DNA of 64,000 bases from Chitinophagales bacterium (GTDB lineage Bacteria; Bacteroidota; Bacteroidia; Chitinophagales; UBA10324), in assembly GCA_019694975.1 (NCBI GenBank), contig JAIBAY010000002.1, positions 323,252-387,251 on the forward strand, given 5' to 3'. The translations under genes were made by a program, and so were the position numbers. The notes beneath the pieces were generated by a model. It saw only the letters and a list, made by a program, of their open reading frames with translations. It was not told the DNA's origin and did not search any database. Positions 1-64,000 of this stretch are shown here, one piece after another. Each line of letters opens with the position of its first letter. Position 1 is the stretch's first letter.

Positions 1-1
1 G

Positions 2-175
2 GATGCCACTGATCCGCTTGCCATATCTCTTGCCGAGTCGGTTAATGCCGGTGCTACGCGAGATGTAATTCCTTTAGGCAGTTTATTGCTGCTCGTTTCA
101 ACGGATGGATTGTACCAGTTTGACTATAGTTCAGGTTCTTTAGTTCAGCTCAGTTATCTTCCAGTGAAAAAGTAA
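2..175 (+). CDS. C-terminal end of a beta-propeller-like (LVIVD-repeat-like) protein, partial
   Basis: An open frame enters from the left edge and stops with TAA at 173-175, giving 57 residues. The peptide contains DVIPLG, LLLLVSTDGLYQFDYSS and a lysine-rich end. This pattern resembles the terminal blade of Bacteroidota LVIVD-repeat surface proteins, in which a 'DVIPLG...GLYQYDYS' stretch is common. That is a recollection of the family, not a search result. The start and most of the gene lie outside the window. A strong terminator follows 20 bp after the stop, which supports this as a real gene end. Confidence 0.7.
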   Translation, partial: DATDPLAISLAESVNAGATRDVIPLGSLLLLVSTDGLYQFDYSSGSLVQLSYLPVKK

Positions 176-195
176 GCAACAATAGAAATAGTATT

Positions 196-231
196 GCCAC
201 CGGGATCAGCTTTCCCGGTGGCATTTTTTTT
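196..231 (+). terminator. Rho-independent terminator after the partial gene
   Basis: Perfect 10-bp inverted repeat: GCCACCGGGA at 196-205 pairs with TCCCGGTGGC at 213-222 around a 7-nt loop. It is followed by a run of eight T (224-231). The orientation fits the rightward partial gene ending at 175. The leftward gene ending at 243 would read the same stem but without a good T-run. Confidence 0.9.
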
Positions 232-242
232 ATCACCGTCAT

Positions 243-1373
243 TTAATGCAGTAGTAATTTATAGGTGCGACTTATGTCCTGCCTGGTGACGACTGCCAGG
301 TACAGGCCATCACTGAATTTTTCCAGCGCTTGATTGATGCAGTAGTTATTTAGACCCGCAGAAAGCTTGCTATCCAGTATAAGGTTGCCCAATTGATCAA
401 ATATTTTTAAAGCATCGCCCGGCATATTTACCTCCATAAACTCAAAACACCACTCACCTGTTACAGGATCCAGAACAAGAGCTTCGCCGGAAGCAGACGG
501 TACCTCAGGAAGACCCGTGAAGCAGTTGATAAGTGTGAGATTCATTTGTGTGGTGTCACTGGCAGTTCCGGCACTGTTAGTTGCTATTAAGGTAACCAGA
601 TAGTATCCCTGGACACCATAAATGTGCGTCGGATTCTCGTCGTTGCTGACCGGCGTTCCATCACCAAAATTCCAGCTATAGGTCAGGTTGCCGGGATAAG
701 AACTTAAAGAAGTGTTTACAAATGAAACAGAATCCTTAGCGCACAAGGTGTCATTGGGCACACTGAAAGCCGCATTTATGGAAAACTGTGGATCAATTAT
801 AGATGCACCGATACAACAGTTACCTCCGGCAGACACATGATGCGTTCCACTCCAGCATCCATACTGCGTATAGTGGTAATACAGCAAACCGCCGAATTGT
901 GTAAGATAATAGTGTACTACCTGATCCGGTGTATTGCAGCCGCCCTGGTTACTGGATGAATCGCAGTCGAAGTTACAAATGATATAATAATAGCCGTTTG
1001 AATTGGGCCATGTTACCGGTGGATATAATAAAATAGTGGTAATGGAATCGGGCACTCCGCTTATGCTGGTAGTGGGCAACGTTGGATTGCAGTGATCATT
1101 GTCGCCATTATAACCGGCATATATCACCTCCGTCACATTGCCTGCATACTGACCACCAATGGTGACAGCACACTTTTCATACGTAGTAATCCCAATCTTC
1201 AGGTCAGGGATATTTTCATCAACATCAATATTGAGATAGCCCCCATCGTAATTGGAATAAATGATGACATTACCGCCCGGGTAACAAAATGTTTGTGCTG
1301 ACACTTTCATTGAACAGCATAGTGAACAGGTCAGCAGGCTACATAAGAACGTAACTTTAAGCCATCGGGACAT
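243..1373 (-). CDS. Secreted PKD-domain protein with T9SS sorting domain
   Basis: 376 aa. The N-terminus (basic SRWLK, then a hydrophobic cysteine-rich core ending near SAQ at about residue 27) is a signal peptide. The central half has no family I recognise; it is rich in Cys, Tyr and Gly and may be disulfide-bonded. Around residues 200-280 there is a PKD domain with the hallmark YSWNFGDGTP and the NPTHIY turn. The C-terminal 80 residues resemble a type A sorting domain (ALKIFDQLGNLILD, DGLYLAVVTR, YKLLLH), so it is probably exported by the type IX system and attached to or released from the cell surface. It is transcribed convergently with the partial gene at the left edge and divergently from the acyltransferase at 1479. 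Confidence 0.85.
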   Translation of the reverse strand: MSRWLKVTFLCSLLTCSLCCSMKVSAQTFCYPGGNVIIYSNYDGGYLNIDVDENIPDLKIGITTYEKCAVTIGGQYAGNVTEVIYAGYNGDNDHCNPTLPTTSISGVPDSITTILLYPPVTWPNSNGYYYIICNFDCDSSSNQGGCNTPDQVVHYYLTQFGGLLYYHYTQYGCWSGTHHVSAGGNCCIGASIIDPQFSINAAFSVPNDTLCAKDSVSFVNTSLSSYPGNLTYSWNFGDGTPVSNDENPTHIYGVQGYYLVTLIATNSAGTASDTTQMNLTLINCFTGLPEVPSASGEALVLDPVTGEWCFEFMEVNMPGDALKIFDQLGNLILDSKLSAGLNNYCINQALEKFSDGLYLAVVTRQDISRTYKLLLH

Positions 1374-1478
1374 AATTGAAAATTTGAGTGAAAGTTAAAA
1401 ATAAATATGCACCAATCGTCAGTTTTGAGGTGCCATTAAAGCTGCAACGTAATACACTCAATTATAAAAATCTGTTTC

Positions 1479-2684
1479 ATGGTATCTATTCGGAACAGAA
1501 AATATTTGTCACCTTGCAACGTCCGTAAATTACCCGTGAAAAAATCATACTTGACCTTCAGGACTCTTTCTACATTAGTGGACCATGCTGACGATTGGAA
1601 TCGTATCCTGCCGGAAAAACATCACTTGCGCGCCGAACAGCTCCTTCCACTGGAGTTATCAGCGCTAAGCGATCTGACCTTTCTGTATCTGATTTGTTAT
1701 AGTCATGATGAGCCTGTTGCCATTGCTTACTTTCAGTATGTTCACTTTAAAACAAGGCACTACCCATTTCCACTCAGTCGAAATATTTTCACACGGTCTA
1801 TCGAAAAGTTTATAATGCGGAATGGGTACAGGATACTGGTATGTGGTAATCTTTTCCGCGTTGATTTCCCCGGAATCTTTATGCAGGAAGGCAAGGTGAG
1901 TGCTTCCGTGGTTTTTGAAGCTATTGAGCAATTTTTCAACGAGGTCCGCCCGAAGCCGCATGTCTTACTGCTCAAAGACTGGAAAGAAATGTCTACCCCG
2001 GAACAAGTTGGCAGCTATGGTTACAAACCATGGCCAGGCGACCTGACTATGAAACTTGACCTGAGGCCCGAATGGGTTACATTCCATGATTATTCACTTG
2101 CCCTGAAGCATAAATATGCGCAAAGGCTAAGAAAAATTCAGGCGAGCGGAAGCAGCATATGCAGAAAAGAACTGCAGTTGGAAGATATCGTCAGGCATGG
2201 GCCTGAATTGGAAACGCTTTACTGCAATGTTGTAAAAAAACAGGTGATACGACTGGTAATCGCCAACTGGCAGTATTTTATGGAGATGAAAAAGGCGCGT
2301 GGAAATGATTTCAGGGTCATCGGTTACTATGAGCATGAAAAACTAATCGGACTCAGCTCTCATATTATATATGATGAGTTGTGGGAATTGCATTATATAG
2401 GCATGGATTACAGCAAAAATGAAAAATATGCATTGTATTTCAACATGATGTTCGACGGCATCAGGATGGCAATTGAGGAAAAGAAGAAGGCCGTTGAATT
2501 GGGACGAACGGCGAGGGAAGCTAAAGCTATGATTGGCGCACAGCCCATTTATTTCCAGAGTTACTTCAGGCTAAAAGGCTGGCTCGTAAATTTTTTGGTT
2601 GATCGCTTTGCAAGTGTTTTTAATGAAAAGGCAGGATCATCATGGCAGTACAGACAACCTTTCAGAAAGGGTTTCCGGAATTGA
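1479..2684 (+). CDS. FemAB/BioF2-like GNAT-fold acyltransferase
   Basis: 401 aa, cytoplasmic, with no signal peptide or membrane segment. Residues of about 205-345 carry features of the acetyltransferase_6/BioF2-like half of COG3146-type proteins: a basic helix (KHKYAQRLRKIQASG), a D/E-rich turn followed by LETLYCNVV, a beta strand FRVIGYYEHEKLIGLS, a strand ELHYIGMDY, and the terminal ELGRTAREAKAMIGAQP segment typical of this group. The N-terminal half is a second, weaker GNAT-like repeat (SHDEPVAIAYFQYVHF). Proteins of this class move acyl or aminoacyl groups onto cell-wall or lipid substrates; the substrate here is unknown. It sits alone, divergent from the PKD protein. The family call comes from motif recognition only. 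Confidence 0.7.
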   Translation: MVSIRNRKYLSPCNVRKLPVKKSYLTFRTLSTLVDHADDWNRILPEKHHLRAEQLLPLELSALSDLTFLYLICYSHDEPVAIAYFQYVHFKTRHYPFPLSRNIFTRSIEKFIMRNGYRILVCGNLFRVDFPGIFMQEGKVSASVVFEAIEQFFNEVRPKPHVLLLKDWKEMSTPEQVGSYGYKPWPGDLTMKLDLRPEWVTFHDYSLALKHKYAQRLRKIQASGSSICRKELQLEDIVRHGPELETLYCNVVKKQVIRLVIANWQYFMEMKKARGNDFRVIGYYEHEKLIGLSSHIIYDELWELHYIGMDYSKNEKYALYFNMMFDGIRMAIEEKKKAVELGRTAREAKAMIGAQPIYFQSYFRLKGWLVNFLVDRFASVFNEKAGSSWQYRQPFRKGFRN

Positions 2685-2769
2685 GCGTATTACGAATTAA
2701 TTATCCTGCGGAGAAGACGCTACCGGAGAAATAGGAAATAGAATGGTTTTAGATTATTAGTCCTTGAAA

Positions 2770-3066
2770 TTAATCCCAAAACTCCAGTTCAGGTGATATT
2801 CTATTAAAGTTACCTGCCATAAAAAGTATCTTATTGATAACATTCAGCGGTTTCAGGTTTCCGATATCATCATTGCCGCCATCCCAAACAGGCCGCAGAT
2901 GAAAGAAACACCATCCGTAAATGGAAGATTCATTATTAAAATCGGCCTTCTTTATTACCGAACCTTCTTCATCAAGACGGAAATACTCAGGATCCAGATC
3001 AGGCGCTCTGTTGGCTTTTTGCCAAACCTGTTCAGATAACTGCATTTTCATGTCGACCATAATCAT
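2770..3066 (-). CDS. Small protein with degenerate HNH-like motif
   Basis: 98 aa. The order of elements matches the small HNH proteins common in Bacteroidota: VWQKA near the start, a DPEYFRLDEEG turn, a basic KKADF, SSIYGW, then HLRPVWDGGNDDIGNLKPLN. In the usual family the YGW is followed by 'xIDHIxPxSKGGxDDxxNLRPLxWxxNRSK'. Here the Asp before the first His is Phe (CFFH), and the final N-R-S-K metal/DNA-contact segment is replaced by NKILFMAGN. It is therefore probably a real gene whose nuclease centre has been lost or repurposed. Several in-frame Met codons (residues 1, 3, 6, 8) leave the start uncertain. Confidence 0.6.
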   Translation of the reverse strand: MIMVDMKMQLSEQVWQKANRAPDLDPEYFRLDEEGSVIKKADFNNESSIYGWCFFHLRPVWDGGNDDIGNLKPLNVINKILFMAGNFNRISPELEFWD

Positions 3067-3123
3067 GTCCTTTTAAGATGATTCAATTTTCCTGCGTTGA
3101 CAGCCAATTAATTAGGCAACCGA

Positions 3124-3270
3124 TTAAAGTTCATCTGTATCAATGATCACCACACCACACTCAATCTTGTAGTTGTTTTGCGAATAAATTTGCTGGGCCT
3201 GCATTTGATGATTTCCGCCGCCGAACATTAAGTTTAAAACGAGGGTGATCTGGTAGATGATGCTTGACAT
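3124..3270 (-). CDS. Possible 48-aa small protein
   Basis: ATG at 3270 to TAA at 3124. The peptide begins with a hydrophobic stretch (SSIIYQITLVLNLMFGGG), continues polar and Gln-rich, and ends KIECGVVIIDTDEL. The sequence looks protein-like rather than random, with no unusual residues. However, there is no recognisable family, no promoter match and no Shine-Dalgarno. It lies 58 bp upstream of the start of the leftward HNH-like gene and could be co-transcribed with it. Confidence 0.3.
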   Translation of the reverse strand: MSSIIYQITLVLNLMFGGGNHQMQAQQIYSQNNYKIECGVVIIDTDEL

Positions 3271-3488
3271 GGTGTTTGGTTTTTGGGATTAATAAACTTG
3301 ATGACGCATCAAATTTACCTATCCATGCAGCAAATTAAATGTGCAGTCAGTGATGATTGGTAACATCGCTGTTTACCATGAAAATAATGTGAAAACACCG
3401 GTATGGATGAAATCCGCTCTGAATGAGCTTTTGGGCATGGTGCTTCAGATGCAGATAATCCTGTAGCCTATATTTCCCAGGATTAATA

Positions 3489-3679
3489 ATGAGTAACCAA
3501 ATATCTCAACAATTCCATATTGAAGTCATGAAACCCGCTTCCATAAAGGGTTACAGGCCTATCTGGCAGACAAAACACATAATCTTCAGTGGGAATTTTT
3601 CCAGATTAATGAGATAGATCATATTTACTATAACCTGCTGAAACCCTTACCAGTAGATGATTTCATGATATTCCAATAA
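3489..3679 (+). pseudogene. Possible frameshifted remnant of a small gene
   Basis: ATG at 3489 opens a frame reading MSNQISQQFHIEV. The protein-like reading then switches frame near 3524-3536 and continues as KGLQAYLADKTHNLQWEFF and INEIDHIYYNLLKPLP to a TAA at 3677-3679. Together they would make a protein of about 63 residues, whereas each frame alone is short. The join is my inference. It may be a decayed gene, a sequencing indel or a coincidence. Confidence 0.25.
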
Positions 3680-3705
3680 AAAATGAAATAAATTTGACCT
3701 AAATT

Positions 3706-3749
3706 TTAAAAAAAGTAACAGGAAACAGGTTTTATCGCTAGTTCCTGTT
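3706..3749 (-). terminator. Hairpin with minus-strand T-run
   Basis: AACAGGAA at 3717-3724 pairs with TTCCTGTT at 3742-3749. To its left is an A-run (about 3707-3714), so on the minus strand the hairpin is followed by a T-run. No leftward gene ends here, so this may be a relic or may serve an unannotated transcript. Confidence 0.3.
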
Positions 3750-4004
3750 GATAATCCAGGTTATATACATCAATACTTCACTTCTGTCAGTTATCCATTT
3801 AAACCCATATAACAGAAAACTTCATGTTACTGCATCTGCCTGTTCTCTCAGCTTCATGATATCAAAGGTAATTGCAATTAAGGGATATTGTCCGTGCAAA
3901 AGATTGATTTGGGTAACATCGCTTTTAATCATACTAGCTATGTTAATAAAGTTTAAATATCTTGTGAATACCAATACATTTAAGCGTTTCAGAAAGTTAA
4001 TACA

Positions 4005-5525
4005 ATGAAAATTTTCAAAGAAATGGTTTCGCTGGTAACAAAGCAACGGCTCAACAACCTTGAGTTGATTGATGATGCTTTCCTCGATAACGCCAATAAT
4101 TTATACCAGAAACTCTTTAAAGGTATTGCTGAAGGTTCATTCAATACTGATGAAGATGCAGCAATGGCCCTCTATCAGACAACAGCCAGTGACAAGAAAT
4201 ACCTGATGCTTAAAAGCAGGTTAAAAGAAAGACTGGTGAACACCTTGTTTTTTCTCAACCATAAACGGATTCAGGATTCTCCTTACCAGAAAGCCGTTTA
4301 CCAGTGCAATAAAAATTATTTCTGCGCCAAAATATTAGTGACACACGGCGCACGCACCAGTGCAATTTCGCTTGCAAAAAGCACACTGACACTGGCTTTG
4401 CACTTCGACCTGAATGAAATTGTCTTACTCTGTGCCAGGATGTTACGGCATCATTATGCAATGATGGGATTAATACGCGAATTCAACCATTTTGACAAAC
4501 TGGCCGACACATCATTAAGACTGGTGAAATCGGAAAGTAAGGCCGAATTTATGTATGAGTCGCTTTTATCGCAGGTGGCGCGAAGCAAGGCCTATAAATC
4601 TGAATTAGCTGACCTGGCCAAAGACTACTTCTATCAAAGTAAAGAGCTTTCCAAATACCAGCAAAGCTTTCATGTGCAACTGCTGCACTACCGGATCGGC
4701 TTGTTGTATTACCAGGTAATCCGGAACTACCGGTTCACCCTGAACCTCTGCAATCATCTGCAGGCGTTTCTCCAGAAAAATCACCGTTACAAGCTCGCCT
4801 CACGGGAAGGCGAAATAGCCCTTTTAAAAATGGTTTGCTGCCTCTACCTCAAAGATTATAAGCATGGCAAACTGAATGCGGAAGAGGCGCTTAACTTTTA
4901 TTCAAAAGGGAGCAACAACTGGTTTGTGGTTTTGGAAAATTACTTTCTGCTGGCCATGCATGCTGCCAAGTATAAGCAGGCTGCAGAAATCTATGAATGG
5001 GCAACAAGTCATCAAAGATTTCAATACCTGTCGGAGGAGAAGTCGGAAGAGTGGAAAATTTTTGAGGCCTATCTCCATTATGTGATGCCGGGGAAAATGA
5101 AAGGAAAAGAGTTTAAGATCTTAAAATTCATCAACGAGGTACCCATCTATTCAAAAGATAAAGCGGGTTTATACCCGTCGATCCTCATTGCGCAGCTGCT
5201 GTACATGATTGACCGGGGCGATGAAGACAATATTGAAAAGAAAATTGAGTCACTTCGTGTCTTTGGCTCGCGATACCTGTCCGGAAGAAAATCAGTGCGG
5301 ACAAGTATATTCATTAAAATGCTCCGCCAGATAGTTAACTGCCATTATAAACCGGAGCGCATAAAAGTGAAAGCGGTCTCACTTTATAAAAAACTTATTT
5401 CAGCTGACGCAAGACAACAGGTGGAGAATGAGACAACAGAAATAATTCCTTATGAAGATATCTGGCGTATTATACTGAACCGGCTGCAACTGAAATCGCC
5501 AAGATTCCGTATGCGGCATCCGTAA
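4005..5525 (+). CDS. Large helical-repeat (TPR-like) hypothetical protein
   Basis: 506 aa, cytoplasmic, almost entirely alpha-helical and basic, with no signal peptide. Repeated helix pairs such as YFLLAMHAAKYKQAAEIYEWA (here as overlapping fragments FLLAMHAAKY and AAEIYEWA) and LYLKDYKHGKLNAEEALNFY suggest degenerate tetratricopeptide repeats. The N-terminus (MKIFKEMVSLVTKQRLNNLELIDDA) is compatible with a genuine start, although an AT-rich 5' flank gives no clear promoter. Comparable 500-aa helical proteins occur in Chitinophagales, without assigned function as far as I know. The gene is monocistronic and converges with the polyprenyl synthase, 18 bp separating the stop codons. Interaction scaffold is the most that can be inferred. 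Confidence 0.75.
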   Translation: MKIFKEMVSLVTKQRLNNLELIDDAFLDNANNLYQKLFKGIAEGSFNTDEDAAMALYQTTASDKKYLMLKSRLKERLVNTLFFLNHKRIQDSPYQKAVYQCNKNYFCAKILVTHGARTSAISLAKSTLTLALHFDLNEIVLLCARMLRHHYAMMGLIREFNHFDKLADTSLRLVKSESKAEFMYESLLSQVARSKAYKSELADLAKDYFYQSKELSKYQQSFHVQLLHYRIGLLYYQVIRNYRFTLNLCNHLQAFLQKNHRYKLASREGEIALLKMVCCLYLKDYKHGKLNAEEALNFYSKGSNNWFVVLENYFLLAMHAAKYKQAAEIYEWATSHQRFQYLSEEKSEEWKIFEAYLHYVMPGKMKGKEFKILKFINEVPIYSKDKAGLYPSILIAQLLYMIDRGDEDNIEKKIESLRVFGSRYLSGRKSVRTSIFIKMLRQIVNCHYKPERIKVKAVSLYKKLISADARQQVENETTEIIPYEDIWRIILNRLQLKSPRFRMRHP

Positions 5526-5543
5526 CAGAAATTACATTACTGA

Positions 5544-6518
5544 TTATTTATCCCGGTGCAACAAACTTTCTGAAAATGATCTCAATGTCTCCTTTTTGTC
5601 TTCAGGTATGCCCAGCCGATCAAGAAATGACATGGCCAGCCGGAAATGACGGTTTGTTTCTTCCAGGGTGCGTTCGCTGATTCCCAAACTGTTAAACAAA
5701 CTGATAACGGAGGCAATTTTTTCTTCCGGATTGAATTCCCTTACTGTATACCAGTGCTGAAGAGCAGCCCTCAGTTTTTTATCGCCTTGTTGCATCGCTT
5801 CAATCATCAGGAAAGTTTTTTTATTCTGCAGGATATCTCCACCCTGCTGCTTACCAACCTGCTGTGCACTGCCAAAGCTATCGAGCCAGTCATCTCTTAA
5901 CTGGAAAGAGATGCCCAATTCTCTGCCGAAATCATACAGATACCGGGCGTCATCGCTATTGGCACCACCAATCACTGCTCCAAAGTTCAATGCAGCTGCC
6001 AGTAAAACAGCAGTTTTCAATTCGATCATCCGCAAGTAATCAGCGACTGTTAAACCTGCAGCGTTTTCAAAGTTCATGTCATATTGTTGTCCTTCACAAA
6101 CTTTTATTGCCGTATCATTAAACAGATCGAGTAATTGCGGCAACCTAGCGGCATCTGCCTGCACCAGGAATTTATAGGCCATTACCAGCATGGCATCACC
6201 GGACAGGATCGCCGTTGCATGGTTAAATTGCTCATGCACCGTTTTCAAACCACGGCGCAGTGGTGCATGGTCCATGATATCATCATGAATCAAAGTGAAA
6301 TTGTGAAACAATTCAACAGCCATAGCCTGCGGCATGGCCGGCATTGGATCGCCGCAGAATAATTCGCAGGTATGCAACAGCAAAACAGGTCGCAAACGCT
6401 TCCCGCCTAAACCCAGCATATAACCAAATGGTTCATAGAGTTCGCCCGGTGTGCCCGTAAAAGAATGCAATTTCAATTCAGCATTAAACAGCTCCTGCAA
6501 CTCAGTTATACGCTTCAT
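5544..6518 (-). CDS. Polyprenyl (farnesyl/geranylgeranyl-type) diphosphate synthase
   Basis: 324 aa, the usual length. It condenses isopentenyl diphosphate with allylic diphosphates for quinone, carotenoid or lipid-carrier synthesis. Visible motifs: GGKRLRP at 38-44 (isopentenyl-PP binding), first aspartate-rich motif DDIMD at 79-83 followed by RRG, an E-L-K-T-A helix near 166-170, and second aspartate-rich motif FQLRDDWLD at 205-213. The first motif is the five-residue DDxxD form without the two-residue insertion found in E. coli-type IspA. This fits GGPP-type or other trans-prenyl synthases; chain length cannot be fixed by eye. It follows rnr in the same direction by 62 bp and is probably co-transcribed with it. 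Confidence 0.93.
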   Translation of the reverse strand: MKRITELQELFNAELKLHSFTGTPGELYEPFGYMLGLGGKRLRPVLLLHTCELFCGDPMPAMPQAMAVELFHNFTLIHDDIMDHAPLRRGLKTVHEQFNHATAILSGDAMLVMAYKFLVQADAARLPQLLDLFNDTAIKVCEGQQYDMNFENAAGLTVADYLRMIELKTAVLLAAALNFGAVIGGANSDDARYLYDFGRELGISFQLRDDWLDSFGSAQQVGKQQGGDILQNKKTFLMIEAMQQGDKKLRAALQHWYTVREFNPEEKIASVISLFNSLGISERTLEETNRHFRLAMSFLDRLGIPEDKKETLRSFSESLLHRDK

Positions 6519-6580
6519 TGGTAATTAATAGTAGTTTATCATGTTCAGCTTGTGAGGGGTATATAATTAACAATCGAAAC

Positions 6581-8728
6581 TCAGTCTTGGGTCTCTATCA
6601 GCACGAAATCTATGGTCCGTTTTGCAACATTGGTTTTCAGGAGTTTCACTTTCACCTTATCACCCAATTGCAACTTCCTGCCCGTGCGCATACCCTTCAC
6701 ACAATGCTTCTTCTTGTCATAAACAAAGAAGTCAGTCCGGAGAGCATCTAACCGCACCATGCCTTCACAGTAGGATCCTTCTGTCATTACAAAAATACCC
6801 CATTCAGTAACCCCGGAAATAAAACCATCAAACAATTCACCGGCCCTGGCCGACATATACTCCACCTGCTTCAGTTTAACAGAAGTACGCTCAGCGTCTG
6901 CTGCATTGCGTTCCATTTCAGAACAATGGTTGCATCTGTTCTCCAACTGATTATCAATGACCTTTTCAGCCTTCAACACCTGTTCTAAAATCCTGTGCGA
7001 CATCATATCGGGATAGCGTCGTATTGGCGATGTAAAATGAGTGTAGTACTCAAATGACAATCCATAGTGCCCGATATTTTTGGTGGTATACACTGCTTTT
7101 GCCATTGTTCTGATCGCCAATGTTTCCAGCATATATTGCTCCGGCTTACCTTTCAGCTTCTCCATCATCCGGTTAAAGGAATGCGCTGTATGCTTCGGGG
7201 TACTGAAATTCAGTTTGTATCCGAAAAGCTGTGCGAATTCCGCAAAGTTGCTGAGCTTTTCATCATCAGGAAGGTCATGCACCCTATACACGAAAGGAAC
7301 TGTTTTACCTTTCCTGCTGCCGACAAATTCTGCGACTTTTCTGTTGGCCAGCAACATAAAATCCTCAATAAGCAGGTGCGCATCCTTGCGTTCCTTTACA
7401 AAAACATCAACCGGATTTGCAGCATCATCGAGCCGGAATTTAACCTCAATGGTATCGAAATTTATTGCTCCGTTTTTAAACCTTTTTGCGCGCAGCTGCT
7501 TTGCTATTGCATTCAGCGTCATAAGTTCAATTGCAAATTCATCAGCCTTCCCATCCAGCACTTCCTGCGCTGCCTCATAAGCATACCTCCGCTTTGAATG
7601 AATAACCGTTTTGCCAAACCACTCACCTTTTACCGTTCCATTGCCATCCATTTCCAATACGACAGAAAAACAGAGTTTATCCTTCTCCGGCGTAAGTGAG
7701 CAGATGCCATTCGACAATCTTTCGGGCAACATGGGCACACAGCGATCCACCAGGTAAACAGAAGTAGCTCGCAGCAGCGCCTCACGATCAAGTGCTGAAC
7801 CCGGTTTAATATAATGCGTAACGTCGGCGATATGAACTCCAACTTCATACAAATCCTTATCCAATACGCGGAAGGAAATTGCATCATCAAAGTCTTTTGC
7901 ATCCTCAGGATCAATTGTAAAGGTTGTAACATCACGAAAATCCCGCCTGCGCTGCAGCTCTACCACCTCAATTTCTTCAGGATAGCTTTCTGATTCTTTC
8001 AACGCCTCCCCGTCAAATTCAAGACGGAATCCGTTTTCTATCAGGATCGATTGCATCTCGGTGTCGTTCTCTCCTGCTTTGCCCAGTACTTTGATTACTT
8101 CACCAACCGGACTCTCAGCACCCGGCTCCCATGAAATCATCTTTACAACCGCTTTCTCACCTTTTTTAGCACCTGCGGATTTACCAGCCGGCACGATAAA
8201 ATCAATATCCATGCTTTTCTCATCCGGAATTAAATACAGCTTACCGCCAATTTGTTCTATGATGCCGGTAAAAGTATCACGGGCACGTTCCATAATCTCG
8301 ATCACGCGACCTTCCGGCTTTCTGCGGTTATGCTTCAGCAGCGAAACTTTCACTTTATCACCATTTAAGGCTGTATGCCGGTGATCACGGTTGATGAAGA
8401 TATCCTGATCATTGCCGGAGGAGATTACATAGCCGTGACCGGCAGCGGTAACTTCAATTATTCCTTCCACCAGGCTATCTGAAACGGCTGAGGCAGCAAC
8501 TGAATCAGGCTGCAGACTGTGACGAAACTGGCTGCCATGCTGTTGTAAAAAACCGGATGCAAGCAGCGTTTGCACGGCCTGATACAATTCGTCTTTATGA
8601 AACCGTGATGAGAATTTTTTTTTAAGCTGTTTGAATGAAACAAATCGCCCCTGCTCCTGCAGAAAATGATTTACAAGAGCATGTTCGGCACGTGATTGCC
8701 GGTTTTGATTTTTATGATGTTCTGCCAT
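6581..8728 (-). CDS. rnr: Ribonuclease R
   Basis: 715 aa from the start chosen here. It is a 3'-to-5' processive exoribonuclease that degrades structured RNA. Domain order: basic winged-helix N-terminus (SRAEHALVNHFLQEQGRFVSF in overlapping parts), cold-shock OB domains (GHGYVISSG, DIFINRD, GDKVKV), the RNB catalytic domain with the conserved aspartate cluster DPEDAKDFDDA, the SPIRRYPDMMSHRIL segment, and a C-terminal S1 domain (GVTEWGIFV) ending in a short tail. The frame is open upstream to 8827, but the 33 extra residues do not resemble the family. The start MAEHHKNQN at 8728 lies about 15 bp downstream of a TACCTTTG promoter element, so I prefer it. Confidence 0.95.
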   Translation of the reverse strand: MAEHHKNQNRQSRAEHALVNHFLQEQGRFVSFKQLKKKFSSRFHKDELYQAVQTLLASGFLQQHGSQFRHSLQPDSVAASAVSDSLVEGIIEVTAAGHGYVISSGNDQDIFINRDHRHTALNGDKVKVSLLKHNRRKPEGRVIEIMERARDTFTGIIEQIGGKLYLIPDEKSMDIDFIVPAGKSAGAKKGEKAVVKMISWEPGAESPVGEVIKVLGKAGENDTEMQSILIENGFRLEFDGEALKESESYPEEIEVVELQRRRDFRDVTTFTIDPEDAKDFDDAISFRVLDKDLYEVGVHIADVTHYIKPGSALDREALLRATSVYLVDRCVPMLPERLSNGICSLTPEKDKLCFSVVLEMDGNGTVKGEWFGKTVIHSKRRYAYEAAQEVLDGKADEFAIELMTLNAIAKQLRAKRFKNGAINFDTIEVKFRLDDAANPVDVFVKERKDAHLLIEDFMLLANRKVAEFVGSRKGKTVPFVYRVHDLPDDEKLSNFAEFAQLFGYKLNFSTPKHTAHSFNRMMEKLKGKPEQYMLETLAIRTMAKAVYTTKNIGHYGLSFEYYTHFTSPIRRYPDMMSHRILEQVLKAEKVIDNQLENRCNHCSEMERNAADAERTSVKLKQVEYMSARAGELFDGFISGVTEWGIFVMTEGSYCEGMVRLDALRTDFFVYDKKKHCVKGMRTGRKLQLGDKVKVKLLKTNVAKRTIDFVLIETQD

Positions 8729-8742
8729 AAATAGATATTTAA

Positions 8743-8750
8743 CAAAGGTA
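8743..8750 (-). promoter_or_regulatory. Bacteroidota -7 promoter element for rnr
   Basis: On the minus strand 8750-8743 reads TACCTTTG, matching the TAnnTTTG consensus of Bacteroidota sigma-ABfr promoters. No good -33 TTTG is found at the expected distance. The predicted transcript start, near 8736, leaves a leader of only about 8 nt to the ATG at 8728. This supports that start over the upstream one at 8827. Confidence 0.45.
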
Positions 8751-9145
8751 TTCAATGCGTGCGGATATACCAGCTGAAAAGATTCCCTGTTGACTGGGGG
8801 TACATTGCGCAAATAAAATTTATGCATTCATCTGCAGTATTAAAATTTTCCTGCTGATGATGTTGATTGCCCGCAGCGTGTGGTTGCCGGTAACTTATAA
8901 CAGTTCTCATGTGATCATCAGGCTGATTTACCCAATGGCCGGAAAAAAAATTGACAGCAGGAATGAAAATTAATCTACAGCGAACACGCAACGCGTCCAC
9001 CTGTACTGTGCGAACGCAGGATCCACAAACACCCCGTGGATAGCTTACAGGATAAACTTCCTACCTGCGTTGATCAGTAAAAGGATTTAAAGATTTCAAT
9101 GTCCGGAGATTTATTTGTAAAATAGTACCATAAAAAAAGCGAAGT
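8751..9145. other. Intergenic region between rnr and a hypothetical gene
   Basis: About 0.4 kb separating two divergent genes. Short open frames exist on the minus strand, but their composition is not protein-like. Apart from the rnr promoter at its left edge I see no repeat, hairpin with T-run or RNA gene. Confidence 0.6.
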
Positions 9146-9865
9146 ATGAAACAACTGAATCCAAACTGGCTGACTGAGGGTTGGGTGGATTTTGAATACA
9201 AAAAATACCTGTTGCTCGCTTACCTGCAGAAAGTAAGTATTGACTTCGATGAAAGAAAGCTTTACCCGGTATTATCTGACCTGGTGATGCACTTCAACAA
9301 CCTTATCACCATCAAACAAAACAAGACGTACGTTTCCAATTTCTTCCCGAAGCAGATCAGCAAAATTGATTTTGAAAATTTCAGATTGGAGTTTGAAAAA
9401 CTCATCGCCGATGAAAAGTATATGGAAGAAGTGGAATCCATCATTGATTTCGCCATTCCGCTGATGCAACGATCGCTGCATGAAGGCAAAGAAATTTATA
9501 AAGAGGTGGAAGAGGATCTTACGATATTCCCGGTAGGTATTGTTTCGATCAATCCGGAAGCCGGTTACCTGCTGCTGTCAAAAAGCAACACAAGCGACAC
9601 CCGAGTGTACAGTTACCTTATAACCATTTTCGAAAATGCCTATGAAAAATTCAGGGGTATTAAAACCGAATTTATCGGTAACTACGCCCATAGTTTTTCC
9701 AACACCTTTGAGGAAATAAAATTTCAGTTGATTAAAGATTTCAGGCAGTTGCCAAATCCTGCAGTTTATGTGATAACGTCAAAAATGGAATACCCATTAG
9801 ACGAAACATTTTTGCCTGTTGCTAAAAGGACGTTTGTAAGATACCTCTACAACGAAGCGACTTGA
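9146..9865 (+). CDS. Conserved hypothetical protein, cytoplasmic
   Basis: 239 aa, no signal peptide, with mixed alpha/beta composition. It begins MKQLNPNWLTEGWVDFEYKK. It has a Phe/Glu-rich middle (IDFENFRLEFEKLI) and a C-terminal strand-rich part (DLTIFPVGIVSINPEAGYLL; YVITSKMEYPLDETFLPVAKR). I recall single-copy homologues of this shape in Bacteroidota but no established function. It stands alone between rnr and secG and converges with secG. Confidence 0.75.
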   Translation: MKQLNPNWLTEGWVDFEYKKYLLLAYLQKVSIDFDERKLYPVLSDLVMHFNNLITIKQNKTYVSNFFPKQISKIDFENFRLEFEKLIADEKYMEEVESIIDFAIPLMQRSLHEGKEIYKEVEEDLTIFPVGIVSINPEAGYLLLSKSNTSDTRVYSYLITIFENAYEKFRGIKTEFIGNYAHSFSNTFEEIKFQLIKDFRQLPNPAVYVITSKMEYPLDETFLPVAKRTFVRYLYNEAT

Positions 9866-9989
9866 GATACCCTTTAGAAAATGTTCAGCTTACCGATTAA
9901 CGCGATTTCCAGCAACTGAAAATCCGGTTGGTCCGGCAGTTGGCATATCGGGCTTGACAGGAAATTAATTTATACAACAATCACAGGCA

Positions 9990-10337
9990 TTACTGAGCCT
10001 GCGCAGAACTATCCGCTGATGCAGGCGCCGGAGGAAGATTGGGCATAGCAGCACCCGAACCAAGGTCTATGTTTTCCAACTCTGATTTCGGTCCGGTTGT
10101 GGTAGTGGCAGGTGTACCTATAAAAAAGAGGGTAGACAGGCTAAGCAAGCCAACGGCAACTATTAAAGTCCAGGTAGCCTTTTCAAGAAAATCTGTTGTG
10201 CGTTTCACGCCGAGAATCTGATTGGAAATTCCACCAAATGAAGAACTCAATCCGCCGCCTTTAGGATTCTGGATCAGCACGACCAGCATCAGGAGGATGC
10301 AGGCAATGATGATCAAAATGATGATGAAAGAATACAT
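9990..10337 (-). CDS. secG: Preprotein translocase subunit SecG
   Basis: 115 aa. Two membrane segments (about residues 2-22 and 54-75) flank the conserved cytoplasmic loop VLIQNPKGGGLSSSFGG, the signature of SecG, which assists SecYEG-driven export. A Pro/Ala/Ser-rich tail follows, a common Bacteroidota extension. It is the last gene of the leftward operon and starts 2 bp after the stop of the acidic protein upstream, so it is translationally coupled to that gene. Confidence 0.95.
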   Translation of the reverse strand: MYSFIIILIIIACILLMLVVLIQNPKGGGLSSSFGGISNQILGVKRTTDFLEKATWTLIVAVGLLSLSTLFFIGTPATTTTGPKSELENIDLGSGAAMPNLPPAPASADSSAQAQ

Positions 10338-10339
10338 GA

Positions 10340-11905
10340 TTATTTTTTGCTTTTTAACGCTTTAATGCGAGCGGCAAAGAAAAGGCTTTTTTCGGGAAAT
10401 TTCAAACTGAGCCTTGCATAGGTACGAATGGCTTTATCGATCAGACCTTGTTCTTCGTAGATGGAAGCGAGTGTTTCGGTTACCAGTTCATCATCCATCT
10501 CAACACTTTTCCTGGCCAATTCTGCCGGTGAGCGCAACAAATCAGGTTTGGTTCCTGCTTCATGACGTATAGATGATACGATTCTGTCAATTGCATTCAG
10601 TTCCTCCAGCATGCCGGCTCCTATGGTTCCAATATCGCCAATTGCAGGTGTTTCTTCCGCTGCCGGAATTGATGAAGGCGCAACGGGCTTTTCTGCAGCT
10701 GCGACCGGCGAATCCTTGTTTTCAGGTTTAAAGAAACGCAGCCAGTCGATGAATGAATGTGATTTCCCTGGCAGGAATTGCCCCGGAACAGGAACATGTT
10801 CACTGAAACGAAGTGATGACTCGCCAGGCTCAGTGGCTTCTTCCGCAGCATTAACCTTTTCCATCTCTGCATCACCTGCTATGCTTTCCAACTGCATAAT
10901 CGAGTCAAGTTCAGGAATGACTTCTATGGTCTCCGGTTCATCCGTATCCTCGGCTATTTCCATTGGCGTAAATTCAGCGCCACCTCCGGCCGACTTGTTG
11001 ATTAATTCGAGTTCAGCTTCCCGCTCCGCCTCATCCTGCCTTAATACCTCCAACTCCAGTTCTTTCCAGGCTATTAAACCCTTGTCTCCCTCAACCATTT
11101 CGGCTTCTTCATTTTCAGTTTCAACCAGGAGTTTGGATTCTGCCGTTGAAATGTTACCGATTTCCAGCAACTTCAAATCCTGGTCGATGTCGTTTAAAAT
11201 AAATTCCTCTTCTATAACGGTATTTGACTCAACTTCCGGATCCCGTTCTTCCGTAAAATTATATTCATCATTTTCTTCGTTCAGCAATTCATTCAGCGGA
11301 ATATATTCCCCGTTACCGGCTGTTTCATTGGTCAGCATGAATTCCAAACCGTTCTCTTCCAACTTCAACTGACTGGCGTCCAGCCCAGGATCGTGAGCCG
11401 GCTGTAATGTTTCCTGTTCAGCATTTGAGGTTGCAGGAGGTGTAATACCTTCTTCTATAATAACAGCCTCATCCTGCATGTTATCCGGCAAAACTTTATT
11501 CTCACTTTTATCAACCGTAACCTCCTCTTCAGCGGTACTTAAAATTTGCTGTTTACGTTCATGAATGGAACGCAGTAAGCCATCCAGTTCAAGACTGTCA
11601 GCCGTATCAGATTTCTCTGCAGCAGCTTCCTTCACCGGTTCAACAACAGCGTCGTTACTGCCTGCAACTGTAGGCGGCTGATGCAAAAACATATACAGCT
11701 TCACGCGGTTGATGACATGCGCAGCGGCAAGATTTAGTTTCTCTTCGGCCAGGGGTTCGTTTTGCAGCAATGATTTACGTGCCAGCAGCAACCATGCTGT
11801 TTGAAAGTAGGGGTACTGGATAGTTAGTTGTTCAATAGCGGCACTGTCTTGCTCCAACAATGCAGCAGGCTGTTGTATCAGCTTCAGCAATTCATTTACA
11901 TCCAT
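10340..11905 (-). CDS. Acidic protein of unknown function between LptE and SecG
   Basis: 521 aa, soluble. Residues 1-80 form a conserved-looking helical head (MDVNELLKLIQQPAAL, YPYFQTAWLLLARKSL, AAAHVINRVKLYMFLHQ). Residues of about 90-350 are a very acidic, low-complexity and probably disordered region with many EE/DE runs. The C-terminal 60 residues (LVTETLASIYEEQGLIDKAI, YARLSLKFPEKS) form a TPR-like helix pair. It starts 1 bp after the lptE stop and ends 2 bp before secG, so it is tightly coupled in an envelope-biogenesis operon. I do not recognise a named family. The context suggests a role linked to outer-membrane or export machinery, but that is inference. Confidence 0.85.
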   Translation of the reverse strand: MDVNELLKLIQQPAALLEQDSAAIEQLTIQYPYFQTAWLLLARKSLLQNEPLAEEKLNLAAAHVINRVKLYMFLHQPPTVAGSNDAVVEPVKEAAAEKSDTADSLELDGLLRSIHERKQQILSTAEEEVTVDKSENKVLPDNMQDEAVIIEEGITPPATSNAEQETLQPAHDPGLDASQLKLEENGLEFMLTNETAGNGEYIPLNELLNEENDEYNFTEERDPEVESNTVIEEEFILNDIDQDLKLLEIGNISTAESKLLVETENEEAEMVEGDKGLIAWKELELEVLRQDEAEREAELELINKSAGGGAEFTPMEIAEDTDEPETIEVIPELDSIMQLESIAGDAEMEKVNAAEEATEPGESSLRFSEHVPVPGQFLPGKSHSFIDWLRFFKPENKDSPVAAAEKPVAPSSIPAAEETPAIGDIGTIGAGMLEELNAIDRIVSSIRHEAGTKPDLLRSPAELARKSVEMDDELVTETLASIYEEQGLIDKAIRTYARLSLKFPEKSLFFAARIKALKSKK

Positions 11906-11906
11906 G

Positions 11907-12431
11907 TTACCAGTTTACCACTGCTTTATTAAATACATCATCCACCAACTGCTCATTGATATCCTTTATCAGCTGATCCTGCACAACTGAAAGGTCTTTA
12001 TTGCTATCATAGTCAGCATAGCGGGTAAAAGTACTGTTCCACGACTGCTTCTCATTCTGATGATTGATGTAATCAACACTTACTGTTATACTTAATCGGT
12101 TAACAGCCGCCACTTCATTGGCCTGCGGCGCCACGGGCGACACCTGGTAACCGGTAATTACCGCCTGGAATTCAAGGTCTCCGCTATTATCTACCTGTTT
12201 AAGATTAGTACTGGTTACAAACTTAAACCGAAGGGCCTCCGTCATTGAATTAGCAAGCGTAGCTACTACGATGGGCGCCTGATTGACAAACGGATGAACG
12301 GTGAATGTTTTCACATTCGGATCAATGGAAGCACCCGTAAAAGAATAGATACCACAGCCCACATCAGCCAGCAGCAAAACGGTTAGCAACAGTAATCTCA
12401 TGGAAACAGGCATCATGTTACGGTGCTGCAT
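11907..12431 (-). CDS. lptE: LPS-assembly lipoprotein LptE
   Basis: 174 aa. LptE is the outer-membrane lipoprotein that plugs LptD during lipopolysaccharide insertion. The protein shows the Bacteroidota LptE signature GIYSFTGAS immediately after a Cys at residue 26, then VKTFTVHPFVNQAP and an alternating beta pattern ending with VVDDVFNKAVVNW-like helices (here LVDDVFNKAVVNW). The predicted lipobox is ADVGC, with Asp at position -3, which is unusual. An alternative start at Met11 (12401) would still leave a complete signal peptide. It lies 23 bp downstream of the sigma-54 activator gene and one base before the next gene. Confidence 0.88.
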   Translation of the reverse strand: MQHRNMMPVSMRLLLLTVLLLADVGCGIYSFTGASIDPNVKTFTVHPFVNQAPIVVATLANSMTEALRFKFVTSTNLKQVDNSGDLEFQAVITGYQVSPVAPQANEVAAVNRLSITVSVDYINHQNEKQSWNSTFTRYADYDSNKDLSVVQDQLIKDINEQLVDDVFNKAVVNW

Positions 12432-12454
12432 CAGCCGGATGAATTGATATTTTA

Positions 12455-13651
12455 CTATTCTGCGATCTTATATTCTTTAATCTTCCGATAAAGCGTCCTT
12501 TCTGAAATGCCAAGATCCCGTGCTGCATCCTTACGTTTCTGCCGGTGTTTTTTCAGAGCCCGCTGAATCATCTCCTTTTCTTTGTCCATTAATGAAAGTG
12601 ATTCTTCCACTTCAATGGGTTTAACCTGGTTTGAATCAATCACTATAGGTTTATCCAACACCGGCGTTTTCTTTTCCGTGAATAATTCCGCCGGCTTTTC
12701 AATAGCCACCTCTCCGTTGTGCTGATCACCCGGCATGAGTCCGTACACCACCTTCTTCAGATCATTAATATCATTACGCATGTCAAACAATACCTTATAC
12801 AGTATCTCTCTTTCTGAAAAGTCAGTATCATGATTTTTAGAAGATGCCAGCATTGGCAAGTTACTTTGCGCTGCGTTTGGTATAAATGCATGCAGTTCCA
12901 GTGCGGTAACCATCCTGTCTCTGGAGAGCACGGAAACCTGTTCTGCCATATTTTTTAATTCACGCACATTCCCGGGCCATGAATAATTAGTAAGCAATAC
13001 TTTGGCTTCCTCATCCAACTGAATGGGCGAACGTTTGTATTTCTCCGCAAAGTCAATGCAAAACTTACGAAAGAGTACGGGTATATCTTCCTTCCTTTCA
13101 CGCAGTGGCGGCACTGTAATCGGCACCGTATTTAAACGGTAATAGAGATCCTCGCGGAATCGGCCGACATGGACTCGTTCGAGCAGGTTTACATTTGTGG
13201 CAGCTATTACTCTAACATCTGTTTTCTGCACCTTGGACGAGCCCACCCTGATAAATTCCTGAGACTCCAGCACCCGCAACAGGCGGGCTTGCGTACCGAG
13301 CGGCAACTCACCGATTTCATCGAGGAATATTGTTCCGCCGTTGACGGTCTCAAAGTATCCTTTACGTCCCTCATGCGCTCCGGTAAAGGATCCTTTTTCA
13401 TGACCGAATAATTCAGAATCAATCGTTCCTTCAGGAATAGCTCCACAATTAACCGCAATAAACGGATTGTGCTTTCTCGGGCTCAGCTGATGGATGATCT
13501 GCGAAAAGACCTCCTTCCCTACACCGCTCTCGCCGGTGATTAATGTACTGAGATCTGTCGGCGCCACCAGGATGGCAACGTTCAGTGCCTGGTTTAGTCC
13601 GGGCGAATTGCCAATGATGCCGAATCGTTGCTTTATTGATTGTATCTCCAC
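12455..13651 (-). CDS. Sigma-54-dependent transcriptional activator (AAA+ and Fis-type HTH)
   Basis: 398 aa. The AAA+ domain starts almost at the N-terminus (IKQRFGIIGNSPGL). It has Walker A GESGVGKE (about 39-46), the sigma-54 contact loop as GSFTGA, Walker B GGTIFLDEIGE and a C-terminal VRELKN module. A linker of about 90 residues with no recognised domain leads to a Fis-type helix-turn-helix (KKHRQKRKDAARDLGISERT). There is no receiver, PAS or GAF sensor domain, so activity is probably controlled by abundance or by a partner. The start codon is GTG at 13651, placed 3 nt after the stop of a 56-aa ORF. It lies inside the miaB-secG operon; the same order is recalled from related Bacteroidota. 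Confidence 0.93.
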   Translation of the reverse strand: MEIQSIKQRFGIIGNSPGLNQALNVAILVAPTDLSTLITGESGVGKEVFSQIIHQLSPRKHNPFIAVNCGAIPEGTIDSELFGHEKGSFTGAHEGRKGYFETVNGGTIFLDEIGELPLGTQARLLRVLESQEFIRVGSSKVQKTDVRVIAATNVNLLERVHVGRFREDLYYRLNTVPITVPPLRERKEDIPVLFRKFCIDFAEKYKRSPIQLDEEAKVLLTNYSWPGNVRELKNMAEQVSVLSRDRMVTALELHAFIPNAAQSNLPMLASSKNHDTDFSEREILYKVLFDMRNDINDLKKVVYGLMPGDQHNGEVAIEKPAELFTEKKTPVLDKPIVIDSNQVKPIEVEESLSLMDKEKEMIQRALKKHRQKRKDAARDLGISERTLYRKIKEYKIAE

Positions 13652-13654
13652 TTT

Positions 13655-13825
13655 CTATTTCAACGTGTTGGATGATTGAATGTTTGATTGCGCAGGCCGT
13701 TTTCCCTTACAAAGAATTTGTTCAGGATGATAGATGCTGAGCTGTAATCCGATCTTGTCGCCGTTCAAATTTTCCAGGTTATCAATTTCTGTCCGGCGCA
13801 TCATTTGATCTGCTATCAATTTCAT
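13655..13825 (-). CDS. Possible 56-aa protein in the miaB operon
   Basis: ATG at 13825, TAG at 13655-13657. The frame fills nearly the whole 187-bp gap between miaB and the activator: it begins 13 bp after the miaB stop and its TAG is followed by AAA and then the GTG start of the activator. The peptide begins MKLIADQMMRRTEIDNLENL, continues GDKIGLQLSIYHPEQILC and ends in a basic/Ser/Asn-rich tail. No known family is evident. Operon packing favours a translated ORF, perhaps one that couples translation to the non-AUG-started activator. Confidence 0.4.
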   Translation of the reverse strand: MKLIADQMMRRTEIDNLENLNGDKIGLQLSIYHPEQILCKGKRPAQSNIQSSNTLK

Positions 13826-13838
13826 ATTTCTTCAACAA

Positions 13839-15269
13839 TTAAACCATATGCACTACTTCGCCCATTAAGGTTGCGGAGGTGAAAGATTGCACCTTCACAT
13901 TTACATAGTCGCCCACCAGCACATCGCCTTTCGGAAAGATGACAACCTGGTTTTGTGTTGTTCTGCCAAACAAATGATCTTCAGACCGCTTTGAAATTCC
14001 TTCGGCCAGCACTTCATACACCCTGCCAATGTCCTGCATATGTAAGATCCGTTGCTGCTCATGCTGCAAAGCAACAATTTCCGCAAGACGCCTGCTCTTT
14101 ACATCAGCAGGTACATCATCCGTAAATTTTTTCTCTGCCGGTGTACCCGGGCGTTCTGAATAGCTAAACATGTAAGCAAGATTGTACTTCACTTCCTTCA
14201 TGATGCTGAGGGTTTCCTGATGATCGGATTCCGTTTCGCTGCAGAAACCAGTAATGATATCGGTAGAAATTCCGCAATCCGGCAGTATTTCACCTATTGA
14301 ACGGACTCTCTCCAGGTACCATTCGCGGTCATAGGTTCTGTTCATCCGTTTCAGCACGGCATTACTGCCCGACTGCACCGGCAGGTGAATGTGTTTGCAG
14401 ATATTATGCGAGGCGGCCATGGTATGCAATACTTCATCCGTAATATCCTTCGGATGGGAAGTGGAGAACCTCACACGCAACAATGGATGTACACGGGCAA
14501 CCTGCGCAAGGAGTTGCGCAAAATTCATGGTATTGTTGCTCTCCGGATGTTGCCAATGGTACGAATCTACATTTTGTCCGAGTAAGGTTACTTCACGATA
14601 ACCCTGATCAAACAAGGCACGGACTTCAGCCACAATAGTGTCTGGATTACGGCTTCGCTCCCTGCCCCGCGTAAAAGGCACCACGCAGAAAGAACACATA
14701 TTATTGCAACCGCGCATGATGGAGATAAATGCAGTAACCCCATTGCTGTTAAGCCGAACAGGACTGATATCAGCATACGTTTCTTCCCGTGACAGCCAAA
14801 CATTCACCGATCTTTGTCCTTCGTCGGCTTTGGCTATAAGCAGTGGTAAATCCCTGTAGGCATCCGGGCCTACCACCATGTCCACAATTTTTTCTTCTTC
14901 CAGAAATTTTGATTTAAGCCGTTCGGCCATGCAGCCCAGCACGCCGATTATGGCATCGGGATTATGCTGTTTCACCTTCTTAAATTCCGACAGCCTTTGA
15001 CGTACGCGTTGCTCTGCATTTTCGCGGATAGAACAGGTATTGATCAAAACAAGGTCTGCACTATGAAAGTCATTTGTGGCGGAAAATCCTTCCTGCATCA
15101 GGATAGATGCAATGATTTCTGTATCGCTGAAGTTCATGGCACAACCATAGCTTTCGATATAAAATCTGCGCTGTGCCCGGGCCTGTGTAATCAGTTCCTT
15201 CAATGCAAAAGCTTCGCCCTGACGGTTTTCATCGTGGATCTTCGTGTAAGTATCTAAGGCAAACGGCAT
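13839..15269 (-). CDS. miaB: tRNA-2-methylthio-N6-dimethylallyladenosine synthase MiaB
   Basis: 476 aa from the start used here. This radical-SAM enzyme adds the methylthio group to i6A37 of tRNAs reading UNN codons. Visible: the N-terminal MTTase domain with [11 protein letters not shown], the second and third cluster cysteines ([19 protein letters not shown]), the radical-SAM motif CNNMCSFC followed by [29 protein letters not shown], and a C-terminal TRAM domain ([19 protein letters not shown]). The frame opens at 15293, but that codon lies inside the promoter -7 element. The ATG at 15269 (MPFALDTYT) gives a leader of about 15 nt. It is the first gene of the leftward operon. Confidence 0.95.
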
Positions 15270-15290
15270 TTGTCGTTTAAAAATGAAGGC

Positions 15291-15298
15291 CAAATATA
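15291..15298 (-). promoter_or_regulatory. Bacteroidota -7 promoter element for the miaB operon
   Basis: The minus strand reads TATATTTG, a full TAnnTTTG match. Nineteen bases further upstream (15318-15321) the minus strand reads TCTG, a weak -33. The predicted start of transcription is near 15284, 15 nt before the ATG at 15269. Confidence 0.45.
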
Positions 15299-15571
15299 GC
15301 TATTTTGAAAGGCATAACAGACAACCTCGCCGTGGCAGGTTGCTATCATTCCGTAAATCGATGGCTGGTTACTTGTATGCATGCATCAATGGCTGCAGAT
15401 CGTATTCACCTTGCATTGACACAATGAATATTTCCCGCAGGGACAGCGTTGATGATCATGGCTGTAAAAAACAATAGGCAACGGAAAATAAAATGCGGGA
15501 TAAGAGAACGGGTAATAATTCATTGATCCCGGAGAATTACGGGAGGCATATCTGGCAACCTGTAACGCCTG

Positions 15572-17131
15572 CTACTCTTTTACAAATCTGCCGGTAGCCA
15601 TTCCACCCGCAGTTTGCACTTTCAGCAAATAAATACCAGGTGCAAGACCTGAAACAGGAATGGCGGTAACATGGATGCCTTCGTTCAGGTGATTAAAAGG
15701 AGCACTGCTGATCAGTGATCCCCGGATATCGTAAAGTTCAAACAAAGCAAAGCTGCCGACCTTCATGGTAACTTCCACATTAAGCTGCTCATTAACAGGA
15801 TTGGGAAACATCCGAAGAGAAAAAGGTGTGGGTGATATTGCACTGCTTCCTGAAACCAGGCTGCTGTCGAGCACTACATTCTCGTCACCGGGCATATACT
15901 CAGTAAAAGCAAAAAATCCAATCATCATCTCATCGGTAGTATGTTCTCCTGCACTCACATCCTGCGGAGGATTGCTTGGGTTATCCGGATTATTGGTTGT
16001 ATTGTCGTAGGTAGCTTCCGCCCAGAAAGTGGAACCGCTGAATACAGGAATCAGTTTCTGATAGTTATAGAAACCCTGCCAGTGAAAACTCCATTTCGGA
16101 ATGTCAATCAACGGTGTGATGGCACCGCTGCTGCTTTCAGTCCATGATTTGAAAGAACTACCGATGCGGTGCATATGCGGAAAGACGCCGATGAGTGACA
16201 CATTATAACCATTGAGGTCATACGATTCATGAAATGTTTTGACCGTATTGGCAGGAATAAATAAGGGGCCGTCCGTCATTCCGAAAAAATATTGCAGTAC
16301 AGCATCTACATACACCTGCCTCACCATTGGATAGTCGGTAAATTTAAGGTTTATCGCTGTTGAATCACTCTGATTTAAACTGCCGGGAGCATAGTGAATT
16401 TCCACTACGTAATCAAAGTTCGATTCAATCTTGATACCCATGTTTTCCGGCAAGCTGAACAGACCGCTGCCGGGTGCCCATGCACCAATGAGCGAAGCAA
16501 AAATACTGGCCGGCATAGTTCCATTGCTCTCGAAGCCGGGCAAAGGATCGAGATCGTCAAGGGTTTGAGAAATATTGGTTGGATCAGCCCATATCACAAT
16601 GTGATGTACGATGGCATTGTTACCGGGCAGATATTCTATCTGCTTCAGGTATTTTCCGGCACTTGCTCCTGCGGGAATAACGAAGCTGCGGTATTGATCA
16701 ATGTCGGAGGAAACTGTCCATTCAGGGAGCTTCAGTGTCTGATCAATTTCAGTCATTTGCGAAATGGAAGTAAAAACCGGAGGCGCCGGAGCCGTTGCAA
16801 GATCGCCGGAAGGGTAACCTGCATTCACCCAGTCGGCTATAGTCGTCATCTGATCGGCGGAAAGGAAGCGTTCATTCTGAAAATGTACATAGTCAGGATT
16901 TGGTTTCCACGGGGGCATCAGCTTTGCCGCCACCTGTGTCGCAATCCCATATCCGTTAGTGAGTGCATCATCATACGACATGAGCGGGAAAGGTCCGATA
17001 CCGCCTTCACGATGGCAACTGCTGCAGTTATCATAGATGATAGTTGCCACATCACTGCTCCAGGTGGGTTCTTGTGCCCGCAGCTGCATTGCGGAAAACA
17101 GGGTATACAGCAACAGTATATTTCTTTTCAT
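15572..17131 (-). CDS. Cytochrome c / PHM-like copper monooxygenase fusion, T9SS cargo
   Basis: 519 aa. A signal peptide ends near LRAQ at residue 20. Residues 21-105 form a mono-heme cytochrome c module with CSSCH at 36-40 and a probable Met ligand in KLMPPWKP near 71. Residues of about 120-410 match the copper type II, ascorbate-dependent monooxygenase fold (peptidylglycine alpha-hydroxylating type). HH sits at 176-177, His246 in EIHY, HMH at 319-321 and EMM at 401-403. These correspond to the CuH ligands (H107, H108, H172 of rat PHM) and the CuM ligands (H242, H244, M314), so both copper sites look intact. A type A sorting domain occupies the last 80 residues. The heme may deliver electrons directly to copper. 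The substrate is unknown. Confidence 0.85.
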   Translation of the reverse strand: MKRNILLLYTLFSAMQLRAQEPTWSSDVATIIYDNCSSCHREGGIGPFPLMSYDDALTNGYGIATQVAAKLMPPWKPNPDYVHFQNERFLSADQMTTIADWVNAGYPSGDLATAPAPPVFTSISQMTEIDQTLKLPEWTVSSDIDQYRSFVIPAGASAGKYLKQIEYLPGNNAIVHHIVIWADPTNISQTLDDLDPLPGFESNGTMPASIFASLIGAWAPGSGLFSLPENMGIKIESNFDYVVEIHYAPGSLNQSDSTAINLKFTDYPMVRQVYVDAVLQYFFGMTDGPLFIPANTVKTFHESYDLNGYNVSLIGVFPHMHRIGSSFKSWTESSSGAITPLIDIPKWSFHWQGFYNYQKLIPVFSGSTFWAEATYDNTTNNPDNPSNPPQDVSAGEHTTDEMMIGFFAFTEYMPGDENVVLDSSLVSGSSAISPTPFSLRMFPNPVNEQLNVEVTMKVGSFALFELYDIRGSLISSAPFNHLNEGIHVTAIPVSGLAPGIYLLKVQTAGGMATGRFVKE

Positions 17132-17277
17132 GTGATTTACCAGGGATTATTTAAAGGAAACAATAACAGGGTGTTGCGAAACTAATCTTTTTTCAAGAAT
17201 AGCATGCCGATAAATTGATTGCCACCGGCATGAACTGCAACAATAAGGTCACTATAGTATGGCCAAAATTCAAACGC

Positions 17278-17307
17278 TTGTTTAACTTAAACATTTGTTT
17301 AAATTTG
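17278..17307 (+). promoter_or_regulatory. Promoter of the TetR-efflux operon with embedded palindrome
   Basis: TTG at 17278-17280, exactly 19 bp, then TAAATTTG at 17300-17307, which matches the Bacteroidota -33/-7 consensus. The predicted transcript starts near 17314, about 10 nt before the ATG at 17324. Inside the spacer and touching the -7 box lies a palindrome, TTAAACA-TT-TGTTTAA (17287-17302). It is a likely operator for the TetR protein encoded immediately downstream. Confidence 0.7.
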
Positions 17308-17323
17308 CGCCCGCATAAAAAAC

Positions 17324-17932
17324 ATGACCGGTAAACGGGAACAAATACTGTGTGTCGCCGAAGAACTCTTTGCCGAAAAGGGGTTTGAAGGAACATCCGT
17401 CAGGGAGCTTGCCAGAAAAGCATCCATCAACATAGCCATGATTTCTTATTACTTCGGCTCCAAGGAAAAGCTTTTTGAAGCCATCGTGGAGTTCCGCACC
17501 AGCTATATCCGTGAAAAGCTGAAGCGCCTCAACCGCGATACTGTGCTGGATCCTTTTGTCAAAATGGACACAGCCATTGACTTGTACGTTGAGCGTATCT
17601 CCGCGCTCCCTCATTTTCATAAGATACTGCATCATGAACTGATGTTGCAACAACGGAGTAACATGCATAAAGCCATTACAGACATACTCCTGAGAAATTC
17701 AAAGGAGATGCAGAAGCTGATCATCGAAGGACAGCAGCTGGGATACTTCCGTGCGGCGGATGCTCAATTGCTGATTATTACCATCATCGGCACCATCAAT
17801 CAATGCACCATATCCAATGCCTTAAGCAGCCGTCTGCTTAAGCTTGGCAATGCGTCGATTTTTGATGCACAGCCAAAAAAAAGACTGAAGAATTATCTGA
17901 AAGCCCTGGTACGTTCTTACCTGTATAAATAA
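17324..17932 (+). CDS. TetR/AcrR family repressor
   Basis: 202 aa. The N-terminal helix-turn-helix domain (residues 1-50) reads in order REQILCVAEELFAEKGFEG, TSVRELARKASI and YYFGSKEKLF, the classic TetR DNA-binding signature. The remainder is the helical ligand-binding/dimer domain, which resembles the TetR_C_24 type regulators of drug pumps. It is the first gene of an operon with tolC-, hlyD- and emrB-like genes (36 bp to the next start). A palindrome overlaps its promoter, so autoregulation and control of the pump by a bound drug is the likely mode. Confidence 0.93.
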   Translation: MTGKREQILCVAEELFAEKGFEGTSVRELARKASINIAMISYYFGSKEKLFEAIVEFRTSYIREKLKRLNRDTVLDPFVKMDTAIDLYVERISALPHFHKILHHELMLQQRSNMHKAITDILLRNSKEMQKLIIEGQQLGYFRAADAQLLIITIIGTINQCTISNALSSRLLKLGNASIFDAQPKKRLKNYLKALVRSYLYK

Positions 17933-17968
17933 ATTTCATTTTCCAATCATAACTATTACGCTGGTAAT

Positions 17969-19321
17969 ATGAAAGTTTTCTCAATAAAAATTATCGCCTC
18001 TCCGGTGATTTTTTTCATGAGCCTGCCACTCATTTCACTGACACGTTTGCTGGCACAACCTGCTCCCACAATCAGTTTAACGGAAGCGGTTCAAATGGGT
18101 ATGCAAAACAGCCGTCAATTGCAGATCACACAGGCAAAAGCTGCAGCAGCCGATGCAAAAAACAAAGAGACATATGACCTTGCCTATCCCATGGTCAATT
18201 TGTCCGCAAGTTATTCGCGGCTGAGCGAAGTACCGGCCTACCTTATTCAATACCCGGGTGAAACGGAGGCACATGAGTTGTTCCCGGTTTACCTGAACAG
18301 CTACCAATCCAGGCTATCAGCCAGTGAACTGGTTTTTGCAGGACTGCGATTGAAATACGGCAAGTCGTCAGCAGATTATCTTAACCTCGCTGCTGCCATG
18401 GATGTTGACAAGGATAAAGATGAAGTGGCATTTAACATCGTTGCAGCCTACTTTAATATTTACAAACTGATGCAGGGTGTAACCATTATTAATCAAAACC
18501 TTGACCTCGTAAAACAAAGGATTAAAGAACTGCAGGACGGTGAAAGAGAAGGTATCGTATTGCAGAATGATGTTGTGAGGGCACAACTGCAACAATCAAA
18601 TTTTGAGCTTTCAGCCATTGACGCCGACAATGCCTTGAAAACTGCCGTTTATAACTTTAACCTGCTCATTGGTATCACTCCACCCGAAACGCAAACACAA
18701 ATTGATACCGGCAGCTTATTTACGAATCCTTCGCTGAAAACACTCGATGAATACCAGCTGATTGCTGCCACCACACGTTCCGATCTTCAGTCACTGAAAA
18801 CGCGCAACCTTGCGGCGATGAATAACCTGGTGGTTGAGCAGAAAGATTATTGGCCAACTGTTTTTGTTGGCGGCAATGTGTATTACGGAAATCCCAACAC
18901 CCGTTACATCCCGCCTGTTGATCAGTTTAAATTAACATGGGACATCGGCGCCAACCTCAACTGGAACCTGACTACGCTATTCACCAATAAGCACCAGGTT
19001 GCAGAAAACAAGGCCATCGTGCTACAGGGCACAACTGCTTATGATCAGCTCAGTGATGCCATTAAATCAGATGTGTACTCCAGCTATCTCGGCTATTCAG
19101 AATCGACCGAGAAGCTCAGGACACTGGAGAAAGCACAGGCGCAGGCAACGGAGAATTATAATTTGATGAATTCAAGATACAATAACAGCGTTGCACTCTT
19201 CAGCGACCTGATCGACGCACAATCTTACCTCCTGCTGGCACAAATCAACTATGCGCTTGGAAAGGCAGATGTACAGGTAGCTTATTACAAATTACTGAAA
19301 GCAACAGGAACCATTCAATAA
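17969..19321 (+). CDS. TolC-family outer membrane efflux protein
   Basis: 450 aa with a signal peptide ending near LAQPAP (about residue 30). Two OEP repeats are visible: ISLTEAVQMGMQNSRQLQIT starts the first, followed by a long coiled region (VKQRIKELQDGEREGIVLQN), and the second begins near DEYQLIAATTRSDLQSL. It forms the outer-membrane channel of the tripartite pump encoded by the next two genes. It is co-transcribed with TetR upstream and with the membrane-fusion protein 31 bp downstream. Confidence 0.93.
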   Translation: MKVFSIKIIASPVIFFMSLPLISLTRLLAQPAPTISLTEAVQMGMQNSRQLQITQAKAAAADAKNKETYDLAYPMVNLSASYSRLSEVPAYLIQYPGETEAHELFPVYLNSYQSRLSASELVFAGLRLKYGKSSADYLNLAAAMDVDKDKDEVAFNIVAAYFNIYKLMQGVTIINQNLDLVKQRIKELQDGEREGIVLQNDVVRAQLQQSNFELSAIDADNALKTAVYNFNLLIGITPPETQTQIDTGSLFTNPSLKTLDEYQLIAATTRSDLQSLKTRNLAAMNNLVVEQKDYWPTVFVGGNVYYGNPNTRYIPPVDQFKLTWDIGANLNWNLTTLFTNKHQVAENKAIVLQGTTAYDQLSDAIKSDVYSSYLGYSESTEKLRTLEKAQAQATENYNLMNSRYNNSVALFSDLIDAQSYLLLAQINYALGKADVQVAYYKLLKATGTIQ

Positions 19322-19352
19322 AACATTCAGGAATCAATCAAACGCACGCTAC

Positions 19353-20384
19353 ATGAAAGCAAGCAAATCAAGAAGAATAATACTCCCGGTCATACTGGGA
19401 ATTATAGTAGCCGGTGGTATCGGATATGGCATCAGTCAATACTTTTATTCCTTACACCATGAATATACCGATGATGCGCAGGTTGACAGTGATATCAGTC
19501 CGGTTGTTACACGCGTTACCGGCTACGTCGACAGTATTTATTTTGAAGAAAATCAACCCGTGAAAAAGGGACAGCTACTGATTAAGCTGGACGACCGCGA
19601 CTTGCGCATCAAGGTACAGCAGTCGCAGGCTGCACTCGATAATGCTATGGCAAATGTTACCGTTGCACGGGCCAATCTGACTGCCAGCCATGCTGGCAAT
19701 GATGCCGCCAAAGCCAATGTTGAGAACGCAAAAATTAAATTATGGAAAGCCACACAGGATTTCCAGCGTTATCAAAACCTGTTGGCTGACAAATCCACAA
19801 CACAGCAACAATTTGATGCCGCTAAGGCTGAAAAAGAATCAGCTGAAGCGCAACTGCAGCTTGCCGAAAAACAACTCGTTACCGGTAACGTTCAGACAAA
19901 AGTTACTGCAGAACAGATATTGGTGGCACAATCCAACGTAGAAGCAAAGCAGGCAGAACTCGATTATGCTGTGCTTCAGTTATCCTATGCAACCATTAAG
20001 GCACCGGCTTCAGGCATAGCATCTAAAAAAACCGCACAGCCCGGGCAGCTGGTACAGGCCGGGCAGACCCTTTTCACGATAGTGGCTGATTCAAATGTTT
20101 ATGTGGTCGCTAATTTCAAAGAAACACAACTTGACCGGATGAAGGTTGGACAGCATGTATCTATTAAGGCAGATGCTTTCCCGGGCAATGACCTGGATGG
20201 AGCTGTCTATTCTTTCTCACCGGCCACGGGTGCAAAATTTTCATTGCTGCCACCTGATAATGCCACCGGTAATTTTGTAAAAGTCATTCAGCGTGTGCCG
20301 GTAAAAATCAAACTTGCCCATTCAGCGGAGCAGTCGCAACAATTGCGGCCCGGCATGAGTGTCAGGGTAACCGTTGATCTGTAA
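19353..20384 (+). CDS. HlyD/EmrA-family membrane fusion protein
   Basis: 343 aa. One N-terminal membrane anchor (about residues 9-29) precedes a periplasmic body. The lipoyl/barrel-sandwich half-motif reads VTGYVDSIYFEENQPVKKGQ, then an alpha-helical hairpin rich in Ala/Gln/Lys, the second half IKAPASGIASKKTAQPGQLV, and a beta-barrel domain with VVANFKETQLDRMKVGQ. The layout is that of EmrA. It links the inner-membrane EmrB-like transporter at 20440 with the TolC-like channel at 17969. Confidence 0.94.
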   Translation: MKASKSRRIILPVILGIIVAGGIGYGISQYFYSLHHEYTDDAQVDSDISPVVTRVTGYVDSIYFEENQPVKKGQLLIKLDDRDLRIKVQQSQAALDNAMANVTVARANLTASHAGNDAAKANVENAKIKLWKATQDFQRYQNLLADKSTTQQQFDAAKAEKESAEAQLQLAEKQLVTGNVQTKVTAEQILVAQSNVEAKQAELDYAVLQLSYATIKAPASGIASKKTAQPGQLVQAGQTLFTIVADSNVYVVANFKETQLDRMKVGQHVSIKADAFPGNDLDGAVYSFSPATGAKFSLLPPDNATGNFVKVIQRVPVKIKLAHSAEQSQQLRPGMSVRVTVDL

Positions 20385-20439
20385 CGGCAGCCGCATTCCT
20401 GATCATGAAGCAATTCACCTAAAGCAGTAAAGAAAAAAT

Positions 20440-21993
20440 ATGGCTGAATCCGGATTCAGAAAATGGATCATCACGCTTACTGTTATTCTTGCCTCGTTGC
20501 TGGAATTGATTGATACCACCGTTGTAAATGTATCGCTGCCACAGATTATGGGCAACCTTGGAGCAACCTTAGAAGATGTGGGTTGGGTGGTTACTGCCTA
20601 TGCCGTTGCAAACGTCATCATTCTTCCGATGTCGGGATGGCTATCCCTGAAATTCGGACGAAGAAATTACTTCCTGTTTTCCATCATCCTGTTTACCGTT
20701 GCTTCATTTTTTTGCGGTAATGCACAAAATATATGGGAACTGATTCTCTTCCGTTTCATACAGGGTTTAGGCGGCGGCGGACTGCTTTCCACCGCACAAG
20801 CCATCCTGATTGAGACCTGGCCGAAAGAACAATTGGGTATGGCCACTGCCATGTTTGGTTTGGGCGTTGTGGTAGGTCCCACGTTAGGGCCGACAATGGG
20901 TGGTTATATCACTGATCATTTTTCATGGCCCTGGATTTTTTATATTAATATTCCGCTGGGCATTATTGCCACCTTTTTTACCCTTGAATATATCAGGGGG
21001 CAGCGTGATCACAGCATGTCGGAGCAACGCATTGACTGGTTGGGTATCTTTCTGCTTACCATAAGCGTAGGCTCATTGCAGGTGGTACTGGAACGGGGTG
21101 AAAGTGAAGACTGGTTTCAGGCACCTTATATCATGGTGCTGGCCATCGTTGCCGCTATTGGGTCAGTGGCTTTTGTCTGGCAGGAACTTACCATACCCAA
21201 TCCCGTGGTGAACATCCGGATACTCCGGAACCGCAGCTTTACCATCGGCATATTTCTGACTTTCATACTTGGCTTCGGATTATTTGGTTCTGTGTTCATC
21301 TTCCCGGTGTTTGCACAAAGCCTTCTCGGGTTTTCCGCGCAGCAAACAGGTGAAATGCTGATACCGGGCGGATTGGTTACCATATTCATGATGCCTATGG
21401 TTGGTGTATTACTGAGAAAAGGTATTCCGCCGCAGATCATGGCAGCGGCAGGCTTCATATTATTCTTTGTCTTCACCGAGCTGCTGCGGCAATCTACACT
21501 CGCATCAGGATGGAATGATTTTATTCTGCCACTGATCATTCGCGGCATGGGACTCAGTTTATTATTTGTGCCGCTGACGACGCTGGCCCTCTCCGGATTA
21601 CAGGGTAAAGATATTGCACAGGGAACAGGCCTCAACAACATGATGCGTCAGCTCGGCGGTTCTTTCGGCATAGCCATTATCACTACCCTGCTGCATTTGC
21701 GGCAGGGTTATCACCGCAATATCCTGTTGGAGCATGTTAATGCTTATAACCCTGCATTTACAGAACGATTTAACAAACTGGTTAACGGTTTTCTTTCAAG
21801 AGGATTTTCAACAATAGATGCGCAACAGGCCGCGTACAGGGCGTTGGAAGGCGCTGTGGTAAAGCAGACCTATCTGCTCTCTTACCTGGATGGCTTTTAT
21901 TTCGTGGGTATTTTCTTTTTGTTCTGTATTCCATTATTGTTTCTGCAGCCGCTCAGGGTGAAGAGTGGCAGCATTGCCGTTGATGCGCATTAA
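20440..21993 (+). CDS. DHA2-family (EmrB-type) drug:H+ antiporter
   Basis: 517 aa, 14 predicted membrane segments. Features of the DHA2 family: LLELIDTTVVNVSLPQI in helix 1, motif A between helices 2 and 3 (GWLSLKFGRRNYF), IQGLGGGGLLSTAQ, and motif C VVVGPTLGPTMGG. It exports hydrophobic drugs together with the EmrA-like and TolC-like partners upstream. The gap to hlyD is 55 bp and to the oxidoreductase downstream 26 bp, so all five genes from TetR on may be one transcript. Confidence 0.95.
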   Translation: MAESGFRKWIITLTVILASLLELIDTTVVNVSLPQIMGNLGATLEDVGWVVTAYAVANVIILPMSGWLSLKFGRRNYFLFSIILFTVASFFCGNAQNIWELILFRFIQGLGGGGLLSTAQAILIETWPKEQLGMATAMFGLGVVVGPTLGPTMGGYITDHFSWPWIFYINIPLGIIATFFTLEYIRGQRDHSMSEQRIDWLGIFLLTISVGSLQVVLERGESEDWFQAPYIMVLAIVAAIGSVAFVWQELTIPNPVVNIRILRNRSFTIGIFLTFILGFGLFGSVFIFPVFAQSLLGFSAQQTGEMLIPGGLVTIFMMPMVGVLLRKGIPPQIMAAAGFILFFVFTELLRQSTLASGWNDFILPLIIRGMGLSLLFVPLTTLALSGLQGKDIAQGTGLNNMMRQLGGSFGIAIITTLLHLRQGYHRNILLEHVNAYNPAFTERFNKLVNGFLSRGFSTIDAQQAAYRALEGAVVKQTYLLSYLDGFYFVGIFFLFCIPLLFLQPLRVKSGSIAVDAH

Positions 21994-22019
21994 AAACATC
22001 TTTAAACCATACTGATCAT

Positions 22020-23078
22020 ATGCAAAAAATCGAAACGGGCATCATTGGCTTCGGCACCGGCGGACGTATATTTCATGCACCATTTGTTTATGGATCAGAC
22101 CGCTTCCTGCTGAAGAAAATATGCACCTCCCGTGCAGCAAGTGCAGATTTGGCGCGGACATCATTTCCACAAACTGAAATTGTTCCGCAGGCAGATTCAC
22201 TCATTAACGATGCATCAATCGAACTCATCATCATTGCCACTCCCAATACTTCTCATCTCACGCTCGCAAAAAAAGCGTTGCTGGCTGGTAAACACGTTAT
22301 CGTAGAAAAACCATTCACCATCAAGGTGGCAGAGGCAGATGAGCTCATTGCACTGGCTGCAAAGCAGGATCGCCTGTTAACGGTTCATCATAACCGCAGA
22401 TGGGACAGTGATTTCAAAACGGTAAAAAAAATAATTGATCAAAAACTGCTGGGAATACTGGTGGAATATGAAGCGCACTTCGACCGCTTCAGAAATGAAA
22501 TAAAAACGGATTCGTGGCGGGAAACAGAGACTGCAGGAGCAGGCATCCTGTATGACCTTGGTGCACATCTCATTGATCAGGCGCTGTGCCTTTTTGGTAT
22601 GCCGGCTGAATTATTTTCCCACCTGCAGGTGCAGCGGCCCGGAGGTAAATCCATTGACTATTTTGAACTGCTGCTGTTTTATCATGGTTTGAAAGTTACC
22701 TTGAAGGCCGGAATGCTGGTAAGAGAACCACTGCCGCATTTTATCTTATCAGGAACACAGGGATCATTTGTGAAGTATGGCATGGATACGCAGGAAGTGG
22801 CGCTGAAGAACGGATTAACACCATTCAACAGCCTGAACTGGGGTGAAGAACCGGATACTATCTGGGGAAGAATCAATACAGACATTAACGGTGTTCATCA
22901 GCATGGCAGCATCAAAAGCGAAAAAGGTGATTACCCTGCCTTCTATGAAAATATATACAATGCCATCCGTTTTAATGCACCGCTGGCAGTTACTGCGCAG
23001 CAGGCAAGAGATACCATAAAAATTATTGAGCTGGCACTGAAAAGTAATTCAGAGAAACGGACAATTCGCGTTGCCTGA
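22020..23078 (+). CDS. Gfo/Idh/MocA-family NAD(P)-dependent oxidoreductase
   Basis: 352 aa. It has an N-terminal Rossmann fold with GIIGFGTGGRIFHAP, the family-specific strand IELIIIATPNTSH, and the catalytic EKP motif in GKHVIVEKPFTIK. The C-terminal alpha/beta dimer domain contains GAGILYDLGAHLIDQAL, with the conserved DxGxHxxD arrangement. Members oxidise sugars or inositols, and this one resembles the YdgJ/YhhX subgroup. The substrate cannot be determined. It follows the EmrB-like gene by 26 bp in the same direction; any functional link to efflux is unclear. Confidence 0.92.
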   Translation: MQKIETGIIGFGTGGRIFHAPFVYGSDRFLLKKICTSRAASADLARTSFPQTEIVPQADSLINDASIELIIIATPNTSHLTLAKKALLAGKHVIVEKPFTIKVAEADELIALAAKQDRLLTVHHNRRWDSDFKTVKKIIDQKLLGILVEYEAHFDRFRNEIKTDSWRETETAGAGILYDLGAHLIDQALCLFGMPAELFSHLQVQRPGGKSIDYFELLLFYHGLKVTLKAGMLVREPLPHFILSGTQGSFVKYGMDTQEVALKNGLTPFNSLNWGEEPDTIWGRINTDINGVHQHGSIKSEKGDYPAFYENIYNAIRFNAPLAVTAQQARDTIKIIELALKSNSEKRTIRVA

Positions 23079-23328
23079 TGATACGTTAAGGATTCTTCCT
23101 ACAATCAGCCTTAAGATAATCTTCGCGACAGCAATGACGCTTTCATTTCTCCAAAACATCCAAATGCACCCGCTTATCAGCACGGCTTGTTGTAGTGCCT
23201 CTGCAACAACCTCCTGCTGTATATTAATACAGCATACCGCAGATTAATCTATGAGTATAAAACCATCTACAAAAACTATTCAATAACCTTTACACAGTTA
23301 TCAGCAGCAGCGGAAGCGATAAAATGAA
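23079..23328. other. Intergenic region between convergent genes
   Basis: About 250 bp after the oxidoreductase stop. A weak TTAAGG/CCTTAA inverted repeat near 23093-23120 lacks a T-run. No protein-like frame is visible. Confidence 0.5.
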
Positions 23329-23358
23329 AAGGCTTCCGACATTTTTATCGGAAGCCTT
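23321..23358 (-). terminator. Rho-independent terminator of the M36-like protease gene
   Basis: AAGGCTTCCGA (23329-23339) pairs perfectly with TCGGAAGCCTT (23348-23358) across an 8-nt loop. On the minus strand it is followed by TTCATTTT. It lies 31 bp past the stop of the leftward protease gene. Confidence 0.8.
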
Positions 23359-23389
23359 CTGCTCTGCGAAGTATGATAATTTAATACGC

Positions 23390-26317
23390 TTACTGCACCA
23401 CAATTTTTCTGCTGCCGGTAAATTTTTCAGCATTTACAAGTAAGGTATATATACCAGATGGCAAGCCATCAACAGGCACGTATAACTGATTGATGGACCC
23501 ATCAATGGCAGTGCTATAGACGGCGCGGCCCAACGTATTGATCAGTTCCACTTTCGTAGTGCCCGAAGAAATATTATTCCATTTCAGCATCACCTGATCA
23601 GTAGCAGGGTTTGGCGCAACAATGATGGCAATATTTTCCACCTCATGTATGCCGATGGTTGGATCACCCAATTCCCAAAGTACCACATCATCCACTGCGG
23701 CTTCCACCAGGCTGCCGCCTTCAAGATTAGCACCGGCAATGATGCTGTCTGAAGCAACAAAACGCAATTGCACCATATCCGTCAGTTCAACATAGTCTTT
23801 AATGCGGAAGGCATTGCCTCTCCACTGATGGTCGGCTGTATAAGTAACTTCCACAGGAACCCAAATGCCATTGCCGTTCGTGATATGCACCTTCCACGAG
23901 TCATTGCCCGGATTGGCACCCTGATCATTCGAATACCAACGGTAATACGATATAGCTGGATTCTGATAAGCAGTGACATCGTATTTAGGCCCGTACAAAG
24001 TATTTTTTCCGGCATCACAATCATTGGTGCCCGCTCCTGATCCCGCGCTTGCATTTCCGGTAAAGGCGCAAAAGTTAAAGGTGTTATCATCTGTGTGGTC
24101 TTTGTCTGTCTGCACCATAGAATTAGGATCACCATTCACAAGGAAAGAACCGACCGGCTCATCGAAGGTCCAGGCGCCGGTCACCGCATCATCTGAAGGG
24201 TCAGATGGGATCCAGTCACCAAAATAAATTTCAAAATCCTCTTTTATCAGCTGATTAAACCCGACCAGTAGTTTGTAGGGCAGGTTAGGATCAGCCTGAA
24301 TGACTTTTGCAGGCTGCGTTAATGCCACGCTTCCGTAAATATCCGTTACGGTAAAATAGTAATCAACGATGGAACCCTGTGGCTGTGCCGGAATCTGACC
24401 CTGATAACTGGTTCCTGAAATCAAAGTCATGGGAGCGGATTGCCAGTCTGTGGCCGTATTGAGTTTATAATGTACAAAGGCATCACCGAAGTAGAGCGGA
24501 AAATCGGTACTGATGGAGGCCTGTATGGTAATCGGCGCAGCAGCTGACGTCACCAATGGTTCGGCATGAACAAGATTCACATCGCCGATGAGTGAAATTC
24601 CGTGTAACGCAAATGCGCTCAGGATAGCAATATCGTGCGGCGTGCCATTGGTAAGGTTAGCATCATCATCATCCGCTGTTAAGGCATCCAGCAATATATC
24701 GCGGTACACGCTTCCTTCCTGCCCCTGTGGCCCGTCTGCCAGGCCGAAGAGTGCTTCTGAAAATAAATTAAACATGATGTCCTTGTCGCCGATGTTGAGA
24801 CGGGTATCATACCAGCAACCGGCAATGATTTCGCCGTCAGCATGTACTTCACCCTGGATATCCTGCGGATAAACCTTCTTGTTGATATCGTAACGCCGAA
24901 CATATCCTTCCGGATCGGTATCAGAAAATCCTATGCCCAGAATGGGATTGTCGGTAATGCCAATCGCCCAGACATCGGAATAACCTTCATTCATGGCACC
25001 ATTATCGAGGCCATTGCCATAAAGATCATGTAAGCGCATATCAATGCCATGTCCATACTCGTGATACACCACATCACCGGCAAGAGCAAGGTCATAGCAG
25101 CCGCTGCCCTGCTGGTAGAAATTAATGGAGGTACCGTCATAAAAGGCATTACAGCTGCCATCGGTACGTTCAACGCGTGTGATCAGTGATTCATCCATAC
25201 TTTCGTAATCCGGCAGATGCATTTTCATGAATTTATGCACCACGTTTGCATGATAGTATGCGCTGCGTTTTTCAATGCTTGCATGCGTATCGAAAGAAAC
25301 GGTATTGAACCCGGTAACAAGGCCGGTAGTGAAAGTTGTGAGTGCCACACTGGAATTGCCGGATACTACCGTTGACCATTTTCCGGCCAGCGCAATAGTT
25401 GAATTTACCGGTAGCGCGATACTGCCCAAGAGCAATATTCCGGTTGAATCGGTGTAATAATCTGTTCCTGCAATCGTCACCTTCAGGTCGGGCAGGTTAC
25501 GCACTACGTCCGGTTCCCATGGGTTAGGATCAGCAACGGTAGCCTGCACAAGCAATTCATCATCGAAGTTGCATACCTGGTTGCTCCGGTAAAGCACTTC
25601 ACCGTTATTGGCATCCACCAGTGTATAATACCTTGCAGGATATCCTTCCGTATTGTTGCAGGAAACAGTGGCTTCATAAACCAGCCGGTAAGTATAAGTA
25701 TCGCCGGCAGGAACCGGAAGTACCTTTACACCTGGTGTAACAGCCGTGGCCGTTACCTGATAACCGATTCCGCCGGCAGCGTAAGAAGCGATGACCGACG
25801 AAGGCAGTGAAGGAGTTGTGCTGATCTGAATATTATTAAAAACATCGGCACCAAACAAAACAACTTTGTTGTCTTTGGTAAAACGAACCGTAACGCGGCT
25901 GTTCAGCACCTCAAGGCCCGCATACTTTTGATAAAAATCAACATAATAATATTTGGCTGATGCATGTGCGCTCCTGAGCACCAATTGATCCGTTGCTATA
26001 TTAAATGAAGACATTTCATCATTAATAAACTGCAGTGCTTTTGCTGCCGGATCACCGCTACCGGTAAGTAATATACCGTTCCCATAAGCCCTGTGTGGCA
26101 TGCTGCTGCGCTCGTCAAACACTACTTTCCAGCCCTGGTGCTTATTATTGAATTGAAGCCAGGGCTTTCCCTGCCGCAGTAGTTGCTGCCGGCTGTAATT
26201 CAGCTGTTCCCTGTTGTTGGTAATATAGCTGCGATTGTATGGATCGCTCTTCGTTGCGGCCTGCAGCATTAAAGCGAAACCTGACAGGAGGAGTAAAAGC
26301 GTAAAGTGTCTGATCAT
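23390..26317 (-). CDS. Secreted M36/fungalysin-like zinc metalloprotease with T9SS sorting domain
   Basis: 975 aa. A signal peptide (MIRHFTLLLLLSGFALMLQA) is followed by an FTP-like propeptide (about 60-200, with LEVLNSRVTVRFTKDNKV). The catalytic domain has HEYGH at 419-423 and the downstream zinc ligand Glu444 within GAMNEGYSD, the arrangement of gluzincins of the M4/M36 type. Residues of about 600-890 are beta-rich accessory domains, and the end is a type A sorting domain (APNPATDQVMLKW, GLPSGIYTLLV, RKIVVQ). It is likely an extracellular digestive protease processed by removal of the propeptide, with its own terminator. Confidence 0.9.
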   Translation of the reverse strand: MIRHFTLLLLLSGFALMLQAATKSDPYNRSYITNNREQLNYSRQQLLRQGKPWLQFNNKHQGWKVVFDERSSMPHRAYGNGILLTGSGDPAAKALQFINDEMSSFNIATDQLVLRSAHASAKYYYVDFYQKYAGLEVLNSRVTVRFTKDNKVVLFGADVFNNIQISTTPSLPSSVIASYAAGGIGYQVTATAVTPGVKVLPVPAGDTYTYRLVYEATVSCNNTEGYPARYYTLVDANNGEVLYRSNQVCNFDDELLVQATVADPNPWEPDVVRNLPDLKVTIAGTDYYTDSTGILLLGSIALPVNSTIALAGKWSTVVSGNSSVALTTFTTGLVTGFNTVSFDTHASIEKRSAYYHANVVHKFMKMHLPDYESMDESLITRVERTDGSCNAFYDGTSINFYQQGSGCYDLALAGDVVYHEYGHGIDMRLHDLYGNGLDNGAMNEGYSDVWAIGITDNPILGIGFSDTDPEGYVRRYDINKKVYPQDIQGEVHADGEIIAGCWYDTRLNIGDKDIMFNLFSEALFGLADGPQGQEGSVYRDILLDALTADDDDANLTNGTPHDIAILSAFALHGISLIGDVNLVHAEPLVTSAAAPITIQASISTDFPLYFGDAFVHYKLNTATDWQSAPMTLISGTSYQGQIPAQPQGSIVDYYFTVTDIYGSVALTQPAKVIQADPNLPYKLLVGFNQLIKEDFEIYFGDWIPSDPSDDAVTGAWTFDEPVGSFLVNGDPNSMVQTDKDHTDDNTFNFCAFTGNASAGSGAGTNDCDAGKNTLYGPKYDVTAYQNPAISYYRWYSNDQGANPGNDSWKVHITNGNGIWVPVEVTYTADHQWRGNAFRIKDYVELTDMVQLRFVASDSIIAGANLEGGSLVEAAVDDVVLWELGDPTIGIHEVENIAIIVAPNPATDQVMLKWNNISSGTTKVELINTLGRAVYSTAIDGSINQLYVPVDGLPSGIYTLLVNAEKFTGSRKIVVQ

Positions 26318-26581
26318 GGCAATTGGGGGTTGGGTTGGATTGTTGTATTAAAAGACCTTCTTCGTCTGCCGGTTGTATTATGCCGGCAACCTGGCGAGAT
26401 GATGAAATGATCAATGATGGTTTGTAATAACAGGTGGCAAAATACATTTTTTTCCCGATCGTGACACCATCAAAACTTAGGATTACCCACAATGCAATGC
26501 GGCATTTCAACGGCAGCAAGAATACAAATGAACGGGCCGGAGATAACAGGCGGTTTTTTAGCGGAATGATAACACATTTGA
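26318..26581. other. Intergenic region upstream of the protease
   Basis: 264 bp. No TAnnTTTG match, no protein-like frame and no repeat seen. Confidence 0.5.
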
Positions 26582-27571
26582 TTAATGCTGCCTTGCCTGC
26601 TGAGCTGATGATGACTGTTGCGGTAAATCTACCTGCTCATAATCACTGATGCGGTCAAGATAGTGGATGGTTGGGCCATCCTGCTGTGATTCAAAGTTGA
26701 TAATAAACTTCGCTCCCCAAACGAGTTCGGAGGCGCGATAGGAAATACGGTAATGAACATTTTGAGAAAATGTTTCGTCATAAGCTTTAAAAAAGACAAG
26801 CAGTTCCATATCCTCCGCCTCCATCATTTCCTTTGTATAACCGTATAACAGGCTTTCAGGTGTAACAGGATGAACAATGGTCCAAGACAACGGGAACATG
26901 CCGACCTTGCTGCGCTCAAGATCCAGCGGATAAAATCTGCGCACAGCCTTTCCTTTTTCAATAGTTGCCTTTGACATCGTTACCTGCACCTCCACCTCAG
27001 CCAATTGTGTTTTTCTTCCATTCGCTATTCTGAACATTAAGCCCATGCCCTCTTTATAGGGCGCCATCAGCAGATTTTTGCTGTGCAGCAGCCGGGCATT
27101 GGGCCTAGAAAACCGACCATACAGTAAGCCTGTAGCAAGTGCAAAAGTGAGAATGCCCAGCATTGATTCAAAAGTGGCCACAAAGCTTATCACAATACCT
27201 ACCGGTGCGATACGGCCGTATCCTACTGTTGTAAGGGATTGTGCACTAAAGAAAAAAGCATGCAGAAACTCCTCCAGTTTAGAATGTCCTTCATAAGCAG
27301 TAAGATGTTCAACACCAATCAGGAAATAGCCTATAGCAAAGATGGAGTTGGCAACAACAAATGCAATAAAAACAATGATACAGAACTTAAGCAAGGGCAT
27401 GTTAATCAGCTCGAGGTAAAGATCTCCGGGCCTGAACCAGTTGAGTCCGCGGTATTCAATATTGAATGATCCGTTGGCAGCAATAGCGCGTTGATTTCTC
27501 GCCTGCGCATTGGTGCTTAGACCGGTATCATTGTCCTCTTTTATAGCTGTCGCTTTGCGAGTATTTGACAT
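26582..27571 (-). CDS. Inward-rectifier (KirBac-type) potassium channel
   Basis: 329 aa. Two membrane helices (about 62-84 and 124-150) bracket a pore helix and the selectivity filter TTVGYG at 114-119. A slide helix with WFRPGDLYLELINMPL precedes the first. The C-terminal half is the cytoplasmic immunoglobulin-like Kir domain (LMFRIANGRKTQLAEVEVQV, FPLSWTIVHPVTPES, YRASELVWGAKFI). This combination is diagnostic for Kir channels. It passes potassium passively. It lies 151 bp downstream of the kup gene in the same direction, so channel and active uptake carrier are neighbours. Confidence 0.95.
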   Translation of the reverse strand: MSNTRKATAIKEDNDTGLSTNAQARNQRAIAANGSFNIEYRGLNWFRPGDLYLELINMPLLKFCIIVFIAFVVANSIFAIGYFLIGVEHLTAYEGHSKLEEFLHAFFFSAQSLTTVGYGRIAPVGIVISFVATFESMLGILTFALATGLLYGRFSRPNARLLHSKNLLMAPYKEGMGLMFRIANGRKTQLAEVEVQVTMSKATIEKGKAVRRFYPLDLERSKVGMFPLSWTIVHPVTPESLLYGYTKEMMEAEDMELLVFFKAYDETFSQNVHYRISYRASELVWGAKFIINFESQQDGPTIHYLDRISDYEQVDLPQQSSSAQQARQH

Positions 27572-27722
27572 GGATGCGAGTGTGTCAAGTTGAACCGAAG
27601 ATAATTAACTCTGTTAAAAACAGAGGAATTGAAACATTATATTGCAGACACTTCAGGAGGAGAAAACAAGTCCGGTAAGTATCAAGACTCTTCACTATCA
27701 TGACAAGCGAAACACAAAGCTA

Positions 27723-29666
27723 CTATCCGTCGGAAGGTATTTCCTTCAGGTTAATCTGTGCAGGCTGACCGAGTATTAACGGGAATTTCTCTACGGTCAC
27801 ATTGCTGGTATCCAATCCGAAGGCGGATTCCTCAGTCATGGATATATGCTTGAGATAGAAATAAAAATCCATGATTATCTTATCGAAGAACGATAATTCA
27901 TTTTCATTGGAAAGGTATTTTTCCATTACCACAAACCTGAAGTCGCCGGCAATATGCTTGCGGCGCAACGATTCATACTGAGAGATGATATCCACTCTTT
28001 TCTCTTTGACCAGCGTCTCCACCACTTTCTTAAAAAACAGGTTCAATCGCGGCGCCACGCGAAAACCAAGTTTGAATTCTATGCGGATCACCTTATTGGG
28101 AACCAGTATATCCACAGAATAATCCATCCTGTAAGGTTCATCCATCACATCCACATGTATCAGCCAGTAAATATCAGCCCGCTTGGGTTGTTTGTTGAAA
28201 ATAGAGTAAATCACCTTATCCTCAATCTGTGTCTTGTAATCGGCGCTGGTCAGGTATATAAGATGTGATGCGTATTTCGGAATAGTCATGTCCTCACTCA
28301 GTTCCTTCAGCGAAGGCAGGTATTCATCTACCGGAATAAATTCAAGGTACCTGTTTTTGATTTTTCTTGCTTTAAACCAGGTAAACATGACTGAGAATAA
28401 CAGGAATGCAATAAACAGTGTGACATAACCGCCATGCGGAAACTTGCTGAGGTTCGCGATGAAGAAAGAAATTTCAACCGTAAAGAAAGTGCCGCCTACA
28501 AGCGCTGTTGTTACCCATGAACCGTGTTTAACATACCAATAAGTGCTGAATAAAATGGTAGTCATCATCATGGTGATGGTGATAGCCAATCCGTAAGCAG
28601 CCTCCATATTGGCAGATTTTCTGAAATACATTACTACCATTACGCAGCCTGCAAACAAGAACCAATTCACGCTTGGAATGTACACCTGACCGCGCTGCAC
28701 TGTCGGAAAGATGATGCGCACCTTTGGCCAGATATTAAGCCGCATCGCTTCGCTGATAAGCGTATACGAACCGGAGATGAGTGCCTGGCTGGCAATTACG
28801 GAAGCCGCCGTTGCTATGATAATACCAAATATCACAAACCATGAAGGCATGATTCCATAAAACGGATTTCCCTCCAGCACCAATCCCTGGTGACGCATCA
28901 GCCATGCACCTTGTCCGAAATAGTTCAGCAGCAGGCATGACTTTACAAATATCCAGCTCACACGGATATTCTTTCTGCCACAGTGGCCAAGATCAGAGTA
29001 CAGCGCTTCCGCACCTGTGGTACAAAGGAAAACAGCGCCTAAAAGCCAAAACCCATTGGGATGCTTCACAAGCAGATCAAATGCATACACCGGATTTACC
29101 GCTTGCAGAATGGCCGGGTGTTCCAATATTTTCACTCCACCTAAAATACCCAGCATGGAAAACCACAGAAACATGATCGGGCCAAAAGAACTGCCTACCA
29201 ACCGTGTTCCGGCACGCTGAAATACAAACAAAAAAGTGATAATAGCTACAATGATAGGAATAGTGTTCAGCCCCGGACTATAAATCTTTAATCCTTCCAC
29301 TGCAGCCGAAACAGTGATGGCCGGCGTAATGATACCGTCTGCCAACAATGTACAACCGCCGATGATAGCAGGATAGATGAGCCATTTAGCCCTTTTACGG
29401 ACCAGCGCATAGAGCGAAAAAATACCTCCCTCGCCTTTATTGTCCGCCTGAATGGTGAGCACGATATATTTCAGCGTTGTCTGTATCGTGAGTGTCCAGA
29501 ATACACAGGATATGCCGCCAAGAACGAGATATTTGTCTATGGGCTCATGTCCCATAATGGCAGAGATTACATACAAAGGCGAGGTGCCGATATCTCCATA
29601 AATAATTCCGAGAGTGATTAATAAGCCTGCAAAGGAGAGCTTATTATTACCGTGCTTCGATTCCAA
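27723..29666 (-). CDS. kup: KUP-family potassium:proton symporter
   Basis: 647 aa, close to the E. coli Kup length. The N-terminus carries the family signature LITLGIIYGDIGTSPLYV, followed by about 12 membrane segments (for example GCTLLADGIITPAITVSAA, GAEALYSDLGHCGRKNI) and a cytoplasmic tail of roughly 190 residues. The only possible start before the signature is TTG at 29666. A TGA lies directly upstream in frame and no ATG occurs until about residue 38, so the TTG start is well supported. A TACATTTG promoter element lies 23 bp upstream. It imports K+ driven by the proton gradient. Confidence 0.95.
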   Translation of the reverse strand: MESKHGNNKLSFAGLLITLGIIYGDIGTSPLYVISAIMGHEPIDKYLVLGGISCVFWTLTIQTTLKYIVLTIQADNKGEGGIFSLYALVRKRAKWLIYPAIIGGCTLLADGIITPAITVSAAVEGLKIYSPGLNTIPIIVAIITFLFVFQRAGTRLVGSSFGPIMFLWFSMLGILGGVKILEHPAILQAVNPVYAFDLLVKHPNGFWLLGAVFLCTTGAEALYSDLGHCGRKNIRVSWIFVKSCLLLNYFGQGAWLMRHQGLVLEGNPFYGIMPSWFVIFGIIIATAASVIASQALISGSYTLISEAMRLNIWPKVRIIFPTVQRGQVYIPSVNWFLFAGCVMVVMYFRKSANMEAAYGLAITITMMMTTILFSTYWYVKHGSWVTTALVGGTFFTVEISFFIANLSKFPHGGYVTLFIAFLLFSVMFTWFKARKIKNRYLEFIPVDEYLPSLKELSEDMTIPKYASHLIYLTSADYKTQIEDKVIYSIFNKQPKRADIYWLIHVDVMDEPYRMDYSVDILVPNKVIRIEFKLGFRVAPRLNLFFKKVVETLVKEKRVDIISQYESLRRKHIAGDFRFVVMEKYLSNENELSFFDKIIMDFYFYLKHISMTEESAFGLDTSNVTVEKFPLILGQPAQINLKEIPSDG

Positions 29667-29688
29667 TCAGCGCTTTTATTTGAGGGCT

Positions 29689-29717
29689 CAAATGTAATAA
29701 GAAAAATGACCGGCAAA
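29689..29717 (-). promoter_or_regulatory. Promoter of kup
   Basis: On the minus strand TTTG (29717-29714), 17 bp, then TACATTTG (29696-29689). The -7 box is a full consensus match and the spacer is two shorter than usual. The predicted transcript start near 29682 leaves a leader of about 16 nt before the TTG start. Confidence 0.45.
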
Positions 29718-29765
29718 TAACTATCTCTGTTGGCCAATGGCAGCTATTCATGTCTTTACGGTATG

Positions 29766-30263
29766 TTATGACATTGATTTTTCTTTCGGAAGACTTATAC
29801 GTGCAAACATCCAGCTTTGGGAAAGAGGGACTTCCCATTTTTCATCCAGCTCTTTTTTGGAAGAAACTGAATTATAGAACACGATGGTTCCGGCATGAAT
29901 CGTCCCGTTATCAAAGAGCTGTTGCATATTTTGCATGGGCGCCACCTGAACTTCAGCGCCATCTTTCCATGCCAGCATCAGCCTGTCGAACAGCCGCACC
30001 GCATATTCTTTTTCCAGTGCATGGATAAAATGAACTGATTTATCTATGGAACACCCACTTGCCCCAGCTTCCGATTCATCTACCATTAAGACAATAAAAC
30101 GATTGTAACGCACTTCGCCTGCTGCTTTCAGCTTTGTGCCATGTGCCGACCATTCTTTACAAAAATGCCGGATTGCGATACTGATATCGCTTACTTCCAC
30201 ATCTGTAAAAATCCGGTTGCTGAGGTAGATCCACACTCTTGACGATTCATCAAAATGCTGCAT
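29766..30263 (-). CDS. Conserved Bacteroidota hypothetical protein
   Basis: 165 aa, cytoplasmic alpha/beta. Conserved-looking features are SRVWIYLSNR at the start, FCKEWSAHGTKLKA, EVRYNRFIVLMVDES, ASGCSIDKSVHFI and a W near the end (KWEVPLSQSWMFAR). I recall homologues throughout Bacteroidota, sometimes labelled 'ABC transporter ATPase' in error: it has no Walker motifs. The Cys-Ser-Ile-Asp-Lys-Ser segment might be an active or binding site. Function unknown. It lies upstream of kup in the same direction with a 99-bp gap that contains the kup promoter. Confidence 0.8.
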   Translation of the reverse strand: MQHFDESSRVWIYLSNRIFTDVEVSDISIAIRHFCKEWSAHGTKLKAAGEVRYNRFIVLMVDESEAGASGCSIDKSVHFIHALEKEYAVRLFDRLMLAWKDGAEVQVAPMQNMQQLFDNGTIHAGTIVFYNSVSSKKELDEKWEVPLSQSWMFARISLPKEKSMS

Positions 30264-30292
30264 AGTGTATTTCGTTTTATGAAGGGAGACTT

Positions 30293-30300
30293 CAAAGATA
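30293..30300 (-). promoter_or_regulatory. Candidate -7 element upstream of the hypothetical gene
   Basis: The minus strand reads TATCTTTG, matching TAnnTTTG, 30 bp before the ATG at 30263. No convincing -33 is present. Confidence 0.35.
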
Positions 30301-30351
30301 CAACACGGCGATATTAATCAGGGTGCATGATTTGCAAGCAGCGCATCCTGG

Positions 30352-32607
30352 TCAATCAGCTACCAGCAATGGCCTTGTGATGCTTTTGCCGTTCACATCA
30401 ACGGTGAGGAGGTAATAGCCAGGCGGCAATGCTCCAATGTTCATGAGAATATTATTTTGTCCGCTGATCACTGCAGCGTATTGCTGCACTACCCTTTCAC
30501 CCAATGCATCACTGACCGTACACTGTGCCCGGTCATCATTTTCATCAGACAGGAAACTGATGGTTATTCTTTGATTTGCGGGCTGCGGAAAGATCAGCAC
30601 ATTATCTTCTATCGACGGCAGGTCTTCCGGATCAGGTATGCTGACTTCGGCGTATTTCTGTACACCCTGTTTCAAAAAACAATTGAGCACCACTTCCTGT
30701 GCATTATCATCAAGCTCCAGCTTAAAATTGTTTAACTGCAACTGCAGGCTCCCGATTGCCGCAGCATAAAGCGGGTTTTTCACCTGGTTAGTGTCTTCAG
30801 CAGGATCTGTGGACAGATTAAAAAATTCAGCCGTCTCATGGCTGCATCCATATTGTATATATTTTTCATGCAGTGTTCTCACCGAACGCAATGAAGGAAG
30901 CGCGGCAGTAAACGGATCGTAAACAGATTCAAAGTAATAGCTGTTACGAAGCACTGTTCCTTCCACCAGATCTTTCAGCGAAGCACCATCAAAAGAATAA
31001 CCATCGTGTATTCCTGCCGCTTCAAGAATCGTCGGTGCAAGGTCAACATTCAAGGCTAACTGACTGTCGATAACAGTTGCAGCCGGAAACCAGGCCGGGA
31101 AACGGATAAACAGCGGAACACGGGACGATGGCTCATAGGCAAACCGCTTAAGGAATAATCCATGTTCACCGAACATCGTTCCATTATCGCTGGTGAAAAT
31201 TATGAGTGTGTTATCGATAATATTTAGCTGCGTCAACTTGTCCAGTATCTTCCCGATGGCAACATCGAGGCCTGCCAGCATTTCATAATAAGGCTGATAT
31301 TCGGATGCAATTTCCTGCTGACCGATATAGTAAGCTTCGGAAAGGTTATACAGGAAGGACGGGAAGTTGGATTTATAGTGGGCGGTATTGGCAGGAACCG
31401 GCATTGCTTCACCATCAAACAAACCATCAAACGGCTGCTGGGGAATGAACGGATTGTGTGGTGCATGATAACCAACTGTCACAAAGAAATTCTTGTCCGC
31501 ATTACGGTTGAGGAATGCCAGTGTAGTATCGGTGACAATATCCGTATCGTGGCCGGGTATGGTGGCAAGCGTACCATTGTAGTTATACTTCAGGTTGTTG
31601 TACTCATCAATACCACTGTTAACTTTCGTCGCAAACCAATAGTCGTAGCCCGGCTGTGGTTTAACTGCCATGTGATACTTCCCGATCCAGCCTGTATAGT
31701 AGCCGGCACTGTCGAGAATTTTTGCCGTTGTCGGCAGGTAATCATAGATCGTCTCTGAATTGTTGGTAGCACCGTTTTTATGTGGATACAACCCAGTAAC
31801 AATGCTGCCACGGCTCGGGATGCAATAGGATTGCACGCAAAAGCTGTTTCTGAAATTAATTCCTTCCTCTGCTATGCGATCAATATTGGGACTATGAAAA
31901 AAAGACGGGCCCCCATTGCAACTGTAACTGTCATAGCGCGCATCATCCAGAATAATCATTAAGATATTCGGCCTGCCAGTAATTTGAAAAGATGACGGCG
32001 CAGACCATTTGCCCGTTGTATCTTCACAGGAAGCCGCCTGGCAGGTATAGACTGTGCCCGTCAATAAATTCTGTAAGGTGACAGTGGTGTTTACACCGGT
32101 GAAAACATAGGTCCAGGTCAGTTCTGTACTTTTTCGATAACGCAGTTGATTAAAAGGTGTGTTACAACTTCCTGCGCTCCAGCTTATCGCAGCAGCAGCC
32201 GGTGGCATGACCTCAATACCTGAAATTACCGGCGGTGCACAGTAGGACGTGGTTGCCTTGATGCTTTTATATCCGCTTGTTTTGTTGTTATTGCAAAATG
32301 CAGCAACCGCGAAATTGTATTTAACGCCGGGCTCCAGTCCGCTGAAAGTATAAGCCGTACTCATTGCCACATTTACTACCGGTGACCAATCTGTTGCGGA
32401 CTGCTTTTTAAATTTTACTCCATAATAGGATACACCAGCCACAGCATTCCAGCTGAGCGTGACCTGGCAGGATGTAATATTTGCGGCTGTAACAGATGAT
32501 GGTTTAGGCAGCAAACAATTACCGGCAAAAACCGTGGGTGCGATAAGCAAAAGTTGCGACAGGAATAAACAAATTATACAGGCTGATTTACTGATCAACT
32601 TCATCAT
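30352..32607 (-). CDS. Secreted sulfatase with two N-terminal FnIII domains and T9SS sorting domain
   Basis: 751 aa. After the signal peptide come two fibronectin type III domains (about 35-120 and 123-210; SCQVTLSWNAVAGVSYYGV, LEPGVKYNFAVAAF). The alkaline-phosphatase-fold sulfatase occupies about 213-640. NILMIILDDARYDSY supplies the metal-binding Asp pair (221-222). CIPSRGSIVTG at 262-272 is the C-x-P-S-R signature whose Cys must be converted to formylglycine. DNGTMFGEHG supplies the distal Asp-Asn pair. A type A sorting domain ends the protein. It probably removes sulfate from polysaccharides or sulfated glycans outside the cell. The maturase is not in this window. Confidence 0.93.
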   Translation of the reverse strand: MMKLISKSACIICLFLSQLLLIAPTVFAGNCLLPKPSSVTAANITSCQVTLSWNAVAGVSYYGVKFKKQSATDWSPVVNVAMSTAYTFSGLEPGVKYNFAVAAFCNNNKTSGYKSIKATTSYCAPPVISGIEVMPPAAAAISWSAGSCNTPFNQLRYRKSTELTWTYVFTGVNTTVTLQNLLTGTVYTCQAASCEDTTGKWSAPSSFQITGRPNILMIILDDARYDSYSCNGGPSFFHSPNIDRIAEEGINFRNSFCVQSYCIPSRGSIVTGLYPHKNGATNNSETIYDYLPTTAKILDSAGYYTGWIGKYHMAVKPQPGYDYWFATKVNSGIDEYNNLKYNYNGTLATIPGHDTDIVTDTTLAFLNRNADKNFFVTVGYHAPHNPFIPQQPFDGLFDGEAMPVPANTAHYKSNFPSFLYNLSEAYYIGQQEIASEYQPYYEMLAGLDVAIGKILDKLTQLNIIDNTLIIFTSDNGTMFGEHGLFLKRFAYEPSSRVPLFIRFPAWFPAATVIDSQLALNVDLAPTILEAAGIHDGYSFDGASLKDLVEGTVLRNSYYFESVYDPFTAALPSLRSVRTLHEKYIQYGCSHETAEFFNLSTDPAEDTNQVKNPLYAAAIGSLQLQLNNFKLELDDNAQEVVLNCFLKQGVQKYAEVSIPDPEDLPSIEDNVLIFPQPANQRITISFLSDENDDRAQCTVSDALGERVVQQYAAVISGQNNILMNIGALPPGYYLLTVDVNGKSITRPLLVAD

Positions 32608-32771
32608 ACATGCATTGCTTTATCTTTCCGCGGCATTTTTAATATTAAGCAAATGCAATGATACACCTACGGCAGGAAGATTTAAATTAATTTTTATCGC
32701 CCTGATTGTTTTGTTAACAACTGCCGGAATTTGCAGTTCCGATAGAAAAAATACAACATACCTATCCTTGC

Positions 32772-34712
32772 TCAGGTCTTAATGAATTTTTTTACTACTA
32801 CCGTGTTGCCTTCCATGGCCCTCACAAAGTAAATGCCCATGGGAAGATCGCTGAGATTCACCAGGATGGTCCCCTCAGCTTTTTGCTGAGCAGGAATCGT
32901 TTTCACCACACGGCCTGACATATCAGTTATAGAAAGCTTTCCTGATAACATGTTGCTGATTGCATAAGTCACCGACAATTCATCTATCGCAGGGTTAGGG
33001 AAAATGGAAAACAGGATATTGTCCTTTACAGGAACATCCACTTCTGTAACCACATCATTGGCTGATAATATCCAGAGATCCGGATCAAATATCACCTCAT
33101 CAGGAATAAACCCTGCGTCAACATTAAATGCCTGGCCTGCATAGGTGTTCAAGAGTCTGACAATTGTATCGTGGGTAGCATCTTTCAGTTCGACCGGGAC
33201 AGGCATTTCAAAAAATGAAACTGACGGATCAGACTGTGACTGGTTGACTGTGATCTTTGTTATTGTTCCGTCAGGATACCAGGAGAGATGATAAGTCGGA
33301 TAGCCTTCCTGGTAATACCATTGATTAAAAAAAACAGTCAGGTCAGTTCCGCTTGCTGCTTCCATGTGTGCAATAAGGTCCGGTGTTTTCGCATAACCGT
33401 AAGCAAGCGACGGATCATTCAGATAAGATTTGAGTCCTTCAAAAAAAACAGAATCACCCAGTTGCCAGCGCAGCATGTGCAGCACATACGCGCCTTTTGC
33501 GTAGGAAAGCCGTCCGTCGAAGATGCGGTTCACATCCGTGGTATCGGGGCACAGCACTGAACCATCAGGCGCACTAACAATATAGTCGCGGTTTCCCTGC
33601 TTCCACGATTGCCAGTTCCATGGATACAGGAATTGCTGTGTCAGTCCCTCAAAAAAGGTGGCAAATCCTTCATTCAGCCAGATATCTTCCCAACTGCCAC
33701 AGGTAACCTTATCGCCAAACCACTGGTGGGCGCATTCATGGGCAATCAGCCATTCATCAAAAGCAACGCAGTAAGTCATGGTCTGATGTTCCATGCCTCC
33801 ACCCCATCCAAATTGACAATGCCCGTATTTTTCATTGGCAAAAGGGTAATCAACCGTTAGCATGCCATACAACTCTATCACGGGAACAATTGCCGGCGTT
33901 AAACTTTGCGCTGTTGCAAGATCTTCAGGATATACATAATTGAGAATCTCGAGTTGCGCTCCATTAGACAGGGTAGCATAATCACTGTAAGATGCATAAT
34001 TCGTTACGGCAATAGCTACCAGGTAAGCGGCAATAGGATACCGGCTTCTCCAGTGATATGACTTTGCGTTGCCATTCTGCGCTTCCGCTATCAGCACGCC
34101 GTTGCTTCCATCACGGTAGTTTTGCGGACAAGTGACAATGATATCAATAGAATCAATCTTATCGTTCAAACTCTGCTTGCAAGGCCACCAGTCTTTGGCG
34201 CCAAACGGTTCGCTGAGCGTCCACAATATGGGTGTTCCATTATGTGAAGACTGAATAAATGAACCAAATCCTGAACCTACAGGCGCGCCCTGATAATAAA
34301 CTGTGAGCGAATCCAGCGTACCTTCTGCCACCTCTGCCGGCAAATCAATCACCAGCAGGTTATCCGGTTGCTGATTAAAGGTAACTGCATTACCATGATA
34401 GAGCACAGAGTCGGTCATCATCGCGGCGCTGAAATCAAATTCCACGGAGCTGAAGCCGGCCTGCTTAGGAATGAAGTAGGTGGTAATGTTGCCGCTTATG
34501 TAATAAACATTCGGATTAATCTTCCAGTCGCAACGGTGATACGTGACATTGTAGTTATCCTGCGTACGTGTTGTATGAATGCCGGGAAAAGCGGAATGCG
34601 ACTTTTGTTCCATAGCGGCTATTTTTTTTATCCGCTCAGCGTAAACATTTTCCTGTGCCCTGACCTGCAGCATTCCGGCAATCACAAGCGCTATCGTGAT
34701 TAATATTTTCAT
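32772..34712 (-). CDS. Secreted M1-family aminopeptidase with T9SS sorting domain
   Basis: 646 aa. A signal peptide ends at VRAQ (20). The N-terminal beta domain runs to about 240. The catalytic domain has HECAH at 325-329 with the second Glu in WLNEGFATFFE (348), and the exopeptidase substrate-binding loop as GGMEHQ at 305-310 in place of the textbook GAMEN. The length after the catalytic domain is short (no large HEAT-like C-terminal domain), and a type A sorting domain closes the protein (IFPNPAIDELSVTY, LPMGIYFVRAME, VVKKFIKT). It trims peptides produced by secreted proteases such as the M36-like one at 23.4 kb. Confidence 0.93.
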   Translation of the reverse strand: MKILITIALVIAGMLQVRAQENVYAERIKKIAAMEQKSHSAFPGIHTTRTQDNYNVTYHRCDWKINPNVYYISGNITTYFIPKQAGFSSVEFDFSAAMMTDSVLYHGNAVTFNQQPDNLLVIDLPAEVAEGTLDSLTVYYQGAPVGSGFGSFIQSSHNGTPILWTLSEPFGAKDWWPCKQSLNDKIDSIDIIVTCPQNYRDGSNGVLIAEAQNGNAKSYHWRSRYPIAAYLVAIAVTNYASYSDYATLSNGAQLEILNYVYPEDLATAQSLTPAIVPVIELYGMLTVDYPFANEKYGHCQFGWGGGMEHQTMTYCVAFDEWLIAHECAHQWFGDKVTCGSWEDIWLNEGFATFFEGLTQQFLYPWNWQSWKQGNRDYIVSAPDGSVLCPDTTDVNRIFDGRLSYAKGAYVLHMLRWQLGDSVFFEGLKSYLNDPSLAYGYAKTPDLIAHMEAASGTDLTVFFNQWYYQEGYPTYHLSWYPDGTITKITVNQSQSDPSVSFFEMPVPVELKDATHDTIVRLLNTYAGQAFNVDAGFIPDEVIFDPDLWILSANDVVTEVDVPVKDNILFSIFPNPAIDELSVTYAISNMLSGKLSITDMSGRVVKTIPAQQKAEGTILVNLSDLPMGIYFVRAMEGNTVVVKKFIKT

Positions 34713-34825
34713 GTTAGTGAAGAAGTGATGATGGAATAAAGTTATCGCTTTACAATGAATTGATGCTCATTCAAATTCTTTCGCGCATCAGGCATGATGA
34801 AATTACTGTCTGATAAGCGATAATC

Positions 34826-36022
34826 TCACCATGCCTTATCCCTGAAAAACAGTTCAAAGTCTTTTGGATTATACGTTGCAGGAAATTCGCCATGGAGGAT
34901 AAGACTTGCCATCACATTCCCAACACCATCGGCACACATCGCCGACCATCCGTTTGGTGCGGTGATAAATAAACGTTCATCCACTTTACCGATGTATGGG
35001 TTTTTATGATGTTGTGTACGGGGAAGAATACAGCGTTTGCTGGTATGACCCTCCACCTTCAGGTAAGGCATGATGATTTGCAGATGCTGTAACATTCTTT
35101 CTTCATACGCTTGGCTGTCGCCGAAACGAAACCAGTCTTGTATCGCCGGCAGATCATTGCTGAAGAAAATATCTTCCGGAAGGTTGCAGCCCATCTTCAG
35201 GTAATAATTACCGTCAGGATATTGAATGGGTTGTGTAGCATAGATGCCTTCCACCTCACCATCATCCAACTCATACAGCAAGGATGGCATAAGCGATAGT
35301 CTTGTTGCTTCTTCCCTGCTGACTTTTGCCAGCAATACGGTTTCACTTTTTATGACAAGATCAATTGGTTGCTCGAGCAGATTCGAAAAATTAGTGAATG
35401 CACCGGCGGCAAGAACAACGCTGGCAGCTTCGTATTGGTTGCCTTCCTGTGTAGTTACTTCAGCGCAATGTTTCCGGTAACGAATCCCTTTCACCGTTTC
35501 CCTGATAACTGTACCTTCATTTTTCTCAAATACTTTCAGCTGCGCGCTGATCATCATCGGCGGACTGATATAACCTGACGGCGAAAGTTCAGACATTCCT
35601 TTTGCTGATGCAGGAAAATGAAACTCAGGAAAAGATGATTCTATTTCCCGCCCAGCTGCATACATCGTAGCCTCAACACCAAAACGGCGGCTACGCTCAA
35701 CTGCTCTATCAAGATAATCGTCGGTGCCAAGAGGATGCACATACAGGCAGCCCGACCCTTTATGAAACACGACTCCGCTTTCCTCCTGCAGACCCTCATA
35801 CTGTCTTACCGATTCGAGGTTCAATTGTGTCATCGCATCGGTTTGACCGATCAACCGCTGAACGCGGCCGCTGTCGTAGTGACTGGCAAACACAATGGCC
35901 TTGCTGTAATCTTCCGGCTCATCCGGCCCCACGATGGCAATCTTTCGCATTGACCTGCTCAGGTGGCGGGCAATAGCGCAACCGATAAGCCCCTTGCCTA
36001 CAATGAGGACATCATATTTCAT
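34826..36022 (-). CDS. FAD-dependent oxidoreductase (DAO family)
   Basis: 398 aa, cytoplasmic. The N-terminal dinucleotide-binding motif VLIVGKGLIGCAIARHLS fits GxGxxG. A second FAD contact, ASVVLAAGAFTN, lies near residue 205, and the C-terminal FAD loop reads ITAPNGWSAMCADGVGNVMA. The fold is that of glycine/sarcosine/D-amino-acid oxidases; the substrate amine is unknown. It sits alone between the M1 peptidase and the arylsulfotransferase-like gene, with gaps of about 100 bp on each side. Confidence 0.88.
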   Translation of the reverse strand: MKYDVLIVGKGLIGCAIARHLSRSMRKIAIVGPDEPEDYSKAIVFASHYDSGRVQRLIGQTDAMTQLNLESVRQYEGLQEESGVVFHKGSGCLYVHPLGTDDYLDRAVERSRRFGVEATMYAAGREIESSFPEFHFPASAKGMSELSPSGYISPPMMISAQLKVFEKNEGTVIRETVKGIRYRKHCAEVTTQEGNQYEAASVVLAAGAFTNFSNLLEQPIDLVIKSETVLLAKVSREEATRLSLMPSLLYELDDGEVEGIYATQPIQYPDGNYYLKMGCNLPEDIFFSNDLPAIQDWFRFGDSQAYEERMLQHLQIIMPYLKVEGHTSKRCILPRTQHHKNPYIGKVDERLFITAPNGWSAMCADGVGNVMASLILHGEFPATYNPKDFELFFRDKAW

Positions 36023-36117
36023 TTACTGTCAATTCTCCGGTGCCTGCTTCGATGGTGAAGCAACAACTTCAATCCATATTTTTCAGCAGCAATAAATATC
36101 GGTCTTAATCAAGTGTC

Positions 36118-38211
36118 CTATTCCTTTACAAATTTAACCGTCTTGCTCTCTGCCATTGTATTCAGTCTTGCCAGGTAAATACCCTCCGGCAATGTGGTGA
36201 GGTCAAATGACAGTGACTGTATTCCTGCGGCAATATCCTGTACACTGCTGAAAACAACCTTGCCTGAAATATCGAATATAGAAATGGTGGCAGTGTTGTC
36301 AGATGTTGCTTCCACGTCAAAACTGATCTGCCCGCTTGTCGGATTGGGGTGCACCTGCACCGAAAGCATGACCGGGTCAGGCTGACCTATGCGAAGCGGC
36401 AATGTGGTGAACGTATTTATCGGCGACCAATCAGAACCGTAGCCATTCTGACAATGAACCATAACCTGGTATTCATAGGTGGTTGCCGGTTTCAGGTTGC
36501 TCAGTATCTTTTTAGGGTCGGTATTATTTTTTAACTTCCAGTTTGATGTTCCCAGTTTACGGTATTGAATATCATACGACACTGCATTGCTCACATCGGG
36601 CCAGCTAACCTTGGCAGAGTGATCGGTGATATTTTTCACCTTCAGTTTATTTGCGAGTACCGGCGCACAGGGTTTCCATATATATTTTGCTGCACGGTAA
36701 CCTACCAGTGATTTTGAATTGTTCAGTGCCAGTTCCCAAACCACTTCATTGGCAGGTGTAACTTCCCACATGTTGGATTGATTGGAAGAGTTATCCCAAC
36801 CGCCATTGATCAGTGTGTTACCATTATCCAGCCTGCGCACACTTCCCATTGCATAGAAATAGGCATTGGTATTGGTGTAGGTTTTTGGATTGTAACTCCA
36901 GACGAGCGTAGCAGTCATGTTTACATCGTCAATTTGGTATTCTTTGGCGGTAGAATGTGTAGGGAGATGGCCATTGCCATTATCCCATAAAGTGAGATTG
37001 CCATTACTCAGGCAACGCGCATCGTGTTCAAATGAAAAATGTTCAGGATCATTGATGAAGGTGAACTGATTCATCGTACCACCGAGCCGCCATATAAAAT
37101 CTCCTGTATTGCGGTCAATCTTGTTCACCTGGCTGAGATGCCGGTTGGAAGCGACAATGTTACCATCTGCATCCAGATCAATTGAATTAGTATGTATAGC
37201 GTCGATAAAGGAAAAGGCAAGGTTTTGATTGGATTCCGTCACTGCAATATGATCCCATGCACGCCATTCAAAAATCACATTTTTGTTTTTATCGAATTCC
37301 TGTATCACATTCGTAGTGACATTGGCATTGTGCGAATAATTCGGATTATAAATCGACATATCCACGATATGCGTTTCAGAAGCAATCATGAAAGCATGCC
37401 CGTCTTCATAAATCGTAAACTCATGCGGATCGGCTGACCGTCCATTGCCCGGATAATAAGAGTCTATCAATACATAGTTGGAATCATACACATCAAACCG
37501 GTTGGCATTATCATTAAAAACAGAAAGGTATCCGTTGGGGTTCACACTGAAGTCGAAGCAAACAGACACCTTATCACTGGCATAGACAGAGTCTCCGTCA
37601 GGAGTGATAATGTTATATCCGTCATAAGTGGTGCTTCCGAAATTTCCATTCCAGGCATCATAGAAAATTTCTCCCGGCGATGGGTTGATATTTTTTACGA
37701 TCGTGAAGCTACCCAGTAATGCCCGCTCATTGGGATTAAAGGCAGGGTCTTGTTGTTCCGGTACAGGTGGTACTCCATTTTTCTTCATCTCCTCCTCCAT
37801 TACAATTTGAGGAAGCAGCTTAAAATTTTCCTGTTCCGCTGCGGAGTACGCACGATGGGTGGTAAAACTGAATTTATATGGATCCAGCAATCTTCCATCC
37901 AATGCACTGATACCGGACATCACGTTTACCGTAACTTCTTCTGCATAACCAAACGGAACGTCTGGATATAACAGTATCGTTTTCTGATCGTCGGAGAATG
38001 CGATCCGGAATGAATGACCACCGCTCTTTGATCCTGTCAGCGTAAACCGGCTTGCATCCAAAGATGCCGGATCAAGTACACTTCCTTCACGAATGATGAT
38101 ATGCGTCAACGGAGTATTCAAGGTAGATCCCGGCATTGGTGATACATATTGATATCGTGCAAATGCCGCTGCTGAAGAGAGCAGAAATGTGAAGAGGAGT
38201 AGTTGTTTCAT
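36118..38211 (-). CDS. Secreted arylsulfotransferase-like protein with T9SS sorting domain
   Basis: 697 aa. A signal peptide ends around FARY. An Ig-like (SbsA-type) domain covers about 20-120. A six-bladed-propeller arylsulfotransferase (ASST)-type region covers about 150-510, recognisable by FEWRAWDHIAV, IHTNSIDLDADGNIVASNRH, DFIWRLGGTMNQF and FEHDARCLSNGNLTLWDNG. His-Thr-Asn and FEHDAR are the expected active-site neighbourhoods. A fibronectin III domain (ITDHSAKVSWPDVSNAVSY) and a type A sorting domain follow. Classical ASST moves sulfate between phenols, but many Bacteroidota members may bind rather than catalyse, so the activity is uncertain. Confidence 0.85.
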   Translation of the reverse strand: MKQLLLFTFLLSSAAAFARYQYVSPMPGSTLNTPLTHIIIREGSVLDPASLDASRFTLTGSKSGGHSFRIAFSDDQKTILLYPDVPFGYAEEVTVNVMSGISALDGRLLDPYKFSFTTHRAYSAAEQENFKLLPQIVMEEEMKKNGVPPVPEQQDPAFNPNERALLGSFTIVKNINPSPGEIFYDAWNGNFGSTTYDGYNIITPDGDSVYASDKVSVCFDFSVNPNGYLSVFNDNANRFDVYDSNYVLIDSYYPGNGRSADPHEFTIYEDGHAFMIASETHIVDMSIYNPNYSHNANVTTNVIQEFDKNKNVIFEWRAWDHIAVTESNQNLAFSFIDAIHTNSIDLDADGNIVASNRHLSQVNKIDRNTGDFIWRLGGTMNQFTFINDPEHFSFEHDARCLSNGNLTLWDNGNGHLPTHSTAKEYQIDDVNMTATLVWSYNPKTYTNTNAYFYAMGSVRRLDNGNTLINGGWDNSSNQSNMWEVTPANEVVWELALNNSKSLVGYRAAKYIWKPCAPVLANKLKVKNITDHSAKVSWPDVSNAVSYDIQYRKLGTSNWKLKNNTDPKKILSNLKPATTYEYQVMVHCQNGYGSDWSPINTFTTLPLRIGQPDPVMLSVQVHPNPTSGQISFDVEATSDNTATISIFDISGKVVFSSVQDIAAGIQSLSFDLTTLPEGIYLARLNTMAESKTVKFVKE

Positions 38212-38603
38212 AGAGATGAATGGAGTTGATTTGGTGGCTAAAAGAGAAAGTTTGGTTATTATTTTTAATCACTTGTTAGGTTAAAGATGTGAAATTTCAT
38301 GGCATCCCTTCAATAAATATTAAGCTGCGCAAAAGGCAAGGGTTCGGCTACACTGACAGACTCCGCGAAAACAAAGATTGGCCACGATGTACTTCCTCAA
38401 TAATTCTATAAAAATACCAGATAACCGGTTAAATAGAAAAAAGGAAAGTGGATTAATAGATGAATTTTGCGCTCCATAATATCCAGACCCGTTTTAGCTG
38501 CAACTCAAAACAAGAAGTATCAAGAAACATTCTGAAAGACAAAAGCTTCCCGCAACAATACTGATGAATCTGTATGAAAACCGGTTCCCGTAATACTGCA
38601 CTT
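38212..38603. other. Intergenic region
   Basis: 392 bp between the arylsulfotransferase-like gene and the Fe-S oxidoreductase. One leftward frame overlaps the end of the oxidoreductase (38453-38656), but its Trp/Arg/Leu-rich composition looks non-coding. No hairpin with a T-run, repeat or RNA gene is recognised. Confidence 0.55.
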
Positions 38604-40691
38604 TTAAAGGTTCTGTGCAACCAGCTCAGCAATATCTTTGATTTTCGGCGCATCATCGCCTGCTTTATTTTTTAGTCCGTCATCAAGCATGGTCATACAA
38701 AACGGGCATGCCACTGCCACTATACCGGCACCTGTGGCAAGCACATCTTCCGCGCGTTCGGTGTTAACTCTTTTCTTTCCGGGTTCCTCTTCTTTGAACA
38801 CTTGTGCGCCACCGGCTCCGCAGCACAATCCGTTGGTACGGCAGCGCTTCATCTCTTTCAGATCGGACTTGAAATTTTCCAAGACAGAGCGTGGTGCCTC
38901 ATAGATACCATTACCCCTGCCGATGTAACAGGAATCGTGGTAGGTGATGGACCTATTCCGTAGGTCACTATCCTCACGAATCTTTATCTTTCCATCAAGT
39001 AGGAGTTGCTGCAGGAAGGCAGTGTGGTGCATCACCTCATAATTTCCTCCCAGCTCAGGATATTCATTCTTCAGCGTATTAAAGCAATGCGGACAGGCAG
39101 TCACTATTTTTTTCACCCCATAATTATTGAGGTTGGTGATATTATTGAAAGCCTGCATCTGGAAAAGAAACTCATTGCCGGCACGCTTGGCTGGATCGCC
39201 GGTACAGGTCTCTTCCGTTCCCATCACGGCAAAACGGATACCGGCAGCAGTTAAAATCCTGGCAAAAGATCGTGTCACATTTTTATAGCGGTCATCAAAA
39301 GAACCTGCACAACCGACCCAGAAAAGCACATCTGCCGTTTCACCTCTTGCTGCCACATCTGCCATCAACGGTATGTCAAGGCCATCTGCCCAATTGAAAC
39401 GGTCGCCTGGAGAAAACTGCCATGGCGCACCATTGTTTTCAATATTAGTGTTCATCATGGCAAGCTCATTCGGCATCTTTGATTCTTCCATCACAAGTGA
39501 CTGTCGCAAATCCATGATGATGCCCATCGGGGAAATATTAACCGGACAGGCTTCCACACAGGCATTGCAGGTAGTGCATGCCCACAACTCTTCTTCTGTG
39601 ATATAGTCGCCAAGCAAAGATTGCTGATCACTGAAACCGGCACCATGCTGATCGATTTGCTTCCCTACTTCTTCTATCCTGTCGCGGGTTTTCATCATGA
39701 TCAGGCGCGGAGAAAGTTTTTTGCCGGTGATGTTTGCAGGACAGGCGGCAGTGCAGCGTCCGCACTCTGTGCAGGAATATGCGTCCATCAGTTGCTTCCA
39801 GGAAAGATCATTGATATCCTTTGCCCCGAACCGCGCCGCAGTTTGCTCGCCGGCATCAGGCACCGCTGCAGGGTCAAGCATCAGTTTCACCTCGCGGGTA
39901 ACGGCAGCGGAATTCTTAATTCTTCCCTGCGGAAAAAGATTGGAGAAGAATACATTCGGAAAAGAAATGATGATATGAAAATGCTTGGAGATGACCAGGT
40001 AATTCAGAAATACGAGGATACCGGTAATATGCATCCACCAGGCAGCACGTTCAACCATGATCAACGCATCCACCGGCAGTGAGCGGTAAAGGGGTTCAAA
40101 AAATAAAGCGCTTACAGGAAACCATCCTGCATGGATATAATGTTCAACGGACGACTGCTGCAGCAAATGATCTGCTGCATTCATCGATAGAAACAAAAAC
40201 ATGAGCACCAGTTCAAACAGCAGGATGATGGCAGCATCTCTCCTCGGCCATCCATCGAGATCGGGTGCAGTAAATCGCGAAAGCCGGATAATATACCTTC
40301 TGCACAGAAAAACTACGGCAGCTAATATAGTCAGGACTGCCAGCCATTCATAAACGGCAATAATAAAACCATACAACCCGCCGGGTAAAACAGCGGCAAA
40401 AATGCGATGCGTTCCGAAAATGCCATCGATCATTATCTCCAGCACTTCTGTATTAATAATGATGAAACCGGCATAAATGATGACATGAAAAATACCGGCC
40501 AGCGGCTTACTCATTATTTTTGATTGCCCGAGTGCCACCCGCAGCAAGGTTCGCCAGCGCCTGGATGTGTCACCTGTAATTTTTTCATCACGCCCGAGGT
40601 GAATGTTGCGGATGATCTTCCTCACATTCCTGGTGAAAATGAAGATGGCTATAGCCAGGCAGATCACAAAGAGTATTTGTGCAGTCATCAT
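38604..40691 (-). CDS. Membrane-bound Fe-S oxidoreductase, HdrD/NarI-like fusion
   Basis: 695 aa. The N-terminal 240 residues contain about five membrane helices resembling the heme-b/quinone subunit NarI/HdrE (for example AGIFHVIIYAGFIIINTEVLE). Two 4Fe-4S ferredoxin motifs follow: CTECGRCTAACP and CTTCNACVEACP. The C-terminus has two CCG domains of the heterodisulfide-reductase type (CAGSF, CPHCFNTL; HDSCYIGRGNG, CCGAGGAQ, CPFCMTML). Such fusions pass electrons between quinones and an unknown soluble donor or acceptor. The gene is divergent from the subtilase at 40782, with only 90 bp between the start codons. Confidence 0.9.
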   Translation of the reverse strand: MMTAQILFVICLAIAIFIFTRNVRKIIRNIHLGRDEKITGDTSRRWRTLLRVALGQSKIMSKPLAGIFHVIIYAGFIIINTEVLEIMIDGIFGTHRIFAAVLPGGLYGFIIAVYEWLAVLTILAAVVFLCRRYIIRLSRFTAPDLDGWPRRDAAIILLFELVLMFLFLSMNAADHLLQQSSVEHYIHAGWFPVSALFFEPLYRSLPVDALIMVERAAWWMHITGILVFLNYLVISKHFHIIISFPNVFFSNLFPQGRIKNSAAVTREVKLMLDPAAVPDAGEQTAARFGAKDINDLSWKQLMDAYSCTECGRCTAACPANITGKKLSPRLIMMKTRDRIEEVGKQIDQHGAGFSDQQSLLGDYITEEELWACTTCNACVEACPVNISPMGIIMDLRQSLVMEESKMPNELAMMNTNIENNGAPWQFSPGDRFNWADGLDIPLMADVAARGETADVLFWVGCAGSFDDRYKNVTRSFARILTAAGIRFAVMGTEETCTGDPAKRAGNEFLFQMQAFNNITNLNNYGVKKIVTACPHCFNTLKNEYPELGGNYEVMHHTAFLQQLLLDGKIKIREDSDLRNRSITYHDSCYIGRGNGIYEAPRSVLENFKSDLKEMKRCRTNGLCCGAGGAQVFKEEEPGKKRVNTERAEDVLATGAGIVAVACPFCMTMLDDGLKNKAGDDAPKIKDIAELVAQNL

Positions 40692-40781
40692 TTATACTTA
40701 TTTTTAGAACGGGTGCAGCATTTGAAAATCGCCATTCATGTATCGACTCCTCCGCCGGTTAAAAAATTTGGGTTAACAGTT

Positions 40782-43115
40782 ATGCTGCGAAAAATACAAC
40801 TCATTTATCTTGTATGCCTCCTTCCGGCATTTGTTTTTTCGCAGCCGCGTGCACAAATGAACAGCGGCCTTCTTAAAGCGCTTTTGTCTGGCGACACTTC
40901 CGCACGTTGCGTTTCATTACTTGCCCAGGGTGATGTGACGCTCATCAACAATGCAGTGAAACAATTAGGCGGCACCAGTAAATACTCAGTGGCTGATATT
41001 GTAGCGTTTTGCTTACCATTGAATAAAGTGAAACAGCTGGCGGCGAAGCAGGGCGTGAGCAGGCTGGAAGGATTGCATGGCAAAGGCCAGATGATGGATG
41101 ACATGACCTTACTGAATGCCAATATTTCGCCGGTGCATGGAGGTTTCCCTCCGCTTACACAGGCTTATGACGGCACCGGTATTGTGATGGCTGTGCTGGA
41201 TGATGGTATTGACTTCACCCATGCAGATTTCAAAAACGATGATGGCACAACACGGATCCGCTACCTGTGGGATCAGACTGTTGATTATGGCGGAACCTTT
41301 CCTGAACCATTCGGTTACGGGCAGGAATGGGATGATGCTGCCATAGATGCCGGATTATGCACGCATGCAGAACCGTTCTATAATTTCGGCCATGGCTCAA
41401 ATGTTACAGGCATAGCTACCGGCAACGGTAAGGCAATCAATAATTTTACAGGTGTTGCGCCTGCTTGCGACATCATCACGGTGGCAGTGAGCATGGATGA
41501 AAATTTCCTGATCAACGTAGCAGATGCTACGAAGTATTCATTTGATAAAGCTGCCGGCCTTGGCAAGCCCTGTGTCATCAATGCAAGCATTGGCACTTAT
41601 GCTGGTTCACATGATGGCGATGATCTACCGGCTCAGTTGATTGATGATCTCATTATGCAGCAGCAAGGCCGCACCTTCGTATGCGCTGCCGGTAATGCCG
41701 GCAATATTCCATTTCACCTGGGATATGAAACGGCTGCTGATTCTTCCTTCACCTGGTTTAAATACAACAATGTTATTGGCGGAATATACTATGAATGGTG
41801 GATCAGCAAGGATGCAGCGGAGACTTTCAGTTTTGCCATTGGCGCAGATAACAATTCACCCTACGCATCGCTTGGCCGAACCGGATATTTAAACCTGTTG
41901 AATGATTTCAACTTCACAACAGGTTCCTTCACGATCAAAGACACTTTATGGAATGGCACCACCAGGCTCGGCATTGCCACGATTACAGCCTATGAATACG
42001 ACAGCAGCTATTCCTGTGAGATATTTATTCAGCCGGATGTGACCAGCTATTACTGGCGATTTATTACAAACGGAAGCGGACATTTTGATTTGTGGAGCGG
42101 TTCATCAACAACCGGCACCTCCGACATGGTGCTTTCACTCCCACCGGCTTCTACATTTCCCGATATCGTTCGTTATAAGTCACCGGATATCCATCAAACT
42201 ATTGTGAGCAGTTTCACCTGTTCTGATAAAGTGATCACCATTGCAAACTACATCAACCGCAATCAGTATATTGATTATTATGGAGACCTGATTGCCTATC
42301 CGCTGGATATGCCCGGTGACCTTGCCATCTCTTCCAGCTTAGGGCCTACGCGTGACGGGCGTATTAAACCTGATGCGGGTGCGCCGGGCAACCGAACTCT
42401 CGCAACGAGTCAGCTTTCACAGGCTGCCGCGCTCGTACTCTCGCAAGCCTACAAGGTGGCGCTGGGCGGTATGCATAATGTAAACGGTGGCACTTCCATG
42501 GCATCACCTGTAGTAGCGGGTATTGCTGCGCTGTACTTGCAAAAGAATCCCGGGGCATCATACAGGGAAGTAAAAGATGCTATCCTGCTTTCCTGTTTTG
42601 AAGACAGTTTTACCGGTGATGACTTGCCTGACAACAAATGGGGTTTTGGGAAGGTAGATGGTTATGCAGCCATGAATATCAATATCACGTATGGCTGCAC
42701 CGTACCGTTTTCAATTAATTATGATCCGGCAGCAACTGTTGATGATGGCAGTTGCATACCTGTACTTTTCGGCTGTACCGATGTTGCTGCATTGAATTAT
42801 AATGCAGCAGCGAATACGGACGATGGCTCCTGCATTTATAATGTCGGCATTTCGCAAACAGGTAAAGTGGATCTTGCCATCGTGGCGTATCCCAATCCTG
42901 CAAATGGTTTCACTAATTTTTACTGCGGATTAAAAGATGATGTCAGTGGCTTTATCTTGATCAACGATTTATCAGGCAAACCGGTGATGAAGATTAAGGT
43001 TAACGGTAAAAATGATTTGCTGGCCATGAAGGAAGAACTTGAACCTGGTTTGTACTTTTACCATCTTGAATCAGGTAATGCGACGACCGGTGTGAAGAAA
43101 CTGATTATCTATTAA
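40782..43115 (+). CDS. Secreted subtilisin-like (S8) serine protease with T9SS sorting domain
   Basis: 777 aa from the ATG at 40782, which begins a proper signal peptide (MLRKIQLIYLVCLLPAFVFS). The frame extends upstream to 40524, but that part overlaps the divergent oxidoreductase and is not protein-like. The catalytic triad is visible: Asp140 in VLDDGIDFTH, His204 in FGHGSNVTG (the family norm is HGTHVAG) and Ser572 in GGTSMASPVVAGIAA, with oxyanion Asn305 in AAGNAGN. A long beta-rich insertion (about 320-510) separates His and Ser. Two 'GCTDxxALNYNxxAxxDDGSC'-type repeats (about 650-700) precede a type A sorting domain. Confidence 0.93.
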   Translation: MLRKIQLIYLVCLLPAFVFSQPRAQMNSGLLKALLSGDTSARCVSLLAQGDVTLINNAVKQLGGTSKYSVADIVAFCLPLNKVKQLAAKQGVSRLEGLHGKGQMMDDMTLLNANISPVHGGFPPLTQAYDGTGIVMAVLDDGIDFTHADFKNDDGTTRIRYLWDQTVDYGGTFPEPFGYGQEWDDAAIDAGLCTHAEPFYNFGHGSNVTGIATGNGKAINNFTGVAPACDIITVAVSMDENFLINVADATKYSFDKAAGLGKPCVINASIGTYAGSHDGDDLPAQLIDDLIMQQQGRTFVCAAGNAGNIPFHLGYETAADSSFTWFKYNNVIGGIYYEWWISKDAAETFSFAIGADNNSPYASLGRTGYLNLLNDFNFTTGSFTIKDTLWNGTTRLGIATITAYEYDSSYSCEIFIQPDVTSYYWRFITNGSGHFDLWSGSSTTGTSDMVLSLPPASTFPDIVRYKSPDIHQTIVSSFTCSDKVITIANYINRNQYIDYYGDLIAYPLDMPGDLAISSSLGPTRDGRIKPDAGAPGNRTLATSQLSQAAALVLSQAYKVALGGMHNVNGGTSMASPVVAGIAALYLQKNPGASYREVKDAILLSCFEDSFTGDDLPDNKWGFGKVDGYAAMNINITYGCTVPFSINYDPAATVDDGSCIPVLFGCTDVAALNYNAAANTDDGSCIYNVGISQTGKVDLAIVAYPNPANGFTNFYCGLKDDVSGFILINDLSGKPVMKIKVNGKNDLLAMKEELEPGLYFYHLESGNATTGVKKLIIY

Positions 43116-43183
43116 AGTATGCTGAACAAGCCTTCATCCAAAAAATTATTGTGATGCAGTGAAGGTATAAGCAGTAAAAGATC

Positions 43184-43708
43184 ATGGATTTATTTATGGA
43201 AGAGATTAAACGGTCAGTTATTCTGACAGCAGACGATATCAACAGAAAAGCAGAACGCATCAGCTATGAGATCCTGGAGCACAATGATGACGAACAGGAA
43301 ATCGTGCTGGCAGGCATCAGGCAGAAAGGCTTTGTGTTTGCACAGCGCCTTGAGGCTAAACTCCGGCATGCGGGGCATTTCTCGGTAATTTTAACTGATA
43401 TCCAATTGCAAAAACACAATCCGGCAACGTCTGAAATCCTGATGGGTATCGATCCGTCTTTTGTAAATAACAAGGTGGTGATTGTATGCGATGATGTGGC
43501 CAATACGGGCAAAACATTGCTTTATGCCATGAAACCCTTTCTTGATTTCGCACCAAAGCGAATACAGGTTGCCGTATTAATTGACCGGAAACATAAAGTG
43601 TATCCCGTGAGTCCGGATTACGTAGGATTATCTCTGTCCACGAGTATGCAGGAGCATATTACGGTTGAGATAGGAACCGGCCTCGAAGAAGCTGTCTATC
43701 TGAGCTGA
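43184..43708 (+). CDS. PyrR-like phosphoribosyltransferase
   Basis: 174 aa, cytoplasmic. The type I phosphoribosyltransferase fold is recognisable by the PRPP loop VVIVCDDVANTGKT (near residue 97-110) and the upstream IVLAGIRQKGFVFAQRLE. The C-terminal DYVGLSLSTSMQEHITVEI matches the PyrR/uracil-phosphoribosyltransferase group. PyrR proteins bind nucleotides and may attenuate pyrimidine genes in other bacteria; no pyr operon is nearby. A second Met at residue 5 is an alternative start. It lies 68 bp downstream of the subtilase and converges with the SprB-repeat gene, 23 bp apart. Confidence 0.88.
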   Translation: MDLFMEEIKRSVILTADDINRKAERISYEILEHNDDEQEIVLAGIRQKGFVFAQRLEAKLRHAGHFSVILTDIQLQKHNPATSEILMGIDPSFVNNKVVIVCDDVANTGKTLLYAMKPFLDFAPKRIQVAVLIDRKHKVYPVSPDYVGLSLSTSMQEHITVEIGTGLEEAVYLS

Positions 43709-43731
43709 GCGAAAAGCAAGTTAATTTGTGG

Positions 43732-45999
43732 TTACCTGATCAGCATAACGCTGCCCGAAGTGGTATATGACTGGCCATCACGACCTTCAATAAGGTAGTG
43801 CACTTCATATACATAAGCGGCTGTTTCCTCAGGCTTTCCATGAAAAGTACCATCCCATCCTTCTGCTGTTCCTGAAAAGACAACCTGTCCCCAGCGATTA
43901 AAAATCTTGAATGATGTGATTTCCACCAGTTCGCCGGATACCGGGAATAGCAGGTCATTCAATCCATCGTTGTTAGGTGTAAAAGCACTGGGCACGAGCA
44001 CATAGCCTGAAGGCAGCAGTATTACTGTAACAGTGTCGCTGCCCACACAACCGGAAGCAGGATCCGTTACTTCCACTACATATTCAGTTGTCTGAAAAGG
44101 ATAAGCATAGGTTGTCCAGGAAAGACTATCGGAAAGATTATAAGGCGGCTTCCATTGGAAATCAAAATCACCAAACCTGTCGACCTGTGCATTTAAAATG
44201 GTGCTATGGCCCAATTCAATGGAGACATCCATTCCGGCATTAATCACCAGGTCAGGTAATGCTTTCACATATTCGGCAATGGTCACGTTGCAATTGTTGG
44301 CATCAGTAACCAGCACTGAAAAGTAACCTTGCGCGAGATTAACAAGTGACGGTGTATTCATCAACGGATTGTTGTTCCAGATAAAAGCATAAGGCGTAGT
44401 GCCTCCTGTCATCACAGCTGCCACGCCGCCATCGTTGGCGGAAGGGCAACTTGGGGGAGTGATAGCCAAAATCCCTGTAAGTGAATCAGGTTGTGAAACA
44501 TAAAAAGTATCCAGTTGCTGGCAACCTGAATCATCTGTAACGAGCAATGAATAACTACCCTCAGGCAATGAGTTAATAGCTGATGTTACCTGTCCGCTAT
44601 TCACCCAGTAATACTGGTAAGGTGCAACGCCCTGACTTACCGAAGTGGTGATTGCGCCATCGCTGAAACCATAACAGCTCACCGGTGTAACCGAAGGAGC
44701 TATCAGTATTTTCGGCGGACTTGAAATCGTAACATCAAGATCCGCAAAACAACCTTTTGTATCGGTAGCGGTAACAGTATATGTTCCGGTTACCAGGTTT
44801 TTTGCCGTGTCACTGTTCTGACCCGATGGCTGCCAGTTAAAGAAATAAATGCCGGAGCCTCCCGTAGCATTCACCGTAGCCCAACCATCATAACCGCCAA
44901 AACATGAAACATCCTTAACCGTTGGGGTGAGCTGAATTTCTGCCGGTGAACCTATAGTAATTGTATCAATGCGTTCACAATAGTTGGCATCGGTAATAGT
45001 AACATAATAGTCGCCTGCGCAAAGCGCGCTGTCATAGGAAGTCACATTACCTGTGCCTGACCAGCTATAATTGTAAGGAGCCGCACCGTTAGCTGCGAAT
45101 ATGGTGGCAATACCATCGCAATAGCCAAAGCAGGCGGCATCATGGATGGCATTTGTAAATGTAACAGGATTATCATAGGTAAGGTCGAAGCTGTAAACGG
45201 CCTCACAATTCACCGTATCTGACACGGTCACCTGGTATGATCCTGCAGATAATCCACTGATGGAAGCAGTGGTTTGTCCGCCGGGTGACCAGAGAAAAGA
45301 AACAGGACCCAAATTTCCGGTTACCGTTAATGAAATGGAACCATCATTATTTAAACAGGTTGGCTCCACCACAACATTGGTAGCTGAGATAAAACATGCC
45401 TGAGAAAATGCATTCGATATATTGAAAGCAGCACCGGGACAAGTATTTGAGGTCCATGAACCTGCTGAACCATCACCAGTTGCGGTGGCATCAACAGAAA
45501 GACTCTGACCATAAGATGTGCTGGACACCATGATGGAAAAGCAAAATGTCCAGGTATAAGAAGCGCAATTATCGCCGAAATTATTTCCGGGATTTCCATC
45601 CAGCACATTACCCGGAAAGCCAAGTGGTGAGTCGTAAGAGAAGCAAGGTCCGAAACTCTGTCCGGTAGAGGTGGATGTTACGCTATTATAGTAATTCCAG
45701 TTACCGATTCCATCACAGCTGACAGGGAGGCTGATTGGTGTGATGGTGGATAAATCCCAGCCTGGTCCGAAATTCAGATCCAGCGTATGAAACCAGTTGG
45801 AATTGCATTGATTATAATTCTGAATGGTATAACAAAAGGTAACCACCGTTCCCGCATTATAAAATCCATTGACAGGGGCAGGATCAACCGTATAAGATTG
45901 TGTGCCGACACAGTCTGTTGGCAGGCCATTGCATTGGCCAAAGCCATCAGGCACAGCGAACAGGCAAACAAAAAAGATGAGTAAAAAAACCCTGCGCAT
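43732..45999 (-). CDS. SprB-repeat adhesin-like protein with gliding-motility (type B) C-terminal domain
   Basis: 755 aa. A signal peptide (RVFLLIFFVCLFAVPDGFGQ) leads to an N-terminal beta domain (about 25-200). At least five SprB-type repeats of some 70-85 residues follow, each with a VSCFGG/YDGxAT, a 'G..PY.Y.W..SG' and a 'G.Y.VTVTD..GC' element. The C-terminus is the type B sorting domain: VPSAFTPNNDGLNDLLFP, FKIFNRWGQVVF, GWDGTFHGKP, YVYEVHYLIEG and SGSVMLIR. Proteins of this class are T9SS-exported surface adhesins involved in gliding or attachment. Confidence 0.92.
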   Translation of the reverse strand: MRRVFLLIFFVCLFAVPDGFGQCNGLPTDCVGTQSYTVDPAPVNGFYNAGTVVTFCYTIQNYNQCNSNWFHTLDLNFGPGWDLSTITPISLPVSCDGIGNWNYYNSVTSTSTGQSFGPCFSYDSPLGFPGNVLDGNPGNNFGDNCASYTWTFCFSIMVSSTSYGQSLSVDATATGDGSAGSWTSNTCPGAAFNISNAFSQACFISATNVVVEPTCLNNDGSISLTVTGNLGPVSFLWSPGGQTTASISGLSAGSYQVTVSDTVNCEAVYSFDLTYDNPVTFTNAIHDAACFGYCDGIATIFAANGAAPYNYSWSGTGNVTSYDSALCAGDYYVTITDANYCERIDTITIGSPAEIQLTPTVKDVSCFGGYDGWATVNATGGSGIYFFNWQPSGQNSDTAKNLVTGTYTVTATDTKGCFADLDVTISSPPKILIAPSVTPVSCYGFSDGAITTSVSQGVAPYQYYWVNSGQVTSAINSLPEGSYSLLVTDDSGCQQLDTFYVSQPDSLTGILAITPPSCPSANDGGVAAVMTGGTTPYAFIWNNNPLMNTPSLVNLAQGYFSVLVTDANNCNVTIAEYVKALPDLVINAGMDVSIELGHSTILNAQVDRFGDFDFQWKPPYNLSDSLSWTTYAYPFQTTEYVVEVTDPASGCVGSDTVTVILLPSGYVLVPSAFTPNNDGLNDLLFPVSGELVEITSFKIFNRWGQVVFSGTAEGWDGTFHGKPEETAAYVYEVHYLIEGRDGQSYTTSGSVMLIR

Positions 46000-46251
46000 G
46001 TTTGGGAGAACGTGCTAAATTTTCTGAAATGTACAAAAAAATGAAATGCTTATATAGTCTGCTTCAAACGGTGGTGTTGATCAAATAACTTATAAACAAT
46101 TCCATGCAATTGTCTTTCAGGCATTTTCCAGCAAACTGTTCCGGCAGACAACCTTTTGATCAACAAAAAGAAGAAACAGCAGCAGAGCGGAAGAACTTTC
46201 CGCATCATGCTGCTGTCAGTAAATTAAATAAAGCCGAGATGCTTTATCGGA
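46000..46251. other. Intergenic region with terminator
   Basis: 252 bp separating two leftward T9SS genes. Besides the terminator at 46163-46216 nothing is recognised. Confidence 0.55.
46163..46216 (-). terminator. Two-tier hairpin terminator of the sortilin-like gene
   Basis: Outer stem ACAGCAGCA (46176-46184) with TGCTGCTGT (46208-46216), inner stem GCGGAA (46187-46192) with TTCCGC (46198-46203). On the minus strand the hairpin is followed by TTCTTCTTTTTG. It lies about 35 bp past the stop of the leftward gene at 46252. Confidence 0.7.
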
Positions 46252-48933
46252 CTATCGTATCACCGTCATCTTTTGATTGAAAGAAGAAGTGCCGGAAGTG
46301 GCGCTCAACAGGTAGGTACCTGTTTTGAGATTTGATGTATTAATCTCCACAGTGCTTTCACCTTTGGATAAATTCCGCTCGTTCAGCTGCTGCACCATTT
46401 CACCCTGCAGGTTATAAATCCTGATTTCTACAGGGCCGCTCTTACTGAGTGAAATTCTGATTGTAGCCTTATCCTGTACAGGGTTTGGGAAAAGCATCAT
46501 GTTACTGATACCGGAAGAAACCGGTTGTATGCCCACAAGGCTGCCGGAACGGAAAACACCACGTCCGTAAGTGCCGATATAGAGATACGGTTTTCCATAA
46601 TAAGGAACCTGTTTAACAACCATCACCGGCACTCTCGCCATGCCACCATTTTCTTCCGACCAGCCATCACTGTTTGAAAGATCACGTGCATAAACACCGA
46701 GATCTGTTCCGATAATTATCCTGTTGGGATTCTCCACATCCACCACGGCTGACCATACAGGCATTTTCGGAAGGTTATCGGTGATATCGCTGAAGGTCAT
46801 GGTTGTACCCATGGCATTGGTGGATCGCCAGATATTGGCATCATTACCATAGCGCGCGGCAGTAACAATTACGTTGTTTGGATCACTCGGGTCAACAGCA
46901 ATCCAACGGAGGTACCGGCCACTTTCCACCGGAGCAGAAAGTACGGTGATGCCACTGTCCACGGCATTCCAGGCAGCAGCTGTTGAAGAAATGGAAGGAT
47001 ACCGGAAGCTGTTTGCATCATCTACAGCCAGGAGGTTGGAATAACGATAAATCATGCCATTCGATGTGCCGGCAAATACGGTATTCCCGTCATTGGAAAA
47101 AGCAACACAGGTTACCCAACCGCTTGTCACCGGAAAGCGGAACCAATCAGGGCTTACGCCAAAGTCCATCGCTCCTTTAGTGAACCACATATGCCCTGAA
47201 CTGCCGCCAACACCACCTGCACCCAATGCATAAAAAGTTCTCGCCGTATCCGGTTGTTCCCATAAAGCAAAAGGTGTGAGCCAGTCTGCACCTTCGTCAA
47301 CGGCCCCGTCGCCGGTAGCATCTATACGGTCATCATAGAAAAGATTGAATCCGCCACCGGGCGTTGATGATCTTGTAACTGTTCCGGCAGGTAATGCAGC
47401 AAAAAAAGCATTGGGATTGATCCGTCCTATTTCGGTATTACCGCCGTCACCACCTTGCAATTCAGTTGATGACATCATGGTATTCCCAAGGAAATCAATA
47501 TAGTTTGTTCCGTTGTCCTGGGTACCAAAAAGAACTTCTCCGGTAGGTGCAGCTGATACGGAATAGGCTTGTGTTACATTAAAATTACGGTTGAGATCGG
47601 AGAAGATCGGATATACATTGTTGGCAGTACCCGTTCTGAATAAACCGCCATCACATGCAACAAACATTTCGGCAGGATTGAATGGATTGAATTCGATGCC
47701 ATGCATATCGGCATGAATAAAGATATCGAGGTCAAAAAATTCGCCTAACCAGTTGCTTACCGTGAACCAGCCTAATGAAGGTGAATACTTCCACATACTA
47801 AGCTGCCCTCCGACATATATCACCTCCGGGTCAGTAGGCAAAGCATTAATACAAATGTCGTAGGTTCCTTGCTGTCCGGGCGGATTGAAGTTCACGCTGC
47901 CTCCAGGGCCTATCTGCGTCCAGTTAAGGCCACCGTCAGTTGATTTATAAACACCTTGTAAATCCTGCGCTCCGCTGTTGATACAAACAGCGTACACATA
48001 AGATGCATTGGAAGAGGCCACACATAATTCTATTCTTCCAAGGCCGCTGTTTGGAAATCCTCCCTGCCCGGAGCGAAGTTCAAAACTGTCGCCATTGGGT
48101 GTGGTAGATCTGTAGTATTTATTTCCTACCACGGCATGCACATATCCATCACTTCCCACTCGCACATCCCATGAATAAGAACTGATCGGGCCGTCAGCAG
48201 TTGTCCATGTATTTCCGCCATCGGCAGATATACGCAATCCTTTATTCGTTGAAGCATAAATCCTGTTGGCATCGGTGGGACTTGTTGCGAGTCTGCTTAC
48301 AAATGCCCAGTCTTCTGTTGTTGAGTTGCCGCTTGCAGGTGTGGTGGAATCCAGGTGGACAAATGTATTGCCTCCGTCCGTTGATTTCCATATGCCTTTA
48401 CCCGGAAAACCGAATGCACTGAAGCCAGTGGGATTGTTCAACCCAATACCATACAATGCCTCTCCTGTTCCGAAATAAATATCTCCGTTGCTTGCCTGCA
48501 CGATGGTTGTCACCACCAATGATTCCAAAAAGTCATCCACTTTTACCCAGGACTGGCCGCCGTTCGTGCTTTTCCAGATGCCACCCGATACACCGCCGGC
48601 AAATACAACACCCTGATGATCCTTATCAAATAATATAGCGCGCGCTCTTCCTCCTACATTATCAGGCCCCATTTCTTCCCATTGAATGCCCAGGCTCCGT
48701 GTGGCGCTCATGGCATCCGCCTGTTGCTGTGCAGCATACATTGCTGCAAAATCCATTTCACCGGTTTGTTCACTGGTACGAACGGTTTTCCACCACTCTA
48801 CTGCTCCTGCTATTCCGCGTTCGCCATCTTCATGCCCTTCCTTTCCCTCCGGGCGACTATATGGATCATACGCAGCCATTAAAAAGAAAAACACCAGCGA
48901 GATTGATCCGGTAACTAGTAGTAAACGTCTCAT
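46252..48933 (-). CDS. Large sortilin/VPS10-BNR-repeat beta-propeller protein with T9SS sorting domain
   Basis: 893 aa. The N-terminus is a signal anchor or lipidation-free signal peptide (MRRLLLVTGSISLVFFFLMA). Multiple BNR/Asp-box turns of the form S-T-[DN]-G-G-x-[ST]-W occur (GIWKSTNGGQSW, GIWKSTDGGNTF, GVYKSTDGGLNW, LRISADGGNTW), marking a 10-bladed VPS10/sortilin-like propeller similar to the xyloglucanase-like fold. Glycosidase acid residues cannot be assigned by eye. A type A sorting domain closes the protein (MLFPNPVQDKATIRI, LKTGTYLLSAT). It is likely a surface or secreted binding or glycan-active protein. Confidence 0.88.
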   Translation of the reverse strand: MRRLLLVTGSISLVFFFLMAAYDPYSRPEGKEGHEDGERGIAGAVEWWKTVRTSEQTGEMDFAAMYAAQQQADAMSATRSLGIQWEEMGPDNVGGRARAILFDKDHQGVVFAGGVSGGIWKSTNGGQSWVKVDDFLESLVVTTIVQASNGDIYFGTGEALYGIGLNNPTGFSAFGFPGKGIWKSTDGGNTFVHLDSTTPASGNSTTEDWAFVSRLATSPTDANRIYASTNKGLRISADGGNTWTTADGPISSYSWDVRVGSDGYVHAVVGNKYYRSTTPNGDSFELRSGQGGFPNSGLGRIELCVASSNASYVYAVCINSGAQDLQGVYKSTDGGLNWTQIGPGGSVNFNPPGQQGTYDICINALPTDPEVIYVGGQLSMWKYSPSLGWFTVSNWLGEFFDLDIFIHADMHGIEFNPFNPAEMFVACDGGLFRTGTANNVYPIFSDLNRNFNVTQAYSVSAAPTGEVLFGTQDNGTNYIDFLGNTMMSSTELQGGDGGNTEIGRINPNAFFAALPAGTVTRSSTPGGGFNLFYDDRIDATGDGAVDEGADWLTPFALWEQPDTARTFYALGAGGVGGSSGHMWFTKGAMDFGVSPDWFRFPVTSGWVTCVAFSNDGNTVFAGTSNGMIYRYSNLLAVDDANSFRYPSISSTAAAWNAVDSGITVLSAPVESGRYLRWIAVDPSDPNNVIVTAARYGNDANIWRSTNAMGTTMTFSDITDNLPKMPVWSAVVDVENPNRIIIGTDLGVYARDLSNSDGWSEENGGMARVPVMVVKQVPYYGKPYLYIGTYGRGVFRSGSLVGIQPVSSGISNMMLFPNPVQDKATIRISLSKSGPVEIRIYNLQGEMVQQLNERNLSKGESTVEINTSNLKTGTYLLSATSGTSSFNQKMTVIR

Positions 48934-49572
48934 AATTTGGTTCTTGGATTTAAGATCGGCTAAGTTAGAAAAGATTATCGCAAATTGAAATTCTCCGCTC
49001 CGTACTCACCACACAACTAGAAGTTATCTCAAAATACCTGATGTCATCCTCACCCGATTGATCGGGATCAGGATCTCTTCAATTCATTGACAGATGCCGA
49101 AATAAATCCGGCATGACCGCATTGATTGCCTCTTTAGAGTTAGCTTCTACTATCTTCAAGTATCACATGTTGTCTGTTCATCTTTGTTACAACAAATAAT
49201 TTTACTGCCCTCTATGCCTGAAGAAACAAGATGCTTAGTTCCTCCGTCATTCAACTCTGAAGCATCAACTACAAATATCACAACCGATGAACTATCAATA
49301 AAGTTCTTGGAAAGTGGCGACAATCTTATTTGACTTTCATATTACAATTCACGGGATATTGCATGTAACGATCATACAAATTGTATTATGCAAGTACTGT
49401 ATTCATTATAATCTGATGTTCTGCATGGCAACGCTGTAGCGGCAATCCAGATATGCACAATGCATGAAAATCATTTAAGCTTACAGGATTTAGAAAAACA
49501 TGAAGAGATTGATTGCATTGCATTGGAACAGCTGCGCGGGTGATAATGATTTCCTGATAAGTGGAACAGGAA
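48934..49572. other. Intergenic region carrying repeat copy R1
   Basis: About 640 bp between two leftward genes. It contains the 132-bp repeat (49018-49149). A 39-codon rightward frame (49214-49333) has no support. No other structure is recognised. Confidence 0.6.
49018..49149 (+). repeat. 132-bp interspersed repeat with terminal inverted repeats, copy R1
   Basis: Left end TAGAAGTTATCTCAAAA (49018-49034) and right end ending TTAGCTTCTA (to 49149) form imperfect terminal inverted repeats. Inside are a CCCGAT-TG-ATCGGG palindrome (about 49053-49066) and an ATGCCG/CGGCAT hairpin (about 49094-49114). By eye it is roughly 85-90% identical to R3. No open frame spans it and no transposase is encoded nearby. 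Confidence 0.85.
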
Positions 49573-50448
49573 TTACACCACATGTTTCTCCGCATGATAC
49601 GATGAGCGTACCAACGGTGCACTTTCCACATATTTAAAACCCTTTGAAAGGCCGGCTTCTTCATATAATTTAAAAGTATCAGGGTGCACCCATTCTATCA
49701 CCTCCAGGTGATTGCGGGTTGGCTGAAGATATTGGCCGATCGTTAATACATCGCAACCTGCTTCCCTAAGATCATCCATCACTTCAAAAACCTCTTCTTT
49801 CGTCTCGCCCAGTCCCGCCATGATACCCGATTTGGTTCTGATGTCCCCATCCTTTAAACGCCTGATGACAGCAAGACTGCGTTCATATTTTGCCTGAGGG
49901 CGTACCTTCCGGTAAAGACGGCTAATAGTTTCCATATTGTGAGATACTACTTCCGGTTTCACCTCAATTATTAAGTCAACGCTTTGCATGTTACCCTTAA
50001 AATCAGGTATCAGGGTTTCCATTGTTGTTGCAGGGTTCAACTCACGTACGGCACGTACTGTTGCTGCCCAGATAGCGGCGCCTCCGTCTTTCAGCTCATC
50101 GCGATTGACAGAAGTGAGCACCGCGTGTTTTACACCCATCAGTTTAATGGCTTCCGCCACTCTTTTAGGTTCATCCCAATCCAGTTCTGTAGGCATACCG
50201 GTGTACACGGCACAAAATCCGCAGGAGCGGGTACATACGTTGCCGAGAATCATAAAAGTCGCTGTTCCTGCTCCCCAGCATTCTCCCATGTTTGGGCAAT
50301 TACCGCTTTCGCAGATCGTATGTAATTTGTAATGATCCACGAGCCCGCGCACATGACGGTAGTTTTCTCCTGTCGGCAATTTGACACGAAGCCAGTCAGG
50401 TTTTTTTAATCGTTGCGGTTTCTCCGGAAGAATATTGAATTCAATCAT
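49573..50448 (-). CDS. lipA: Lipoyl synthase
   Basis: 291 aa. This radical-SAM enzyme inserts two sulfurs into protein-bound octanoyl groups. It carries the LipA-specific auxiliary-cluster motif [12 protein letters not shown] and the radical-SAM motif CTRSCGFC, followed by [18 protein letters not shown] and TVGQYLQP-like TIGQYLQPT. The C-terminal R-S-S-Y-H-A is the conserved RSSYHA serine ligand segment. The ATG at 50448 begins 1 bp after the stop of the upstream outer-membrane gene (TGA-A-ATG), typical of coupled translation. A start at 50466 is possible but would overlap that gene. Confidence 0.96.
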
Positions 50449-50449
50449 T

Positions 50450-51217
50450 TCACCATTTTTTGCCAAACTGCAGGCTCACATACAGGTTAGGATAGAATTG
50501 CTGGTTATTTTCGATCACCATGATTGGTATTCTTTTATAATAAGCGTCGAAGGTAATTCCAACTTCCAGTGTTTTGATAAAGTCATCATAGCTGGCCCAG
50601 TCAAATGCAAGTCCTGATTTGAGATGGATGCCCGGAATAAATTTTATTTCGCCAATCCCGTAACCGAAGCCGGAGCCGCCATAGATTGAAAACCAGTCGA
50701 GAAAGCGGGCGGCATTTTCTTCTGAATACTTTTCTGACACGATCCGATAGGTGGTTGAATTATCCACCGGATAAAGCAGGTCAAGGTAATACGGCTTCAG
50801 CAACCCAAGCGAAAGGCCGCCAATCACTTTCAGTCCAACTTCCACGCCTTTATGTTCGGCTCGTTCGGTGAGCATAAATTGCTGGCCGATCGCTGCATTC
50901 AGCAGGTAAAAATTATTCTGCTTTCCGTACACAAATGGCTTGGGTGAATTAATGCCGAAAAAAGAAAATCCAAAGTCAATCGTTTGCTTCACCTCCTTCG
51001 GATGATGGAGTTGTGTAAACTCAAATTCATAAATCGTTTTCTTCTTCAGTTCCTGTCGCTTACCGACATCCATAAAGATGCCCCAGCCGGCGGTATGCAC
51101 ACTTATACCGCCACTCAGTTCATGGTTGTAAATGACACCTTTCAGGTCACCGGGCATCTGGGCAAACAAAGCAGTGCAAACACAAACCAAAGAAGCGATG
51201 AAACTCAGGATCTTCAC
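50450..51217 (-). CDS. Outer-membrane beta-barrel-like protein of unknown function
   Basis: 255 aa. It has a signal peptide ([20 protein letters not shown]) and then alternating strands rich in aromatic and Gly residues. It closes with Trp after FGKK, as in many Gram-negative barrels ([14 protein letters not shown]). Internal patterns are [20 protein letters not shown] and [20 protein letters not shown] recall homologues next to lipA in related genomes, but no function. It is probably co-transcribed with lipA. A role linked to lipoylation is not implied, since LipA is cytoplasmic. Confidence 0.8.
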
Positions 51218-51372
51218 ACTTCAATATTACTAATTTTTGACTTCACAGGAAAGCTTTGCACCGTGCTGTATAAAACACTGCTTCAAGTTCTGCATCCCGA
51301 AACACAATTACACCCAACGGGCATTTAATATTGCATCGTAATTGAAACAGTAACAAATCGCCGGTACTGCAT

Positions 51373-53760
51373 TTATAGCTCGAAAATAATTCCGACCGAA
51401 GGCAGCACCGTACCGGTAGTGTTTTCCAAAAGATAAGTTTGATAAGAACCTTCATTGAGCGGATCCACCAGCGGGTTGCCGGCATCATCTCTCTTCACAT
51501 CGAGGTAGGGCGGCAAAGTAGCATCGAAAGCATATACATTCTGCACATCCAGATAAAGGTTAAGATTGAATTTTTTGAAAAACCATTTCTTATCGAGCCG
51601 TGCATCCAGCTGATGTGAAACGGGCAGCCGTTCGGTATTCAGGTAATCATAATCCGGCAGGCCCTGTCCATATACATCCCAGACAGGAATCTGTGATGAC
51701 AAGGGAATATCATACGGTGTGTAAGGCGATCCGCCTGTCAGCCGCCACTTCATGCCCAGTTCCCAGTTTTTGCCAAACTTTTTTCCTGCTGTGAGAGAAA
51801 CGATTATCCTGCTGTCCCAGGACGATGCTATAAAGACATCGTGCTTATCTTTAAACTCACTCCTCACATACGTCACGGAAGCCAATCCGTAAAAACCTTT
51901 GAATAACTTTTGTTGCAGGAGCAATTCAAGTCCATAGCTCCTGCCGCTTGATGTTGAATTAACCTCCGTATTACCAATTACGCCAAAGTCGGCGCCGAGG
52001 TTGGCCAGGGAGATGGAATCACTTAATATGAACGGGTAATTACCATATGATTTGTAAAATCCTTCCAGCGAAATGCGGCCATTGCTTTGCGAGTAAAACT
52101 CAAACCCGGCAATGATATGACTACAGGATATATAGGTTATCTCATGCTGTTTGTTAACCAGTTCGCCCTCATTGTTGCGATAGCCGAGCACTGTATATGG
52201 CGGCAACTGATAATAGATACCTGTACTGAAATTAAAGTTAAACGCATCGCTGATATTGTAGGTTGCAGCCAGCCTCGGTGACAATTGACGGAGTGGATTG
52301 CTCATGGAGGAAGCATAGTTGTTAAAATCTGTGCGCAGGCCTGCTGATAACACTAACCGCCGGTCGAAGAACGGGTAAGTAACCTGTCCAAACAGTGCGT
52401 ATTTACTGAAAGAAATGTCGGAAGTGAAATCAATGTTATAGATGTTTCCGTCAGGGTCTGCCTGCTTATCAAAAGTGCTGTTGTTGTATTTTACGAATTC
52501 ATATCCACCGCCGTAATTTATTTTCAGCTTGTTCCGGTAGTAGTTGTTTTCAAGGCGCAGTTTGTTCTCAATCTCCTGTGACTGGTAGTTGTACAACAGG
52601 TTGGAAGGGTTACTGTCGTCGTTATTAAAATATTTTTCGGCTTCATTGTTCAGCATGTTTCTGCTGAGCACTCCCGTGACAAAATTATGCTTGCCAAAGT
52701 GCTTATACACTGCACCAATTGTGTAATTCCATTGGTTGTTCACCGGCAGATTTCCCAGGATGTACCGCTGAAGATCTGTTGAATCGGCGCCAAGATTGAG
52801 CTTGAACTGATCCAAAGCACCGAGTGAAATAATACTCAGCTCGTTTTTACGATCGAATTTAAATTTATACTTCAACTGGTAGTCATTGTACGTCGGCAGG
52901 AACGGCAGCGCCAGTGCTTTGAACAAAAACTGAAGGTACGACCTGCGAACAGAGAAGATAACCGTAGATTTTTTACCGATAGGTCCTTCCAGTGTAAGCC
53001 CAAGGTCGCTGGAGCCCAGCGTTGCGGAAAGACCGAAATGATCGCTTCTGCCGTCTTTCTGCCTGAACTCAAAAAGCGAGCTGAGTGCATTTCCTTTATT
53101 GGCTGGAAAGGCGCCGGAATAAAATTCCACGTCCTGGATAAAATCAACATTAATCATTCCCACCGGTCCGCCGGAACCGCCCTGCGTCTGAAAGTGGTTG
53201 ATGTTCGGCACTTCTATTTCATCAAGATAAAACCGGTTTTCATTGGGAGCGCCGCCGCGTATGATGACATCATTGCGAAAAGAAACGGTCTGTGCGACAC
53301 CTGGAAAGGATTGAATCACTTTTGATATATCGCGGTTGCCCCCGGGATTGCGCTGAATCTCATTCACACCAATGGTACGAAGGGAGACCGGGCTTTCCTC
53401 CGATTTATTAAATGCATCGGCTTTGATGGTCACCTCGTCCAGTTCTTTAACTACTGATTCCATGGGAACACTTACCTCCGCAGGCCGGGCATTGGTGACA
53501 GTAATTTCAAAAACTGTCTTCGGTTTATAACCTACCGAAGTAACCTGGATGTTGTAAAGGCCTGGCGCAAGGCTTTTCAGTTCAAAATTTCCGGCTGAAT
53601 CCGTTCCGGCGCCATTAGCGGTGCCTTGTATAATAACTGTTGCGAATTCAATTGGCTGATTATTGATTGCATCAAATACCTTTCCGCGGATAATGCCCGA
53701 CTGCCCTATTGCCTCTGCCGCTGCCGACAACATTACCACGATTAAAAGGAAGTGTTTCAT
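51373..53760 (-). CDS. TonB-dependent receptor with CarboxypepD_reg-like N-terminal domain
   Basis: 795 aa. A signal peptide (about 1-19) is followed by a carboxypeptidase-regulatory-like fold (GIIRGKVFDAINNQPIEFAT, 20-105) and a plug domain (VIQSFPGVAQTVSFRNDVII, with RGGAPNENRFYLDEIEVPN). A 22-strand barrel ends LPSVGIIFEL, with a terminal hydrophobic/aromatic-type strand. The protein is shorter than SusC (about 1000 aa), and no SusD partner is adjacent, which suggests a small-ligand or metal receptor rather than a glycan one. The ligand is unknown. Confidence 0.93.
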   Translation of the reverse strand: MKHFLLIVVMLSAAAEAIGQSGIIRGKVFDAINNQPIEFATVIIQGTANGAGTDSAGNFELKSLAPGLYNIQVTSVGYKPKTVFEITVTNARPAEVSVPMESVVKELDEVTIKADAFNKSEESPVSLRTIGVNEIQRNPGGNRDISKVIQSFPGVAQTVSFRNDVIIRGGAPNENRFYLDEIEVPNINHFQTQGGSGGPVGMINVDFIQDVEFYSGAFPANKGNALSSLFEFRQKDGRSDHFGLSATLGSSDLGLTLEGPIGKKSTVIFSVRRSYLQFLFKALALPFLPTYNDYQLKYKFKFDRKNELSIISLGALDQFKLNLGADSTDLQRYILGNLPVNNQWNYTIGAVYKHFGKHNFVTGVLSRNMLNNEAEKYFNNDDSNPSNLLYNYQSQEIENKLRLENNYYRNKLKINYGGGYEFVKYNNSTFDKQADPDGNIYNIDFTSDISFSKYALFGQVTYPFFDRRLVLSAGLRTDFNNYASSMSNPLRQLSPRLAATYNISDAFNFNFSTGIYYQLPPYTVLGYRNNEGELVNKQHEITYISCSHIIAGFEFYSQSNGRISLEGFYKSYGNYPFILSDSISLANLGADFGVIGNTEVNSTSSGRSYGLELLLQQKLFKGFYGLASVTYVRSEFKDKHDVFIASSWDSRIIVSLTAGKKFGKNWELGMKWRLTGGSPYTPYDIPLSSQIPVWDVYGQGLPDYDYLNTERLPVSHQLDARLDKKWFFKKFNLNLYLDVQNVYAFDATLPPYLDVKRDDAGNPLVDPLNEGSYQTYLLENTTGTVLPSVGIIFEL

Positions 53761-54077
53761 ACGTTTTTCAAATATGCATTTGACGGAAATACAAAATTGC
53801 AGTAAAAGTGTTCAGGAATTCATGATAATTTTTTTCACAGAAGCATTCGATTAAGATAAAATGAATTATTGCTGCAACTTCACTTGAAAATATCTCAAGA
53901 TACCCGGAGTCATCCTGCCCTGATTGATCGGGATCCGTATCTGATCAATGCATTGAAAGTTGCCGAAATAAATACTGCATGACCGCATTGAATGCTTGTT
54001 TTGAGATAGCTTCTAACCATGTTAATTGTTCAACCTTTGCATGAATACTATCTTCAAACCCAATATGGAGAAACCTC
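53761..54077. other. Divergent intergenic region carrying repeat copy R2
   Basis: 317 bp between the TonB receptor and the methyltransferase starts. R2 (53884-54015) fills much of it and ends 62 bp before the methyltransferase ATG. It therefore lies within the region where a promoter for that gene would be expected. Confidence 0.6.
53884..54015 (+). repeat. 132-bp interspersed repeat, copy R2
   Basis: Same length and orientation as R1 and R3. The left end TTGAAAATATCTCAAGA is the most divergent, while the right end TTTTGAGATAGCTTCTA matches the consensus. The core GATTGATCGGGATC and the CATGACCGCATTGA segment are shared. The second internal hairpin is degenerate here. Confidence 0.8.
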
Positions 54078-54869
54078 ATGAAAGAATATTTTGAAGCCAA
54101 CAGGAAATTGTGGAATGAACGTACACCCGTGCATGAAAAATCGGCCTTCTACAACATGCAGGAATTTAAGAGCGGCGTCAATAGCCTGATGCCAATCGAG
54201 CTGGCTGAAGTTGGTTCCGTGACCGGTAAAAAACTGCTTCACCTGCAATGTCATTTTGGATTGGATACACTCTCCTGGCATAGACTGGGTGCCATTGTCA
54301 CCGGCGTTGATTTTTCAGAAGTGGCCATTGAGACCGCGAGGAAACTGGCCGCAGAGGTACATGCAGAAGCTGCGTTTATCTGTTCGAATGTATACGACCT
54401 TGATCAGCATTTACAGGAAACCTTCGATATAGTGTTCACATCCTATGGCGTGATCGGCTGGTTGCCTGACCTTGATAAATGGGCGGCAGTCATTGCCCGT
54501 TCATTGCGAACCGGAGGCGTCTTTTATATAGCAGAATTTCATCCCGTCGTGTGGATGTTTGACAATGACTTTGAGAAAATCAAATATGCCTATCACAACA
54601 CATCAGTAATTAAAGAAGAAGAATCGGGTACCTATGCTGATCCCGGTGCCGGTATCAGGACTACTTCCTATACCTGGAATCACGGACTTGGTGAAGTAGT
54701 AACAGCGCTTGTTTCGCATGGTTTGCAAATTGAATTCCTGCACGAATTTCCATTCTCTCCATACAATTGCTTTCAGAAAACCGTTAAAGGTGCCGACGGA
54801 AACTACCGGATTAAGCACCTGGAAAATCTCCTGCCCTTGATGTATTCGATTCGAGCCACCAAACTTTAA
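54078..54869 (+). CDS. SAM-dependent methyltransferase, class I
   Basis: 263 aa. It has a Rossmann-type core: LLHLQCHFGLDTLSW is motif I (with C/H in place of the usual G-x-G), VTGVDFSEVAIETARKLA motif II, FDIVFTSYGVIGWLPDL motif IV, and LRTGGVFYIAEFHPV motif V. The family resembles the UbiE/Methyltransf_11 and class of small-molecule methylases often found in Bacteroidota. The substrate is unknown. It precedes a two-gene ABC transporter by 16 bp, which suggests co-transcription. Confidence 0.88.
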   Translation: MKEYFEANRKLWNERTPVHEKSAFYNMQEFKSGVNSLMPIELAEVGSVTGKKLLHLQCHFGLDTLSWHRLGAIVTGVDFSEVAIETARKLAAEVHAEAAFICSNVYDLDQHLQETFDIVFTSYGVIGWLPDLDKWAAVIARSLRTGGVFYIAEFHPVVWMFDNDFEKIKYAYHNTSVIKEEESGTYADPGAGIRTTSYTWNHGLGEVVTALVSHGLQIEFLHEFPFSPYNCFQKTVKGADGNYRIKHLENLLPLMYSIRATKL

Positions 54870-54885
54870 CTGCTGATCAGCACCA

Positions 54886-55521
54886 ATGATAATACTAAAA
54901 GAAGTCGTGAAATCATATGGATCATCAGCGGTGGTGCAGGTGCCGTTGTTTCAGCTGGATCATGGCATTCACTGGCTGAAGGGTATCAACGGATCTGGTA
55001 AAACTACATTGATGAAATTGATGGCCGGGCTTTTGCCCTTTGAAGGTGATGTGCTGCTGAACACATCAGTTTCCATAAAGAAAAACAGGATGCAATATCT
55101 GCGCCTCGTCAGTTATGCGGAGGCCGAGCCGCTTTATCCGCCATTTTTAAGTGGCAAGGATCTGTTGCATCTGTTTATAAAATCAAAAGGTGCTGACAAA
55201 GAGCAAGCCGAAGGATTGGTGGATATATTACAGGTAAATTCATTTATTAATCAGCCGGCGGGAACCTATTCAAGCGGCATGATGAAAAAGATTTCGCTGC
55301 TGCTCGCATTCACCGGACATCCGAAACTTATATTACTCGATGAACCGCTCGTTACGATTGATGATAATACCATACCGGCTATCAACCGTCTCATTCATGA
55401 CTACCACGTGAAGCATGGTGTTACCTTCCTGCTTACTTCACACCAGGCATTTGATGCAACTGCCTTTCCCATCACACACAAGCTGCTGATGGAAGATCAT
55501 ACCATCAAAATACTGTCATGA
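54886..55521 (+). CDS. ABC transporter ATP-binding protein
   Basis: 211 aa. Walker A GINGSGKTT, a Q-loop-like segment, the ABC signature as YSSGMMKKISL (the usual LSGGQ is replaced by SSGMM, typical of the CcmA/bacitracin-type exporters) and Walker B LILLDEPLVTIDD with the switch His in LLTSHQ. It overlaps the permease start by 4 bp and follows the methyltransferase. It forms a half-size exporter with the permease at 55518. Confidence 0.94.
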   Translation: MIILKEVVKSYGSSAVVQVPLFQLDHGIHWLKGINGSGKTTLMKLMAGLLPFEGDVLLNTSVSIKKNRMQYLRLVSYAEAEPLYPPFLSGKDLLHLFIKSKGADKEQAEGLVDILQVNSFINQPAGTYSSGMMKKISLLLAFTGHPKLILLDEPLVTIDDNTIPAINRLIHDYHVKHGVTFLLTSHQAFDATAFPITHKLLMEDHTIKILS

Positions 55522-56633
55522 TGAAACTACCGCAACTGTTGTATCGTGTAACCGGCCTTCCATTTTATCAGCGTCATGCAGGCTTGTTCCTTTTTATTTT
55601 TATCATACTCTTTGGTGTAGTGCAGGGGAATCAACTGATCAGTTATCACCTCAGCCTTATGTATGCCATGCTGGGTTCCCCGTTATTTATGCTGGTTGTT
55701 TCGCTGATATGGCTATTGTATGCCATGAAGTGTTATCAGTTTACCGCTAAAACACTTGCAGAACAACAAAATCAGTTTCTCTACATCACAGCTGCGCAGG
55801 ATCCGAAACTGCTCCTTGGTGCTTTGCTGTCCGCCCAGTGTTTTATCTACCTGCCGGTTTTGATCTATGCCCTGCTGCTGGTTTTGCTGGGCATATATTC
55901 CGGGCAGTTTGCCGCCGCCGCATACGTGGCTGTCTTCCATACAGCAATCTGTTTGGCGAGCGCATTCCGTTACAGGTATCATCTCCATCATCCTGCTGCC
56001 GGGCGGCAACTTTTTCATTATGGTTTTTTAAGGTTTCGATTCAGGAAGAATATTCCGGCCATCTTTGTATCACAGTTGTTGAAGGAGATGAAGGTGATTT
56101 TCATGGTCACCAAATTTTTCTCCGTTACGATTATCATAGCTTTCCTCAATGGATTTTTCATTGACAGCTACGACAGCCGCGTAGTGATGCTTGGCTTCCT
56201 GGCAGGCATAACGGCGCATTGCGTATTGGTTTTCGAGTTCAGGAGATTTGAAGAAACACTTTTTATGTTTTATCGCACCCTTCCGTTCAACAGCTTCATT
56301 CGCTGGCTGAATCTGACGGCGGTGTATCTGATAATACTGATGCCCGAATGGCTTATTTTTTCCATGGCCATTCCGGACAGACTGCATGTTGGTGACAGTT
56401 TATGGTTACCTTTTTTCGGCGCAGCTCTCTTAATGGCTTACCACTGCCTGCTTTACAAACCTCCGCTGGATATGGAAAAATACCTGCAATGGGTTTTTAG
56501 TATTGCAGCTGTCCTGTTCTTTTTGCTGCTGTATAAATGGTACCTGATTATGATTGTATTGTTAAGCATGCTCTCTATATTTTATTTCCGGAAATGGTAT
56601 TTACGGTTTGAACTGACTGAAGGCCAACTATAA
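55518..56633 (+). CDS. ABC transporter permease
   Basis: 371 aa, about eight hydrophobic segments (for example LFLFIFIILFGVVQGNQL, FMLVVSLIWLLYAMKCY, YLIILMPEWLIFSMAIP). No recognisable motif beyond membrane topology. The ATG overlaps the ATP-binding gene's stop by 4 bp (ATGA), so the two are translationally coupled. The substrate is unknown; the small two-gene layout resembles exporters of peptides, lipids or antibiotics. Confidence 0.85.
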   Translation: MMKLPQLLYRVTGLPFYQRHAGLFLFIFIILFGVVQGNQLISYHLSLMYAMLGSPLFMLVVSLIWLLYAMKCYQFTAKTLAEQQNQFLYITAAQDPKLLLGALLSAQCFIYLPVLIYALLLVLLGIYSGQFAAAAYVAVFHTAICLASAFRYRYHLHHPAAGRQLFHYGFLRFRFRKNIPAIFVSQLLKEMKVIFMVTKFFSVTIIIAFLNGFFIDSYDSRVVMLGFLAGITAHCVLVFEFRRFEETLFMFYRTLPFNSFIRWLNLTAVYLIILMPEWLIFSMAIPDRLHVGDSLWLPFFGAALLMAYHCLLYKPPLDMEKYLQWVFSIAAVLFFLLLYKWYLIMIVLLSMLSIFYFRKWYLRFELTEGQL

Positions 56634-56877
56634 CTCTACAGCAATGGGAATCCCGCTTGTGGAACCAAACAAAAGATACTAACCGGTAAAAGTTGAAACA
56701 TGATGTTTCGAATTGCAGACAGAATGTTAGGTTAACACATCATCCTGAGATTTCAGGTTATCGAAACAAAGCATTTCATCAGATATGAATGAATTACATC
56801 TGCAATTCCAAAAAACGAATGGCCTGAAATCATACCTTGCTTGCCATAGCTTATTTCGCGGCTTCCCGAATGATTTA
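56634..56877. other. Intergenic region
   Basis: About 240 bp after the permease. No hairpin with a T-run or protein-like frame is seen. Confidence 0.5.
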
Positions 56878-56885
56878 TAATTTTA
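56855..56885 (+). promoter_or_regulatory. Candidate promoter of the first tandem adhesin gene
   Basis: TTCG (56855-56858), 19 bp, then TAATTTTA (56878-56885), a 7-of-8 match to TAnnTTTG. The layout is the same as the promoter of the paralogous gene downstream (TTCG, 19 bp, TAAATTTG), with the proposed ATA start 20 bp beyond the -7 box. Confidence 0.4.
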
Positions 56886-56904
56886 GAACCTGACACACGT
56901 CGCC

Positions 56905-59238
56905 ATACCATTTTTCTACAGGACATCATCCGCTTATTTTTCAGTACTGCTGTTCATGCAGCTGATCATGTTTACCCGAACAACCTTTGCGCAGATTCCC
57001 ACCGAACAGGATTGTCTCGGCGCCATTCCGATATGCGACTTCATCTGGACGACGGGTAGTTCCACTCTGGGTAGCGGCAATTATCTGAATGAAGTAAGCC
57101 CGGGCACCTGCCTCGTTTCCGGCGAATTAAACAGCACCTGGTTTACGTTTACGGTCATCAATTCCGGTGATCTTGCTTTTGTGATCACGCCGATAGACCT
57201 TACCGCCGATTATGACTGGGCACTCTATAATCTTACGAATGCATCTTGTGAAGAAATACCTACCAACGGTTCCCTGATGGCGAGTTGCAATTCATCACAA
57301 TATGGGGTAACCGGTATTTCTTCTACCGGCAGCGGCAACTGGAATGGCCCCGGACCTACACTGGCATTTAACTACCTTTTACCGGTTGCAGCCGGTGAAA
57401 CCTTTGCATTAAATATTCATAACTGGAGCACTTCCAATGGCGGATATTCCATCGATTTCTCCACTTCCACCGCAACCATCTTTGATACCGTACCGCCAAT
57501 ACTTCAGATTGTTTCAACCATCGGATGTAATCCTACATCACTCACCTTCACCTTTTCTGAAAACGTGTTATGCAGTACGGTGCAGGCAGGAGATTTTGCA
57601 CTTTCAGGACCTGGCGGACCCTTTGTTATCAGCAGCGTAACAGGTGCAGCCTGTGCAAGCGGCGGTGTGCAGGAAAAAACTTTCATCATCGACTTCTCAC
57701 CGGCATTGGAGAATGGTGAAACATATACTTTCGGATTAACCGGTTTGGCCGGCTATGTAACTGATTTATGCGGAAATATTGCAGATACCTCTTCGCTCGT
57801 ATTCCAGGCGCCGGGGCCGTTGATTCAAACAGACTCCATTCACCAGCCGGTCTGCAGCGCCAACAGCGGGGCTATCTATGTGTCCGGAATCTCAGGAATA
57901 AGTCCCTACAGCTATTCTTTGAATAATGGCGCCTTGCAATCCAGTGGCGCCTTTACCGGACTTTCAGCAGGCAATTATCTGATGACCGTAACGGATAGTG
58001 CAGGTTGCACGGATACATTAACAGTGAATTTATTGCCCGGCCCCGGCGGCGTTGATGCAGCCATCGTTTCTTCCACCAACCTGAAGTGCCCGAATGAATG
58101 CACCGGCAGCATCACCGTAGCAGGTAACGGAGGCACAATGCCATATACTTATGCATGGTCGAATGGCGGACCAGCCTCGTCCACCATCAATAATCTTTGC
58201 GCCGGATATTATACTGCCACCATTATTGATGCCGCCGGATGTTATGATACTGCAGGCGTACTGCTGCAGCAACCTGATACCTTTTTGGTAACAACAACTC
58301 AGCTGGTGCAGCCTTCGTGTAATGGCTATGCTGATGGACACATTACTGTTAATGTTTCGGGCGGAACGCCGGGTTATACATTTGAATGGTCGCCGGAAGG
58401 CGGCACAGGTTTAACAACCACCAACATCGCTGCGGGATTATATACTGTTCTGGTTACCGATGCAAAACAATGTACCTATAGCGCCATTGTGATTTTATCA
58501 CAACCGGCACCGGTGACTGTTACGCCACCTGCTGATACCATTGTCTGCGTTGGAACAGGCGGAGATTTGTTTGCCGATGCCAATGGCGGCACTCCACCAT
58601 ACTCCTTCATTTGGGAAAATATTTACACCGGCAATCCATTTCCTGTTGCTCCTCTTCATGACACAGCTTATTCAGCTATTGCCATCGACAGTCATGGCTG
58701 TCAGAGTGAGCCGCAGGTTTTTAATGTTATTGTTGACCAAGTTCCTGTTGTGGATTTGGGGAAGGACTCTATCCTGTGTATTGGAGACTCTATTGTACTA
58801 TCCGCTGCATTTCCAGGGGCATCTTACAGCTGGCAGGATGGATCCACGGCCGATAATTTTACCATTCTGCTTCCAGGTATCTATTGGGTGACGGTTTACA
58901 ACACTTGCTTTGACACTTCCGACACATTGATTGCTGATTACACCGATTGTTCCGCCTGTGTACACTATCCTACCGGATTTTCGCCTGACGGTAATCAGCA
59001 GAATGACCTTTTCCGACCCGTAATCACCTGCCCGGTGAGTGAATACAATATGAAAATATTTAACCGCTGGGGACAACTGATCTTTGAAACCAGCAACGTG
59101 AATGATGGCTGGAACGGTGAATATCTGCAGCAACCGGCCGAAGTGGGAGTTTATGTTTGGACAGTAGATTATACAGGCCTTCGCCATGCAACCTACTTCA
59201 CCGAAAAATTGTCAGGCAATGTGACGCTCCTCCGCTAA
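56905..59238 (+). CDS. Tandem adhesin-like T9SS protein A (probable ATA start)
   Basis: 777 aa if translation starts at ATA (56905), 760 aa from the first ATG (56956). The first 30 residues from the ATA align without gaps to the signal peptide of the paralogue at 59367 and supply the missing N-terminal part of the hydrophobic core. The ATG start would leave only about a 13-residue leader. Domains: a Cys-containing beta domain (DCLGAIPICDF, DYDWALYNLTNASC), an SbsA-type Ig-like domain (LTFTFSENVLCS, VTDLCGNIAD), at least three SprB-type repeats, and a type B gliding-motility sorting domain (YPTGFSPDGNQQNDLF, KIFNRWGQLIFE, GNVTLLR). It is a probable surface adhesin. Confidence 0.85.
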   Translation: MPFFYRTSSAYFSVLLFMQLIMFTRTTFAQIPTEQDCLGAIPICDFIWTTGSSTLGSGNYLNEVSPGTCLVSGELNSTWFTFTVINSGDLAFVITPIDLTADYDWALYNLTNASCEEIPTNGSLMASCNSSQYGVTGISSTGSGNWNGPGPTLAFNYLLPVAAGETFALNIHNWSTSNGGYSIDFSTSTATIFDTVPPILQIVSTIGCNPTSLTFTFSENVLCSTVQAGDFALSGPGGPFVISSVTGAACASGGVQEKTFIIDFSPALENGETYTFGLTGLAGYVTDLCGNIADTSSLVFQAPGPLIQTDSIHQPVCSANSGAIYVSGISGISPYSYSLNNGALQSSGAFTGLSAGNYLMTVTDSAGCTDTLTVNLLPGPGGVDAAIVSSTNLKCPNECTGSITVAGNGGTMPYTYAWSNGGPASSTINNLCAGYYTATIIDAAGCYDTAGVLLQQPDTFLVTTTQLVQPSCNGYADGHITVNVSGGTPGYTFEWSPEGGTGLTTTNIAAGLYTVLVTDAKQCTYSAIVILSQPAPVTVTPPADTIVCVGTGGDLFADANGGTPPYSFIWENIYTGNPFPVAPLHDTAYSAIAIDSHGCQSEPQVFNVIVDQVPVVDLGKDSILCIGDSIVLSAAFPGASYSWQDGSTADNFTILLPGIYWVTVYNTCFDTSDTLIADYTDCSACVHYPTGFSPDGNQQNDLFRPVITCPVSEYNMKIFNRWGQLIFETSNVNDGWNGEYLQQPAEVGVYVWTVDYTGLRHATYFTEKLSGNVTLLR

Positions 59239-59318
59239 CGTCTGACGGAAGACTCTCTGCATAATCACGGTGTTTGCAAGTGGAATTGAAAGTATGTCGA
59301 TAACACAGTAAGATTGAT

Positions 59319-59349
59319 TTCGCCTGCTGACAAATGATTCATAAATTTG
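59319..59349 (+). promoter_or_regulatory. Promoter of the second tandem adhesin gene
   Basis: TTCG (59319-59322), a 19-bp spacer and TAAATTTG (59342-59349), the latter a full TAnnTTTG match. The ATG lies 17 bp further on, at 59367. Confidence 0.5.
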
Positions 59350-59366
59350 AGCATCTTTAAAATTGC

Positions 59367-61706
59367 ATGCGCCACCTTTACAAGATAACTGCGGGATATC
59401 TCTGTCTATTGATTGGATGCTGCCTTATGTTGCAGCCGGCTGCTTGCATTGCGCAGATTCCTACCTTCCAGGATTGCCTGGGAGCAATTCCGGTTTGCAA
59501 CCAGGTTTATCAGACACCAAGTTCAACATTCGGAACCGGTAACTATCCCAACGAACAAGGCCCTGGCACTTGCCTTATTCCGGGTGAATATAACAGCAGC
59601 TGGTACACTTTTAATATCAGCAGCAGCGGAACCTTTGCATTCACCATTGTGCCTGCCTCACCCGGTGCTGATTATGACTGGGCCATGTATAATCTGACCA
59701 ATGCAAGCTGTGCTGAAATTCAGACGAATGGTTCGCTGATGGTGAGTTGCAATTCTTCGCAGTACGGCTTCACCGGTATTTCCGCCAGCGGTTCCGGTAA
59801 CTGGAACGGTCCCGGCCCGACGAATGCCTTCAATGCTTTGCTGAATGTAAACGCCGGAGAAACCTATGTACTGAATATCAATAACTGGAGCGGCACAACA
59901 GGTGGTTATACCGTTGACTTCAGCAGCTCAACGGCTTCCATTTTTGATACCGTGAAGCCTTATATCAGCAGTATAGATCCTGTCATCTGCAATAACAGTC
60001 AACTCACATTTAATTTTTCTGAAAATATTCTTTGTGGCAGCGTACAGGCAGCTGACTTTTTAATTACCGGCCCCGGCGGCCCTTATACGATCAGCAGCGT
60101 AGCCGGAGCCACCTGCCTCGCAGGCGGAACGGCAGAAGTAACCTTTACGGCGAATGTTTCTCCGGCCATCACTACCGGCGGCAATTATCTTTTGCATCTA
60201 ACCAGCTTATCAGGATCAGTTACAGATCTGTGCGGACTCAATGCAGATACGGCCGCTGTGCCATTCTTTGTAAGTGCTGTGCAGGCCGTGATTGATTCAG
60301 TGGTACAACCCACCTGCGGCGGTTATAACGGAGAAATCTTCGCATCAGGCACCGTTGGCACACCACCCTATCAGTTTTCCATCAATGGAAGCCCTTATCA
60401 AAACGGCAGCTCATTTAGTGGCATGGACAGCGGTACCTATTACATCACTGTCAAGGATTCTTTTGGATGCGTCGATACTGCCATTGTAACTTTCCAGCCT
60501 TCCACCGGTGCCGTAAAAGCCACCAAATTATTCGCGCAGGATATCAATTGCTTTAATGCATGTGACGGTGCAATTTCCGTATCCGGTGAAGGAGGCGTTC
60601 CTCCTTATGCTTATTTATGGAATAACGGTGCACCTCCGAGCGCGAACATCGGTGGCCTCTGCCCTGCTAACTACAAAGTAACTGTAACAGATGCTTATAA
60701 TTGTTCCGATACACTCAGTATCGTCTTAGCTGAACCACCCGAAGTGCATTTCCAGGTAACCGATCTGAAGAATGCGGTGTGCAATGGATATAAAGACGGC
60801 AGTGTGTCACTTAACATCACCGGCGGCAATCCACCTTTTACCTATGTCTGGACTCCTTACGGTGGTGGAAGTAACACAGCAACCGGTCTTGGTGCAGGAG
60901 AATACAACCTTCTGCTGATTGACATTCATCAGTGTAAATACGATACGGTTATTACCATCAAAGAACCGGATCCGCTGGCCATTATATATCCGGGTGATAC
61001 CACCATTTGTTTTGGTACACAGGCACGGCTGACAGCACCAGCCGTTGGAGGCAATGCAGGATTGTATGGTGTCATCTGGAACAATGGCGTTTCAGTTGAT
61101 GACCCATATTTCGTTCAGCCATTTCAGGATCAGACCTATACGGCCGTTGCTTTTGACGACAGTAGTTGTTTCAGTCAGCCACAGGAATACAGGGTGTATG
61201 TAGCTCAAAAACCGCTGATAGATTTAGGAGAAGACTCTGTATTATGTTATGGAGAAGTATTATTCAAAGATGTCTTTTTCCCAGGCGCAGAATACCGATG
61301 GCAGGATGGCTCCATCTATCACGATTATGCGATCCGGGAACCCGGCTTGTATACCGTTGATGCCTACAATAGCTGCTTCCATACATACGACAGCCTTTAT
61401 GTTGCCTTTGATGACTGCGGAAGCTGCCTGCATGTACCCAATGCCTTTACTCCAAACAATGACGGATTAAATGATCTTTTTGTTCCTGCTATTGGCTGTG
61501 ATTTTACATCCTATGATTTCAAAGTATTCAACCGTTGGGGCCAGGTGGTATTTTCTACCAATGATCCCAATGCAGGCTGGAACGGGCAAAACGATAATAA
61601 GCCGGCTGAAATGGGTACTTATGTCTGGACAATTGCTTATGAAGGAACCGAGCATGGCCTGAAACTTTCGGAGCATTTGACCGGTGGCGTAACACTGATC
61701 CGATAG
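59367..61706 (+). CDS. Tandem adhesin-like T9SS protein B
   Basis: 779 aa. A clear signal peptide (MRHLYKITAGYLCLLIGCCL) is followed by the same architecture as its neighbour at 56905: the PTFQDCLGAIPVCN domain, an SbsA-like domain, SprB-type repeats (GEGGVPPYAYLWNNGAPP) and a type B sorting domain (PNAFTPNNDGLNDLFVPA, FKVFNRWGQVVF, GWNGQND, GGVTLIR). The two proteins align over their whole length and are separated by 128 bp, so they arose by tandem duplication. The TAG stop is the first three bases of repeat R3. Confidence 0.92.
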   Translation: MRHLYKITAGYLCLLIGCCLMLQPAACIAQIPTFQDCLGAIPVCNQVYQTPSSTFGTGNYPNEQGPGTCLIPGEYNSSWYTFNISSSGTFAFTIVPASPGADYDWAMYNLTNASCAEIQTNGSLMVSCNSSQYGFTGISASGSGNWNGPGPTNAFNALLNVNAGETYVLNINNWSGTTGGYTVDFSSSTASIFDTVKPYISSIDPVICNNSQLTFNFSENILCGSVQAADFLITGPGGPYTISSVAGATCLAGGTAEVTFTANVSPAITTGGNYLLHLTSLSGSVTDLCGLNADTAAVPFFVSAVQAVIDSVVQPTCGGYNGEIFASGTVGTPPYQFSINGSPYQNGSSFSGMDSGTYYITVKDSFGCVDTAIVTFQPSTGAVKATKLFAQDINCFNACDGAISVSGEGGVPPYAYLWNNGAPPSANIGGLCPANYKVTVTDAYNCSDTLSIVLAEPPEVHFQVTDLKNAVCNGYKDGSVSLNITGGNPPFTYVWTPYGGGSNTATGLGAGEYNLLLIDIHQCKYDTVITIKEPDPLAIIYPGDTTICFGTQARLTAPAVGGNAGLYGVIWNNGVSVDDPYFVQPFQDQTYTAVAFDDSSCFSQPQEYRVYVAQKPLIDLGEDSVLCYGEVLFKDVFFPGAEYRWQDGSIYHDYAIREPGLYTVDAYNSCFHTYDSLYVAFDDCGSCLHVPNAFTPNNDGLNDLFVPAIGCDFTSYDFKVFNRWGQVVFSTNDPNAGWNGQNDNKPAEMGTYVWTIAYEGTEHGLKLSEHLTGGVTLIR

Positions 61707-61835
61707 AAATTATCTCAAAATACCCGGAGTCATCTTGTTCCGATTGATCGGGATCAGGATCTCTTCCATTCATTTACAGATGCAGAAATTAATTCGGCAT
61801 GACCGCATGGATTGCCTGTTTTGAGATAGCTTCTG
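61704..61835 (+). repeat. 132-bp interspersed repeat, copy R3
   Basis: Left end TAGAAATTATCTCAAAA overlaps the stop codon of the adhesin gene (61704-61706). The right end TTTTGAGATAGCTTCTG closes at 61835. The core TCCGAT-TG-ATCGGG and GATCAGGATCTCTTC match R1. It has the same orientation and length as R1 and R2. Confidence 0.85.
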
Positions 61836-61913
61836 ATACTTCCGACCTCCGGTATCACGATATGTACTACCACTAACATGATTCATAGTTCCCTTCTTCA
61901 TATTCACCTGCTA

Positions 61914-62150
61914 ATGGATTTTCCAACGATCATTGCCTCGATTGGCGTCAGCCTCCTGCTCATCGCTTTTTTCCTTCAGGTCTTCCAGCTTACGGATGAG
62001 AGAAGCTATACCTATATCGGACTCAATGTGCTTGGTGCGGCTATTGCCTGCTATGCTTCCTGGCTGATAGAATTTATGCCCTTTGTTATTCTGGAAGGTA
62101 CGTGGGGTGCTGTAGCAATAGGCGGACTGGTGAAGAAACTGCGTAGTTAA
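61914..62150 (+). CDS. Small membrane protein of the CBU_0592 type
   Basis: 78 aa from the Met at 61914; an upstream ATG at 61878 would add 12 less convincing residues. Three hydrophobic helices (PTIIASIGVSLLLIAFFLQV, YIGLNVLGAAIACYASWLIE, PFVILEGTWGAVAIGGLVKK) match the small CBU_0592-like family as I recall it, whose function is unknown. It follows the R3 repeat and stands alone. Confidence 0.75.
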   Translation: MDFPTIIASIGVSLLLIAFFLQVFQLTDERSYTYIGLNVLGAAIACYASWLIEFMPFVILEGTWGAVAIGGLVKKLRS

Positions 62151-62244
62151 GGTATTCTTTCGAACAACAATGCCAGTTGTTTCATGCTGCACCTTTTGGG
62201 CTTCATTTTCCCGGGTGATTTAGTTGAAGACTGTTGCAAACAAA

Positions 62245-64000
62245 CTATTGAATTTCCGGAACGAAAAGCAGACGGGCCTGTGTGCCCTTCATGTCGGAAA
62301 TTAACTGAAGCTGTTCGTAAACCGAATAAAAAGCCCCGAGTTTCGATTTTAGCGCACTTTGCTCTTTGCCTTCTCTGAACATACTGATCAGTTCAAACAT
62401 ATCCTTATCCACCTCCGGATATTCCACAAGCCGGTAGGTGGTTGATTTTGCAAGATGAGTGGCAACGCTGATTGCATCTTCCAGTCCACCCAGCGTATCC
62501 ACCAACCCGAAAGCCAATGCCTGGCTGCCTGTCCATACCCGGCCTTGTGCAATGGTATCTACGAGGGACGGATCTAATTTCCTGCCCTTTGCCACAGTTG
62601 ATTTAAAGTCGCGATAGATGCTGTCAACGCCTCTTTGCACAATCACTTTTTCATCCTCACGCATCGGGCGGGAGACATCGCCAAAATCAGAATATCTGCC
62701 TGTGTTAACACCGTCGAAGTTTATACCGAGTTTGTCCTCCAGCAATTTCTGCATATTGGGATAGATGCCAAATACACCAATAGACCCCGTGAGTGTATTC
62801 GGCTGTGCAACAATTTTAGTTGCATAAGCTGAAACGTAATAACCGCCGGACGCAGCATAATCACCCATCGAAACCACCACCGGTTTTTTTGCAGCCGTGA
62901 GTTGCACTTCACGTGCAATGATATCGGAAGCCAGTGCGCTGCCGCCAGGTGAATTCACCCTGAACACAACAGCCTTCACTTTATCATCGTCGCGCAATTT
63001 CCTGAGTTGCTTCACAAATTTCTCTGAACCGATATTATCATCGCCTCCTTTACCATCCACAATATCACCGGAGGCAAAGAGTATGGCGATCTTATCCGTT
63101 TCGAGGCTGACTTCTTCTTTTTTGCCCGGTACGGTAAGATACTTCGTCAGTGAAACCATTTGAATCTTATCATCTTCGCCAAGTTTGAGCTGTGCTCTCA
63201 GGTAATCGCGCACCTGGTCATCGAACCATGTCTCGTCGACAAGGCCATAACTTTTGGCATCACGTGCATTTTGCACCAGCAGGTTATTGTTGATGCTGTC
63301 AAGCTGCAGTATGCCGATCTTTCTGCTTTCGGCAATATTTCTCATCACCTTGTCATACACATCCTTCAGGAGCGTCATCGTCATTAATTCATTTTCCCTG
63401 CTCATAGAATCGAGGCGGAAGGGCTCTGTGGCGGATTTGAATTTGCCATCATAAAAAACCTGTGCCTGAATGCCGACTTTGTCAAGCAGTCCTTTGAAAA
63501 AAGGATATTGTGCACTCATGCCGTTGAATTCAACCACTCCTTTTGGATTCAGTATCACCTTATCGGCCACGCTGCAGAGGTAATAGGCTTTTTCCGTGTA
63601 TAATTCAGCATAGGCAACCACAAATTTTCCCGACTTTTTAAAATCAAGCAAGGCATTCCTGATTTGTTCCGTATTCGCCATGCCGAGGCCTATATATCCG
63701 AAACTCAGATAAATACCTTTGATGGAAGGATCGGTCTTCGCCTTTTCTATATTCTTCATGATGTCATAAACTCCCGGCGCTATGGCAGGTTTAAAATCGG
63801 CAAACGACATACCCTGGAAAGGAATGTAAGTCGTTTGTTCCGGGATCTCATAACTCAGGTTTAGATTCAGTACGCTGTTCGGCTTTACGCTGGCCGTTTC
63901 AATGCTTGAAAATGAAGATGCCAAAGCCGCGATAAAAGCGATGACAATAAACAGAAGCAGCAGGCTGCCAATTATGAAAGCGAGCAAAGAACCAAAAAAT
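62245..64000 (-). CDS. sppA: Signal peptide peptidase SppA, 5' end beyond the window
   Basis: At least 585 codons with the start outside the window. The frame is still open at 64000 and already inside the N-terminal membrane helix (LLAFIIGSLLLLFIVIAFIAA). It is a two-repeat (67 kDa type) membrane serine protease with a Ser/Lys dyad. Repeat 1 contains GIYLSFGYIGLG and the Lys-bearing SVADKVILNPKG. Repeat 2 contains VFRVNSPGGSALASDIIA and the catalytic Ser in DYAASGGYYVSA, then NTLTGSIGVFG. It degrades cleaved signal peptides. The TTG at 63987 is not the true start. Confidence 0.95.
   Translation of the reverse strand, partial: FFGSLLAFIIGSLLLLFIVIAFIAALASSFSSIETASVKPNSVLNLNLSYEIPEQTTYIPFQGMSFADFKPAIAPGVYDIMKNIEKAKTDPSIKGIYLSFGYIGLGMANTEQIRNALLDFKKSGKFVVAYAELYTEKAYYLCSVADKVILNPKGVVEFNGMSAQYPFFKGLLDKVGIQAQVFYDGKFKSATEPFRLDSMSRENELMTMTLLKDVYDKVMRNIAESRKIGILQLDSINNNLLVQNARDAKSYGLVDETWFDDQVRDYLRAQLKLGEDDKIQMVSLTKYLTVPGKKEEVSLETDKIAILFASGDIVDGKGGDDNIGSEKFVKQLRKLRDDDKVKAVVFRVNSPGGSALASDIIAREVQLTAAKKPVVVSMGDYAASGGYYVSAYATKIVAQPNTLTGSIGVFGIYPNMQKLLEDKLGINFDGVNTGRYSDFGDVSRPMREDEKVIVQRGVDSIYRDFKSTVAKGRKLDPSLVDTIAQGRVWTGSQALAFGLVDTLGGLEDAISVATHLAKSTTYRLVEYPEVDKDMFELISMFREGKEQSALKSKLGAFYSVYEQLQLISDMKGTQARLLFVPEIQ

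Follow-up and report, generated by a model that had tools for sequence, protein, structure and literature searches.

An ATA codon at the apparent ancestral start position of a duplicated T9SS-sorted surface protein gene in a Chitinophagales bacterium

Introduction

Two tandem genes of a Chitinophagales bacterium encode proteins with SprB repeats and a type IX secretion system (T9SS) sorting domain, and the first of them (gene 1) raises the question of where its translation begins. No canonical start codon in gene 1 yields the conserved N-terminus, and an ATA codon stands at the homologous start position. Initiation at AUA has precedent: in Staphylococcus aureus, infC, ccpN and citZ start at this codon, at sites reported to carry extended Shine-Dalgarno motifs, and the non-canonical starts tested in reporters (ccpN, citZ) gave about 10–30% of AUG expression (PMC13009471). 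Ribosomes of Bacteroidia initiate without Shine-Dalgarno pairing (PMC9976891). We analyzed the pair within a window of 64,000 nucleotides, the whole stretch of DNA under study, from host genome G000 (4.3 Mb in 14 contigs; its nearest named relatives are Chitinophagales MAGs). The coordinates of the features are collected in Table 1.

Table 1. Features of the tandem pair and its neighborhood (window positions)
Feature	Position	Strand	Remarks
TTCG, putative −33 element, gene 1	56855..56858	+	19 bp to −7 box, as in paralogue
Degenerate −7 box TAATTTTA, gene 1	56878..56885	+	consensus TAnnTTTG; A replaces last G
In-frame stop TAG bounding the possible start	56884..56886	+	read in sequence
Gene 1, 777-codon T9SS-sorted protein	56905..59238	+	SprB repeats, Big_5, CHU_C (Pfam); TIGR04131
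ATA at ancestral start codon position (predicted)	56905..56907	+	2462-bp offset; Met alignment column
Predicted signal peptide IPFFYRTSSAYFSVLLFMQLIMFTRTTFA	56905..56991	+	cleavage expected before Gln30
First in-frame canonical start ATG	56956..56958	+	12 residues left before Gln
Paralogue (gene 2) −7 box TAAATTTG	59342..59349	+	full consensus
Gene 2, tandem paralogue, ATG start	59367..61706	+	syntenic orthologue of relatives' single copy
90-aa membrane protein gene, conserved neighbor	61878..62150	+	adjoins orthologue in L052, L054, L296
sppA-like signal peptide peptidase, conserved neighbor	62245..63987	−	52–73% identity beside orthologue, five relatives

Results

Gene 1 is the faster-evolving copy of a tandem pair

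The sorting domain of gene 1 scores above curated cut-offs (TIGR04131, 42.3 bits against a cut-off of 35; Pfam CHU_C, 48 against 27), placing its product among T9SS type B secreted proteins. A comparison of its N-terminal domain with solved structures returned no match. By Pfam and NCBIfam it belongs with the SprB-repeat/CHU_C surface proteins secreted by T9SS, from which it departs only in its start codon and promoter box. Relatives carry one copy, adjoining the 90-aa membrane protein gene, sppA or both, and gene 2 holds that place; identity to the orthologues is 51–63% for gene 2 versus 43–51% for gene 1. Gene 2 is the syntenic orthologue; gene 1 is an older tandem copy that evolves faster. 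The tree joins gene 2 with its orthologue in the same-genus MAG L055 (98/96), the nearest relative found in our scan of genome contigs, meaning either that the duplication predates that split or that the long branch of gene 1 has shifted its position. The branch of gene 1 measures 0.97 against about 0.5 along the gene 2 path, and Tajima tests with four outgroup sequences gave p values of 0.003–0.08, L055 having been set aside since it groups with gene 2 and is hence no outgroup. All 777 codons of gene 1 are open, with pN of 0.35 and pS of 0.78, indicating that selection acted on it for the greater part of its past.

The ATA codon is in register with the start codons of homologues

The ATA is in frame with a 760-codon ORF (56956–59238), within an extended frame that runs from 56887, is bounded upstream by the TAG at 56884 and is open from there to the ATA. 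It lies 2462 bp upstream of the ATG of gene 2, and three ungapped DNA repeats common to both genes (D1, D2 and D4) have the same 2462-bp offset, which fixes the signal-peptide register independently of the start codons. The ATA also shares an alignment column with the Met of the paralogue and of the L055 orthologue. Read from the ATA, the signal peptide of gene 1 has 29 residues up to the Ala-Gln junction, as in the paralogue, with Ala29-Gln30 in both genes, and the L055 orthologue, with ATG in the same column, likewise has 30 residues to Gln. The preliminary description had claimed both that the ATA sits where the paralogue has ATG and that the two signal peptides are equal in length, and each holds exactly. 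Among random upstream 51-mers of this genome, an extension both open and equally hydrophobic arose in 1.0% of draws, a figure that precedes any counting of the exact register.

By contrast, translation from the ATG at 56956 would reduce the best 12-residue hydrophobicity from 2.33 to 0.78, in agreement with the earlier claim that this start truncates the hydrophobic core. Canonical starts of gene 1 give no Sec signal peptide; one results only if the ATA is the start.

To place gene 1 among its kind, we retrieved 5′ ends for 80 T9SS-sorted genes, of which 78 were read, and found ATG, GTG or TTG ahead of the apparent signal peptide, as judged by eye, in every one (78/78). Signal-peptide lengths were judged by counting to Ala-Gln, a cruder length proxy having been dropped. 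An xAQ string was present in 50 T9SS genes, two of them false matches inside the protein; the other 48 with an Ala-Gln junction all have a canonical start 18–39 codons upstream, compared with only 12 in gene 1, the sole T9SS gene found to lack a canonical start at the usual distance (78 surveyed). The repertoire is large for a 4.3-Mb genome, with at least 150 type A and at least 23 type B sorting-domain matches. A third family paralogue, L189 (G000:C3:245712-246712), has an apparent TTG start 21 residues from the junction Ala, and its first ATG leaves 14.

The −7 box of gene 1 has lost a conserved G

Flavobacterium johnsoniae promoters have a −7 element, TAnnTTTG, in which the G at −5 hardly varies, and a −33 motif that is weakly conserved (PMC6847099). 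Both genes of the pair have the TTCG-N19-box arrangement reported in the preliminary description (TTCG of the paralogue at 59319–59322), but the promoters align less fully than was claimed, the gene 1 box TAATTTTA being off consensus and without its final G. The box-to-start gap is 19 bp to the ATA in gene 1 and 17 bp in gene 2, as had been noted earlier. The orthologue comparison that the same description called for revealed five orthologues with ATG or GTG after a perfect box; together with the paralogue, all six comparable genes have a perfect TAnnTTTG followed by ATG or GTG 15–22 bp on. Gene 1 alone lacks G at both sites, the end of the −7 box and the start codon, with A in each; both are bases critical for expression. 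The same-genus and family genes with ATG or GTG are orthologues of gene 2, not of gene 1.

Only 8 TAnnTTTG boxes occur in the 40 bp upstream of the starts of the 78 T9SS genes of this genome, so the −7 box of gene 1 may not be its real promoter. A sigma-70-type scan upstream of gene 1 returned no promoter, as expected for the phylum. The leader would span about 15 nt, and a structure hiding the start was rejected, the 5′ end having a weak fold (−3.6 kcal/mol, z −0.45).

Taken together, the DNA register, the signal peptide, the orthologues and the box spacing give good support to 56905 as the ancestral start position. Of the probable AUA start put forward in the preliminary description, the position therefore stands, through register and orthologues, while the use of the codon would be a prediction from sequence.

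ATA-start infC genes in the family

The infC starts that we read in the window's family are of two kinds. Eight genomes, the host genome among them, have TTG, and seven from two genera (L308, L309, L311, L312, L313, L316 and L317) have ATA GCA in the alignment position where relatives show TTG GCA. In five of these seven (L309, L311, L312, L316 and L317), the open frame holds no ATG, GTG or TTG before the IF3 domain. ATA GCA also begins infC in L367–L369, from another family of the class, and in the members of the family and order that we read, most infC starts are TTG or ATA, not AUG. As infC is generally essential, its ATA starts must work, and in genomes without a canonical alternative AUA initiation looks forced, judging from the reading frames. 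By analogy, and given the reduced output of the S. aureus starts and the lack of Shine-Dalgarno help in Bacteroidia, an AUA start at gene 1 would be feasible but weak. Unusual decoding of AUA was rejected as an explanation: the 40 tRNAs found include no TAT anticodon, every one called as Met carrying CAT, and at internal ATA codons the orthologues mostly have Ile or Val, contrary to an internal reading of AUA as Met.

Discussion

Weighing the explanations

The preliminary description left three options, namely an AUA start, an ATG-to-ATA mutation lowering expression, or an error. We prefer the second, which the loss of G from the −7 box and the status of gene 1 as a faster-evolving extra copy favor: the ATA would be a former ATG altered by a natural, probably recent G-to-A change, leaving little or no product, a reading whose chances we judge evenly balanced. 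Initiation elsewhere is very improbable. The ATG at 56956 is the earliest canonical codon in frame, but it leaves 12 residues before Gln and the less hydrophobic N-terminus described above; a CTG at 56890 is in frame and open, but it falls where transcription is predicted to begin (box at −12 to −5), which would make for a leaderless mRNA initiated at CUG. An error of base calling or consensus, or a minority variant of the sampled population, the cell having ATG, is unlikely, even though the expected ATG is a single substitution away. The 78 T9SS ORFs (about 180 kb) are unbroken from signal peptide to sorting domain, showing indel errors to be rare; sequence words spanning the site, GCCATG and CCATGC among them, show no depletion, so that we rejected a methylation-motif or other systematic sequencing error; and natural start losses are expected at this genome size, whereas consensus errors in start codons should be rarer. 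Natural mutation at 56907 thus appears more likely than error.

A functional, maintained AUA start that deliberately holds the first adhesin copy at a low, IF3-sensitive level would fit the intact frame and signal peptide, the AUA starts known from S. aureus, and the conserved ATA of infC in Shine-Dalgarno-less lineages of the same family. However, the S. aureus sites come with extended pairing that Bacteroidia ribosomes do not use, gene 1 lacks the favorable A at −3, −6 and −13 and has a degenerate −7 box, and none of the 78 other surveyed T9SS genes needs such a start; we regard this explanation, too, as improbable. That gene 1 offers a natural AUA start in a non-infC gene of a bacterium without Shine-Dalgarno pairing, with adhesin levels low and varying with IF3 activity, strikes us as decidedly doubtful. 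A 5′ end switchable by inversion or shuffling was rejected, since the genome has no second copy of 56640–57020 and no inverted repeats flank the start. The S. aureus citZ of the NCTC 8325 lineage is likewise an intact gene with an AUA start in a single lineage, its expression cut to roughly a tenth of that from AUG, but there initiation was measured on ribosomes that use Shine-Dalgarno pairing (PMC13009471), whereas gene 1, known from sequence, has no such pairing and a degenerate box. The AUU or AUA starts of infC, associated with IF3 autoregulation, resemble gene 1 in having an ATN-type non-AUG codon at a conserved initiation position; they differ in being conserved over many genomes in an essential translation factor, while the ATA of gene 1 occurs in one genome, in a dispensable-looking duplicate.

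A proposed history of gene 1

In our preferred reading, that of a lost start, gene 1 is a long-standing tandem duplicate of gene 2 that evolves faster and codes for the same kind of T9SS-secreted protein, and its ancestral ATG would have been changed to ATA by a single natural G-to-A substitution that was probably recent. The sequences show the position of the ATA, the loss of both conserved bases, the intact frame, the status of gene 1 as an extra copy and its faster rate; the natural origin of the substitution, its recency and the strongly lowered expression are the parts that we infer. Transcription would be weak given the missing G of the −7 box, and ribosomes would start at the AUA at a low rate, so that little or no gene 1 protein would be exported. 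Homologues have an intact start that gene 1 has lost, and beyond the start codon the sole further loss is that in the −7 box; a search for frameshifts and stops in gene 1 found none, and all its domains are present. Gene 1 is not classed as an established pseudogene. An ATA long out of use should have brought stops or frameshifts, which leaves a recent change, a used AUA or a wrong base; under the lost-start reading, the frame would have survived either through the recency of the change or through a tolerance of low expression. As a counterpoint, AUA is usable in related lineages, as their infC genes demonstrate, so gene 1 may be working as intended.

A second tandem T9SS pair (C1:173418 and C1:175929; 40% identical) has one broken member. 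L203, a 762-codon T9SS gene and 40% paralogue of the L201 gene, has a TAG in its sorting domain (G000:C1:176037-176039, minus strand), after which the frame runs on for 38 codons with the remainder of that domain. The broken C1 copy indicates that point lesions occur in such T9SS copies, and with gene 1 it is consistent with ordinary decay of redundant surface-protein copies.

Implications

Gene finders would start gene 1 at the ATG at 56956, without a signal peptide, and so mistake a secreted protein for a cytoplasmic one. If the AUA is truly used, gene 1 would provide a rare example outside infC, in a phylum unable to rescue a weak start by Shine-Dalgarno pairing. The ATA-start infC genes of several Bacteroidota lineages make AUA initiation without such pairing directly testable, and this pattern is a better test bed than the modest case of gene 1, extending to IF3 autoregulation without Shine-Dalgarno pairing.
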